A stretch of 64,000 bases of DNA from Ulota crispa (lineage: Eukaryota > Streptophyta > Bryopsida > Orthotrichales > Orthotrichaceae). The translations under genes and the position numbers were made by a program. The notes under the pieces were generated by a model. That model was not told the DNA's origin. It was given only the letters and a program-made list of their open reading frames with translations, and searched no databases. This document shows, one piece after another, positions 1 through 64,000 of this stretch (the stretch's first letter is position 1; each line of letters begins with the position of its first letter). Where the stretch lies: the NCBI GenBank assembly GCA_963920765.1, contig OY987251.1, positions 11,411,219 through 11,475,218 on the forward strand, written 5' to 3'.

Positions 1-1599
1 TATATTGCCTCCTACTATTTTCAAATCTTATTTTGAAGGACTAAATCTAACTTTCTGAGCTTGCTATAAACTACAATTATGAAGGCATTCAAGTTGTACA
101 TGCCAATGGAGTAATGGCAAGGAAAGCCAAATGTTGTATAAGTGCTACAAGAGATTTGATTGGATGAAAACACCATATAGGCGTGGTGGCACCATACGGG
201 GCGTGGTGGCAAGTATTGTTTTACAAGCTGCAACTGGTCAATATCCCTTGCAAGCTTCCTTGTGTAAGCTTTGTGGTAGTGGGAAAGTTGTTGGCAAGGC
301 TTCAAGCATGTTCTAAACCCTTATTATGGCAACCGTCACTGGATGTGCTGGTCATTGTTTTCCATGCAATAGCCATTTGAAGCCCTAAAACTTGACATAA
401 AAAGAAGTGCAATTTTCAATAATTTACAAGCGTGTGCATTCACATCTAATCTTGCTGCTCATGAAATTTGAGATGAAATTGGGGCTTATAGAATTTTGTA
501 AAAATCATCAAGTAGCAGCTACCTACCAAAAAATGAGATTTTGTCATCACATGTTGTTTGATCAAATGTTATAATCTCCCATCTCTTGCGGTGAATTGTT
601 CCCAAAATTTGCAAATCATTAGGTGTTCCACTAATTTCAATGGTCACTTTTTGTGGATCATCGGATTGACCGAGATACAATGCATCAAAGCATCAAAGTT
701 GCCAGTCTAAGACCCTGATTCCTGTGAAAACGGCCTGAGCGCTCAGGGAACCCAACTAAATTGGAATCTCAACGTGAAGTGAGACTTACAAAGATGGGAC
801 ATGGAATGTAGTGTGAACAGCTCCCTTAATAAAGAAATAAAGCTTTGACTTCAAAACCTGAAGTGGCGAACTGGCGATGGTGAGGGTGCATAGCTGGCAA
901 AAGAAGGCGGGCAGGTGCAAAAAGGTGGGTAGCATTTTCGAATCAAATGAAGCTAAAGCCACGTTGGTTAATAATATAAAATACAGGTGGATAGTTCTGG
1001 AATGACCCCTATAGTTCTGTCCTACCGCATATTAACCGAGAATTTGGGTACCCTGAATTTTGTTTCTAGCTCAGGATTGGAGTTGGCCTTGCAAAGTTGT
1101 TATTTTAGGGTAAAAATTCTTAGATCAAACCGATAACCGGGGAGATCCAAAAAACGATAGAAAGTGAGTCAAATGAAATGTAAGAAAAAAAAAAACCAAT
1201 TTAGATACGAATCAGTTATATTTTTGTGAGACTTTCAATTGTAGTATATGTGTACAAACAATATCCAATGTATGCACAAAAAAATTGGTTGAAAATAATA
1301 AACGTAAGAATTTTACCAGAGGAATTAAAACCTTCTTCTAGCACTTGTTTAGACCAATTCTAAGGAATTTCAGTAACATTAAGAGTTAATTTGAGAGTTT
1401 ACAATTGAGGATAGGACAAATAAAAGTTACTGACTAGAAAGAGGGAGGCCGATTTTAAGGGGTAGTTTACACAATGTCCCACTGAAAATCCCCAAAAGTT
1501 GGGACTTGACTATTCACAATTTCACATGGTGTTCCAAGTCCCGCATCAAAGTTCATTGTAGTTTTTGTAAATGTTGACTCTAAGCAGCCATAAATTTGC
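1..1599. other. AT-rich intergenic, no gene seen
   Basis: No coding potential is visible. Short ORFs near 21-380 lack any recognisable motif or splice context. The stretch around 1148-1215 resembles part of the PIF/Harbinger-like element at 59470-59545 (shared AAAAAACxATAGAAAGT and CAAATGAAATGT), so 1.0-1.45 kb is probably a decayed relative of that element. Confidence 0.5.
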
Positions 1600-2532
1600 T
1601 TAACCCCTAAAGGACTGAGCCATTTTTTCAGTGAAAATCACCCAAAACTGTCACTTTCGGGACTAGGAAGAAGGTATATTTTTTTGAAAATTTGGGAAAT
1701 CCAACCATAGGATCTTGCCCTAAACTGGATTAGGTACTTGTGGAAAAAAATCGGGTCATTCCGGATGGACATGAGTGAGATATTTACATCTAAAGTGAAA
1801 AGAAATGATTTTTTTTCATGCTGCCGCAAAATTTCAGAAGCCTTTGACCATTTTTACATGAAAATAATTGCTCTACGCAACTTTGCGCTTTATTTTTCCC
1901 ATGTAGGAGATCAAGTTAGCAATGTGTGGGAGAATTTCAAATCAGTTGGAACTACACAACACATAGGAAAAATCAATAAGTAAAAAGAAGTAGAGAATGA
2001 GTCAAAATACTAAATTGTTAAGAATTTAATTATTAAAATGAAAAATGCAAATCCCAACGGTCATAATGTTGTGATAAACAATCTACATCCTTCGGTTTTA
2101 TTTTTTTTCCAAAACAATAAAAATTGAGTAAAATAAAGGACTTCAAAGTTTATTTTAGAGTAGAGATTTCATAATTGCCCGCAAACAAATATTGCTCATG
2201 GCTTTCATGTCATTGATTGAAATTGAATGATTCAAAGCTTCTCACCTATAAAAAATATAAAGAACCAATTTCAAATTTTAATTTAAAAAAAATTCATTTT
2301 AAAAGAAGTTTTTAGGCTGCCCGGGCGGGCGTTCTCCCTTGCTTTTCAGATTTTCATGCATAACTTCTTCAATAATTGTCGGAATGAGGAAAAAATTAGA
2401 TGCCCGCATAGATCTTTAAATTCCGCACCTTCAATAAAAGTTTTAGAAAATCACATAAAGTAGCTTATCCAAAGGTACATGCCCAAACTCCCACCTGTCC
2501 CCCGCAGGGACAACAATCCTTTACGGGGTTAA
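1600..2532 (+). mobile_element. piggyBac-type MITE, ~930 bp family, copy 1
   Basis: Starts TTAACCCCTAAAGGACTGAG and ends with ACGGGGTTAA, so the TTAA target duplication and CCC/GGG terminal triplets of piggyBac are visible at both ends. Two more full-length relatives lie at 4559-5495 (inverted) and 51961-52892. A fold-back derivative at 19659-20392 shares its terminal regions. No transposase is encoded; short ORFs inside are fortuitous. Confidence 0.85.
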
Positions 2533-2562
2533 CTTGGAATAATAGTTTAACTAAAAATTCTC

Positions 2563-2563
2563 A

Positions 2564-2623
<60 letters not shown>
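2563..2623. repeat. (TA)n microsatellite
   Basis: About 60 bp of nearly pure TA dinucleotides. It directly abuts the TA-flanked MITE at 2624-3030, which may have used a TA inside it as its target. Confidence 0.9.
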
Positions 2624-2626
<3 letters not shown>

Positions 2627-3030
2627 AATTGTTAAAGCCACACCCAAATTTGCTTACGCCACACCCGTATGAACATGTGATTTGAGAATTTAATGTTACT
2701 CTTTATATTCAAGTGATCCATCATTCATGCAATCATGTCATTACCACCTCTTTCAAAGAAAGGAATTTTTTTTTTTTGAACTTTTATTGCAGCAATTCTA
2801 TTTCATTTGTGTATTTTTGCTTTAAGTGATTTAAAATTCCTATACTTTTAATTTCAAATGCAAGCATCTCTAATTTTTAAAAATAAAATTTGAGAATGAT
2901 AGAGGTGAAACAAATCTTTTGATCCAAATCAAAAAAATCAACATGAAATTCTCACATTTCCATACTCAAAGCACACCTTCAGGGTCAGGGTGTGACATTA
3001 GCAATTTTGGGTGTGACTTTAACAATCCCC
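2624..3030. mobile_element. TA-flanked MITE (Tc1/mariner-like)
   Basis: Inverted termini GGGAATTGTTAAAGCCACAC and the reverse complement of TGTGACTTTAACAATCCCC are flanked on both sides by TA runs. The 407 bp interior has no coding potential. Assignment to Tc1/mariner rests only on the TA flanks, which are ambiguous inside a TA microsatellite. Confidence 0.6.
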
Positions 3031-3503
3031 TATATATAAATCTCTCCCGAACCTTACAATTTATTAGGGTGCCATTACTGCATACTTCCAAGTGGAAAAG
3101 GTGACCAGATCAAGCCTGAGCTACAAATCTATATTCCACCTTTATCCTTTGCTTTTGATAAAGTGTCCCAAAGGGGGTGAATATTGCCTAGTGGAATCCT
3201 GACATGGCCATTCTCCATATCCGAAAGCCAATTGGTAGTTTTGTACGAACTTGGCCAAAAAGTGACTTTATCTATCTGCACCAGGTGTCTGACAACAGCG
3301 AAAAATCCATACAAATTAAGGAAAAATTAAATTGAATGACCCATAACATTCAGTAGCAGTCAGCAGGCCTGCCTTCCCTCCAAGTGAAGAGTATGAAATA
3401 TTCTATACTCATCAGCAGCTAAGAGGACACTTGACTAAATTTGTCAAAGAATTTATGAAAGAAAGGCTCAATTTAGTGCACATACATTGATGTGGGGTCA
3501 GCC

Positions 3504-3537
<34 letters not shown>

Positions 3538-4266
3538 TTTTTATGTGTGTGTTAGTATGAAGTTAGTGGATGATACATGAAGAGAGGGAAAGGCAGCCTC
3601 TCTTCAGGCTACTGAATGTTATGCCATTGAACCATAACAAGTGGAGTAATTAAGTATCCCATAAAAGCAATAAACAAGCAAGCCTTTGATACTATTGTAA
3701 ACACCCATGGAATGAAATTCAAGGTTCGAGGAGAACTGACAGTTAGTGTAGTGGCAATTGATTGAAATTGCTAAAAACCCAGTTGAAACCTGAAACCATT
3801 GGCTAAAAAGTTGGTCCATTTTCCAAAAATATATAAATATAGTACTTTTACAATAGAAATTTAGAAATTTTACAGAAAATAACCGGTCCATGTTAGTGAA
3901 AATTCAGTTGAAACTAGACACTGCCGGATTTCAACCGGTGAAGCTAAAATTTCTCCCCGAACCCTGGAATGAATTAACAAAATATATTTTTCAAATATCT
4001 GGGCAGGTTCAATCAATCCAGTTACTTTTTTAGCCTCAAATCAAAACTCAATTTAAGCTTTATAAAAAAATATCCTGTAAAATGAGATCCTGCTGCAAAT
4101 ACCCTCAGTCTACACAGACCGGCATTTGCTTCATTTCCGATAACAGAAGCACGATACATTGATCACACTAAACTTGCAGAACAAAATTATGTTGCTAGAG
4201 ATAACGGATGGAATTCCCAGGTTGGATGGAAATAGTGTAATATATACAGATGACGTGACACTTTCT
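3031..4266. other. AT-rich intergenic with a 28-nt poly(A) run
   Basis: No gene is seen. A run of 28 A at 3509-3536 follows a segment (around 3474-3503) that resembles 53248-53285, so the run could be the tail of an old retroposed sequence. No target duplication was found. Confidence 0.5.
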
Positions 4267-4558
4267 ATACGAAATAGTGCATTTAGGTTACCCCACGGGC
4301 CCACAACCCCACACTAGTTTCTTGACATTCTACAGTATATAAATACTTACTAGTGTTACAGTAATTCTCATCAATTCTTTTTGCAATGGACAATTCTTAA
4401 AGGGTTTGGCAACAATAATAAAGTTATGAAAATTCAAATTAGTTGTGTCTAAGTCTTAAATCATATGAAATCCTAACATCTAGAGAGTTGTGTGCGGGTT
4501 TTCAAGTCATTAAGCAATAACTTGTGAGGTAATTTTTCAAGGTAAAATAACCTAATTG

Positions 4559-5495
4559 TTAACCCCTTCATGACCATTGTCCCTTTGGGGGACAGGTTAG
4601 GATTTTGGGAATGAACCTATGGCTAAACTACTTTGTGTGATTTTTTGAAACTTTTATTGAAGGTGGGGAATTTAAATACCCATGTGGGCATCTCATTTTT
4701 TCTTCATTCCAACATTTAATTTAATGAAGAAGTTATGCATGAATTTATGAAAATTTGGGGAGGGCTGCCCATCCGGGCAGCCCAAAAACTTCTTTGAAAA
4801 CTATATTTTTTTAAAGTAAAATTTTAAAATTGGTTTTTTAGATTTTTTAATGTCTAAGAAGCTTTGAATCACTTAATTTCAATCAATGAGATAAAAGTTG
4901 TGAGGAGTTTTTGTTTGAGGGAAATTATGGATTCTCTACTCTAAAATAAACTTTGAAGTCTTTGTTTTACTCAATTTTCAATATTTTGGATAACAAATTA
5001 AACCAAAGGAAGTAGATTGTTTATCACAACATTATAACAATTGGGATTTGTATTTTTCATTTCAATAATTAAATTCTTAACAATTTAGTATTTTGACTTA
5101 TTCTCTACTTCTTTTTACTTACTATTTTTTCCCATGTGTTGTATAGTTCCAATTGATTTGAAAATTCTCCCACACATACCTAATTTGATCTCCTACATGG
5201 AAAAATTAAAGAGCAACTTTGGGTAGAGCAATATTTTTAGAGTGATCAAAGGCTTCTAAAATTTTTGGGCAACATGGAAAAAATCTTTGTTTTCACTTTA
5301 GATGTAAACATCTCACTCCTCTGCATCTGGAATGAGCTGATTTTTTTCCCACAAGTACCTCTTCTAGTCTAGGGCAAGATCCTACGGTTGGGTTTTCCAA
5401 AAACAAAACATGAAATTCCTTCTTATTACACCTCCTAGAAGTGGCATTTTTTAGTGATTTTCACAGAAAAAAGGGCTTGGTCTTTTAGGGGTTAA
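4559..5495 (-). mobile_element. piggyBac-type MITE, ~930 bp family, copy 2 (inverted)
   Basis: TTAACCCCTTCATGACC at the left and TCTTTTAGGGGTTAA at the right. Internal sequence is homologous along its length to 1600-2532 in reverse orientation. It shares its right-hand TTAA (5492-5495) with the next element. Confidence 0.85.
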
Positions 5496-5723
5496 CCCCT
5501 GAAGGGCACTTGGGCTCTAGAGATACGGTACCAAATACGATCACGACCTATATTCAGAAGTTTGAATTAGCAAGAAATTAAGTGTTACAACCATACATAT
5601 TCAAGGGTTGTATGATGGTGGGTGCATAATTTTTTTTGGAAAGCCCTCAAAGCAGTTCAAATATGTTTGTACATACGGCCATACATATGGCTGCAAAGGG
5701 CTTTCGGGCTGTTTAGGGGTTAA
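5492..5723 (-). mobile_element. piggyBac-type MITE, ~230 bp family, copy 1
   Basis: Starts TTAACCCCTGAAGGGCAC and ends GCTGTTTAGGGGTTAA. Relatives in the opposite orientation lie at 29626-29857 and 46765-46996. Its left TTAA is the right TTAA of the preceding MITE, so only one target-site copy separates the two. Confidence 0.85.
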
Positions 5724-5750
5724 GGCAACCTAAATGCACTATTTAATGTA

Positions 5751-6445
5751 TCCAAAATGTGCATAAATTCTAAGTTATACTTGATTTGGGGGCGGTTCAT
5801 ACTATGTCCTACGCCCACGTCTCATCATTATAAGAGTATAAAACCCCATATTAAATAAATTGGAAAAATGGAGGGACCATTGTATACTCCACCTTAATTT
5901 CTCATCACATAAATAATTGTAGGCATAACTATTGCTCAAAAGTTGTAACTATCAAAATTCTTGGAGGCAATACTAAGACTTGACTATTGTAAAAGAAAAT
6001 GCACGCTTATTTTTTTGTGATACTCTAATATATACATAATGACAGAAATAGTGAAAGTCCCAAAATGTATTGTTTTTCCCAATTTACCTAAGATGGTGTT
6101 ATAAGTCCTAAACTGTTTAATTAGCATTAGAACCTGTCGGCTGATTCTCCATCAAAATATCCTTCATTACAAACACAGTTTTCTCAATCCTTTGTAGAGC
6201 CGGAGAACAATTGTCATTTCTCACAAATGTTTCAAAGAGTTATCCTTTTTCCCTCCACTCAAATTCATAGATGTCAGACATGGTGGTTTCTTGTTTTTGT
6301 CAATTTCATTCCCAATTGAGGGAGATATGAAAGGAAATGTAGATGGATTTTTGGGACTCTTGTTGTATAAAAAAGTTTTCAGTTTTCTCATGGCAAAACG
6401 CAAATTTGGAACAAAAATTCTCTTTCTCTTTAGAATGCTATCAGT
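5751..6445. other. AT-rich intergenic, nothing recognised
   Basis: No ORF with a known motif and no clear terminal repeats. Confidence 0.5.
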
Positions 6446-8777
6446 TTAACCCCTAAAGGACCAAACTCATTTTTTCTCAAAAAACACTCAAAACTATCAT
6501 TTCTAGTGATTTGATCCCAAAAACAATCTCTTTCAAAAAAAATCAAATCTAACCTTAGGATCTTGTAGTAGACTCATTCAAGAACATACCATGAAAATTT
6601 TGTGAAGTTGACTGCACGGATCGAGAGATATGATCATCTAAAAGTAGTACATAAATTTTTTTTACCCCTACCCAAAATTTTCAGGTGTCTTTGACCTTAT
6701 GTGGTAAATAATTTTTGCACTATAGGTGCTGAAGAGATTTGTCTAACATGCTCTAAGTCATGTTAGGCATATCTCTCCAAGTTTTTGTGATCAACCAAGA
6801 CATGGTGATCAACCAAGACATGGAACACACCCTCCATGGCCCTGCATTGCAAACATGGGCTTGAAATTCACACTACACTGAGGTTTTCTGCCAACCAAGT
6901 TTTCATAAAATATAATAAAGAATATGAAAATCCAAGCAGTGGATTGGAAGAGTTTAGCTTCATTGACAATCTCAAGAAAGACAATTGGAAAAAAAAACTA
7001 AATCTCTAGTAACTATTGCATTTCAAAGGTTAATGTATTTATCAAATACAATAATGTATTTATTCAGTACACTATTGCTTTGGATAGATTCCATTGAGGG
7101 GCATCCCTTCATTGGTTCCTCTTGGGAGAAGTTAACAAAAAATGGCATGCCCAAGTTGCCCCTCCAACTAAAATTCACATATTTACCCTTATAACTTTAG
7201 AACTATAACTCAAAATTCAGTAAAAATTATTCTCCCACGTAACTCTTGCAAAACTCTACCTTTGAAGAAAAAATTATATAATTTGGTCATAAATTATAGT
7301 AGCATAACCCTGCCCAAAATCCCATTTATCCCTCATAGGAACAAGTGTTGTTGTTGGGGTTAAGAAAACTATTGATTTTGTAAGGCAAAATCCATTTCTT
7401 GGATTTTGAAACTCCCCAATCCCATAACTCCATTGCTCCACTGGGATGGATATACACAACTTTGTACCTTTACCATGATGCTATCTACTAGTAGAAACTA
7501 GAAACGTGGTCAACATAGACTAAGTCTAACATATCATTTCCATGACAGGTTAGAGATCAATTGTGTGTTTGATCTCTAAAACCCCATTGTTCATTAGTTC
7601 CTATAGGGAAAAAAACGGATTTGGGCAAATTTGTTCCATTGGGATTTTTGATCAATTATTTTAAAGTTTATTATTAAAATAGAGTTTTTATAAGGGCTAT
7701 ACGGGGATACAATTTTTCCTAAAACTGAATTTACAATTCAAAATTTAAGAGTATTTTATGGACATTTTTTGAATTAGAGGCAACTTGGACATATTGTTTT
7801 TCATAAATCTCTCAAAGGCAACAATTGAAGGCATGAGCTGCATGACCCTTCATTGGAAGATATCCACAATAACATTGTACTAGATAAATGCATTATTAGG
7901 TTTGATAAATACTTTAATTAATCTTTGAATTAGAACAGTTCCTGAAAAATAATTTAAACTTTATCTTAGCTTCTTTGTATAGTTGTCAACAAAGATAAAG
8001 TCTTCCAATCCGGTGCTAAGATTTATATTAAAAAAAACATCAGTTAGAAACTTGCTTTGTAAAAAGCCATGGTGTAATTTGAATTTCAAGCACATGTTTG
8101 CCATGCAAGCCCATGGAGAGAATGTTCCAGGTCTTTTCTTTGTTAGTCATGAAAATTTGTGAAAATATGACTAACATGATGTAGTCATGTAGAGCATGTT
8201 AGACAAATCTCTCCCGCGTCCATAGTGCAAAAAATGTCCACAATATGTGGTCAAAAGGATCTAAATTTTCTAGGGAGAGGTAAAAAGAACGTTTTATACT
8301 AAAAACAATATTTATTAATTTGGGAAAAGTTTTTCCCTAAACACATTTTGAGATATTGAATTTTGCATTTGTGAGAATACTTTGGTGATTTAAACTAAAG
8401 TGAGTTTTTACATAATTCCTTCAAGAGATTTCATCATTGATGTAAGGTTTTAAAGAATTTATCATAAGATTCACTCTAAATTACCAAAAATCTCTTAAAA
8501 AGCATAAAAATCCAAAGTCTCAAAATTACGTTTTTCCCCAAATTAACTTACATCGCCTTACTAACTTCAAATGTTCATATCTCACTTAGTGTGTACACTC
8601 AGTCAAACCTCATGAAAATTTCACCAAGGCTCGGCTCTTGCATCTGCCTAATGCAAGATTCTGTATTCATGTTTATAGAAAAAAGAAAAAAGAAATGTTC
8701 TAGAGATCAAGTGACAAAAAATGGCAGTTTTCAATGCTTTTTCAGGAAAAAAATGCCCTTGGACGTTTAGGGGTTAA
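6446..8777. mobile_element. 2.33 kb palindromic (fold-back) piggyBac-type element
   Basis: Begins TTAACCCCTAAAGGACCAAA and ends ACGTTTAGGGGTTAA. The left half is the diverged reverse complement of the right half: 6680-6890 pairs with 8050-8290, 6900-6990 with 7960-8050, 7000-7090 with 7840-7935, 7130-7230 with 7700-7810 and 7310-7380 with 7560-7630. The centre is near 7.5 kb. About 70 bp at the centre (7461-7527) resembles, inverted, the DNA just outside the right end (8779-8842). No coding sequence is seen. Confidence 0.8.
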
Positions 8778-9090
8778 AGCTTAGTCTACGTTGACCATGT
8801 TTCTATTGGTAGATAGTATCATGGGTAAAAGCATGAAGTTCTAATGGCAGATTTTTCCAGGAACCGCCAGTTATATACTTTTCCGAGTGTATCGGCTTCT
8901 ACCAAAAACAAAAACCGTAGCATTTAGGGGGTGGAATGCCAATGGGGTTTATCCATTCCATGCATGCCAGAAACACGAAGAAACCTGCTGAGCCTGTCAG
9001 CCAAAAACCCACAGACTGGATTGGAAACTTCAGCCATAGCTGCTGCGGTGGGCCAGAGTCAGAGCACCTGGAGGCGTGTGCAGTATCTAG

Positions 9091-9599
9091 CTACAATAAT
9101 ATTGCGTTTAGGATGCCCTACACTAATTTCTTGACATTTCACACTAAATAAGTATTTACCACCACTACAATATTTTTCATCAAAAAGCAACAAATCATTT
9201 TTAGAGGGCCTATCGACAACAATGAAGCTGAAAAAAGACAAACTAGTGGCTTCCAAGTCATAAACCATGTGAAATTTAAATACTTAGTGAGTTGCATGGG
9301 CTTCCAACAGTAAGCGGGGAATTTTTGAGCTACTTCAGCAAAAAACCTACATTTCTCATTTCCATTTGGTTTTTTAGTACATGCACCGGCTATTCCCTCT
9401 ATACGTATACTATATTTAGAAAATTTTCAAAAGTTTAGTCGGTCTTTAGCCGGTTGGTATAGTTTTCAATCGGCTTTTTCCTCATTTCACTTTCTATTGT
9501 TTTTCGGCTCTCCGCGTTCATTGCTTCCAAGTGACCAAGTGATAAGTCATGAGGTGACAACTAATTGTCAAGGCAACCTAAATGCAATATTCAGTGTAG
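9091..9599. mobile_element. TIR element of the AAATAGTGCATTTAGGTT family, copy 2
   Basis: Left end ATATTGCGTTTAGGATGCCC and right end GGCAACCTAAATGCAATATT are inverted counterparts. The left ~250 bp matches 4267-4558. The right end adjoins the pyrimidine-rich LBD upstream region. Confidence 0.65.
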
Positions 9600-10010
9600 C
9601 ACTTGCATCCCCATTCCCCAGAGAGCCAGACTCCTAGCCTCACCTCCATCCCCACAATCATCCTCGCCGCTCCCTCTTCACTCACACCACCACCACCCTC
9701 ACGATCTGCTCCTCACTCCCACCCCCACTCCCACTCCCACCCCCACCGGCCCTTGTCTTGCACTCGCCGGCGCCAGCAGCTCTCCGTACTAGCCAGCCAG
9801 CCCATCCTCCGGGTCAACTCCAACATCCAACCCTTGCAGCTCCTCGCATCACCACGCCGCAGTCAGTCAATCAGTTAGTCACTAGATTACCCTAAAGTCA
9901 CTACAGTAGATTAAACCAAAACCCCCGGTGGCGAGATTGAACCCCGTCGGCGACATGACCTCGAGGTCATGCACCGAGAGAGATCGGGTCGAGAGGCGGC
10001 CGGGATCCGC
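9600..10010 (+). promoter_or_regulatory. Pyrimidine-rich LBD upstream region or 5' leader
   Basis: Base composition switches abruptly from AT-rich repeats to C-rich sequence with (CCCACT)n and (CAC)n runs near 9690-9750. This matches a plant promoter/5' leader for the LBD gene that starts at 10835. The ORFs in it are low-complexity Pro/Ser/His and are not supported as genes. Confidence 0.4.
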
Positions 10011-10014
10011 CACC

Positions 10015-10680
10015 AGCTTCAAGTTGTGGCGTAATCTAGACAAATTGATCTAGATTCTCGAGTTTCAGCTTCAAGGTGCGGCGTAATCTAGACAATCTAG
10101 ATTCTCATGTTTTAGCTTCCACTTTCCAGTTGTAGCGTAATCAAGACAATCTAGATATTCGAGAGTTTCATCAGCTTCCAGTTGCAGCGTAAACTAGACA
10201 ATCTAGATTCCTAGAGTTTCTAGAGTTTTAGGTTGACGTGTCCAGAATTCAGTTGCAGCAGCTAAGGGGGCGATGGCAAGGTGCGGCGTAATCTAGACAA
10301 TCCAGATTCTAGAGTTTCAGGTTAACTTGGTGGAATCTGCAGCTAGCAGCGGGGGCGATGGCAAGGTGCTCCGTATTCTAGACAATCTAGATTCGAGAGT
10401 TCCAGCTTCAAGTTGCGACGTAATCTAGACATTCAATCTAGATTCTAGTCAGTTTCAGCTTCAAGTCGCGGCAGTAATCTAGACAATCTAGATCATTTGG
10501 GGAGTTCCTGACCAGCTCCAAGTTGCTGCGTACTCTAAACAATCTAGATTTTAGAGCTTCCGGTTGACTTGGTGGAGTTTGCAACAGCGAAGGGGGCGAT
10601 GGCCAAGTTGCGGCGTAATCTAGACAATCTAGATTCGAGAGTTTCAGGCTGACGTGGAATCTGCAACAGCAAGGACGATG
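10015..10680 (+). repeat. Tandem array of ~10 units with TCTAGACAATCTAGA cores
   Basis: Ten diverged units of two lengths (about 45-58 and 80-87 bp) each carry GCGTAATCTAGACAATCTAG followed by GAGAGTTTCAG. Long units add a segment ending GGGGGCGATGG. The core contains two TCTAGA palindromes separated by CAA. On the opposite strand each core reads TTGTCTAGATTA, which contains TGTC, the half-site of auxin response factors; a link to auxin control of this LBD gene is inference only. The array ends about 150 bp upstream of the LBD start codon. Confidence 0.85.
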
Positions 10681-10834
10681 GCAAGTACCGGCGTATCGAT
10701 GGCGGCGTGGTGGTGGCCGTGCAGTGAGATGGACACGGGGATGGACGGCGGAGTTGAGAGAGAATTCTGTAGCAACAACAGGGTTTAGTGGATCAATCTG
10801 GTGGTGCGGCAATCTCGACACCACCGCCATCGAT

Positions 10835-13636
10835 ATGACGGGGTCGGCGTCGCGGGCGGCAAGGAGCGGCAGCGGCGGTGGTGGCGGCGCTAGTAGTAGT
10901 AATACTAGCACGGCGACGGCGTGTGCAGCGTGCAAGTACCAGCGCCGCAAGTGCACGGCGGACTGTCCGTTGTCGCCCTACTTCCCACCCGACCAGCCAA
11001 AGCGGTTCCAGAACGTGCACAAGCTGTTCGGCGTGTCCAACATTCTGCGCATCCTCAAGCACGTCGACCCCAGCAAGCGCGAGGACACCGTCAAGTCCAT
11101 TTCCTACGAGGCCGACACTCGGGAAAAGGACCCCGTGCATGGCTGCCTTGGGGTCATCACCATCCTGCAGAACCAGGTGTCCAAGCTCAAGGACGAGCTC
11201 GCCATTGCTCGCGAGCAGCTCTTCTTGCTGCAACAGCAACAACACATTTTCCACCAGCAGGTATACGTGGCATTATATTACTGAACTGAGCTGGACGGAA
11301 AGACTCTTCTTCACTCCTCTCCTCTCCTCACTTCCTTCATTAACCAAACACGCACCCCCTTCCACAACCCAGCTTCTTTCTAGTCCCAATACTACCTCTC
11401 CCAATATTACCTCTCTCTTATCAAGCTTTCCAAACTTCCATGTCGAAGCTTCTTTCTAGTCCCAATATTACCTCTCCCAATATTACCTCTCTCTTACCAA
11501 GCTTCTAAACTTGCATTTCGAAGCTTCTTTCTAGTCCCAATATTAAGATAGGAGGTTCATAAATCGATCATCTAAACCTACCTAACTCATCAATGACAGT
11601 GATATAGCAGTGATATAGATATTCAAAGGAACATGTTCCGCATTCCATGACTGTGAACGCAATGAGAACCTGAGCGGAATTTGAGCCTCCTACCTTACCT
11701 TTCTTATCGAGCTTCCGAACTTGCATTTTGAAGCTTCTTTCTAGTCCCAGTATTACCTCTCTTATTAAGCTTTCAAACTTCCAATTTCAACCTCTGTTTC
11801 CATATCAAACTGTGGAGGTTGCAATTTTGAAGCTCCATAGATTGCAGTTCTCAGCTTCAGAGAGTGCGTAGTAGGTTCACAAAGGGAATGAGCCTATGGC
11901 AATGGAAAGGGAGAAGTGGAACAAACAGGCGATGAGAGTGTACTATTGTTTTGAGAGGGGAGTTAGTGGATTATGTTTTTGAGTTTTTTTTATTACAGAC
12001 TACTTTATTTGTTCTGATGGCTGGATGGATTATGGACGATCAGACACAGATGCAGCAAATTGTGAGCTCATTAGGAGGGAGCACGAGCATAGTGAACGTC
12101 GTGAGTTCAGGGCAAGATACCAATGTGTTAATGCACAACTTTCAGAGTTACAATGACATGACGGATTTCGCCAAGAGCAACCCGCTTCCTCTTGGATCTT
12201 TCGAGCCGGACCAGTATTTGCGAAACGATGGCTTCGACCACATTAATAAGCCTGGTGGTGGTGGTGGTGGTGGTGCAGCGTCCTCTTCACGGTTTGACGT
12301 GGACAGGTAGCAGTAAAGATTATTTTTTCTTGACTTTTTAACTACACTAGATTGACACTAACTTTCTACACTGCTCTTCGCTAATAATGAGCTTCAATAG
12401 TAGTCTCATGAAGGTTCTTTTTCCCTCTGAACTTACTTCGATCTTTCGAAACTGTAGCTCAAGCCTCAAAGTTGTCAGTTGACGAAGCCTTTCCTGAATC
12501 CTAATACGTGCATGTAGTTTAGTACAAAGGCTTCTCAGAAACTGTTGAAAGACCACGTGCTTAATTTCTGCACTAGATTGAAGGGGTGAATATTTCCAAG
12601 AGCTGTTAGTACCAACAGTTAGAAAGATTGAAGTTGTTAGTAGTGATTACGTTCTAAACCTTCTGAGCTTTAGGCTTTTAGCTACCAATGTTGCCAGGGA
12701 ACTATTCATGCTATACTAGAGTATTACCATAGCTGCGTCTGCTGACCTACCACTTCTGAGAGATTTTTTGAACTTTTTTAGGTTTTTCTTTTAAGCCCTT
12801 GGGTTCACTTTAGAGTTTTCAAGTGGAGTACACTTGTTGGTTTTTCCCTCCTTTGCTTCTCAACTGTGCATTTTGCACATGATTTACCAGTACGTAGATT
12901 TCTTTCTGTCCGATCAGAGTTGACATTCAAGCTACGTGGCTGCTTAATCCGGCCCTGCAGCCACTACGTTTGCTTCATCCTTCTTATTCTTTCAACTTGA
13001 ACACAATCTTGCTGTAAACTATTCCAAGGTCCAACCATCGCTGCGCTGCACTGTAAGTCCGTGCAAGTTACGTAGCTCGTGCATGCATGCAGTTCAAAGG
13101 AACTCACGGAGTCTAGACAGTGAGAGAGAGAGAGATGTGTACACGTCAGCCAGTGTTCAGTATTTCATTGTCATCAATATCGTAGGACTTAGACAATTTG
13201 AGAAATGAAAATCTACATACATATATATCAATGATGTAGAGGAGAAAATAACTTAAATCTTACATACTAACTATTGGTATTTCTCACGTGCTTTCTCTAC
13301 AGAGACTCTATGTGACCACAAATCTCACACTGTCACCCAAGCTGTTGAAATACAAACCACCTCTTACGGCTCAGTACGTGGGGGATTCCCGACAGGTACA
13401 TCAGAAGAAAGACTTCAGGTCATCAACAATCTGCAGCACTGCTTTTTACAGGAGCAGCTTTTAAAGAGGAGCAACAACTATCGAAGCTCCATAACTGCAA
13501 TAGCAACAGCATGCACTATAATGGAGTACCTTTCTCAAATCGTCCGCTGCTGCAGGCTATGACAACCGGCATCTCCCGGTGGATCCCTCTGCAATGGCGA
13601 TTCGTAGACGAGATTCCAGTTCCAGTGGGCATCTAA
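10835..13636 (+). CDS. LOB-domain transcription factor (LBD/ASL, class I type)
   Basis: Plant-specific DNA-binding protein of the LATERAL ORGAN BOUNDARIES domain family, expected in the nucleus. Exon 1 (10835-11260) encodes the C-x2-C-x6-C-x3-C zinc-finger-like block at residues 30-44, the FQNVHKLFGVSNILRIL (GAS) block and a leucine-zipper-like coiled coil (ITILQNQVSKLKDELAIAREQL region). The start at 10835 was chosen because it sits just before a Ser/Gly linker; an upstream in-frame ATG at 10724 would add 37 residues of no clear similarity. Exon 2 (11999-12306) follows acceptor TTATTACAG in phase and contains a Gly run. Exon 3 (13396-13636) is inferred from donor GACAG/GTAGCAG, acceptor CCCGACAG and a phase-perfect open frame to TAA, giving 324 aa. 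If intron 2 is retained, translation stops at TAG 12308-12310, giving 245 aa. Among known members the CAACKYQRRKC block resembles the LBD22/27 group. The family is certain, exon 3 less so. Confidence 0.88.
11372..11790 (+). repeat. ~80-bp tandem repeats in LBD intron 1
   Basis: Units built on AAGCTTCTTTCTAGTCCCAA, TATTACCTCTC and CAAGCTTTC recur at about 11372, 11449, 11522 and 11726. The run is interrupted by the TA-flanked MITE at 11546-11695, which therefore inserted after the array formed. Confidence 0.75.
11546..11695. mobile_element. TA-flanked MITE (AGATAGGAGG...CCTCCTACCT), in LBD intron 1
   Basis: 150 bp with ends AGATAGGAGGTTCATAAATC and GAGCCTCCTACCT, flanked by TA on each side. 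It shares its left ~60 bp with the interrupted copy at 59081-59774. Confidence 0.7.
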
Positions 13637-14975
13637 ACGTCACGGTTTCTTCGGAGGCGGATCTGAGAAGGGCTGCAGGCGGTGATCACCACGGAGTTCC
13701 TGAGCATGAACTGATGAGCGCTGGAGTTTACCTTACTTTGACAAACAAATGATCTCAACTTTTTCAACACTAAATTTACAGAGTCCATCTTCAAGTAACA
13801 TCATCGAAAAAAATGATATCAACACCAACTCCTGACTGTTATTTATTGGATGTTTCAGTAATCATCCCTTCGACTTCGGTGGTTGTAATTTCGAGTAAGT
13901 AAGCTAGAATTTAATGGCGTCTCTTGACTGCCAAGGTTTGTAACTGAACCCCAGGTGGAACCGTGGCTTCACCTACAACTTATAACGGCCTTTAAGTGCT
14001 CTAACTGACCCAGAAGTTGAACAGGTAATAGATAAAAAATTACATGCAGGACACCATGCAGGTTTAGGTCGTAGGTTTGATTAGATAGTGAAGAATAGAT
14101 TCAGCACTTCAGGTGACATTTTGTTTCACAAGTTTGTTAGTTTAAGCAGGGATTCCATTCAGTCAATATCTATTTATAGAAGCCTAACCGTTTTAGAGCC
14201 GTACTAGATTGTAGGCAGTCAGACATATTTTAATGTTTATGAGTGGCCTAGTGCTGATCTTGTATGACTTGATAGGCTGTATTCTTTTGGTATTCAGTTC
14301 CCCCAATCCAAGAAACTGTGCGTGCTTCTAGTTGCGTTTTTTTTTTTCTCTCTTTTTGTACTATAGACACAAGTTTGTGGGTATCGCTTCTTAGACACTG
14401 CAATGTTAATGCACCAATGATATTGTTTTTTGCATTATTTCGTGTCCCTCTTTATTCCCCTTTCTTCACAAGAAGCTTTATTGTAATGTGATATGTGTGT
14501 CGTAGCAAGACAAAGTAGTTGTGGATGATTCTTCTTCAAATCTTGAAGGAGGTTTCCTGTCGACTTCTGTTCGGTATACTAGGCCTTGACATAGACTTTG
14601 CACCTGCACGGCTGCACCTGCAAGAAATTGATTTAGCTAGACTATTGTCGGTATGCTGTTCGAGCCGATTATATATTTTTCATTTATTTTCTTGAAGCAA
14701 GCGTAAGATATTCTAGTTAGAACCTTTTTCGAAGTCGACAGTGCTGTAGTACTGACAAAATCAATCATTGTCAAAACAATACCCTCTGTTTGATTCGATA
14801 TCATATCTTTGGACATGAATCTACATGAATCTACAGTAAGTTCCTTTTCTGAACTTTACTAGTACTTCAAGCTACGACGTCTGCGTAGAGTTGTAGACTG
14901 AGATAGCAAAGCTTACCGAAAGAATGTTCAATAGATTCCAATCCTGCACGTGCAGATACACTCAAACACTACAAT
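13637..14975. other. LBD 3' region and intergenic, no gene seen
   Basis: Mixed-composition sequence downstream of the LBD stop. It probably includes the 3' UTR. No ORF with recognisable motif and no clear repeats. Confidence 0.5.
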
Positions 14976-15245
14976 GCCATATTCGTTAAATTGGGAAAAA
15001 GAGTACATTTTGGGACTTTTGAAAGATTAAGGTGGTAACCTTAATCTGAGCTCCAACGTTTTTTTTGGACACGTGCTCTTACGTGAGAGGAGGAATTTGC
15101 AAGAGAAAAAATCTTAGTGGCTCAGACTGAATCTAATACCTTCAAATCTAGTCTTCAAATCTAGTTTAAATCTAGTTTAAGGTGACTTTTTAGGTTCAAG
15201 GTGGAGGACGAAATGGTAACTCCGTTTTTCCCAAGTTAACGAGGC
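14976..15245. mobile_element. MITE, GCCATATTCRTTAAATTGGG family, copy 1
   Basis: Left end GCCATATTCGTTAAATTGGG and inverted right end CCCAAGTTAACGAGGC. Internally similar to 16295-16552 (shared AGAGGAGGAATTTGC and AAAAAATCTTAGTGG). No obvious target duplication, so the superfamily is unassigned. Confidence 0.75.
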
Positions 15246-16294
15246 GTTCTACTCCAAAATTTCCAATAAATGGGCACACAGAAGTGTTCCAAAAGCACTA
15301 AAGCTGTAACATTCAAGTGCCGACAGCTCTGGAAAGAAGTACTAGGACTTGCAAGTTTCGGGTATTGAGAAGCGACTAAAGCTGCTGCTATCTCACTGAG
15401 ATTTGCCTATCCATAATAGATACGGGATTCCAAGGTTGAGAGGTTCGTATTAGTCAGACGAAGTAATGCTTAATATCGAGAATTATAAGAGCATGCGTCA
15501 TTCTCTTGAGCAAAAATGTAGCATGATTTGACAAGGGATGGTAGTTTAGTATTCGAACCCAACTGAAGATATCCTTATTGAAATCAGGAAAATTTGATTA
15601 TGTGTGTTTGCCTACCTAGCTCCCTAAAAGTGGCACTTTTGGTCCACACATGGACTAATTATGGTTATCTTGAATCAACTAAAACACACAGTGACTAGAG
15701 ACAACACTATTACGTAGCTGGTAGAATGAAAGATGCCTTGTCATGAATCATGGCATACTACATTTTTTGCTTATTAAGAAATTACAATCACTCCGAAGCA
15801 GCTGGAGCATCTCACAGTCTTCAGATACAATGGAACCAGACTGATGGGTCGAGTCCGGGCAGCATCTTGATACTTCTTTCTTCATCCCTTTGAGAAAAAC
15901 TTCAATCTTTGTTATGTACATCGTCCCCATTCAGTCAGATCTCCAAAATCTAAGAATTGTATAAACTGCTTACGTTTGAACGCGTCCCATCGGGCACAGT
16001 ACCAACTTCGTGAAACTCCACCAGTATAACGAAATCGTAACTAAGGAACCCGAGGTTCACCATGAGAAATACGTTTTTGAGAATAGGCAGGGTTTTCGTT
16101 GTAATTTACTGCAAATTACGACCAGTACAGGTCTCAGGCTCCACCTGAAATATGTGCCATTTTAGACTAAGAGGAACTATCCACGTAGAATGAATAAGAT
16201 TCCGGTAAAACACTTGGAGAAGCTCTTCCCACATTCGTCGGATAAGTTCATCATCTAGGCTGCCAGATCATGAGTTGGGAGGGAGACTACTAGT
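15246..16294. other. Intergenic, no gene seen
   Basis: No coding motif or repeat structure recognised between the two related MITEs. Confidence 0.5.
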
Positions 16295-16552
16295 CTATAT
16301 TCGTTAATTTGGGAACTATGTTTGAATTTGGGACTTCTGAAGGTTTAAGGTGATCACTCAACTATAGGTTCAAGCAACTTTTTTTGGTACACGTGCCCTC
16401 ATTTGAGAGGAGGAATTTGCGAGGGAAAAAATCTTAGTGGTTCATACTGAATATGAATATATGATACCTTCAAATCTGGTTTAAGGTAACTCTTTGGGTT
16501 TAAGGTGAAGTTCAATTTGGGAACTCTGTTTTCCCAGTTTAACAAATATGGC
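16295..16552. mobile_element. MITE, GCCATATTCRTTAAATTGGG family, copy 2
   Basis: Ends CTATATTCGTTAATTTGGGA and the inverse of TCCCAGTTTAACAAATATGG. Same internal segments as the copy at 14976-15245. Confidence 0.75.
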
Positions 16553-16576
16553 ATTCTAGAGGAGAGAGTGTTGCCA

Positions 16577-16984
16577 AGAGCATCTCCTATCACCCATGAA
16601 ATGAGCCCTGTAAATATATTTGTTGCTGGCTAGGAACGGCTTATGGCCTACAGGTTATGAGTCTCCAACAGCATTGCACTCTTGTAAATATGCAGGTGCA
16701 GGGCCTCCAAATTCAACCACAGCCATACCAAATTTCAGCTTTCTACAATCCCTTTCATTGCCCCCATGCATTGCCCCCTGGCATGCACTGTTCACTTAGG
16801 TGGATGAAAGTAGCAGATTGTCACTGCATCACTCCCTCGTTAAGTGTACCTCTTCAGCATGCCTTGAACCTTGCAAGCTGCAAGAGAGTTTCAAACCACG
16901 CCTGGCCTTCATGCATGTTCACACCATTGCCCCCTAGAAACTCATTTGACGTGATAAGGCAAAGTGGGTGGCAGGAGATGCTCT
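16577..16984. mobile_element. PIF/Harbinger-like MITE (GAGCATCTCC ends), copy 1
   Basis: Left end AGAGCATCTCCTATCACCC pairs with right end GGTGGCAGGAGATGCTCT. The target site is not clearly duplicated in this copy. Related copies at 25134-25678 and 26737-27137 share the termini. The internal ORF at 16657-16986 spans the right end and is fortuitous. Confidence 0.7.
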
Positions 16985-17409
16985 GATACTGCTACTACTA
17001 CAACAACTGCAAAGCAAGCGCGTGACGTACGTGACTCTGCACTTTGTATAGAACAGTCACCGGGAGTACAGTTAAGAATAACGCGGTTTCAGCAACTCCC
17101 GGAGCCATTCATGTTACCGGGAGATGCTGGCTATTTTTCCTGATTCCCCCAACTGGCATTGCTCTTCAGGAATATATCGGCGCTGGAGTCAGCAATGTGT
17201 GTTGATAGGCCATTGGGTCCTAGTTTTCTCGCCTTGGTTTCCCCGTTTCGTGGAGATGATTAGGCGCAAAAGGCCACTCAGCCAGCGCTGGCAGCAGGGC
17301 TTGCTAACAGATATTCGTGACTTGCAGTTAACGTACAGTTCGAACGTCGGTTGGTCCTTTAGAGAATTTGGTCTCTCTCAGTCGATTGGAAAAGAAAAGA
17401 TATCTGGGA
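16985..17409. other. Unrecognised moderate-GC segment
   Basis: Contains an open frame at 17124-17462 of 112 codons that runs into the next MITE. No motif is recognisable and no splice logic was found, so no gene is called. Confidence 0.35.
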
Positions 17410-17815
17410 AGGTAGGCACACCCATCAGCGACCACCTTTCAATATCACACTCTAGTTTTTGACTATTTTCCACCTATTGTTGAACTTAAAGTGGAGCACT
17501 AAATGTCACTTGCACAAGCAGATCTTATCACATGTTAGTTGTTAAGTTGTTTTGAGACTGTTGGGATTGGGACCATCCTGTGCATTTATAGGAACACACT
17601 CATGCACTTCCAAGGGTAGTCTAGAGTTATGTATAGGATCTTTTGAGTTGCAACTTTGCTATTTAATATAAAACATTCTACAATACTTTTTTTCACAAAA
17701 ATTACGTTCCTTGATAGCTTGTTGAAAGGCTAACCCTACAAATTTTTTTCCAGTATTTTTCGAGACCTTGAGGTGCCCCAAAACCTTAAATGGTTGGGTA
17801 TGGGTGTGCCTACCT
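17410..17815. mobile_element. MITE of the AGGTAGG...CCTACCT group (CACACCCAT subfamily)
   Basis: Ends AGGTAGGCACACCCATCAGC and TATGGGTGTGCCTACCT. The right flank is TA; the left flank is GA, so the target duplication is imperfect. Termini resemble 43070-43366 and 47674-47984. Confidence 0.7.
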
Positions 17816-17837
17816 TAACACATGCTGAACCTCCTTA

Positions 17838-17995
17838 GGGCCCCCTTCCATGTGAGGGGATGGCCGGTCAATGCAAAAATAAGCCACCCATAATTGGCTG
17901 GATCTGGTTTCAATTTTTTAGAAGACTGATCCAACCAATTATCAACAGCTTGTTTTTGGATTGACCAGCCACCCCCCTCACATGGAAGGGGACCC
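17838..17995. mobile_element. 158-bp PIF/Harbinger-like MITE with TTA duplication
   Basis: GGGCCCCCTTCCATGTGAGG at the left is inverted at the right as CCTCACATGGAAGGGGACCC. TTA lies at 17835-17837 and 17996-17998. The right TTA is also the left TTA of the next element. Confidence 0.8.
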
Positions 17996-17998
17996 TTA

Positions 17999-18575
17999 GA
18001 GCATCATCAATAGAGCATGGGCATTTGAGCAGGCCTTGGGATGACAAAAACATTGTTATTTTTTGACTAGTGTATAATTAGGAAATGAGATTACTATCAT
18101 TGGAAGCGTATACAAAAACTAGTCAAACAAATAAAATGACATATGATATTGGAAATTGGACTAACAAACTAGAGCCCATTGAAAAAATAGCTAAAGGACA
18201 AACAACACAACAAACCATGCCTAATAAAAAAAATTTAGATAGTGACACTTCAAATAATTTGGAGTGTCACTATCTAATTTTTCTTTATTAGGCATGGTTT
18301 ATCGTGTTGTTTCTCCTTATTTGGAGTGCCACTATTTAATTTTTCTTTATTAGGCATGGTTTGCCGTGTTGTTTGTCCTTTAGTTATTTTTTCAATGGGC
18401 TCTAGTTTGTTAGTCCAATTTCCAATACCATATGTCATTTTATTTGTTTGACTAGTTTTTGTATACGCTTCCAATGATAGTAATCTCATTTCCTAATTAT
18501 ACACTAGTCAAAAAATAGCAATATTTTTGCCGTCCCAGGGCCTGCTCAAATGCCCATGCTCTATTGATGATGCCC
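17999..18575. mobile_element. Long fold-back PIF/Harbinger-like MITE
   Basis: GAGCATCATCAATAGAGCAT at the left and ATGCTCTATTGATGATGCCC at the right, flanked by TTA (17996-17998, 18576-18578). The arms of roughly 250-285 bp are almost identical inverted copies around a short loop near 18.28-18.33 kb. The ORFs on the two strands here (68 and 71 aa) are the same sequence read from the two arms. Half-copies lie near 23795-24062 and 53405-53640. Such near-perfect hairpins could feed small-RNA pathways (inference). Confidence 0.85.
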
Positions 18576-18578
18576 TTA

Positions 18579-19403
18579 TAGGAGGCGTGGTGTTCCACTA
18601 ACTGGGAACGTTTGTGCTAATGACGTTCCACTAAGCTATCACAGCACCAGATCCTGCTTAAATAATACCTAAGCTGTCATTCTATACTTAATGACGATGA
18701 TGGCCTTCTGGGCGTCCCTAGGGCCAGTTAACTGTCATACTATTAGATGGCATGCGGCCATCGTCTGGTATTCCAAGAGGTCCGAGCCACGGTTCATTTC
18801 AGTGGCGAAAATTCGCCAGTTGCGAACGATTTGTCCCAATGTTCATCTTTCCCTCCAGATATCCACCAGGTGACAAGGGAGCACTCATTCGCCACTAAAA
18901 AGAACGCTGGTCACTCCGAGCTCGGGGCCTGCCTCTTCCTCTCCGCCGGCAGAAGATCGAAGACCGCCAGCAAGCAACCGTTTCTCTTTCTCGCTTTCTC
19001 TCTTTGTAGTGCACTCCTGTGGTTTAATGTCTGACTCTGCCTGGTTTGCACAAACGACAAGATCTGCGGAGCAGCCACTTGTTCAGAGATCTTCCCTTTC
19101 ATGCAGGTTCAATTGCCGAGACCGTGTATGTCCGCTGGTACTGTAAAACTTTTCCAGTTTTTGCTTTTCGATCTGTCAGTAACGGTCTTCTCTGTTGTCA
19201 GTTGTTTCTGTGAGTTTGTACAGTACTAAAAACAGAGTTACATGGATAATCCTCACTGACTAAATGATAAGTATCATCAACCTAGAGACAGTGGATGGGG
19301 CTGCGAACTGGCTGCCTCAGCTGCGCCTTTTTCCCATTTGAGAATTTTGCAAGTCCAGTAACAGGTTGATCTGCAAGGTAGGCTGCAAGCTGGTGCGGAC
19401 GTA
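18579..19403. other. Unrecognised moderate-GC segment
   Basis: Includes an open frame at 18747-19034 (95 aa) without recognisable motif. It looks like unique host sequence, but no exon structure can be supported. Confidence 0.35.
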
Positions 19404-19609
19404 AGGGAAGAGGCTCATAAAGCGACCATCTAAGAGCTGAAACTAAATTTTGGGGAGGTGAAACTTTTTGGAATATTTTTTCAGAATATTTTTTTGGAAG
19501 ACAAGAGGAATTGGCATCCAACGCAAGTTGTTTCATATTTTTTGGAGCTTTGTGAAATTAGTTATGAAGTTTTGAAGTTGAAGTGGCATAGGGCTCTAAA
19601 ACTGTCAAA

Positions 19610-20473
19610 GCCATATTCATTAAATTGGGAAAATTAGATTCCCAAGTTGTACTTCACCTTAACCCCTAAAGGACCAAGCTCCCTTTTGGGGGACAAATGG
19701 GATTTTGGGCATGTACCTATGGGCTATGGCTAACTACTTTGCGTAATTTTTTGAAACTTTTATGGAAGATGAGAAATTCAAAGATGAACGTGGGCATTTA
19801 ATTTTTTTGTCATTTTGACATTTACTGAAGAAGTTTTAAATGAATTTCTGCAAAAAGGTTGAGATTGGGCAGCCCAAAAAAATCTTAAAAATTGCACTAA
19901 AAATAAATAAACATATGAAATAGGTTCTTTACACTTATATATAGGTGGGGAGCTTTGAATCATTCAATTATCATTGATGAGATGAAAATTATGAGAAGTT
20001 TTTGTTTTGAGGGTAGGTGTGATTTTGAGAGAAACCGTATCTACCCACAAATAAAAACATCTCATAACTTTCATCTCATTAATGAAAATTGAATGATTAA
20101 AAGCTCCCCACCTATATATAAGTGTAAAGAACCTATTTCATATTTTTATTTATTTTTAATACAGTTTTTAAGAAATTTTTGGACTGCCCAATTTTGACCT
20201 TTTTGTAGAAATTCATTTTAAACTTCTTCTATAAATGTCAGAATGAAGAAAAAATTAAATGCCCATGTAGATCTTTGAATTCCCCATCTTCCATAAAAGT
20301 TTCAAAACATCATGCAAAGTAGTTTAGCCATAGGTACATGCCCAAAATCCCATTTGTCCCCCGGGGGGACAATTGGTCCTTTAGGAATTAAACCTGAAAC
20401 TTAGTTTAAAGTGGTCACCTTAAACCTAATTAATACCAAAATGTTCACAAATTCCCAATTTAATGAACATGGC
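19610..20473. mobile_element. MITE, GCCATATTCATTAAATTGGG family, copy 3, carrying a nested piggyBac fold-back
   Basis: Left end GCCATATTCATTAAATTGGG and right end TTCCCAATTTAATGAACATG. The middle (19659-20392) is a TTAA-flanked insertion. Confidence 0.8.
19659..20392. mobile_element. piggyBac-type fold-back MITE, 734 bp
   Basis: Begins TTAACCCCTAAAGGACCAAG and ends TTGGTCCTTTAGGAATTAA. Its two halves are inverted copies around about 20.02 kb (AACAAAAACTTCTC type sequence on one side, its complement on the other). The arms match the right-hand terminal region of the ~930 bp family. Confidence 0.85.
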
Positions 20474-20589
20474 CTTTGCCCACTTCTTGTACATTGTTGA
20501 AGACTATGAATAATAACATGTGGGTGATTGCAAGAAACACTAGTACTATTTGATGTATCCTTGCTCTATTGGGGGTGCTTTTTGGCTTG

Positions 20590-21252
20590 TAATTTTTGCT
20601 CAGCAAGTTCTTTTGAGTTGGAATTTCAAAAGAAGGTACACATCTCAGTTATTGACCTTCAATAATTTTTGCTGTTTTTTTTAAATTATTTTACTATTTC
20701 TAAATAGCCCCCAAATATGTGTCTACCTTGGCCATTTTGGGAGTTTTTAGTACTATTTTGGGTCCAAAAAAGCAAATCTCATGCCACAAAATAGGGAAGT
20801 TGTTCATCATAGAGCATTACATGGATTTATAGAAGGGTTTTAGGAGATTGTGAATTCTCTGCCTTCCACATGCTCTCAAGTGAACATCCTTTGGTCAAGC
20901 ATTGGAAAAAGAAAACAAACTTTCCCAAAAAAGCAATTTCATAAGTTCAAGTGTCTCAAATAGAGCAAAAACAATTTATTTTTATTTTATTTTTTTGAAA
21001 TTTTTTACTATTTTCTAAAAAGGAAAATTGAAATTGCCTTTTTCTTGGTAATTTTTGTTCCTCTATTTTTGTGCATAACTTTTAGAATAAATTTTTGCTA
21101 GGTCTGAATTTTCACAAGTATGCTACTTTAAGTGTTTTACAAATTTTCCAAGTTTTATTTTATTTAAAAAAAAAATATTGCAAAAGCTCATAGTACTACC
21201 TACCTATACTATGGCTGTTTGCGACAAAACTAGCTAGTCTTTCTTGCAACTA
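20590..21252 (+). repeat. ~670-bp dispersed repeat, copy 1
   Basis: Similar throughout to 48010-48690 (shared GTGTCTACCTTGGCCATTTT and TATTTTGGGTCCAAAA). No terminal inverted repeats or coding sequence recognised; the class is unknown. Confidence 0.7.
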
Positions 21253-21503
21253 CCCATGTACAAATGGAGTACGTTTGAGACAATAGATAATTTCAGAGCA
21301 TGAGCGCTTTTAGAGCCTCTCTAGTCCCTACCTTAGTGGCAATTCTGGCAAAGTGGCAATTACAAGTTGCTAAGGAAGTTTAAGGAGGTAGGGTGCAAGT
21401 TGGTGCAAACCTAGTTGTGGTTGTTAGTTAGGGTGATTTTTGGTCAAAGAAAAAGACAAGTGGAATAGGGGATGGGTGGACCGGATTAGGCAAGGTGTCT
21501 TAT

Positions 21504-22448
21504 CACTACAAGGAAACCATGGTCAAATCTACAAAAAGTTCATGAAGATTGTGACCTAAGGGCGATGGCACAATCAAGGTACCCCAAAAAGGGCCTGCCG
21601 AACCTCCGGAAAGGACTAATATTTGACTTGCACTACTGCGTCCTGATTCATTTTGTTTAGTGAAAAATTTGAACTTGCAAGTGATGAGATATTTTTCTTA
21701 AGCTTTCCTTGCGTTAAGACATTCATTTAGAAAGTGTTCCTTCCATCAAAAGGACTTTCTTGATCATTTTTCACACCATAAAAGTGATTAGAACCCAAAT
21801 GTCATGATCTAGACTTTTTTTGACTTGTACTTTGTAATGACTCCCTAAAATGAATTATCAACATTTAATAATTTTGACCATACGTGCACCTAGAAAAAAG
21901 TATATGTGTATGTTTTTGCCACTAAAAAAAATTACAAATTTTTAGTGTTCTTTATTGGAAGTGGAAAAACTTGCATGAAATTGTCCCTAAAAGAATTCAT
22001 AACAACTAATTTTAATAATGTATGGACTAATACACTTTAAATTCATGGAACATAGAGGCTTGCACAACTATAAATGCATTAACCTAATTCCTACTAACCA
22101 AATTCAATGTCTAGATGAGTCCTTTACTTCATTTTGATGAAATGATATAGTTCCAGAACTTCTCACAAAATTGCTCATTTGGACATGATAACATTCATCA
22201 TTTGAAAAAGTGTATTTTTTTTCTACTAATCTACAAGTATAAGCAACTTCTTGCCAAAAATTAAATAGCAAAACACTTTCTAATAAGACGTAATAAATAG
22301 CAAAAGTATCATGGATATGACCAAATTCGAGTTAAGCAATCCTTTTTGGTTACCCTGATCATGCCATCACCCCTAATCTATTGTATACTGTTGATGAAGA
22401 CAATCTTTGTCAACTTTTTGTAGATTTGACCATGTTTTCCTTGTAGTG
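21504..22448. mobile_element. Non-autonomous CACTA (En/Spm-like) element
   Basis: Starts CACTACAAGGAAACCATGGT and ends in the inverse, ATGTTTTCCTTGTAGTG, giving imperfect ~35-bp terminal inverted repeats (left ..CAAATCTACAAAAAGTT). A 3-bp duplication TAT flanks it (21501-21503, 22449-22451). The CACTACAAG start plus a 3-bp duplication is diagnostic of the superfamily. No transposase is encoded in the 945 bp. Confidence 0.9.
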
Positions 22449-23151
22449 TATCCATGCTAGAATCAAGGTGTAGATGTCAAAGCGCAATTGCAAGGTTGGG
22501 TTTGTGCTTTGACTTAAAGAATAACAATGCTTGTGTTTGCATCTTGACTGTTTGTGTTGGATGGACAAGTAATGTAGGGTTGATCCAACACAAAAACTAC
22601 ATAAATAGTGGTAATTACAAGTTATTGGGGGAATTCTAAAGGCATCAGAAAACAAGGAAATTTGTGATGCAAGAGTGTCATTTTGACAAGTCTTATTGTG
22701 GTTTTGCATTACCATGGTTTGAGCTGTAAAAGTACCTCCAACTCCTACATAAATGAAATAACATTATTGTCTCATCTACCGTCCAAGGTTTATGATGCTC
22801 TAAGCTTCTAACTACTTATAGACTTCTTATGTAATTATGAATTTTTCTCTAAGTTGATGAATGTTGGAGATTTCCCAATATTTTTCATTTGCTTTTCCCA
22901 ATGTTTTGCATGTCTTTTTATTTTGGACTCTTGATGTTTTGTAAATATTTCTTGCTATGTTGCAAGTACTTTCCAATGTTTTGCAGACAAATCAAAACAA
23001 TTTTATGCGTTACATTGAAGAGAAGTGATATATGTACCAAGTACCAACCTTTTTCAACTATTTTACGACACCTACTATATATGGCCAATATTTACAATTA
23101 TATTAGGTGTGGACCATGGGAAAAAATATCACTAACTTGAAAATATAATTT
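22449..23151. other. AT-rich intergenic, no gene seen
   Basis: No motif-bearing ORF and no repeat structure recognised. Confidence 0.5.
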
Positions 23152-23563
23152 AACATTATATTCATTAAATTGGAAAAAATTGACATTTTGGGAATTCTGG
23201 CCATTTTTTGTCAAGTGTGCACTTGATTGTTTTCCAATGAAATGAGATATATATCTTCCAAAAATATGCTCTTTATTACCCAAGAAGCCAAGAATCTTCC
23301 ATAAATACACTCTTCATTACCCAAAAGGCTAAAAATCTTCCAGAAATATGCTCTTTATTACCAAAAAGCCAAGAATAAGACCTATTTGTTTCACAAAATA
23401 ACAATATTTCCAAAATTTTGAACACAAAGTTCATTAACTATGTGTAAATTGACCTCCTTACACATTTAAGTTAACCTCCTTAAATGTTTCAGATGACCTG
23501 AGATATTTTAGGTGAAATACAATTTGGAAATTATTTTTTCCAATTTAATGAATATCGTGTTAT
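23152..23563. mobile_element. MITE, ATTCATTAAATTGGGAAAA family, copy 4
   Basis: TATATTCATTAAATTGGAAA at the left; TTTCCAATTTAATGAATATC at the right. The 410-bp interior includes short internal direct repeats around ATCTTCCAxAAATA (23249-23345). Confidence 0.75.
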
Positions 23564-23794
23564 TTGACATAGAAACTGCAACTTTTGCTTTGTTTTTTTA
23601 ACTCTAGATTCTACTCATAGTATCAATTAAAAAATCTAGATTAAACTAAACATACATTTCAAGGTAAGGACCGTAAGGTAACCTGATTCTCAAAGCAACC
23701 TACTGATTTTCAAGGTAACCAAGTGCACTATTTAGTGTAGAAGTTTTATTTAAATTTAACCAATACCAATGTTTAGTAAATTGCAAACCCATTT

Positions 23795-24062
23795 GAGCAT
23801 CATCAATCCAGCACTATGAACGATGCACTGAAAATATTACTATTTGTTGACTGGTGTATAATTTAAAAATGTGATTACTATCCTTGAAAGCATATACAAA
23901 ACTCTTTAAACAAATAAAATAAAATATGGAATTAGAAATCAGACAATTGAAACAAAGCCCATGGAAAAAAAGCCAGAGGACAAAAGCCGAAGGCAAATCA
24001 AGTTTTAGAAAGGAATCTATGGTAATGGCACACCAAATTTTCAAAATTTGGTGTGCCATTAA
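23795..24062. mobile_element. Half copy of the GAGCATCATCAAT fold-back MITE
   Basis: GAGCATCATCAATCCAGCA followed by diverged homology to the left arm of 17999-18575. It ends with a short hairpin (AATGGCACACCAAATTTTC and its inverse). Confidence 0.6.
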
Positions 24063-24318
24063 CCCATATGGTTGTTAAGTTTTTGTTGTTAAATGCTATA
24101 ACACCCTTTAATAAATTGAAACTCCTTATAATTATAAGCTCCTCAAGAAGTTGAAACTCTTTGTCACTATAAGCAGGGAGATCTTAGGGAAAAAGCCACT
24201 AAAGTAAAAAACAAATTAAAATTATCATTTGCCAAAAAACATTGATAGCACTCAAACTTGATCATTATTTTACATTTTGTGGTCAAATGTTTGTTGATTT
24301 ATGATGTTTTGAACTATA

Positions 24319-24646
24319 AGGTACTTGGCTTGAATTCCGTTAGGGACATTAAAACCGTTCACCTCATCAAATGTACTCAATTGGTACATGTTGTTTTTCA
24401 TAACTTTTCAATAATGTACAGGTGACATACATTTGAGGAGGTGGGCAGTTTTGAAACCCTATGACCTTTTCACTTCAAAATTTCATAACTAATTTCATAA
24501 AGCTTCAAAAAATATGAAAAAACTTGGGTTAGATAACAAGTCCTCTTCTCTTTCAAGTAAAACTTACTGAAAAATATTTCAAGAAGTTTCACCTACCCAA
24601 AATCCAGTTTCAGCCCTTAGATGCTTCATTTATGAGCCTTCTACCT
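24319..24646. mobile_element. TA-flanked MITE (CTCATAAAC family), copy 2
   Basis: 328 bp between TA dinucleotides. The right end TTATGAGCCTTCTACCT is canonical and the left end AGGTACTTGGC is diverged. It aligns along its length with 27805-28130 in the same orientation. Confidence 0.75.
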
Positions 24647-24860
24647 TATACCAGTTGATTCCGGTTGAGTACAATATTTTCTGCATTGAGATGACTTATT
24701 TTTCGGACTCTGCGTCGTGGGCACGGCCACTTCGGTAGACCCGAGGCAGGTGCGAGACGAAGTTCCCCACTTATGTTCCCAAACACGTTCCACCGTTCTC
24801 CAATCGACTCCTCCGCACCGTCCGATCGATCTCAAGCCACCATCCGACCGTCGAACCCAT

Positions 24861-25070
24861 TATAAGCGCAATGCCTGCAAAAGTCAGTGCACAGGGAAAA
24901 CAGAGCTTTGCTCGTCGTTGCGGAACGTCCGCAGCGTCGATTTCCCGATCAAATCTCTCAGAAATATCTCCATCTCTCTCGCCGTGGTTGCTGAGGAGGT
25001 CGTCGATGGTGTCGGACTGATTCTCCAGTTCCAGTTCAACGCAACAAGCTGCATTTTGATCTCTCCAGCG
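24861..25070 (+). promoter_or_regulatory. Putative DPM3 core promoter and non-coding first exon
   Basis: TATAAG at 24861 is followed by moderate-GC sequence ending in a strong donor, AGCG/GTAAGT at 25070/25071. This pairs with acceptor TTTTGCAG at 26155, just upstream of the DPM3 start. The exact transcription start is not visible. The 147-codon ORF across this segment is judged spurious because it crosses the donor. Confidence 0.55.
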
Positions 25071-25133
25071 GTAAGTATCGCGTTTTTTTCAGTTTGTGGT
25101 GTAGCAGGGAGCGTGGTGAGTCTGGTTACATTA

Positions 25134-25678
25134 GAGCATCTCCTGCCACCAGCCAAATGAGCCCTTTGCGTTCCACCAATAACCGCTTTTACAAATTCGA
25201 ATTTCCAACAACACTATACTCTATACTCGTCAATGTGCAAGAGTTGGGCCGTTCAGGTGAGTGTTTTCTTTTTTGCCTCGGGAGGTCAGTTTTGAAGTCC
25301 ATGACGGGATTTCAGCCAATGTGCATTCCTCCCTCAGAAAACTTGCCAGTCCCAAGAGGGGCAAGCAGGCTTTTACTATTCCTACTAAACCCTAAAAAAA
25401 AACATTGGTTCACCTTTAGGTTTAGCCACTTTCACGTCAAATTCAAGGTTTCTTCAAGCCCCCACTTTCACCTCAAATTCAAGGTTTCTCCATGCCCCCT
25501 TCATGGTCCCTGCCAAGCACTGTTTAGGCTGCTTAGCCAATGCAATCACTTGTAACACAAGTCCAGACCCTAAAACGGAGAATTTCAGAACTTGACGCCC
25601 TGTTGTGCTACTTGCTGCCCCAGTCCTCTCCAAACCTAGTTTCCAGGGGCTTCATTTGATTGGTGGCAGGAGATGCTC
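25134..25678. mobile_element. PIF/Harbinger-like MITE (GAGCATCTCC ends), copy 2, in DPM3 5' intron
   Basis: GAGCATCTCCTGCCACCAGC at the left and GGTGGCAGGAGATGCTC at the right, with TTA on both sides (25131-25133, 25679-25681). Confidence 0.8.
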
Positions 25679-26197
25679 TTAGTCTGTGAAACGTGTTAGG
25701 TATGCGAGCAAGCCGAAGTTTGTTGAACTTGTTGACTTTATAGTCGTACAAAAATAATTGCGCGTTTTTTAATTTTCTTTAGAAAGTTCGAGGAGTGCTT
25801 AACTTACCTTGGCAATGAGGAAGGAAATTAGGTTAACAAATTTTGGCAACTTTTTGTTTTGCGAACAATTATTGAGGTCTACTTCATTTCTTAGTTTCTA
25901 AGAGTTTGAGAAACGACGTTGATTCGTTTATGCCGGATTTTTATTTTGAGGTGAGAAAAAGCTAGATTCTGCTTACGTTTCTTTTCCATGTCAGGTGTTT
26001 CATCATTTTTTTTGATGTTGAGTTGTGGATTAGTTCAGTTTCATCTGTGTTTTTGAACCATGAAACCCTAACCCTAAAAGTTTAGCACTTGGTGCTGTAG
26101 TAGTAGGATTTATTTATCGCAGTATCATTTTGGCTGATTTGTGTTTGTTTTGCAGTGTAATCTCCGCGTGAGACTTTGTTCAAAATCCTCCATCGCC

Positions 26198-28259
26198 ATG
26201 AAGCAGGTGTGGAAGGTCGGGAGCATCTTCATTGCTCTGCTGGTGCTCTGGATTTCGCTCCTCCTCACCAAAGATCTCCCTCCCTCTTTGCAACTCATTG
26301 TGCCTTACGTAAGTTTCATTTCTTCTTAAAATCCCTTCTTTTGATGCACCTGGTGTGACTATGCTATGTGACTAAAGGAGTTTCTTGCAGATTATGTTGT
26401 GGACAAAGTAGTTGTACGTGTTTGTCTTCACTAGACCAAATCTTTTAAATTCCTCATGGGTGTTGATTGATACACAGAACTCGATTGATAAGTTTGAAAT
26501 AATCTGATTGGAGACGTGTTCAATGTTAGCACACCCTTGCCCGTTCAAAGTTAACTTGCTAGAGGTTTACATATGTTTCTGAAGTGCTCTTAAATTTTGT
26601 ATGCCTCATAAATAGTGAATTGATTAATGACCAAGCGGAATCTTGGATAATGCTCATTAAACTTGGAATGAATAAGAAATTCAAGGATTGTTCTTTGACA
26701 TGGTAGGATTGACCTTGACACGTTAGAATTGAGTGAGAGCATCTCCTGCCATTTGCTTTGTTAATCCCATTAAATGAGTTTTTAAGCGGATAGTGGCGTG
26801 AACCTACATGAAGGGCACGGTGTGGTTTGAAACTCCCTTGTAGTCCAAAAGGTTTAGGGTTGGCACCTACGTTAGAACTTGCTTGCCGTAAAGGGTCACT
26901 TGGCTAGGGAGTGATGTTGTGACAATTTGCGACTTCCACGTGCGTGAACAATGCATGCTAGAGGTCGTGAAGGGGACCTATAGAAAGCTAGAATATGGCG
27001 TGATTGTGGTTGATTTTGGAGGCCCCGCACTTGCATATTTGCAACTATTGTTGTTGGAGACTCAAAGTTTACAAGCCGTTACAAATTGGCAACAAATCTA
27101 TTTGTAGGGCTCATTTCATAGATGGTAAGAGATGTTCTAACATGAGCACATATTAGGGGGCTTCTAACATCAACTTTTGTAGGTGACCCATGTCGCAATT
27201 CAGCTTGGTGAATTCACTATTGAATAGCAAGGTGACTCACTTTTGGAATTCACTCCTAATGTGATTCACATTAAGAGTGAACTTTAGAAACTCACTTTTG
27301 CGTGGCTCATCCTCTCAGGTGTCTCACATGCTTAGACCTCTGTCTTGTGCACAAAACCCTAATTGCAAATTCACAGGTGTGTCAAACTTTGAGCATGGAA
27401 GTGAGTAAAAATAATTAACTAGTGAGCTAGGACCCTGTGAAGTGAGAAACTTGTAGACCAGACTTTATGATTTTATGTTTGAAGCCCCTATTGAGAGACC
27501 CAGAGCACTCGCATGGAGAGTGTCAGACCATTGGGCAAGTAAGGGTGCGGAAGCCCTGAGGCAATGAACTAAATATTTTTGTGGTCTTTGTGTAGTTTCC
27601 AATGTACGCAATTGCGTCGCTAGGATGCTATGGACTTGGTGCGCTGGGTTATGGCATGATGGTCTTTAGGGTTTGTCCTGAAGAAGCCGACCTATTGCAA
27701 AAGGTGAAATTTTATGCCCCTTATTACTCTGACAAGTTGTACACGTGCAGTACTGTTCTATCAGTTTCCTTCTTTCCTTCAGATAATTATTATTCCTGGC
27801 TTTAAGGTAGGCGGCTCATATCCCGTGCAGGCTCTAAAACCTTCCACCTTCCCAAATGTACTTTGTTTGTACATGCTCTTTTTCATAGCTTTCAACCATG
27901 TACAAACAGCGTACATTTGAGGAGATGGATGGTTTTTAGAGCCCTATGTCACTTCAACTTCAAAATTTTATAACTAATTTTACAAAGCTCCAAAGAATAT
28001 GAAACAACTTGAGTTAGATGCCAATATCTCTGATCTTTCAAGGAAGATTTACTGAAAAATATTTCAAGAAGTTTCACCTCCCAAAATTCAGTTTCTGGCC
28101 TTACATGGTCGGTTTATGAGCCTCCTACCTTACTTTCATAAAGTATCTATCAGGTTAGGCAAGGTTCTTTGTTTGATAAGATTGATGTCATGAATGCAGG
28201 ACATTATTGAAGCAAGGACGTTTTTCAAGGATCACGGTGTTGATCTAAGCTCGGATTGA
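26198..28259 (+). CDS. DPM3: Dolichol-phosphate mannosyltransferase subunit 3
   Basis: Small ER-membrane subunit that anchors the catalytic DPM1 subunit of dolichol-phosphate-mannose synthase. The enzyme supplies mannose for N-glycans, GPI anchors and other lumenal mannosylation. Three coding exons join in phase 0: 26198-26308 (37 aa), 27596-27703 (36 aa) and 28200-28259 (19 aa plus stop), total 92 aa, the usual plant length. Two hydrophobic segments are visible (about residues 7-23 and 39-60). They are followed by the conserved cytosolic tail CPEEADLLQKDIIEARTFF and ending DHGVDLSSD, which closely follows plant DPM3 proteins. Donors TAC/GTAAGT and AAG/GTGAAA and acceptors TGTAG and ATGCAG are canonical. 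The 5' intron and both coding introns carry MITEs (25134-25678, 26737-27137, 27805-28130). Confidence 0.95.
26737..27137. mobile_element. PIF/Harbinger-like MITE (GAGCATCTCC ends), copy 3, in DPM3 intron
   Basis: GAGCATCTCCTGCCATTTGC at the left; ATGGTAAGAGATGTTC at the right. The flanks TGA/TAA are an imperfect duplication. Confidence 0.65.
27805..28130. mobile_element. TA-flanked MITE (AGGTAGGCGGCTCATA family), in DPM3 last intron
   Basis: AGGTAGGCGGCTCATATCCC at the left and GGTTTATGAGCCTCCTACCT at the right, flanked by TA on each side. 326 bp. It lies about 100 bp after the donor of this intron. Confidence 0.85.
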
Positions 28260-29089
28260 ATTGGATTTAGAGAGTTGGGACTCTCTCTTTGACGAGACAT
28301 GCAGCAGCAGCAGCTGCTTGTAAAACGTTTATGGAGGTGGTTTTGTACTGCCAGAGTGTATATATCTATCATTTTTTTTTGACTTCACATTAAAATGTGA
28401 ACAGAGCTTCGATAATTAATCATCAGATCCTGTTTGTGGTGAACTTCCATGCTGCATTTGAATTGGCCACGGTCGCAAGTGTTTTTGGAGATTTTTGAAA
28501 TTCATGTGCTTGTGAGAAATTTGCTGAAACTTTTTTTTGACTACCAATCTTGCTGTTTCTCAGCACACTTTCATGCATGTCTTTTAGTTCTTTGTCATTT
28601 TTGTAATTTTTGTACTTTTGATGCAACATAGAAGTTAACTCTTATTATCACAATTCTCTATGGTAATGCAAGAAGGGATGGTATCTCAAAATGGTATGTT
28701 TTGAGATTTTTACACGAATAGAAACCTCAACAAGGCCGATTCTTATATACAATGTGAACAATTTTAAAGTGCTTGCTCCCTTATAAATAGACTCAACCAC
28801 CTATCCAACTAATTAGTTGGACCTTCTACTGGCCCTCAATCCAAGCTTTGTAAATATAACTTAATCTTCAATCCCAATCCTTCTAGTATGATTTGAGCGA
28901 ATTGCAATCTTATTAGGTTTGTTGTATTATTCTATTCTCCGTCACTCTACCCTTTAGTTGTCAGCTGTAGACTAAGGTAAACTTAAACTTAATTGAAGAA
29001 TTGTACTTCATTTTGGTTATTATGAAAACATTCTATGTTACACTTAAGTGATGTTGTTAGCTTGTCTAATTTTTGGACCTTAACCCTTA
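28260..29089 (+). other. DPM3 3' region and intergenic
   Basis: Contains the probable DPM3 3' UTR. No other gene is recognised. Confidence 0.5.
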
Positions 29090-29147
29090 AGTGCCAAACG
29101 GGATGATTTTTGTCCCTAGGAATACACCCCTTGGCGCTTAAGGGTTA
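29090..29147. mobile_element. Miniature piggyBac-type MITE, 58 bp
   Basis: TTAACCCTTAAGTGCCAAAC at the left and TTGGCGCTTAAGGGTTAA at the right. Essentially just two inverted termini around ~20 bp. Confidence 0.7.
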
Positions 29148-29248
29148 AACTGTGTTATATTGAGGATTCATGTAATGAAAATTTGGGGCCATTTGAACCA
29201 AATTTTCAACCCAAATGGTCCAAAGGATGGCTTCAAGCACTCATTATG

Positions 29249-29340
29249 TTAACCCTGAAAGGATGGGTTGGTCATCGTAGTTTGGTTGTGTAGTGAGTAT
29301 TTGTTGAGGATGTTTTTTGTCCTCATCCTTCAAGGGTTAA
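29249..29340. mobile_element. Miniature piggyBac-type MITE, 92 bp
   Basis: TTAACCCTGAAAGGATGGG at the left and TCATCCTTCAAGGGTTAA at the right, both ending in TTAA. Confidence 0.7.
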
Positions 29341-29625
29341 TAGCAGTGGTGGCTAGTTTTCTTGTTTAAGGCCTTGAGGCCAACAAATCAAGGTTATTAG
29401 TATAAGCCTTTGAGAATTTTAGTAGAGAGTGAAGGGAGAAGAAAACCAAGTAAAGCTATTGATACTTTTATTTCATCGTATAATATTGACTACCCAAAAC
29501 AATCATTTTTGTATTCAAATAATTGTATCCTAATAAACCTTGACAATAGACCTTGACACCATAAATTGACCTTTTATTATTAGTGGAACCAATATTTGGA
29601 ATAAGGGTTGTATCAATTTGGTCTT

Positions 29626-29857
29626 TTAACCCCTAAATGTCATGAAAGCCCTTTGCAGCCATATGTATGGTCATATGTACAAATATATTTGAGCTGTTTT
29701 GAGGGCTTTCCAAATTTTTTTACGCACCCACCGTTATACAACCCTTCAATATGTATGATTGTAACATTTAATTTCTAACTGATTCAAACTTTTGAATATT
29801 GATTGCAACCGTATTTGGCACCGTAGCTCTAAAGCCCAAGGGCCCTTCAAGGGTTAT
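29626..29857 (+). mobile_element. piggyBac-type MITE, ~230 bp family, copy 2
   Basis: Starts TTAACCCCTAAATGTCATG and is aligned throughout with 46765-46996 and, inverted, with 5492-5723. The right end GGGCCCTTCAAGGGTTATAA has a degraded TTAA. Confidence 0.8.
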
Positions 29858-30933
29858 AACTAAAATATGCTCTTAAAATTTTACTTTGATTCCTAAAGTA
29901 AAGGCTTTGGGATTGTTTCCCAAAAATCAACCAATTAAAGGCCAAGATTTTGAACCACAAGCGAGACCACAAGGAATGCAAAACAATCTTAACTTGTAGT
30001 GTAAAACAACCACAACTCCAAATGACAATAGAATAACACTAGTGACATCACTTGGCTGCAAAATTCAGTTCTTGGGCCTCATGTGATACAAGAGATTTTG
30101 AATTGACTATCTAAGATGTGCTATAACACAAATTGTGAGGTACAAACTATTGCTCCACAATGTCATGCCTTTAACCCCTTACCAATCATAGTTTTGCACC
30201 TGCAACTCCCAATGAGTATGCCAGCTCATCAATGTTTAACTTAGCATCACCTTCCAAGGCCATTCCTTAGAACATGAAAGCACCTTCATACATGTAAGTA
30301 TCTTGTAGATTGAGAATAGATTGATGTTAAATTGACAACAAACCTACAATGGACTTCATAAACTTTCTAACCAAAACGCAAGCATGTTTTCTGAACTACC
30401 ACTTCCCCATGTTCAACAAACATCAAATTTTAATATCTTCTGGTCCCCTCCACTTTTCAAACAGTAGGCTGATTTTAAATTTGGTGAGGAATTGGCTTAC
30501 CAAGAGAAGGGGATTCTTATCCACAAAACGTAACCTTGTTTCACATCGTTCTGGTTCAGCGTGTTCATTTCAAGGGGACAACCTCTCTCATCCACCCTCA
30601 TGAGGTCCAAAGTGAGGCAAAGCTTCTCTACGTGTGCACGAAGTGTAACAGATAAACTCCAAAGAGAGAATTAACTACTCCATTGGGAGTGACAGGGCTC
30701 AAAAACTAGGGGGCGAGTCTACGTATGAAAGTACAATTGTAGAACTGCATTCCCTTCCAAAAGAGAACAGGCTTAAGACGTAAAAAAATTACTGCCAACA
30801 TAAATGACAGTATCAAGCAATGCAGGGCTGGCAGCAAACCCAAACCGCCCATAAAAAATATAAAAAATCAGGTTTCTGAAAAAAATTGTCCACAAAGCTC
30901 AATATTAGAATCTCCTGCTTCGTTACAAATAAT
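29858..30933. other. Intergenic and EXO1 3' flank
   Basis: No gene recognised. A single left-type end, TTAACCCCTTACCAATC, occurs near 30172 without a partner. The 84-codon ORF at 30349-30603 has no motif. Confidence 0.45.
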
Positions 30934-33900
30934 TTATGCCTTTTCCCAGTCGGCCTCATTATAAGCTTGCCACCTCAGAGCAGCACCAGCAGCAGCCGAA
31001 GTTGTCTCAGGAAAAGTCAGTCTGCGCGTATTGACTGGCGATGAAAGAACGAAGTCGCTGATTTTCTTAGTCAATCCTGTAGTGAGAGCCCTGTAGCAAA
31101 ATTCAGCAGTTATCAGCAGGCTGAAAATATTAAAAGAGGAAGAGCTTAGTTCCTGTAAAAAGCATGGTAAACCAATTCCTACGTAGGCACACAATACCAG
31201 CCAGGCAATGTCCAAAAGTGACGATCACCTTATTCAGGTTCAAGGCAATCATAGAAAGCAAATCCTGCAAAATTAAGGCCATAACGACACCAACCAAGTA
31301 GCAAACTTCGCTAACTGAAATTTAGATACCGAGTACCCGTACTGTCGAAATAACATCAGCTAAAAAACTAGTGCTTCCCACCAGTGATCCCAAATGTAGT
31401 TTTCATAATTAGCTTTAAGTGGGCTAAAAACACCTCTAAATGTGCTATTTTTTCAAATTTAACATTGTCATATTCAAGTTTTTGTAGCTAATAAAAAAAT
31501 TGGTAGAGAGGTTTTGCTAAGTTTAGCCGCATTTGTGAGCAGTGCTTCCCACTAAACATGGAGGAATAGATTTACGTTCATTTCCATCACTCAAACTCCC
31601 CAGTTCTCAACTAGTGAACCAACTGCATCCACACCAATGGTTTGTAGTGCAAGCCCACTCGCATCAATCAAGTCACAGCAACTAGCTAACTGGTATAACT
31701 CTAATTTCCTATTAGTTACCTTGCAATTGTGGGTACAAACTAACTAATTCATGCTATTTTGATTCGCGCAGGCCAGGCCCAAGAACGTAAAAATCGTTGA
31801 AACGGTAAACTGGGCATTAGAACATTTGTATCCAATTGAAGATACCCACGAATGAGTAGCGTGGGAGAGAAAATTATCTCAGACAAACAAACATACACAG
31901 ATGACAGGATTCACACCTTCTGCTGAAATTACCTGGACGTGGAAGCCTTGTGAGTAGATTTTGAGGGCGCTCTTAGACCACTGGCTCGAGTGGCTCCTTG
32001 CTTTGAAGGGGCTCGTAAACCACTGGCACGAGAGCCACTCTGTGAGCATCGCAATGGAGCGAGAGTTGACACAAAGTCATCCATAGATCGTTGCGCAAGG
32101 CTTGCGTATTGACCCACGTGTGACACAGAAGACAAAGATCTGCTTTTCACCGGTCTCTCTCCAAGCAGGTCGCTCCTGAAATGCGGGACATGTTTCCCTG
32201 CAACGCGAACAGCATATCAATACTTAGAAGTAGAAAAAAAGGGAAAATTTCATGGATACCCCTGAAGTGTGAAATAATTTCATAGATACCCCTGCTTTTT
32301 CAGAAATTTCACAGATGCCCTTGGACCAAAAATTTCAAGCGTTTTTTTGTTGTGCATGAAACTTCCCTTCTTCCTTAGTGCGCACACATAACAAGAAAGT
32401 AGTGTGTGCACAAAAGGAGAAGGGAAGTGACATGCACAACAAAAAAAAATGCTTGAAAATTTTGGTCCAAGGGTATCTGTGAAATTTCTGAAAAAGCATG
32501 GGTATCTATGAAATTATTGCAAACTTCAGGGGTATCCATGAAATTTTCCCTAAAAAAAGGGTATGTTTAAAATCTAGTGAGAATCACGATCACACTCCTG
32601 CAAAATGCTCCTATTTCTCTTTAATCGTGCTTGAAAAAAAATAAAGTATTTGCTTAAAATGTTGGAGTAGGACAAGGTAACCACGTTGACCCTTACTCTT
32701 TGCAGCTGTTATTGAGTGCGTTTTTCCTTCGTTCGTTATATCCTTCAGGATCTCCTGCATTGAGATTGAGCAGTCAAAATTGTCATCCCCAACCCATAAC
32801 AAACACATGAATGCACCTCACTCCTCAAGACTAAATAGAAAAACATATATGAAAGAATCCCACTTGTTAAAACAATCATCAATTAAGAACAAAAAACAGA
32901 CTATTCAGAAGATAAAAAATAGACATCACAAGGAGGCCTACCCATGATCACCGTGACCAAAATAAATCTTTCCATAAATTTCAGAGAACATTTTCTTTAT
33001 AATGTTGTCAAAAATAGTATAAGGTTATTGAGAAAAACCTGTTTCAAGCATCCCGTAAGTAACATATCCTAAGCGAAGGAACTATCAGAACTTTTGTTAT
33101 TGCATATACCTGATTCACATCCGGACAATTATGTACATCATTGAAGCGCTGAGTGTCACATTCAATTTCAACCGCTTCAGAATTCTGGGTCGCTGGACGA
33201 GCAATCGATAAGGAGCCTTCAGATTCGTCCATCACATTTGCATTCGTCTGGCTCACATCGAGACTGGTTGGGTTCAGTGGCGATGGTGAGGATTGAGAAA
33301 AGTATGCACTCCTTTTCACAGCAACACCAAGGTAGTTGGCTTCTACACGCAACCGCGTTGCGCTGGTAAGCTGAGCAGCTGCATTCTGCAACAGAGAAGA
33401 GACAACAGCTATCGCTTCGACAGGCTTTGACGAAATCTGAGAATCCAGAAGATACGCATCCTTCTGCTCTTCCTCTGCACACGTAAATAGACACGGTGAG
33501 AAGCCGGAGCACAAAAAACGTCTGGTGAACTTCCAACCGTTAAAATTCCTTCGTTCAGCAACACCAAAACTGACCACTCCAGGAAGACATATTTATATGC
33601 AACAGACACTAAATTTTATCTTATGGCAGAGACAGTGTGTTCAACCTGAAACGATTTGCGTTCTCTTTACGGGATGCTCAAGAGGATAGTCAGACATAAG
33701 ATCCTGCGGACACCAATTGTTAGTAGAACGAAGCAGCTGCAAAGGAAACGTTACTTTTCCATTTGGTAGCACAAAACACAACAAGATATTCTCTAGCCTC
33801 AGGTTAATGTAAACTTACAGTGATCCGGGGCAACTCTTCGTCCAAGTCCAGATCCTCACTTACAAAGGGAGACACTTGACTTGGAGGTGTCTCAAATCCT

Positions 33901-36900
33901 TGTGAATGTTGCGAAGTAAAAGCAAATTTGCTGAATGGGCTGGAATAGCTTTGACTTGTGAGGGTTGGCGAAGGAGTAAATTGAGATGCCGTCTCTTGGC
34001 TCGAATGGGAATGCGATGATGCACGGTCAGGTGTATTTCTTAGCTGCTTAAACTGCTTCTTTGCATATTCCCCTGGTCCCACTGAAGAACGTTAAGTACG
34101 TATACACACGGTAAAAAGTATGTTGCCAATGTATTCTAACGTAATATGCTGGCTAAACATGCCAAAGACAACACCAAGGGTCCTATCTAGGTATCATTTT
34201 ACACACGATTCCAACAGGAAATGCAGCTCCAATCTCAGAATTTAGGCAAGAGACTGCATCATTCTATCGCAAAAAGCAGACAAACACAAGAGCAGCTCTT
34301 ATAGCAAAAGGCCTATAAATTGCTTAGCATCTGAACATTTCTGGTGGATACGGAAGAAGTTGGTAATCCGCGCATTTCTCTGAGAAGCAGGTTCCGCTTC
34401 CATGTTAGGAGAGCCTCTATGCGCTTTTGATTTCGAAGCTGTATCTGGCATCTCACCGTTGCTCATATCCTGAAGCCAAAAGCACCATAAATATCCAAAA
34501 CCAAGCGCTTCTCGCACTGAAAGTTTGAAAGATTTAGAGAGCGCAATGATAAGAAGCTATACCTCAAAGGGTTCATAGGTGGTTGGGTCCACCTCGCCTC
34601 TGGCAATAGCAATGGCAACTGTCTGAGATACATATGTATGTAAGAGTTAAGCACACAACGCAAGATATGCATGTATTTAAGTGCATAAAAGTGCACTAGG
34701 TCTTTAGAAATACAATGTATATCTATAGAGTTAATTAGACCTCCAAAACAATAATGTCGTACTCCAAAGCAAATATCACCAAATTTAGCATAGGAGAGGA
34801 GGATATGGTCCCAGAAAATGTAGGTCAGTATCAAGTTCGCTTGGTAAATCAGTAAGATGAACTATCTCCCTCTTTGCAGGATCGTAAACACGATGGTGCC
34901 AAAAAGTCAAAATGGCTCTCTGAAAGCCTTGCTCATATTGTTTGTCTATCAGAACACCACTAAATTTTAAGTGCTTGATTACCTGCACCCACATTCGAAA
35001 AAGAGAAAAATTATCATTGAAGCAGTAACGGAAAATAACCACAACGCGGTTTAAAACATCTCTTGATCAGACAGCTACTCTTGATCGGAGGCCGCATATT
35101 GTTACTATAGAAGGTAGATTTCTGAGTTCAGATGCCAACTACATATAAAAAAGTGTTCAATGCAACAAGAGAACAAAACTGGTGAGTCGGTAACAGAAAA
35201 ATGTAGTAACCTTTTCATAAGTCTTGAAACGTTTAATCAGGCCATGAGCCTTTTTCACACCCATTCCTGGCAAGGAGGACAAATAATCACAACCACTCAT
35301 TATGCACATTTCCAGAATCATCTGTTTGGAAAAGTTGTTGAAATCGATGTCTTTGTTGGCCGGAACGTCGGTAAGTTGGAATCCCACACCTTGCCCGTAT
35401 TTATCCATCTTAAAAAGAATCTGCCACAAACATAATTCCCGCTTTCAATACAAACAAGTCAAACCACAAAACCAAACTAGTGACCTTTGCTAACAATCTC
35501 ATTTCCATTTGCTCAGGAAAACGTCTTCAGATTCTTCCATTTTCAGATACTTGGAATTCAAGATTTACAAAAACCACTCTCATCTAGGGCTGAATGTCTG
35601 CACATCTGAAAGTCAAACTTTGAAGGCAATTTCAAAGGCTGGTTTAGGGTTCCATTGAACTCTCTACCTGTGGACAACCGTATGGAATTAGATCGGAGTC
35701 CTCTGTAATAACAAGATCTACATGTCCATTGCGAGCTAAAAAAGCCATTTGAGCATCTGCTTCATACGGTGCCACAACATATTCCACATTCTCTTGCCGC
35801 AACACCTGTTTAGAAATGACGGTATATTTCAGACACTGAAGGTTAAGCACGTGAGCCGATACAGTAGAAACAAAGTCCGAACGTATATAGGAAACAAAAG
35901 AACCGCAAAAGGAAAACAATCCACGTGTACCTTGATTAATCTGAACGCTATAGCAGGAGTTATATCCACAGCCTTCTGGAAGCACTCGTATGCGGCGGAT
36001 TGATTTCCTAACCGCTCGTGCTCCAAGGCGCGGTCTAAATTTTCCTTCCTCGATCTGTCTCAGTGTCACAGAACCGAACTGAATTAGAAGAGGTAGACTT
36101 GTTAGCGAATGATATAAACATGACTTGGTTAGACGTCCATAGTTACCAAACCCGAGAAATAATGGAATGTGTCTACTGCCACTTGTAGTGATGTATGACC
36201 TCCCACTTTAAAATTCACAACAGATACACAGTAATAAAAGAAAATTGAGGATTCTAGTAGAAAAAAGTGATCTATCCACAGCTAAACTCTGATCTCCAAA
36301 TAAATCACAACCATACATGTTGATTCTTAAAATGACGCAAATAGTAACCTCTACCTTGTGTTCATCCTCACCAGTTGCGTTCCTAAATGTACCTAAATTT
36401 AGCAAAACTTCTACCAATTCTTTTAGAGCTACGAAATATGAGAACCACAGTGTTAAACTTCAGATTCTAACACATTTAACGGTGTTATTAGCCACTCGAG
36501 TTACTTGAGAAATTTGAATTTCGGATCACGTGCAACCCCTTGAATAGTAAGGGAAAATAGTACTGGCAATGGTAGTGAGCAACATACCTGGCACGTTTCA
36601 TTTCCTGATCAGACTTCATAGGAAGGCTACCCCCGTCAAATATTAGAACGGGTTCCACACCGTAGTGTCGCAACATCTTCACTCGATGCATGCAGTAGTC
36701 TATATACCTAAAACAGCACACACAACTTGCTAATAAATCCTCATAATCTCGAACACTAGTTAAACAAAGTGAACGGTCTCTCATTGCTGCATCTCTCAAA
36801 GCTCTTAGTCAATATAGAAATTTCAATTTGCTAAAGCTAGATGCGCAAGTACGCTAGATCCTCTCTGATGACAGATTATGTGATTGCACTCTCTTCTTCT

Positions 36901-37464
36901 TTTTTCATCAAATTCTCTCCTGTTGAGTACATATGTTATTGGACAAGCCATTTCTTCCGCGGTGGAAGTGCCAATTGAGGCAACATATTGACTCGATGCA
37001 TGCAGTAGTCTATATACCTAAATCATCACACACAATTTGCTACTAAGTCCTCATAGTCTCCAACACTAGTTTAACAAAAGTGAACGGTCTCTGGATGCAG
37101 AATCTCTCGAAGCTCTTAGTCAATATAGAAATTTCAATTTGCTAATGCTAGATGCGCAAGTACGCTAGATCCTCTCTAATGATAAACTATGTGATTGCAC
37201 TCTCTCTCTCTCTTTTTCCATAAGATTCTGTCCTGTTGAGTACATATGTAATTGAACAAGCCATTTCTTCCGCGGTGGTTTAGGGTTTGTTGAGTGTACT
37301 CACTTGTCATTAACCCTTCCCAGACATATGTCCTTGCTGCAGCTGAACGCAGCCTTGTGAAGCCAAGAGTAGGTATCGACTGCGGCTCGCTGCCCTGCAT
37401 AGTCACGAACGTGGCGAGAGTTCATGATGGACTTCAAAACGGGAAGCAGCCCCGGAATCCCCAT
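30934..37464 (-). CDS. EXO1: Exonuclease 1 (XPG/RAD2 family 5' nuclease)
   Basis: Nuclear 5'-3' exonuclease and flap nuclease of mismatch repair, end resection and meiosis. Fourteen exons join without a phase error to 761 aa: 37464-37304, 36707-36588, 36054-35931, 35805-35668, 35420-35211, 34982-34807, 34620-34563, 34469-34352, 34081-33819, 33703-33646, 33474-33110, 32754-32682, 32197-31933, 31090-30934. The protein starts [20 protein letters not shown]. Metal-binding residues sit where human EXO1 has them: D30 ([10 protein letters not shown]), D78 (VLIFDGG), E150/D152 (APYEADAQ), D171/D173 (TEDSDLIP), with D226 (SGCDYL) one residue later than human. The helix-two-turn-helix ([14 protein letters not shown]) follows. 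The C-terminal half is variable Ser-rich linker and contains the repeat [10 protein letters not shown] twice. Introns 6 and 8 look U12-type. Exons 1-9 are strong; exons 10-14 rest on phase and open frames rather than conservation. Confidence 0.95.
32241..32550. mobile_element. Palindromic MITE (GGGAAAATTTCATGGATACC ends), in EXO1 intron 12
   Basis: A near-perfect 310-bp inverted repeat: GGGAAAATTTCATGGATACC at the left and GGTATCCATGAAATTTTCCC at the right. End sequences resemble the Mutator-like element at 56634-57138. Flanking A-rich 9-mers are only approximately alike, so its assignment is tentative. Half-copies lie at 46566-46740 and 58231-58400. Confidence 0.75.
34082..34351 (-). other. 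EXO1 intron 8, candidate U12-type GT-AG intron
   Basis: The donor reads C/GTATCCACC and the acceptor end reads GTACTTAACGTTCTTCAG. The TACTTAAC motif, 10 nt before the AG, fits the U12 branch-site consensus in sequence and distance, and GTATCC fits the U12 donor core. Joining gives NARITNFF followed by [10 protein letters not shown] in frame. A second GT (GTTCAG, 15 nt downstream) is also in phase but is a poorer donor. Confidence 0.65.
34621..34806 (-). other. EXO1 intron 6, U12-type AT-AC intron
   Basis: Exon 6 ends CATTTTCTGGGACC and the intron starts ATATCCTCC, an exact match to the first seven bases of the U12 AT-AC donor consensus. The intron ends TATCTCAGAC. Exon 7 then starts AGTTGCCATT and reads [13 protein letters not shown] in frame, as in other EXO1 proteins. 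The nearest AG acceptor (TTGCC start) and CAG acceptor (ACAGTTGCC start) both break the frame. TGCTTAAC, about 27 nt upstream of the AC, is a plausible but slightly distant branch site. Length 186 nt. Confidence 0.85.
36670..36965 (-). repeat. Tandem duplication across EXO1 intron 1/exon 2 border, copy 1
   Basis: About 296 bp, highly similar to 36980-37278 in direct orientation and separated by 14 bp. This copy contains the real exon 2 acceptor and the first ~37 bp of exon 2. Confidence 0.9.
36980..37278 (-). repeat. Tandem duplication across EXO1 intron 1/exon 2 border, copy 2 (decoy exon start)
   Basis: The duplicate includes a second acceptor TTTAG/GTATATAGAC and encodes [12 protein letters not shown] before the homology ends. 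It therefore places a truncated decoy exon inside intron 1. Using it would shift the product away from the nuclease fold soon after. Confidence 0.85.
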
Positions 37465-38368
37465 CGTGTCTCTCTCTCTCTCCTTCTCTGCCTACTAAAC
37501 CCTAATTATACTCCCATTCTCCACCTGCATTTCAGCTCATGTGCCGAGTGCTGGACGGTATTGTCCCCGAGTCTTCCAGGCCTTTGCTCCCTACTCATGC
37601 TGAGCATCAAAATTGCGCAACCACAAGAACACACATCTCTTCACGATGTATTCGAGTGTAAGAGACGATCCAGGCACAACTTAGTCACTCCTAAACAATC
37701 CAAGTTGCTCATAGAAGCCAAATCCAGTCGAATGACACCAATTCTCCGCAAAGCATCCTGCAATTGTGAACACAGCCGTTTGAATAAGACTCCAACCGAC
37801 AACACCAGAACCGACCAAACAAATGCATCATAAAAATCGAAATGCAAAAAAGAACATATAGAGCAACAAACACACCATAAAACGATATCGTTAGCTCAAC
37901 GGCAGAGAAGTGCTGTATCGCACACTCAAATTGACCTAAAAGTACTAACCGACACCGCAATGAAGCTCTCGGTTATAAGCTTATCACATTTCTCACTCAA
38001 GAATTTGACCATTGAGCTCCGGAGAAGTCCTGAGACTAGAAAACGAAACTCTAAGATCCGTGAAAACCTAGTGAATAAGCTCAAAAGTGGCTCAAAATGG
38101 CTCAAAAGATATCACAAGAAGCTCTGAGAGTGGAATTTTGTGTTGGAAAACCTCGTCCCGGCACTGAATGGGATGCTGAAAGGCTCGATAAACGGGGAGT
38201 TGAGAGAGGAGGTCGAAGAAAAGGGCGTGTACTCGTCCTTCGCCGCAGATTGCATTGCGTTTGAAGCGGTTCTGTGAGGAATTCGGGAAAGGTGACGAGG
38301 GATTGAATTGTTTGGGAATGGCGGGAAGGCACCAGTTCTCGTTGTGCGTGAAGGCAGAATTTGATTGT
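37465..38368 (-). promoter_or_regulatory. EXO1 upstream region
   Basis: Moderate-GC unique sequence with a CT-repeat (37470-37484) just upstream of the ATG, as in many plant 5' leaders. No TATA box stands out. The ORFs here have no recognisable motif. No divergent gene is supported. Confidence 0.4.
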
Positions 38369-38527
38369 GGATGAATGGTGGTGGATGAATGGTGGTGGAT
38401 GAATGGTGGTGGATGGATGGTGGTGGATGAATGGTGGTGGATGAATGGTGGTGGATGAATGGTGGTGGATGAATGGTGGTGGATGAATGGTGGTGGATGA
38501 ATGGTGTTGGATGAATGGTGTTGGATG
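38369..38527. repeat. 14-bp minisatellite (GGATGAATGGTGGT)n
   Basis: About eleven head-to-tail units, mostly identical, with one GGATGG variant and GGTGTT variants at the right end. It lies about 0.9 kb upstream of EXO1 and about 60 bp from the left end of the piggyBac candidate. Confidence 0.95.
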
Positions 38528-41094
38528 ACTGTGTTGTTGGTTCGTAGATGAATAGTGGTGGTTGTATGAAGGGTCCGTTAAGGTGAGAGTTTAACCCCTA
38601 AAGGACCATAGGGCTCCGTATCCCTGCGACCGTAGAGTATGGCTACGGTCAGTTAGAATGATGGAGGTAGAATTCAGGTGGGTCAATTGTCAATCAGGTC
38701 GGTTTGATGTGAGCCACTTCTCCTTGCGCTCCGGCTGCAATTTTTAGAGAAGGATCCACCGAACAATTTTGAAACTTGTGAATGCACTTGGCCGCATACG
38801 GCAAGGGAAGGTGGCTCGATAGAGAAGAGGGTTCTAGGTTGAAAGGGAGCCACGGAGGCTGCCATGTGGGCTTCAATGCCGTTGAAATTTGGCGCAATTG
38901 TTGTAGTTCTAGGAGGGATGGTGGATTTGGCAACCTTTGCAGAGATTGTGGGTATTGCTCAGCGCGTTCAAGGTACTAGGGTACAGCTAGTACGGGAATA
39001 GAGGATTGCGCTTTATTATTTTTTGATCTCCTACTGTGTGAAACAAAAATCTCAGGCTTCCAAAAGAGGATCCCGAATGTCAAGCACAGAATGGTTTCTT
39101 AAACAACGACAATAAGAATTGACTAGGTTTTTAGCAACGGTTTTACAAGTTCCTTCATGAACATGAGAGAAAATGACATAAATGGATTCATATCAATCCC
39201 ATGTCAAGCACCCAATCAAAATCAACTGAAAAACTCTATGAATGGTACGACTGAGTTGGGGAAGGCAAGACGCGGAAAATCTCTTACATGCCTTCATTTT
39301 CATGAAATCCTAATTTAGCAGCACATGAATAGAAAGCATGCGAGGGAAGAACTCTCAAGCCTCTTGGGTCTCTCTTTCTTTCTCTGCGCAGCCGTCTAAG
39401 TCAATTCAGTTCCTTAGTTGACTGGTAGGCAATTATTCCCTTTGAAGTGATATTTTGTTTTATTTTACGGTCCATGAAGATTTCTTCAAAATGCTTGTAA
39501 GATCTTGCTCATTCATTTGAAACTACACTCTACTTTTGAGTGAGAATACAGTCTTTTGGATCCTTATGCACAGGCAAATGATTTTTTGTTGTGGCGTGTT
39601 GGTTCCTTGACTGCGATGGTCAATTTGCAGGGTTTTTTTCTTGTGTGAAGGTTTTGTATGCACTTGTAATGCAATAGGTGGTTTACTTGAAGCGTTATCT
39701 TTGTTTGACAAAGCATAGTGGTGGATATGTGAAGATAGTCATGGTCTCTTCTGCCATAATGGAGTCATTCATGCAAAAAGCCAGAGAACAGCAATGAATG
39801 CTATGATCCACCATTCACTGCTACAGCAATGTCAAAGCTCAATCGACATGACACAAATGGTGCTACGCAACTCACCACTACAACAATCCTTCAGCCAGGC
39901 GCATGCGCTAAAAAAGGTAGCAGCATTCATAAGCGATGTGTCCCCATGGCCGTCACCTGACAGTGGCAAGGGCCAATCAATAAAAAAATAAATGGTTGTG
40001 GGTGACTCAGTGATGGTTATGGGTGATGAAATGATAGTTGTGGATGACTAGCATGAGGTTTTGAGTACCCATCTCACTATCTAAGAACCAACAAGCCTCA
40101 TTTTTAGCATCTCTTACACAATGTCCCTACAATTTCAATGATTTTGGACTTTGAAAAATCTTTGTGAACAAATGCTTGCAATTGGAACCTTGAAATTGAT
40201 GCCAATATTTTTGATTTCCACTTCCTAACTTCCAGTATTTTTTTCAAAATTAGTCAATTGTTTTACGTACTCCGAAATCCTCATTTCCATGCTTATGGAT
40301 AAGGTTGACTTACATTTAGACAAGACTGACAATCAACACTTTAAAGCAATGACATGGTTGGACCTTGATACACTTGGCTAGGACAAACAAGTAACCTAAT
40401 AATGGAACCAACTTCCACTAGGGCCGCCTCACAAGTGCAATTTCAAAAAAAAAAAAAAAAAATCCTTCCACATAAAAATAAAGTCCTGCAACATTACAAA
40501 TGGTCCAGCACTGCTGCGGCAGTATTGTTCCGGATCCAACAAGAATAAATAATCCAAAATACCACTTGTATGCTCCATGCTGGGGCATGAACACAGAAAA
40601 CATGAAAATCCTCTATGTGGTCGGACAATGCCTCTAGCACAAGTACCATTATGGGCCTACGGCACTTTCAGTAGGCTTTCATAAAGACCTGTCATTCCAA
40701 ATTTGTAGGCACTAGAAAAAAATACATATACTGAAAACACCCAAATTACTGAAAAAACTCAAATTACTTCCACAATGCCTTTGCACATGTCAAATGTAAC
40801 TACCACTGCTAGCTGCGCACAAGTCCTCCAACAAAGCAAGTGTCGTCAAAGCTGCCACCACAACTTACTTTTGCTCACCGCCATGCGGGCATAACAAATT
40901 GTGGCTGCGTGTGGATCCGAACATAACAAGCACCATCACACATGAATGCGCAGCTGCAACCATCGCAGAATTGTAACGTGCATTGCGCACATACAATACA
41001 TTTTTGACAATGATTAGGGTGCCTTTCAATGCGATGGAAACCCGGGCAAGCTAAGATTCGATGAAGTCCACAAACAGCGCCTACATCTAAATGT

Positions 41095-44000
41095 GGCTAA
41101 ACCAACAACATGGCAAGGTCATAGTACCACTGCAGCCTTGCATCCACCTTGAACCCAACCCGCTCTGCATCCTCCCAGTAGAGCACATATGTGTTCAAGC
41201 AAGAAGAGTCTAACACAAACAAAATATCTTGTGCTACCATTTGTGGGATTGCAACTGTGCCATGTAGTTCCCGCGTTGCTGATTGACCACATCAACCCCC
41301 CGCATGTTCTTCTAACACTCAAGAAGGATTGGACTTGTAGGGTTCACCCTATCGCGCTTGATCCAACGTCCTGCTCCTGCACCCTCCTGAATAGGGTTTA
41401 GGTAGCTGTATCGAGAAGCCAAACCGGCTTGGAGTCAATCCAACAGATTGCTGAAATCTTCCTAGAGCGGTACATTTTAGTTATCAAAGTGCCCCTTGGA
41501 GGAAGGTTGCTCTTGGGAAATCCAGCTAGCAACAATGGAAATCCTCTAGATCCCTTCTTTGCATTGCCAGTGGCATAGAAACCCCTCTCCAAGAAACGCA
41601 TGAAGAGCTTCACTCTAGTGAAGAAATTATCTATCACAATGGTATGCCCCTGATGCTCCAACCCATGAACAGATTGCAGCACAACGTCTTCCCCTACCAA
41701 GGATCCCACCTCAACATCCCCACTTGCTCCTAGATACACCATGACACTGGAAATATACATGTGCACCAAACACAAATCAGAAGCCAAACAGTTAACATCT
41801 AAGACGATGTAGACAAAAAAGAACATGTTCTTTTACAAAATATAAATTGACTAATGATTTTGCTTTTCTAGACAAAATACATTTTTGAATCAAAAGCAAG
41901 AAAACATTCACACCCAACTATTATAGATGCCACCCTCACAAAAAAAATATCTATACTACTAAATAACTCCACACTAATGGATCCATGCATTGCAAGTGGT
42001 GTTGGTTTCATGTTTGAAAGTAATCATTCTAAAGGGATGCAAGATCCTAGATCAGACAACACATTCTTATGGATCCACTTAGAGTACTAGTAGAATTTTA
42101 GGCAAAGGTATGTAATACTTCCACAATACCAATATTTAGACAACTTACTCTCACATTCTCTTGTCCACTTTAGATATATCACACACGATTGGAAAAAACC
42201 AAACAACCAGAAGACATACACAATTTACATTAGGTAGACAAAATTCAAAGGTTTCATTAAAAGCTCACCTAGACTGGCTTGAAGCCAGAGCCCATATCTT
42301 GATGCCAAATTTTACTGGTTTTGACTTCATATACTAGCAAATCCCACAGTACTTTCCTTTGTATGGTACCATGATCTTGTCCATTGTGCAAACTTCTTTG
42401 TTGTTGTAGAGGGATTGACTAGTGCAAGTGAATGATTCAACCAAGCGCCTAACCTTCCTTGTCTTGTCATACCTTGAGTCTTGCCAATCATTCTCTAGGT
42501 TGTCATTGTTCACCAAGTGCATGCAACAAACAATTGCCTCCAACTTGTACCGGCTCATCACTGAGGTAATAATGGGACAATTGTAGAAAGGGTGCACATC
42601 CCAATACAGTTGCCGATTTGGCAACACATTCACTCCCATAAAGATGAGGACTCCAAACCAGCATAGAAGCTCCTGTCGCGTCAAGTCCACCCAATTGCTA
42701 CGCCCATTAGTCAAATGAGGTTTATAGGTATCTAAGTTTTGCATACCTGCATTACAAGCCACAACAAGGTCATCAACATGCTGTGACTGAGCAATTTCAC
42801 ATGACTAGGTCAAAGCTCTATGCTAGAGTTAGACATGTTAGTATATGCCCACACAATAATCATCAAATCAACCTAAAAGAGACACTATCCCTCCTAACAA
42901 TTAGCAATACTTCCAATTACATAAGCTACTATACAGCCTAGAGAATATGCCACCACCCTATTTGGTTAGAAAAAACCAATGAACTGGTTCAACTTGACAA
43001 ACACAATAACAATATGCCAATTCCTTAGAGAATGTAGCAAGCAAAGACCAAAAACCGTGTTCATTGTTAAGGTAGGAGCACCCATAAGCTTTAGTGTCCC
43101 CATAACCATCACCTTTGAAATCTTGGAAAATCTGTGAAAGTGAATAGATGTAATGAAAAGAATGTACAATATGTGAACATGAAATCTTAAAAGTGGTTAT
43201 GGGTGTAATGGCAGTTTGCTCTTTAAAAATTCACAACTTATTCTCATAGTGTCCAAAGCAAACTCATTTTTTTCTGTTCCTAATAGGATCCTATAATTTG
43301 CTAGTTTTTTATTAATAGTCATCATGTTCAAAACCCTTAGTTTGATGTTTTTGGGTGCTCCTACCTTATGTCCACTTCTAGAATTTGAAATCCTTAATAA
43401 TGCAAATGTGGACAATTTAGATCAAATGAAGGTGAGCGTGCAGCATTTCATTGTGCCCTGAGAGGGTTGCTGCTTCTAGAGATTGCCTAAACCTGGGATC
43501 AGCTTGAAAATAGGCTGTGAGGAAGCCTGAGTAAGTCTAACAGGCAAAACTGCACATGTACTTTGAAATCCCAAGTAATACCTCTATTTGGTCATACGTT
43601 GATATCAAGGGCAAACTTGAACATTGAAGATAGATTTTTGTTTTTATTGAACCAAAACTAAGAGTACTCACCTATTTGTTTCTTGTACTATTGGGTTGAG
43701 AACCTCCTCATGCCAAAATTTGATAAAATAATTAATGGGCTTTGCAGGCACCATTCAAAGCCTTCCCTTCAACCCAGTTCTTTGACCAGTAAATGCGCTT
43801 GTATTCAACAGTGAGTGCAGCGGCTGTTGCCATTGATTGTCACTCCGAATTTTGTCAAAACTCCAAGCTGAGGTGTCCTCCTGTTCGTCGTAAAGCCCTA
43901 GTTGAGACATTGGCATCTCGTCAAAGGAACTTGCAGGCAACGATGGCGCATTGTTGCTATTCATGCTATCAAAGTCTGCATAATCCTCTCGCTAGTCAAC

Positions 44001-45401
44001 ATCATTGGGGTCAAACAAAGATTGGACGCTCTTGGGACGAGGTGGTGAAGATCCCATCGGAAGGGGTTGAGTGGAGCACTCCCCAAGATAGAGTGACCGT
44101 ACGGCAATGCTAATGTTGGCCATCTCCGTTTTGCTGACATCTTCCTCTTCTAAATTAGTACCTCCTCCACAAGCGATGTTCAAGTCTACCTCTATCACAA
44201 TGTTCATGTTGCCTAGTGCTTCACTGCCACGATTCATGCGGGAGTAAGCAAACTTGTCCCTGCACACCGGAAGTACACATTAGGTAGACGTTCTTGTAGT
44301 TCTGAACTCCCAGTGCCAGCACTAGTCAATACATATAATGTTTGGTGGTCACCAATTCATGGACAAATACTTAGCGGACTGCCCATGACCTCGTTAACCA
44401 GAAGGAATTGCGTGGGACATCAAACAAATTATAGTATTTGTAGAAATTTTGTGGGAAAGGGATTTCATGAGTTTATATGGTTCTCAATTCTGTAGATTTG
44501 TGATGGACATACTGGGTTTCAAGAGTGAAGGTATAACTACGTAGTTAGAGTCCCAAGAAAAGGCTTGTTTGCATTCCTGTAGGGCACAACATGTGGTACA
44601 TGAAACGACTTGAACTACTTTAGAATGGACAACCATGAAGAATGAATGCTGAGGCACGCCAAGCATATATAGCACTAAAATTTCACATGCATGACATCTA
44701 CACCAGGGAAGACTTTATGAATATCAGAGCCATGGTCAAGGCTGCATTATGAATTTTGGAAATGCAAGACTCTTTATGCACGCACGATTCATTACCTAAT
44801 GTAGCCGATGAAGCAAGTGCTCATACTATCATACTCCTATTACTATATAATAATAGCCCTGGAGCACAGCCTCTTGGGGACTTTGGTTTTTATTTTCAAT
44901 ACTAGGCATGTAAAAGAAATACAACATAAAGTTGAAGAGCGACTTACCTAGCCTCCTCACATGCTGATTGAGACAATTGCAGCAAGATCGGGCTCGTCTG
45001 AGCAATTGTAATACCTGGCGGAATCCACCCTGGAGGCACTATGTTATGTTGTGTGGTCAAACCTCTACCCCTGCTGCCACTCCTAGAATGCCCTTTCCGC
45101 CCTCCTCAACCTCAACTAGAACTTTGTTGCATTTGTATTCCTTGTGAAGATCTTCCAATACAAGCCTCCCCCTCTCTGTAAGAATAACATGGTTGTTGAT
45201 ACGTGCTGGTATTTGACCACCCCCTCGTCCTCTACCGCCACACGTAGCCCTTCTTCCTCCACGCCCTTGACGAACACACCTCCCATCCATGATGTCTTCA
45301 TTGCATCCTTCAGTCAATCCTACATGAATTGTGTCTAGATCGTGCAATTGGACTGGAAGAGCGCATTCAAAACAAGCCAAGAGATGCTTTGGATGACTCA
45401 A
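41095..45401 (-). pseudogene. piggyBac transposase (DDE_Tnp_1_7 type), spliced and decayed
   Basis: Catalyses TTAA-specific cut-and-paste transposition in intact relatives. On the minus strand, donors and acceptors join in phase: about 45401-44949, 44261-43672, 42746-42269, and 41746 to about 41095. The 43672/42746 junction restores the hallmark ETNRYA (PIVQETNR then YAMQNLDTYK). Next come LCWFGVLIFMG, the first catalytic Asp region (CTMDKIMVPYKGKY), KFGIKIWALASS, the second (HTIVIDNFFTRVKLF), and the third (AICWIDSKPVWLLDTA). In another frame follows the C-terminal NMRGVDVVNQQRGNYMAQLQ block. Several in-frame stops and at least one frameshift show it is not functional as it stands. The N-terminal part (45401-45057) is Arg/Gly-rich (RGRGGGQIPARINN). 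The family call is firm; the 5' exons are tentative. Confidence 0.85.
43070..43366. mobile_element. TA-flanked MITE (AGGTAGGAGCACCCATAAGC), inside the piggyBac transposase intron
   Basis: AGGTAGGAGCACCCATAAGC at the left and TTTTTGGGTGCTCCTACCT at the right, with TA on both sides. It is a close copy of 47674-47984. Confidence 0.85.
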
Positions 45402-45446
45402 ATCTCCAATTATTGTTCTTGATGACAGAGGAATAGTGTAGTCTTG

Positions 45447-46065
45447 TCAACTTCCCGACCATGGTGGACTCCCCATGACTGCAACCAAATTCTCTACACC
45501 TTGAGATTCCTCAACATGGCCCTCTTGAGACTCTCCTTCTTGTTGGAGTGGAAGGATTGTGACGTCATTTGTGGCCAGCGAGTGCAGCGTGACTTGGGCT
45601 TGTAAATCTCCTACCTGTAATGTCCTCTGCCTAAGAGGTGCATGTAAACTGGGCGATTGGAGCGCTTGGCAAATGCAACCCTCCTGCCGCGCCTCCTCCC
45701 TCATCCTGCCCATGGCGAATGATACTTGAATTCGTGAAAAACATATACTGCCATAAGCAAGTGACCTCTGCGTTGAAACCTAGACAATCGCCCTCCAAGA
45801 AGCACTCCCTCTAATGCGGAATATGTTGGACGTACCACAAAAATCTGTCTTCAGCCTCGAAAGCTGGCAATGGAGACTCCAAATCTGACGCATGGAACGT
45901 CGAAACCTGCGCTGGCAGCGTCGACAAATCCATGGCGAGAGGGAAAAATTGTATCCTTGCATGCGTGGACTCAAATAATTCAACCACTCTCTCCCAAAAT
46001 AGACAGCCATTACTAAGAATCATAATCACAATAACCGTAAACCGCAGCCAAAACCCTAAACTCAA
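45447..46065 (-). other. Possible 5' exons of the piggyBac element
   Basis: Two short minus-strand open frames (45780-46065 with MDLSTLPAQVSTFHASDLES, and 45447-45713) lie between the transposase and the right end of the element. They could be its first exons or an accessory reading frame. No similarity is recognised and no splice model is asserted. Confidence 0.3.
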
Positions 46066-46565
46066 CTAATGCTCCTTGATTTGTGCAAGTGATTTGTGCG
46101 AGGTATTGCCAAAACCGCTGCAACTCAACCTAACCACCGCTCTCTCAATTTTTGCTCAGCGGCCAAGGATGTGGCATGTCTTCCACCATAATACAAACAA
46201 ATTAATGCCAGCACAGAATTGACGAACATATCAACCGCACCTCACACCCGCTCAACCTTCAGGTTCTAAATCTGAACTCAAATACGTAGACCATAGTCCT
46301 CCTCATGTACAAACCACTCTGTAAGCTTGAAAATCAATCACTTGAACTTGCCGATCATTGCATATTGTCGAGGAAATAGCTAATACAAAGTCATCAAAAG
46401 CCAAGGCAAATCCCTAAATGCAAAGGTCTCCAAATACAAAGAAAAGCTCTTGTTTTGGTCACAGAGGGACGCTTAGTCGTTTAGAGGTAAAAATTTTTTG
46501 GCATCTCCAATGGACTTGGAATTTGGGCCCTGCATACTAAATCTAATTGTTTGTTAGATGATAGT

Positions 46566-46740
46566 AATAGGGAAAATTTTATGGGTAAAATTTTATGGAT
46601 ACCCCTGAAATTTGCCATATTTGTGATTTTGCATAGATACCTTTGGTTTTTCAAAAATTGCACAAATAACCTTGGACCATAATTTTCAAGTGTTTATTCT
46701 ATTGTACATGCTATTTCTTTCTTTCTTGTAAGCTTATTTT
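46566..46740. mobile_element. Half copy of the GGGAAAATTTCATGGATACC palindromic MITE
   Basis: Repeats the left arm of 32241-32550 (TTATGGATACCCCTGAAATT, then CCTTGGACCATAATTTTCAA). The right arm is missing. Confidence 0.6.
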
Positions 46741-46764
46741 TTTTGCTTTACTGCACTCCTTTCT

Positions 46765-46996
46765 TTAACCCCTGAACAGCCTGAAAGCCCTTTGCGGCCG
46801 TATGTATGGTTGTATGTACAGACATATTTGAGTTGCTATGAGAGCTTTCCAAATTTTTTTATGCTCCCACCATCATACAATCCTTCAATATGTATGGTTG
46901 TAACACTTAATTTCCGACTGATTCAAACTTTTGAATATTGGTTGTGACCGTATTTGGTACCGTATCTCTATAGCCCAAGGGCCCTTCATGGATTAA
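46765..46996 (+). mobile_element. piggyBac-type MITE, ~230 bp family, copy 3
   Basis: TTAACCCCTGAACAGCCTG at the left and GGGCCCTTCATGGATTAA at the right, same orientation as 29626-29857. Its right TTAA (46993-46996) is also the start of the next element. Confidence 0.85.
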
Positions 46997-47673
46997 CCTC
47001 TAAATGCCCAAGGGTGTTTTTCTTGTTTTTGGAAGACAGTTTTGAAGTGTATGAATTGTACTTGTAAGATCATTGTTAAATTTCAAAACAAAATTTTAAT
47101 TGTAGAATCTTGAACCTCAAGGCTTCTAAATGGCACTATTCAAAAAAATCCAAAATGATCACGCCAATTTTAAGATATTTGTGATTGAATGTGGATGTGT
47201 ATAGAACTTTTTGCTTTTTTTGGAGCCGTTCCAAATTTCTAATGCAAATTGAAAACTTTTGGATACAAAATTTGGAAACAACCATAGAGGATGCTTTAGT
47301 GTTTATTGTTGTTATTTGAAAACTGATAGCTGCCCTTCCTAATTCAAGATCACGATTTTACAAACAAGCCTACAACGCAAAGTTTGTCAAAGCATTATTG
47401 CCTAATACAAAGAAATTTTTTAGCTTTAATTATTGACCAAAAATCATTATGCATGAAAGAAAATTTGAAGGTGAATGAATTCTATTTTTTGTAGCAAAGA
47501 CATTTCAAGTGAAATATTCCAAAAGCACTTCTAGATTTTGTTGAATGAAGTTTTTAAATAAAATGGGCCTTACTACCACAGAGAGCATCCAAGGGAAATC
47601 TTCACTATTTTCTCAACTTGATGCTTGTCTTTTCAATGTGATAGCTGGATGATTGCAAGAATGGCCTGTACTA

Positions 47674-47984
47674 AAGTATGTACACCCATAAGCGTCAGAG
47701 TCCCCATAACCATCACCTCTGAAATCTTAAAAAATCTGAGGAAGTGAATAGATGTATTGACAAGGATGTACAACATGTGAACATGAAATCTTGAAAGTGG
47801 TTATGGGTGCAATGGCAGTTTGCTCTTTAATTCACAACTTATTCTCACAATATCCAAATAATACATTTGAAAGTGCAAACTCATTATTTTTATGTTCCTA
47901 ATATGATCCTATAATTTGCTAGCTGCCTATTGAAACTCATCATGTTCAAAACCCTTAGTTTGACGCTTATGGATGTACATACTT
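47674..47984. mobile_element. TA-flanked MITE, copy of 43070-43366
   Basis: About 310 bp, aligned end to end with 43070-43366 (CACCCATAAGC, TCCCCATAACCATCACCT, TTCAAAACCCTTAGTTTGA shared). The terminal AGGTAGG has drifted to AAGTATG. Confidence 0.8.
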
Positions 47985-48009
47985 TACATTCTATCCCCTT
48001 CACCTTTTG

Positions 48010-48690
48010 TGGCTTATTTTTTGCTTGTAACTTTTGCAAAAGAAGTCATATTGACTTGTCTTTTTAGAGAAACATGAACATGCAAGTTATTGACGACCAA
48101 TGATTTTTTTGTGTTTTTTAAAATTATTTTGCTATTTTTAAGCAGCCCCCTAATAGGTGTCTACCTTGGCCATTTTGGGGGATTTTAGTATTATTTTGGG
48201 TCCAAAACAGCTTTTCTAGGGCTATAAATCAGGGTTGTTGTTTATAGAGCATGTTTACATGTACTTGTAGAAGGATTTTACAACATTATAAGTTCCATGG
48301 CATCTACATTGTCTCAAAGTGGGCATCATATCTCCCTTCATTGGCAAAACACAAAAAAACTCCTCAGCAATGCAATTGAACCATGTGAATATATTTAATG
48401 GGTTCTCAAATGGCCATTTTTTTTTTTTTTTTTTTGAATTATTTTACTATTTTCTAAAAAGCAAGAAAAAAATTGGCTTTTTGTTGGTAATTTTGTTTTA
48501 TGTATAACTTTTAAAATAAAAAATGTCTAGGTTTGAATTTTCATGAATATGCTATTTTAAGTGCTTTACAAATTGTCCATATTTTATTTTATTTTAAAAA
48601 ATTATTTCAAAAGCTCATAGTATTACATAGTACTACCAATTTTAAAGGTGTTTGAGACAAAACTAGCAGGTCATTCTTGCAACTATCCAG
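48010..48690 (+). repeat. ~670-bp dispersed repeat, copy 2
   Basis: Diverged copy of 20590-21252 in the same orientation. Contains T-rich runs (48417-48435). Confidence 0.7.
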
Positions 48691-49150
48691 CTTGTCATAG
48701 GCTATATGACACTTTTTATGACACAATAGTATGCTTGTAGTATAACTTCCACCCAAAACAATTGGGATAAGCTATAAAGAAAATTAAAATTGAGCATCAA
48801 AGCTCACTTCAGCTGTTAACTTCTTAAAGAAAAACCTAAAAACAATCAAATATGTGCCTTTCACAAAATTTCAAAGTTTTGTGAAATTTTTGAACAACAA
48901 AATTTGATACTTTGAACATTTAGAGATTAAGACAACCTAAATGTCTTCTCTACTGGTAAATGCTTTATTCAAAAATAAGCCAATGCTCAAAAAACAAAGC
49001 ATCTCATGGCCTAGTGTTTGTTTCTAGTGTGCAATGTACATATGTGAATTGATTAAAAGTCAACATACCCAGAAATTTAAAACTATATAAGCAATTGTAT
49101 AAAATACGGTCTGTGCAAGTCTGAAACTCCTAATGTAAACACAAAATTAA

Positions 49151-51751
49151 GGTCATCTCCACCCTGCCTGCTGGCCCAGCTTTGCAGCGCCAGCTTGGCG
49201 GGTTGAGAGGAGCAAACCTGCCCCACTCCGCTGTCAGGTTGAAAAGAGCGCGCTTTGGGAACATGCAGGATGTCTCGCTGCAATCATGCATTGCTGACTA
49301 AAATCGTTTTTGGTCTTGATCTTCACTCTTACAATCTTCAGTCTTCTGTTGGCATATCCTTTGACTGCCTCTAGGGGTATAAGGGTCAAAGTAGGGATAA
49401 AAACCTACTGGATACATGACAGGTAGATTGGGACAGCAAACACAAGCTATTGCCCATATGACGGGATTCTAAAATCAAATTCATGATCTGCTGGCCAAAA
49501 TTCTAGATTGTGAGAATATAGCAAGTTTCGACCATGTGGCTGATCAATCTCACTTTGTTACTACGACAATAAATGAGATTAAGTTTGATTTAATCCAAAC
49601 TACCCGCAACAAAGTTTACAAAACAGAATAAAAATGAATTGACAAATGAATCTCCAAAATCGGCTAGAAATAACGGAATAACGGAGCTACATCGTACACA
49701 TACATAAAAAATAAATCCAAAAAATTCCTCTTGAAGTTTTCATATCTTCAGATCTTCATATCTTCATGTCTTCAAATCTTCATGTTTTAATAAAAATAAT
49801 GTGAAAAATCACAAATAACGAGTCCTAGAAAGGCTGCAACCTTCTATTTAATGCCACAGATGGCTTAAAGATTCAAATGCTAAATGTAATAGCAATTTAA
49901 AAAGCTCTTCTAACCTCATAATATTTTTTTTTAAATTTCAACTCAATCTAAGCTACTGTCCAAAAGTTATGCAAGTTCAAAATAGAGGTTCTTCTTCCTC
50001 CTTGCAAACTAAACGTTGCCTCTATAAACCTCTATAACTTTTATTTTACACATCATTCATAGAAACGTAATATTAATATGAAAAGATAATACTACTGGCT
50101 ACAATTTTTAAAATTTTCAATTCAAAATAAAACTCTGTTCAAAAGTTCTGGTCAATCAAAATGTGGGTCTCAATTTTTTAAAGAGCACCCAAATTCCCAA
50201 CTTCTACCTACTATAACTTCTTCAATAAGAGTCCAAATAGAATGGTTAAAGACAGTTTGAAAAGCTATGATAACAAACTATCATTCCTAAAAATTTTAAA
50301 AAAAAATTTCATACTGTCTAAAAGTTGTAGCTCTTCAAAGTTTTCGCCTTCTTCTGAGAAAATGACAACCACTTCCAATCTTTCACACTTCCATAACTTT
50401 CTTCTAGCTTCAAATTTCAATTTCAAAAACTTTTTAAAATTTAAAACTAAGATGAATACTCTTTTTAAATTTTATTGCAAAATGATATACAAATCATAAG
50501 TTATGGCTTGTCAAAATCTCAGTCTTTTTTCATAGTTTAGCTTTTTGACTTCAAAATTCAAACACTCATAATTTTTGAATCACAACTCCAAATCAAACTT
50601 GCAAACTCATTTTGAAAACGTAATCATACAAGGAACAATTTTTTCAAATTTCAATTCAAAATTATGTACATACAAAAAATTCTCTCACATCAAAATTTCG
50701 GGATTTTTTCGTTTTTCCCACCAATACTCATATACTAACTTCCAACAACTAAAGAATCTCTCTTTTTTAATTTTGATTTTATTTAAGGTAGGGAGGTGAG
50801 ACACATTAGCCCATGCCCCTCTCTATCCTAATTCAATCATAGATGCCAAACCTCTTTTCCTTTTACACCTTTCTCATGCACTTCTAAATCTTTAATATTA
50901 ATTATTCAAATAAAGGCAAAATATATGAGCCTTCCAAAACATCTAGATAAACATATAAAAAAGATTAAATTACAAAATAAACACCATTGTAAAGTAGCTA
51001 CGTGCCTTTGCAGACATATAATAGCGTCAAACGCTTATTTTCAGTCGTCAAGCCATGGACTCGGTTGGCTGAAGAAGCGGTCGTCTCTGGCCGCATATCG
51101 GTCCGGATTCGAACTCCATCAGACTCGTCGAGCGGTGATGGCGACCCACAGCTTGGCAGTTAGTGAGGTAGGAAATTGGCCTAACCAACCCGCTACCTAC
51201 CCCCCAAAGCTATATATGTGACAAGACGGCGCAGCGCACTAGAATCTACGGCCGCTACGCTGTCACCAAACCGTGATCCTTACCACAACCATTTTTTTTA
51301 CCTCAACTGTTAATTTATTGAAATCAATACAAATATAAATAAATAACAAATATCTACATGATGGAAATATCTCTACCAAAACACCGCGCTTATAACGTGA
51401 GGCCGAGGGAGCGACCTGCTGACCAGGTTGGATCAGCTCCACCATTTCTCTCCTTGATGGCGGGCGGGAAGGGGAAATGGCAGAGCTATCTTCCAATCAA
51501 ATTTTGACACGTGTCATTTTACAATTGAATGTACCACTGAGTTTGCAAAGAGTGGCAAAGACCAGTCATACGCTGGCAAGTGACATATTCTGATACACAG
51601 CAGTGAGAACGGAGGAAAAAATTTAATTGGAATTCATCGATGCTTCGGTCGGGGTGGGCTACATTTGCCACCCTCACAGCCTTGCTTCAATTTCCACTTG
51701 GCTACCTACCGAGGCGTAGCTCCCGGCCTAGCGTCTGGGGTAGAGATGCTC
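49151..51751. mobile_element. Candidate 2.6 kb PIF/Harbinger-like element
   Basis: The left end GGTCATCTCCACCCTGCCTG and the inverted right end (GGGGTAGAGATGCTC) are similar and are flanked by TAA (49148-49150, 51752-51754). GC-richer terminal segments enclose an AT-rich core (49.7-50.8 kb). The core is built of degenerate units of phrases such as AATTTCAATTCAAAA, TATAACTTTT and CAAAAGTT. A tRNA-like B box (GTTCGAATCC, minus strand, near 51108) is present. No transposase is seen. Confidence 0.4.
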
Positions 51752-51960
51752 TAATAAGGTCCAAAATGCCCTGGCTAATCCATTGGATCACTAAAAGGTT
51801 AGCATTTCCCAAATGCTCTAAGTAAAGATTGCAAAAAATCTAGGCATTTGGCTCCTTTAAAAATGCCCATAGCAACAATACTACAAGAAAACCAGTAAAA
51901 TCAGGCTTTTCTTCATTCTAAACTGTGGAAGATATGTAGATCACCAACATATCATCCAAG

Positions 51961-52892
51961 TTCCTAAAGGACCAAGCCTTTTCTTCTGCCCAAATCACTG
52001 AAAACTGCCACTTCTAGGGAATGAGTAAGGGAAAAGGTTTTTTTTTTTTTTTTGGAAATCCAACCTTAGGATCTTGACTTAGTCTAGAAGAGATATTTGT
52101 GGGAAAAAATCAAGTCATTCTAGTTAGAGATGAGGGAGATATTTACATTTGAAGTAAGAAAAAAAAAGTCTTTTTCCCTGCAGTCCATAAGTTTCAGAAG
52201 CCTTTGACCACCTTTATATGAAAAAAATTGCTCTACCCAAAGTTGGGCTTTTATTTTTCCATGTAAGAGATCAAGTTAGGTATAAGTGGGAGAATTTTCA
52301 AATCAATTGGATCTATACAACACATGAGAAAAAAATAGTAAGTAAAAAGAAGTAGAGAATGAATCAAGATACAAAATTGTTGAAAATTTAATTATTGAAA
52401 TCTATGCAAATCCCAATGGTTATAATGTTGTAATAAATTATCTACTTCTTTTAGTTTAACTTATTTTCCAAAATAATAAAAATTGAATAAAATAAAGGAC
52501 TTCAAAGTTTATTTTAGAGTAGAATATTCATAACTGCCTTGCAAACAAAGACTCCTCATAATTTTTATCTCTTTGATTGAAATTGAATGATTCAAAGCTC
52601 CCCATGTACAAAAAAATCTAAAGAACCAATTACAATTTTTCATTTTAAAATAATGCAAGTTTAAAGAAGTTGGTTGGGCTACACGGATGGGCTGTCCTTC
52701 CCAAATTTTCATAAATTTATGCATAACTTCTTTGTCAAATGTTGGAATGAAAATAATTACATGCCCACATAGGTTTTTGAATTCCCACATTCCATAAAAG
52801 TTTCAAAAAATTACAAAAAGTAGCTTATCCAAAGGTACATGCGCAAAGTACCACTTGTCCCTTGAGGAGATAGTTGGTCCTTTAGGGGTTAA
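51961..52892 (+). mobile_element. piggyBac-type MITE, ~930 bp family, copy 3
   Basis: TTCCTAAAGGACCAAGCCTT at the left (its TTAA eroded) and GGTCCTTTAGGGGTTAA at the right. Colinear with 1600-2532. Confidence 0.85.
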
Positions 52893-54939
52893 AAGCAACG
52901 CACTACAAATAAACAATCTTATAGAAACATTCAGGGCAGCCTTTAAATTTTGTACTTTTGTTGGTTGCGCGATACAGGCATCCAACAATAAAAGCAAGTA
53001 AGGAAATTTTAGAAAAAAATGGATATTATCAATGAAATGTTCACGTTCATCACTAAAATCTATAAATTTATAAATTTTAGTATCTTTCATCCAAATTTTG
53101 GCAAATCTCATGTTTTCTTAGGGAGGGACTTGGAGATTTCATCCATTTTTTCACTTGATTTTTTCAATGTTGTGATCACTAGGCACAAACTGAAGTGAGA
53201 TTTTGGCAAAAAACTGCCATAATGTTAAGGTTGATTTGAGGGGCTTAGTTTATTGCACAATTGCACATACATCAATGTGGGCCAAGGTGGAATTTTGGAT
53301 TTTTCACTTGCCATTTAGATGTTTACCATCTAGAGGTTGAAGATTGATTTAGAGAAATTTGAATTCACATTTGGATTTAGAGACCCAAATTTAGACTAAG
53401 AACAAATGGACCCATGGATTTTTTTTAAAGTATGATTTGCCATTTCTTTCCTCTTTTAGTTTGCTTTGAATGGGCTCTATTGTGGTTGTCCAATTTCCAA
53501 ATCCATGATTTATTGTGTTTATTTAGAGGCACTTTCAAAATGCTTCTAATGATAATAATCACAAGTTCTAATAATACACCAAGCAAAACATAGTAATACA
53601 CTTAGAGAGTTGTTTAGAGTGCTTCATTGATTATGCCCTAAGAACGTCTCAAATCAACCTTGAACACTTCATCAAAGGGAAAAACAATGTTTTTTGTTTT
53701 TAGTGTTGATCACTTGATTCCTCCTCCTGTTTAATTAGGTAGATTAACTTTCAACCAATGACAAGTCTCCTTATTTGCAAAAGCAAATAGATTTTTCATA
53801 GTTGATTATCATAGTAATAAAATCAAAATGAATTTTGTAATATCACATCCCAACCTTTTTATATCACATCTTCAATCTCTTTGATATGACATCATACTAC
53901 TAAAATCACAATGACTTATGTAATATCACATCTTGACCTTTTTAATTTCAGATATCCACTCTTTGTGATATTATAAATGCAATCACATTGACCTTTGTAA
54001 TATCACATTTCTGCTCTGTGTGATATTACCACATAAATACAATTTGAAGATTTACTCATTTTTTTTGTTTTGCATTCTATTTAACATGTGAAAATCCTAA
54101 TAAAATGCTAACAATGAATGCATAGCGTAGCAAGCACCAACTACTAATTCAACCTATATTTGTAAAAAAAAAAGATAATATTTGAAGAAGTTGTTGCGCA
54201 TCAAGAAAATGCAATTTTTGTTATGGCAAAGAAAATAATTTAGCACGTCCATGTATTCGTTGCTCACTTTTTCATCCAGAAGCCTCCATAACCGCTTGTT
54301 TTCCAAAACAAGTGGAGATGCTCTTACAACTTAGATCAAAACCTAACCTTGATGTACGCCCCACCCATGCAAGCAAGTAGTTTTGAATGTGAAGCAAAGG
54401 CCAAGTTGCAGATCAACAAACAGGTATCTAAGAATACTTCTTCTCAATCATGCTGCAATTTGCTGCACAAGTACTTTTGGAGTGGTCAAGGTCTTGGGTG
54501 GGGGGGCATAGGGGGTAAGATTGTCAAAGTACTTTTGTTCACTGTGCCTTTCTTTAGTTTTTTTATATTGATGCTTCCTGTTTGTACAAAGGGTACGGTA
54601 TTAGATCATGTGCAGATTGTTTTTATTGCCAAGTGGACCTACACAACTAAATTTCTTTTCTCTGGATTCGTCAACAACCACATGCATATAACTGTTTGAC
54701 AGCCCATGTGGCATTGTGGCTGTGGCTACCGATGTTGAGTCAAATCTTCCAACAGCATCATTTCATAAGAAGGCAAGAGGATCTTCACACTAAAATCAAA
54801 TCCAACTGGGAAAGTATTTTGCTGAAAACTCGACAAAAGCAAAACAGGAGAATAACGCAGAAGTGCGCGTGGTATTCGTAAGAACTTCCAATGTTGAATA
54901 AGTCTGGCCCAACAAAAAATTTTTTGACAGCAACCAGTA
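52893..54939. other. AT-rich intergenic with repeat fragments
   Basis: No gene recognised. 53405-53640 is a half copy (right arm) of the fold-back MITE at 17999-18575, ending TTCATTGATTATGCCCTAAG. An isolated right end, GTGGAGATGCTCTTA, lies at 54313-54326. The 116-codon ORF at 54349-54699 has no motif. Confidence 0.45.
53813..54029. repeat. Degenerate ~65-75-bp tandem repeats
   Basis: Three units carry TTTGTAATATCACAT or TATGTAATATCACAT followed by CTTTGTGATATTAT-like sequence. Confidence 0.7.
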
Positions 54940-55264
54940 AGGTAGAAGGCTCGAAAACCGACCATCTAAGGGCTGAAACCAAATTTTTGGGAGGTAGAAC
55001 TTCTTGAAATATTTTTCAGTAAAATTTTCTCGAAAGACAAGAAGAATTGACATCTATCCCAAGTGTTTTCATATTTTATGGAGTTTTGTAGAATTAGTTA
55101 TGAAATTTGAAGTGGAAAGGTCATAGGTGTTCTAAAACCGCCCACCTCTCAGATGTTCGTCCTGTGTACATTGTTGAAAGGCTATGAATAAGACATGTAC
55201 CAGTAGGGTACATTTGAGGAGGTGGGCGGGATTAGAGCATGGGCGGATTATGAGCAGACTACCT
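54940..55264 (-). mobile_element. TA-flanked MITE (CTCATAAAC family), copy 4
   Basis: AGGTAGAAGGCTCGAAAACC at the left and ATTATGAGCAGACTACCT at the right, between TA dinucleotides. Reverse orientation to 24319-24646 and 27805-28130. Confidence 0.8.
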
Positions 55265-55414
55265 TACAAGGGTTTAGGGGCCAGTTTAGCGGACTCCTGT
55301 GAGTAGGGTGTTATATTTGGGGAGGAGGGCCCCAACAACCCATGCCCTATCAGTAACCTCCTAACACAAAAAGTTGACACATCAAGTTGGTTCCGAGTTC
55401 GACTCAATCTCTAA

Positions 55415-55628
55415 GAGCGCCTTTCCATGGGCAATTGGAACCGGAGGCCCATCTAGGCTGATCCCGGCAGAACAACAAAAAAGTCCCGAAATGTTCATGT
55501 TGGATAGAGTTTAGAAAGCAACCTCTGATTTTGGGTTCAAGCCCTCCAGGGATGTAGTTTGACTTTTACATAATCAGTTGCTGGACATCTAGGCCGGACA
55601 CCTCCAGCTCCCCCATGGAAAGGTATCT
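55415..55628. mobile_element. 214-bp PIF/Harbinger-like inverted-repeat element
   Basis: GAGCGCCTTTCCATGGGC at the left is inverted in CCCCATGGAAAGGTATCT at the right. TAA lies at both borders (55412-55414, 55629-55631). It contains a tRNA-like B box, GGGTTCAAGCCC (55531-55542), so a SINE origin was also considered. Confidence 0.55.
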
Positions 55629-55631
55629 TAA

Positions 55632-55999
55632 GAGCATTGTCACCACTCTCCCGCAACACCAAACACAACCACAGATTTGACAAGCTACCATGCGGGTCAC
55701 TTCATGTACTAGCTCTGTCCTTTTGGGAACACTTCCACCAAGCACTCACGCTACTTTGTCGCTTCTTCTCTTCAGCACCGAGATAGGAAACGAGCAGGAA
55801 CAAGCCCTCAACAGATTCGAGTCCTCTTGTGAGTTGTAACGTGAATGCAAAAGACCTAGAGAGTAGCGTGAATGAGAGTTTGTAGCATTGCCCAAGAAAT
55901 CCGGAAAGACTTTTGCGTGAGTGCGGTGGAGCTCAAAAATTTTCCCTTTCCACAATAGTGGCATTTATGTCTACCCTTGCGTTTGCGGTGGCGATGCTC
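55632..55999. mobile_element. 368-bp PIF/Harbinger-like MITE, adjacent to the previous element
   Basis: GAGCATTGTCACCACTCTCC at the left and GCGGTGGCGATGCTC at the right, with TAA at 55629-55631 and 56000-56002. The left TAA is shared with the element at 55415-55628. Confidence 0.75.
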
Positions 56000-56633
56000 T
56001 AACACAAGGGGTTTGACCAGTGTTTCTTTTTGGGCCTCATGAGGCCACTTTGTCAAAAATTCAGCTAATGCGGTTGGCTCCCTTGTAGAATTGTCCATTC
56101 CAAAGAGGACATGCAGGGCATGTTAGAATGAAAAATAATAATAATTTGGGTTTGACACATCATGCTAGCTCTAGGTCCGACTCAATGTCTAACACAAGGG
56201 GGTTGACATAGCAAGCTAGAATTGAGGGGTTGGCTCAATCCATATCACAAGGGTGAGGACACATGTACTTAAAGTGAAGTAAGGGACAATAAGCAAAAAC
56301 AATTGCCTTCATGGAATGAAGTTGGGTCAAGTCTAACAAGGAAATAGCTATGACAATCAACCTTTGAGCAAGATCTCAAGATTTTAGTTGTAGTATAAAT
56401 AAACAATTTTACATGTCATGCCCAACAACCAAGCAAGTTTACATGTTCCATCATAACTTATTTTTTACAAATTGAAATAATTTGATAATTGTTGCATTGG
56501 AAAGGTACTCCTTTGGCATACATCCCCTAAATATTTTGTGGAAATATACTCATCATTTTATAAGCACTAGCATGCTCACAATTGTTATGTTGCCAAAAAC
56601 AAACATTGTTTGGTCTTGTAAGGGTTAAAAATA
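56000..56633. other. Intergenic, degenerate repeats
   Basis: Phrases like CTAACACAAGGGGGTTGACA recur near 55363, 56000 and 56190. An isolated piggyBac-type right end (GGTCTTGTAAGGGTTAA) lies at 56613-56628. No gene seen. Confidence 0.4.
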
Positions 56634-57138
56634 GGGAAAATATCAAAATGCCCCTTAGTTCTTTCAAAATTTCAAATATACCCTTGCAGTATCTGAAATA
56701 TCAAAAATACCCCTAGTTTTGTGTCAAAATATCAATTATACCCCTAGTTGTCTTTGAAAACATCTAATATCTTTACTATTTTGTACTTCTTTAGAGCACA
56801 TTTTTGTAAATATTGGAATGCCAATGAAAATTACAAAATCTAAATGCAAATTGTCTATAAGTCAAATCTTGGAGGCAAGTTTAATATAGGGTTTTTGCAT
56901 TTAAGTTTATTGTGGCCATGTATTGACTAATCTTTCTCATTGCCTTTGGTGCAAATGTGACTTACAAAAATTTCAATAAAAAGGCATAAAAAAATCAAAA
57001 ACATTAGTTGTTTTTGAAGATAACTAGGGTTATAATTGATATTTTGACACAAAACCAAGGATATTTTTGATATTTCAGATAATATAGGGGTATATTTGAT
57101 ATTTTGAAAGAATGGAGGGGCATTTTTGATAGTTTCCC
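56634..57138. mobile_element. Mutator-like MITE with perfect 9-bp target duplication
   Basis: GGGAAAATATCAAAATGCCC at the left and GGCATTTTTGATAGTTTCCC at the right. The 9-bp direct repeat TTAAAAATA lies at 56625-56633 and 57139-57147. The 9-bp duplication and GGGAAAA-type ends are typical of MULEs. The 505 bp encode no transposase. Confidence 0.85.
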
Positions 57139-57568
57139 TTAAAAATATGCTCAATGTGGAAATAAATACACCCTTACATAGTTGAGAGCTCAATTACACA
57201 AAAAAGGGTAACTTTCAAGAGGGTGGGTATGAAACAAGAAGATCCCACCTTTCCTATGGGATTTGAATACCCTTGCTATTTCCTTCCGACATCTCTATGT
57301 TTTGAAAGTTACAATCTTGTGGCCCATGGGAGCAAATTATAACCAACACAAGTTTAGGATGTAGCTCAACCACCATGTCATATGCCACATGGAAACATGG
57401 TTAAAATTAGACCCACTCAATGAGATTGTCAATTTGAGACCTTAACCTCATAGGTTCCATGTTCCCTCCTTTCCTATGAATTCACCCATAAAGTGTCAAT
57501 TTTATATTCTAAGCGCATTGCCAATGCAATACTCCAATTGACTCATTAAATATATTACTATCTAATTG
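57139..57568. other. AT-rich intergenic, no gene seen
   Basis: Nothing recognised beyond single-copy AT-rich sequence. Confidence 0.45.
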
Positions 57569-57708
57569 CGTTATTCATTAAATTGGGAAAAAAATGATAT
57601 TTTGGGACTTTTAAATTTTACGTTTTTTAAAGAGTGTTCAATGAATACTCTTAAAAAGTATAAAAATCCAAAAGTACCAAAATGTCACTTTTTCTCAAAT
57701 AACGGGTT
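57569..57708. mobile_element. Short MITE, ATTCATTAAATTGGGAAAA family, copy 5
   Basis: About 140 bp, almost a plain palindrome: TTATTCATTAAATTGGGAAA at the left and AAAATGTCACTTTTTCTCAA with AACGGG at the right. The left end is conserved and the right is degraded. Confidence 0.65.
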
Positions 57709-58016
57709 CTATTGCTTGCTATGATATTAGAGCTTGTGATTATTATCACTAGAAGTGCATTAAAAAGTCTTTGAGTAGACACAACATTATTTAAATTTGG
57801 AACGTGGATACCTAACATAAAACCTTGAATGCAAGCTAAAAGACAAAAACATAACAAGCCTTTTCAAATCATACTTATGAAAGAAAATCCATAGCAATGA
57901 TACAGCAAACTTTGAGAGGCTTTGTGTTGATTGTCTAGTTCTAAATCCAAACATTATTGTAATTACTCAAAAAAACAAATGAGCTTCAAAGAGATAATAA
58001 TTACAAATTCTAATTT

Positions 58017-58158
58017 CACTAGAAGAAAAAATCGTCCTAAACGACTGGTTCATGGCAACTATAATTGTCCTATAAGACTATACAATGACTCAATTACAAT
58101 CATTTAGGACATTTTCATTTGTTATGAACCAATTCTTTATTGCAAGATTTTTTCTAGT
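58017..58158. mobile_element. Small CACTA-like MITE
   Basis: CACTAGAAGAAAAAATCGTC at the left and AAGATTTTTTCTAGT at the right form inverted termini typical in sequence of CACTA elements. The target duplication is unclear. Confidence 0.5.
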
Positions 58159-59080
58159 CTTTACACCTAGCAAAAGATAGTAGTTTGTTTAGCAAATTAT
58201 CTAGAGCATAGTTCAGTAGTTTTTTTAAGGGAAAAGTTCATGGATACCCTTGAAGTTTGCAATATTTTCATAGATATGTACCCTTGGTTTTTCAGAATTA
58301 TCACAAATACCCTTGGACCAAAAAAATTAGATGTTTGTTTTTGTTGTGCATGCCACTTCCCTTCTTCCTTTGTGCGTACTCATAATAAGAAAGAAGTAAC
58401 TCAACTAGCATGTTAACTAAAGTTGTCCTCCATTTAAGGTGGAGGCACCTATAACTAATAATGCCTCATACCTAATAAGTAGAGGAGAGGATTTTTGACT
58501 AGTAGAAGAGGGAATTCTAAGTATGGGCAAGGATTTATTTTAGAGATGTATTGACATGTTGGATGGAATTAGGTGCAAGGTGTGAAAGCTTAGAGTTTTG
58601 TAATGAGTGCTTATTGATTAATAGCTAAGTTTATAAAACATTATTTAACCTCAAGGCTTTGATTGGTTTAAATCCTTGAGACAATAACTTTGATGATTTA
58701 GGAGACATTGATTAAGTTTAGTTACATTAGCAATGCATTTACAAAAAAGTCATGACACATGTCCTTTGCTTTTGGTGCCATAATGAGTAGGAAGTGGTTT
58801 CTTTGTTGATTGGAAATGCATGAGTCTAGAAGTTGACAATGGGTTCAAAGCCCTATTGACTCTCAAAATTCACAGTAATTTCAATTTTGGAAATAAAATT
58901 ATGAATAATTTGCAATCCCAATATTTCTTTATCTTCTTGCATGGGAAAAATTTGCATTGCCTCACACTCTTTGTAGTTTGTCACATAATCCCTTGTGTAA
59001 TTGGGTATGGGTGTGCTCACTTTACATAGATTTAGAGTGCTACATTGGTGGTGCTTTGAAAATACTCATAAAAAGCCATA
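58159..59080. other. AT-rich intergenic with a half MITE
   Basis: 58231-58400 repeats the left arm of the GGGAAAATTTCATGG palindromic MITE (32241-32550). No gene seen. Confidence 0.5.
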
Positions 59081-59120
59081 AGCTAGGAGGTCCATAAACC
59101 AACCATTTAAACCTACCTAA

Positions 59121-59690
59121 GCGTATGTTCACACTTGGTCTTAACCTTAAATGACCATAGGGCATAGTATATATATGCTGCCGTATAATTGACATTTGCT
59201 ACAAATAAGAAGTTTTAATTTGGGATCTCAAGTAGCTCACAAGAACCACTTTGATCTATTCTCCAACTATTTTGTTTATCTCAAATGTAGTAAAGGTGTG
59301 AATCTATTCCAAAGACAAGAAAAACACTTCATATTGTACTAGTTGCAATTGCATGCTTAGACGTTCATGGGTTAAAAGGGGTAGTAGCAAAGGAAAACTA
59401 AATGCAGTTGGACACACTTTTAGATTGCATACATATTGCTAATACCCCTCCTAACACCAAGTGTGAACCAATGTCCAAGGAGAGCCAAAAAACAATAGAA
59501 AGTCAACCAAATGAAATGTGCAAAAAATTAATTGAAATCCAAAACAACAGACAAAAAATTGACTAAATTTTTGAAAAATTTCTAATTATAATGTAAGTAT
59601 ACAAGAGATCCACTAAAAAAGCTAGATGAAAATATAAAATATAGACTTTTGAAGCTCAAAATCTCCCCGTACACTAGTGTGAACATACCC
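59121..59690. mobile_element. PIF/Harbinger-like element (GYGTATGTTCACAC ends) with TAA duplication
   Basis: GCGTATGTTCACACTTGG at the left and ACTAGTGTGAACATACCC at the right. TAA lies at 59118-59120 and 59691-59693. It is nested in 59081-59774 and itself contains a piggyBac MITE. Confidence 0.85.
59141..59375 (+). mobile_element. piggyBac-type MITE sharing ends with the transposase-bearing element
   Basis: TTAACCTTAAATGACCATAG at the left and TAGACGTTCATGGGTTAA at the right, 235 bp. Both termini and 50-80 bp inside them resemble the two ends of 38591-46490, so it reads as a deletion derivative of that element. Confidence 0.8.
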
Positions 59691-59862
59691 TAACTCATTA
59701 ATGACAACAATAGATATTCATTCCTAGATACGGAACGCATTTAGAACATGATCGCTTCTAGAGAGCCATCTACCATAGCTTTTTCATTGGTGAGGTGATG
59801 AGGTGAGGTCAGCTGTGGAATCACGCCTGGTCAGCAGGAGTGAGTGCAGGACGAGGTCAGCA

Positions 59863-59870
59863 TGACGTCA
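59863..59870. promoter_or_regulatory. TGACGTCA palindrome (bZIP-type site)
   Basis: A perfect TGACGTCA lies about 1.0 kb upstream of the TIFY start, in GC-richer presumed promoter sequence. This is the classic CRE/TGA-factor motif. Functional use is inference. Confidence 0.35.
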
Positions 59871-60116
59871 CGGATGCCGAAGGGGTATGTCAGCTTAGCG
59901 TAGCCCTGTGTCCTTCACTTTGCTTCATCGTCCTTCGCTCTAGAGCTTAAGCTTACTGTGCAATGCAATTTTCACCACTTGTAAGTTTTATCTTAGCGAT
60001 ATTTTAGATTTATTTTAGATTTTACAGATGCAGTTTGTGCAGCAACGAGGCTGGTGAACAAATCACTCACTCCGGAGATGGCGACGATGCTGCTGTCTTT
60101 AAGAGCCAATTCAGTT

Positions 60117-60868
60117 GTTGGAGCGAGCAGAGCAATGGCAGCATGAGACCTAGGAAGCGCTTGCAACACCGCAGGTTGTATAATCTGGTGCACTTGTGAG
60201 AAGAGCGCCGGTGTGAGGAAGCTTGAGCGAGCGAGCAGAGCAATGGCAGCATGAGACCTAGGAAGCGCTTGCAACACCGCAGGTTGTATAATCTGGTGCA
60301 CTTGTGAGAAGAGCGCAGGTGTGAGGAAGCTTGGGCGAACGAGCAGAGCAATGGCGTGAGACCTAGCGGGCGCAACACCGGAGGTAATAATCTGGTGCGC
60401 ACGCAGGAGTTCTTGTGAGACGAGCGTAGGTTTGAGGAAGCTTGAGCGAGCAGAGCAATGGCGTGAGACCTAGCGAGCGCATCATCGGAGGAAATGTAAT
60501 CTGGTGCGTAGGCAGGAGTTCTTGTGAGACGAGCGCGGGTGTGAGGAAGCTTGAACGAGCAGAAGCAATGGTAGCATGAGATTTAGCTAGCGCAACACCG
60601 GAGGTTATAATCTGGTGCACTTGTGAGAAGAGCACGGGTGTGAGGAAGCTTGAGCGAGCGAATGGCGTGAGACCTAGCGAGCGTATCACCGAAGGTTATA
60701 ATCTGGTGCCTATGCAGGAGCTCTTATGAGAAGAGCGCGGGTGTGAGGAAGCTTGAGCGAGTCGAGCAATGGCGTGAGACTTGGCGAGCGCAACATGGAA
60801 GCTTATAATCTGGTGCACAAAGAGGAGCTACGGTGAGAGGAGCAGGAGGTGTGAGGAAGCTTGTGCAG
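60117..60868. repeat. ~95-115-bp minisatellite immediately upstream of the TIFY gene
   Basis: Seven head-to-tail units carry GAGCAATGGCRKSATGAGAC, CACCGxAGGTTxTATAATCT and GAGGAAGCTTGAGCGAG. The first two units (60125-60333) are nearly identical. The last ends about 30 bp before the start codon. Several 80-110 aa minus-strand ORFs are products of the periodic sequence and are not called as genes. Confidence 0.9.
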
Positions 60869-60899
60869 GCATGATTGTGCACGCGGGGGATCTTCTGTG

Positions 60900-63736
60900 A
60901 TGAAGCGGAATGGGAAGGATGTGGACGAGAGGGCCGTTTTATCGCTGGGAAGCACGAGTAGCGAGGGTGCACGGTGCAGTCAAGATGACACCGATCCGTC
61001 GGAGTCCTTGTGTCTCTCCCTGTTGTCCAGGATTGGGCTCAGCATGCTGGCGGGGAACGCCAGCGGGGTGCGGCCCAACGCGCAACCGAGCTCCTCGGGC
61101 GGTGTTGCAGAGCTGACGCTGCCTCTGCCTCTGCCGCGGTGCTTGAACGCCGATTTGGTTCGGAGGTTGTCAATGCACGATTGCTGGAGGCTGATTCTCG
61201 AACTTGGTAAAGGTTCTGATCCTCATTGGTAGAAAATAATTCCAAAATGACGCTTGTTTAATTTTTTCTTTTGATATTCGTAGCTATTGTTTTGCCTAAT
61301 CAAGGGACCAAATCGAGAAACAAATCAAGCTCATGGACTCTTGAAAAGAAAAGGTCATTGTGCACAAGTTGTACGGGGCAAGTTTGGCTTGTAAAACAAC
61401 TATCATTCAGTCGTGGGGAGATTAAAGGTGGAATTAATGGTCATAATGAAGAATTGCTTAAGTAGCATGAACTAGTTTTTAGTCTTTTTAGTCTTGCAAG
61501 ACTTCTTTACTTAACTTTATAGGTGGAGGAGGGCTGCTAGGGCAATATTCAAGAATGGAGGAATGGTTGATGCTTTGTTGGGGTGACATCTTGCTAGGTG
61601 CATGACAATGTGCATTGCAAGATGAATTGGTTGAATTGTGTGCAATGCACTTTGTTGTGTTTTTTTGTACTTGAGGTGTTGCTTAATTGACATCAATAGA
61701 TTTCCTTTTTTTATTATCCAAATTAGAATGTATTGTTACGTCAACTTTAATGTTTTTGATGGACCAAGCTTGGCACGCAATACACCATGATGTAGGGTCC
61801 ATTAATGATAGCTTTGGTGTGGGACGCCATTGACAAACATAAAAGCATTTCTTTTTTGCACTTTTGTCCAACTTTTGCCTTGTATGATATGGTTGTTGGA
61901 GTTTTTATATATGGATTGAAATAGAAACTCTAGTGTAGCTTGTGCACATTGCTGAGGGAATTTACTCCATAAGGATTGGATAAATAAAAGATGTCTTCAT
62001 TTCAACTTTTACAATTATATTTTACAGATTCTGTACAAACGTTGATGGAGTTTGTTTGTGTCTGTGCAGGGATGCGATGGCCTGTTTGGAAAGAAACAAC
62101 AGCATCACATGCACCTGTAATAGCTAAAATCTCTTTATAACCTCGTAGTTCAAATTTCATATTATATGCTCACTTGATATCTGCGCTAAGGGTAGGAACA
62201 CCCAAAATTGTCACCGTAAAATCATACCCAATGGCTAAGAAGAAGAGAAAACCAACATTGGGTGATGTACATCTTTTAAATTTATTTTCTTAATTCAGAC
62301 ATATCTATTATCTTAAGGAAGCAATTTTGGGGTTTCTTTGTCTTAGATTTCTAAGGAGCCAAACTCTTCTTCTTACTTCGGCAAGTTGTTAGTATGCTTC
62401 AATATTTCAAAATATTTGGTTGCGTGGGATTTTGAGGCAGCTTGAAGTGAAAAAAGAAAATGATGGTTCCACCTTTGCAGTTGCGGATGGTGGCCATCAT
62501 TTGCAAGGCGGACAACCCAATGCACAGCATCGAGAGCAGGACGTGATGACGTTGCTTGCAACTCGGGCCTTAGATGCGCTTGCAGCTCAAGCACCACCTC
62601 GCAAAGTTGCTAGAGCTGGTGAGCCAGACTTCAATATATTTCATTCGAAATTAACCTTTTTGAGCTCTTGATTTGTGCTTTTCGGTTCATCTCCATGCTA
62701 CATTGTTTTTTTTGGGATTACCTCAAGTAGGTGCCACCTATTTACTAAGCGAGTGTCAACAAGTTTTCCTTGCTTTAAGCAACCAAAAGATAAAATGCCG
62801 TCATGCTTGTGGTTTAGGATCTTTAACGGTCATTTTAGTTTGCACAAGTCAAAGTAACAAGCCTCATGTAGGAAGCTTTTCATCCGAACCACCATCATGT
62901 ACACATGAGGTGAGATAAATAACTTGTAGTAATCCTCTAAACTTTTAATACGTTTGAGTTATCAAGTGTCTAGCTTGGGACCTTCTTATCTCAAACTGTT
63001 TTTAATATTCCACATATGAATAATGTGATTGCTTCCTCTTCATGCTATTTAACAATCCAAGTTGCTAACAAGTGACAATTCCTTAGCAGGCATGTTGGCT
63101 CCCAAGCAAATAACACAAGGGAGATTGGATATCAACGTAGCTCCAAGAAATGCCTTACAAGCACCTAGAATACTAACTCCACAAATTTTGCCTGTATTTC
63201 AACATTTAACATCATCATCCAAAGCACCCCCTTCATCTCGAGATATGTAAGGCTTTCTAACCAGTCATTTTCCATTAGATGAAAACTTTGTAAGTTGTTC
63301 TTCAATTTCAGTCAATTTCCAAGTAGTCGACCATCCACATGTCAAAAATTCATGCACTATGAAGATGTCAAAGTATGTGCTGATTTAGAATTTATGTTAA
63401 CAAGGTACCTTTTTGTTGCACAGTCCATTTATTTTTCATGCAAAACCAAAGGATATTCACATATTGAATGCAAGAAACCAAAGTGTCTCGGGGTTAAGAG
63501 TCTTGGGGTCAAATAACCAAGTAGTTTCTTTCTTAATTGACATTTTGTTTCGTGCTTTGTTGTAGTTTTTGGAATATTTGTGGTAATGACAATTATGTCT
63601 CTAATCTTTGGTCTTTGATTGTATCAATTTGAACAGGCCTGCCCCCAAACCCACTTCGAGAAGACCTCAGAGTGCGGAGTTAACTATCTTTTACGATGGT
63701 ATTGTGAATGTGTGTGACAATATTACTCCGGACAAG
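60900..63736 (+). CDS. TIFY-family transcriptional regulator (JAZ/TIFY8-like), partial at right edge
   Basis: Nuclear repressor family acting in jasmonate and related signalling. Five exons join in phase: 60900-61206, 61284-61353, 62437-62618, 63090-63246, 63637-63736, giving 272 aa so far; the gene continues beyond 64000. The last exon encodes AELTIFYDGIVNVCDNITPD, a TIFY motif in its expected setting (compare QLTIFYxGxVxVYDxxxPEK). The N-terminal exon contains LxLxL stretches, SESLCLSLL and AELTLPLPLP, that resemble EAR motifs used to recruit TOPLESS co-repressors. The start at 60900 (MKRNGKDVDERAVLSLG) is the first ATG in this frame after the minisatellite. A Jas or PPD domain would lie outside the window, so the subfamily is open. 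Cys and Asn in VNVCDN are unusual for the motif. Candidate exon 63312-63372 has good splice sites but shifts the frame if included, so it was left out. Confidence 0.85.
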
Positions 63737-64000
63737 GTATTCCTATTTTGCTGAACTCATTTAATACCTACCTGTTTTATTGAGTGAACATGGTTGCGTT
63801 CTATTTATTTACAATATTCATATATTTATCTTCAGGGCTGCTTCAAATTGCAACAAGCTTAGGATAACTATGAATCCACACCTTGATTGCCGCAAACTAT
63901 CATTTCTCTATTTGTATTATCGTACTTTGTTTCATGTCCGCTTGATATCAATATTAGTTTTAGTGTGAAGAAGTAGTGCGTACACGTGTCCTACGTGACA
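63737..64000 (+). other. Start of TIFY intron 5, window edge
   Basis: Donor GACAAG/GTATTC at 63736/63737. The acceptor at 63834 (ATCTTCAG) would give a stop after eight codons in phase 0, so the next coding exon is presumed to lie outside. Confidence 0.5.

Follow-up and report, generated by a model that had tools for sequence, protein, structure and literature searches.

The window, a 64,000-nt stretch of a moss nuclear genome (C10:11411219-11475218; assembly of 274.8 Mb in 157 contigs, ten of them large), carries at 38591-46491 on its minus strand what is, judged by its sequence, a decayed piggyBac element, and the observation made in a preliminary description of this DNA is thereby confirmed. 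The plastid contig of the assembly carries psaB, with 7ksq, 6l35 and 8htu as its top PDB matches (1681 bits), above 9lut (1643) and a cluster around 1600; we take 7ksq and 8htu to be photosystem I of Physcomitrella patens, a moss, as 6L35 is (PMC7884438), which makes a moss the most likely host. The parts of the element, and a separate MITE in the same window, are as follows:

38591-38594, no strand: left TTAA target site (sequence read)
38595-38650, plus strand: L terminus (3' of the transposase gene), TIR and subterminal block (alignment to L061 and L063)
39912-40312, no strand: nested high-copy MITE of ~400 bp, Stowaway-like, with TIR TAAGGTAG..CTACCTTA (outer limits by eye)
40878-41096, minus strand: Cys-rich C-terminal region of the transposase (46-55% identity to L061, L062 and L063)
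40986-41758, minus strand: exon 3 relic with the second and third Asp and two frameshifts
41759-42268 (approximate), minus strand: intron 2, donor GT present, acceptor AG apparently lost here (by eye)
42269-42746, minus strand: exon 2 relic with the first Asp
42747-43671, minus strand: intron 1, 925 bp
43068-43368, no strand: MITE nested in intron 1, with a second copy at 47672-47986
43672-44183, minus strand: exon 1 relic, ending in ETNR (184 aa aligned with L061 at 39% identity, E 6e-34)
45060-45779, minus strand: probable N-terminal coding region including an Arg-Gly-rich stretch (45450-45779 matches L062, 39%, E 1.8e-11)
46410-46487, minus strand: R terminus (5' of the transposase gene), TIR and subterminal block (alignment to L062 and L065)
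46488-46491, no strand: TAAA, a decayed TTAA target site on the right (sequence read)
59141-59375, plus strand: 235-bp non-autonomous piggyBac-type MITE with TTAA at both ends

The minus-strand transposase relic reported earlier was upheld by the profile search that had been proposed as a check: two exon pieces matched PF13843 (DDE_Tnp_1_7; 42334-42804, E 3.7e-23; 41398-41832, E 4.5e-11), a third minus-strand stretch fell below the profile's cut-off (43674-43754, E 0.015), and no PF13843 match was found in the remaining seven of the ten window pieces searched. All three Asp blocks, including NMRGVD, are indeed present and keep their catalytic codons (42379-42381 in TMDK, 41629-41631 in VIDN and 41291-41293 in NMRGVD), and on this combination of domain and Asp triad we assign the relic to the piggyBac superfamily. 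Exon 2 of the window copy aligned to structure 9c0f (E 1.8e-8), and exon 3 of a relative (L061) aligned to both 9c0f (1.3e-8) and 6x67 (2e-4), which we take to be bat piggyBat and T. ni piggyBac, respectively. The Cys-rich stretch is conserved among copies, yet has no Pfam hit of its own, and the Arg-Gly-rich piece at 45060-45446 found no match in the comparison in which 45450-45779 matched L062. The window copy carries inactivating lesions, namely six stops (two, one and three in exons 1, 2 and 3, respectively) and approximately three frameshifts (near 41400, near 41222 and, by eye against L061, near 42722 through a net loss of 2 bases).

At the DNA level the window element is a single copy apart from two nested MITEs, as a search with the whole element recovered, besides itself, 39 copies of a nested 385-bp MITE, and hit the intron-1 MITE once. 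DNA similarity had thus missed the relatives, which a protein search with exon 2 recovered; counted by eye, it gave 61 further rows, partial ones included, with 50-67% identity, and these were spread across each of the ten large contigs. The same genome holds at least 120 PF13843 matches, and a scan of viral contigs found no relative.

We then read the exon borders from fetched DNA, the end points of tblastn matches having been dropped as evidence since they coincide with the limits of the query. Exon 1 ends at 43672 (ACAAATAG, followed by GTGAGT) and the next exon runs from 42746 (TGCAG, followed by GTATGCA), and removal of the intervening intron restores T-N-R-Y-A in phase 2. The earlier claim that ETNRYA is restored across a phase-perfect intron therefore stands as regards the motif, the phase and a conserved position, but the spliced frame of the window copy meets a stop after YAKLRYL, and it is the net 2-base loss, ~25 bases into exon 2, that leads into the frame holding the conserved blocks. 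A second phase-2 intron within the transposase domain (~41759-42268) had been overlooked in the first reading. Intron positions were compared in 20 copies, comprising the window copy, L061, L062 and L063 read at length and 16 short stretches round exon 2, which were selected from 150 exon-2 protein matches for high identity or an open frame. The intron-1 acceptor AG lies at a fixed codon in 17 of the 20 (16 of 19 relatives plus the window copy; 14 of the 16 short stretches), the exceptions being L062, L076 and L078, which read GCAAGTAY. The intron-2 donor GT lies at a fixed position in all but one copy (19/20; exception L069), as compared with a GT in 8/20 at the next best offset, while the intron-1 donor GT is present in 4/4 copies read at length and intron 1 ranges from ~0.1 to 1 kb.

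In a tree of 139 columns of exon 2, rooted on the distant piggyBat, the 20 intron-type copies form one group (support 100/98) nested among 31 copies that lack introns (L001-L030 and L066), with L011, L025, L007, L020 and L022 as the neighbours of the intron clade; the alignment is short, the outgroup branch long, and the rows were picked for being continuous or for resembling the window. The proposed intron-bearing mobile lineage is thus one clade with two introns at fixed codons. Of 30 loci, 7 could be read directly across site 1 and have no intron there (L001, L004, L007, L010, L011, L014 and L025); at the other loci of L001-L030 neither motif nor reading frames show site 1, and these are called intronless by a near-continuous PF13843 match. 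A hidden intron 1 in L011 was considered and ruled out, as KQTNLYAKQAS is unbroken there and is followed by a frameshift. The nesting of the intron copies as one clade among intronless relatives suggests, from sequence comparison, that the introns were gained once inside a moss radiation, in a lineage that kept moving. The median pN/pS was 0.28 (190 pairs; 0.24 and 0.40 in the two closest pairs), with most synonymous sites saturated, and this low ratio indicates that the copies were under functional selection while multiplying. One intronless relative, L066, has an open frame of 472 aa and was considered a possible domesticated gene.

The preliminary description had joined the two ends and the transposase into one 7.9 kb element by inference. 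The left end reads TTAA CCCCTAAAGGACCATAGGG from 38591 and the right end TTTAGAGG followed by TAAA (46488-46491), which we read as a decayed TTAA, and the short TIRs, CCCCTAAAGGACC and CCTCTAAACGACT, start with CC(C/T). The window contains 12 matches to a TIR-like pattern (≤4 mismatches), vs. 0 to 2 in 20 shuffles. Beyond the TIR, the window L end aligned to L061 6446-6504 (score 54 vs. at most 30 in 15 shuffles) and to L063 7754-7815 (46; shuffle maximum 29), and the window R end (46487, minus strand) aligned to L062 92-155 (68; shuffle maximum 34) and to L065 3009-3093 (42 vs. at most 31 in 20 shuffles). L065 is a stretch fetched to extend L061 in the upstream direction. Four of the six ends expected at three intron-type loci were therefore found (L 2/3, R 2/3), all on the correct side and in the correct orientation; end alignments with shuffles revealed neither an L end at L062 nor an R end at L063. 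At L063 an L-like match lies upstream instead, at 1470 (score 44; shuffle maximum 33), and is read as another family member. Across the 62 loci used as controls (235 kb; best alignment kept per strand) an L score of ≥46 was reached once (L035) and an R score of ≥42 twice (both in L060), so that with thresholds fixed after the scores were known ~0.4 chance matches are expected in the 30 kb tested, vs. 4 seen.

L061 and L065 together make up one element, C1:1176510-1184004 (7495 bp including TTAA at both ends; TIRs CCCTTGCACGTCC and CCCTTGCATGACC), in which the same kinds of termini are paired with the same transposase. It is because independent loci repeat this pairing that the join in the window is supported, and the single 7.9-kb element proposed earlier is accordingly borne out; the outcome named beforehand as refuting it, that no other locus would pair these termini with this transposase, did not arise. 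Another copy with both termini and an intact transposase had been called for; this element supplies both termini, but it is not intact, the Cys-rich end of L061 lying in another frame, and the copies examined yielded none that proved complete. A search within 1.5 kb of 30 loci of the intronless lineage gave neither L- nor R-type ends at 5 mismatches, and the 11 kb surrounding L011 gave end-pattern hits solely at 5 and 6 mismatches. Downstream of L001 lies a TIR-like TTAACCCTTCATTGCCAA.

The 235-bp MITE occupies exactly 59141-59375, from TTAA to TTAA, and has at least 43 matches listed including itself, the others being 78-90% identical and mostly bounded near the TTAA borders. In an alignment of the window MITE with 20 copies (mean pairwise identity 0.80 over the 21) TTAA is present on the left in 21/21 and on the right in 18/21 (by eye; missing in L086, L090 and L098), while the flanks differ. 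The R end of the window MITE scored 41 against the window R end and 45 against that of L062 (shuffle maxima 32 and 31), whereas its L end was at shuffle level (35 vs. 35 with the window L end; 35 vs. 40 with L061). The consensus of the 21 copies, in contrast, matched over ~50 bp on the left (window 47, L061 44; maxima of 300 shuffles 24 and 22) and ~70 bp on the right (window 63, L062 69, L065 43; maxima of 300 shuffles 27, 26 and 29), and its L end scored 18 against L063, equalled by 19/300 shuffles. The MITE family thus shares its R end with three of three transposase-bearing elements and its L end with two of three, and the earlier claim that the element's ends match the MITE holds for the consensus but not for the L end of the window MITE itself. 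A short-word search of the MITE interior against the element loci found no match of more than 13 bases. As MITE and element are alike in the terminal blocks alone, the MITE is a relative, presumably mobilised by a transposase of the same kind, and its description as offspring of the window element has to be given up.

Genome-wide, the 23-base L end occurred 5816 times at ≤3 mismatches vs. 0 in a reversed control, the R-end pattern 4048 times at ≤2 mismatches vs. 5, and a general TIR with TTAA 30,312 times at ≤2 mismatches vs. 18. The last figure corresponds to one site per 9 kb, at which density a lone TIR beside a gene means little, and to ~15,000 elements if two such ends are presumed for each.

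Taking domain, ends and the working set out here together, we consider it highly probable that the window element is a dead ~7.9-kb cut-and-paste transposon of the piggyBac superfamily. In live relatives the gene would be read in the R-to-L direction, and splicing would remove both of the phase-2 introns that interrupt the transposase domain. The resulting DDD transposase would bind the TIR and the subterminal blocks, and is predicted to excise the element at TTAA and to reinsert it at TTAA. Transposases of the same family may also mobilise in trans those non-autonomous relatives whose ends match, the 235-bp MITE among them.

It could be argued that the transposase relic and its flanking ends are unrelated, each end having been contributed by a nearby MITE by chance, and with TIR-like sites once per ~9 kb and thousands of L- and R-type ends in the genome one such chance neighbour is plausible. 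However, correctly oriented matches extend beyond the TIR at other intron-type loci, one of which has both ends, and the three matches in 235 kb of control DNA predict far fewer than the four seen; we regard this explanation as largely refuted and very improbable. It is just as hard to credit that the intron-bearing copies are host genes, i.e. domesticated transposases, or their pseudogenes, rather than mobile elements. Their low pN/pS would suit such genes, and PGBD5 and the ciliate piggyMacs, the named intron-bearing piggyBac genes, are domesticated (PMC3902484, excerpt), yet the 61 related rows spread over all ten large contigs, the TTAA-flanked ends and the frequent stops point to a mobile family.

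Still less probable is that the apparent introns are unspliced chance insertions or deletions in decaying copies. The MITE nested in intron 1 of the window copy fits this idea, but codon and phase are constant among copies that are mostly far diverged, the acceptor AG and the donor GT recur in nearly all of them, and intron 1 varies about tenfold in length (~0.1 to 1 kb). Returning to the single gain, we lean somewhat toward the broader reading that a mobile piggyBac lineage in mosses acquired two spliceosomal introns once and transposed on under selection, perhaps feeding, with its intronless cousins, a TTAA MITE load of ~15,000 elements in 275 Mb. With introns inside the transposase domain, transposition in such a lineage would depend on host splicing.

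The preliminary description had called piggyBac rarely described in land plants, which agrees with our searches for dedicated work, but plants are named among its hosts (PMC3902484 and the review PMC8086355, both in excerpt) and PiggyBac among plant DNA transposon superfamilies (PMC10794571, excerpt). Excerpted sources further list PiggyBac among angiosperm MITE superfamilies (PMC10004981), give 1230 PiggyBac entries in a fern repeat table (PMC6890710) and report piggyBac families in a haptophyte alga (PMC5963040). Our literature search found no paper describing piggyBac in a moss, though earlier plant records may exist; a paper on the moss Niphotrichum proved a false lead, its hits being to 'piggybacking'. 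The remark that introns in this transposase are unusual was well founded, most mobile piggyBac elements having none in the transposase domain, with PGBD5 and the ciliate piggyMacs as exceptions (PMC3902484, excerpt), and the animal elements described in PMC10813416 (excerpt) having single ORFs, with CCCTT as the best conserved TIR motif.

The kind of element is already known; the unusual features are that a mobile clade carries fixed introns and that a moss harbours a TTAA family on this scale. The piggyBac literature that we found concerns mainly animals and a mostly uninterrupted transposase domain (PMC3902484, PMC10813416, excerpts). A two-intron clade among intronless relatives in one genome offers a route to asking how transposons gain introns and whether splicing restricts where a transposon moves, and through the abundant MITEs with matching ends, sequence can link a piggyBac transposase with its dependants in a plant.

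Compared with piggyBac (6x67) and piggyBat (9c0f), the moss element shares PF13843 with its three Asp blocks, TTAA, a CC(C/T) TIR start and, apparently, a Cys-rich C-terminal stretch, but differs in having two introns in the domain, a length of ~7.5 kb and a long N-terminal region with an Arg-Gly-rich stretch, and its transposase is only weakly similar to these solved relatives (E 1e-8 and 2e-4). PGBD5 and the ciliate PiggyMac likewise have an intron-split piggyBac-type transposase domain (PMC3902484, excerpt); they, however, are domesticated genes, whereas the moss copies form a multi-copy family with TTAA-flanked ends. Finally, the moss MITE resembles other piggyBac-type MITEs of plants and animals in being short, non-coding, TTAA-flanked and TIR-bearing, and differs in that coding elements with matching ends (~50 and 70 bp) are found in the same genome.

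Besides the decayed piggyBac element (38591-46491), the window holds two further TTAACCCCTAAAGGACCAA-type ends without a partner, at 4559(+) and 56610(-), and four inward-facing pairs of such ends, which are perhaps non-autonomous elements of the same superfamily, 0.7 to 6 kb in length:

1600(+)/5477(-), inward-facing pair
6446(+)/8759(-), inward-facing pair
19659(+)/20373(-), inward-facing pair
46993(+)/52874(-), inward-facing pair

In the assembly (G000), some piggyBac matches also occur as oppositely oriented pairs with equal or near-equal scores, spaced 15 to 109 kb apart (C7:18203169 and 18223004; C2:36765124 and 36779670; C10:676128 and 785346), and these may be inverted duplications. 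A further locus (C8:19568501-19574500) carries an open, intronless piggyBac-type frame of 472 aa (ORF 2450-3865); an Arg-Gly-rich ORF lies upstream of it. Outside the plastid contig, the nuclear contigs additionally contain partial psaA/psaB matches (n=46), most likely plastid DNA insertions.

The window also holds tandem repeats, the minisatellite directly adjoining the left end of the piggyBac element:

38334-38557, minisatellite with 14-bp units like GGTGGATGAATGGT
60121-60871, tandem repeat with units of ~100-111 bp, in a GC-richer stretch

The element itself is interrupted by nested MITEs, one of which recurs nearby:

39912-40312, nested MITE, TIR TAAGGTAG..CTACCTTA
43068-43368, nested MITE, TIR TAAGGTAG..CTACCTTA
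47672-47986, further copy of the 43068-43368 MITE

A 385-bp nested-MITE core has 39 other copies among the matches listed (88-91% identity); with these TIRs and an apparent TA target site, the nested MITEs are Stowaway-like.
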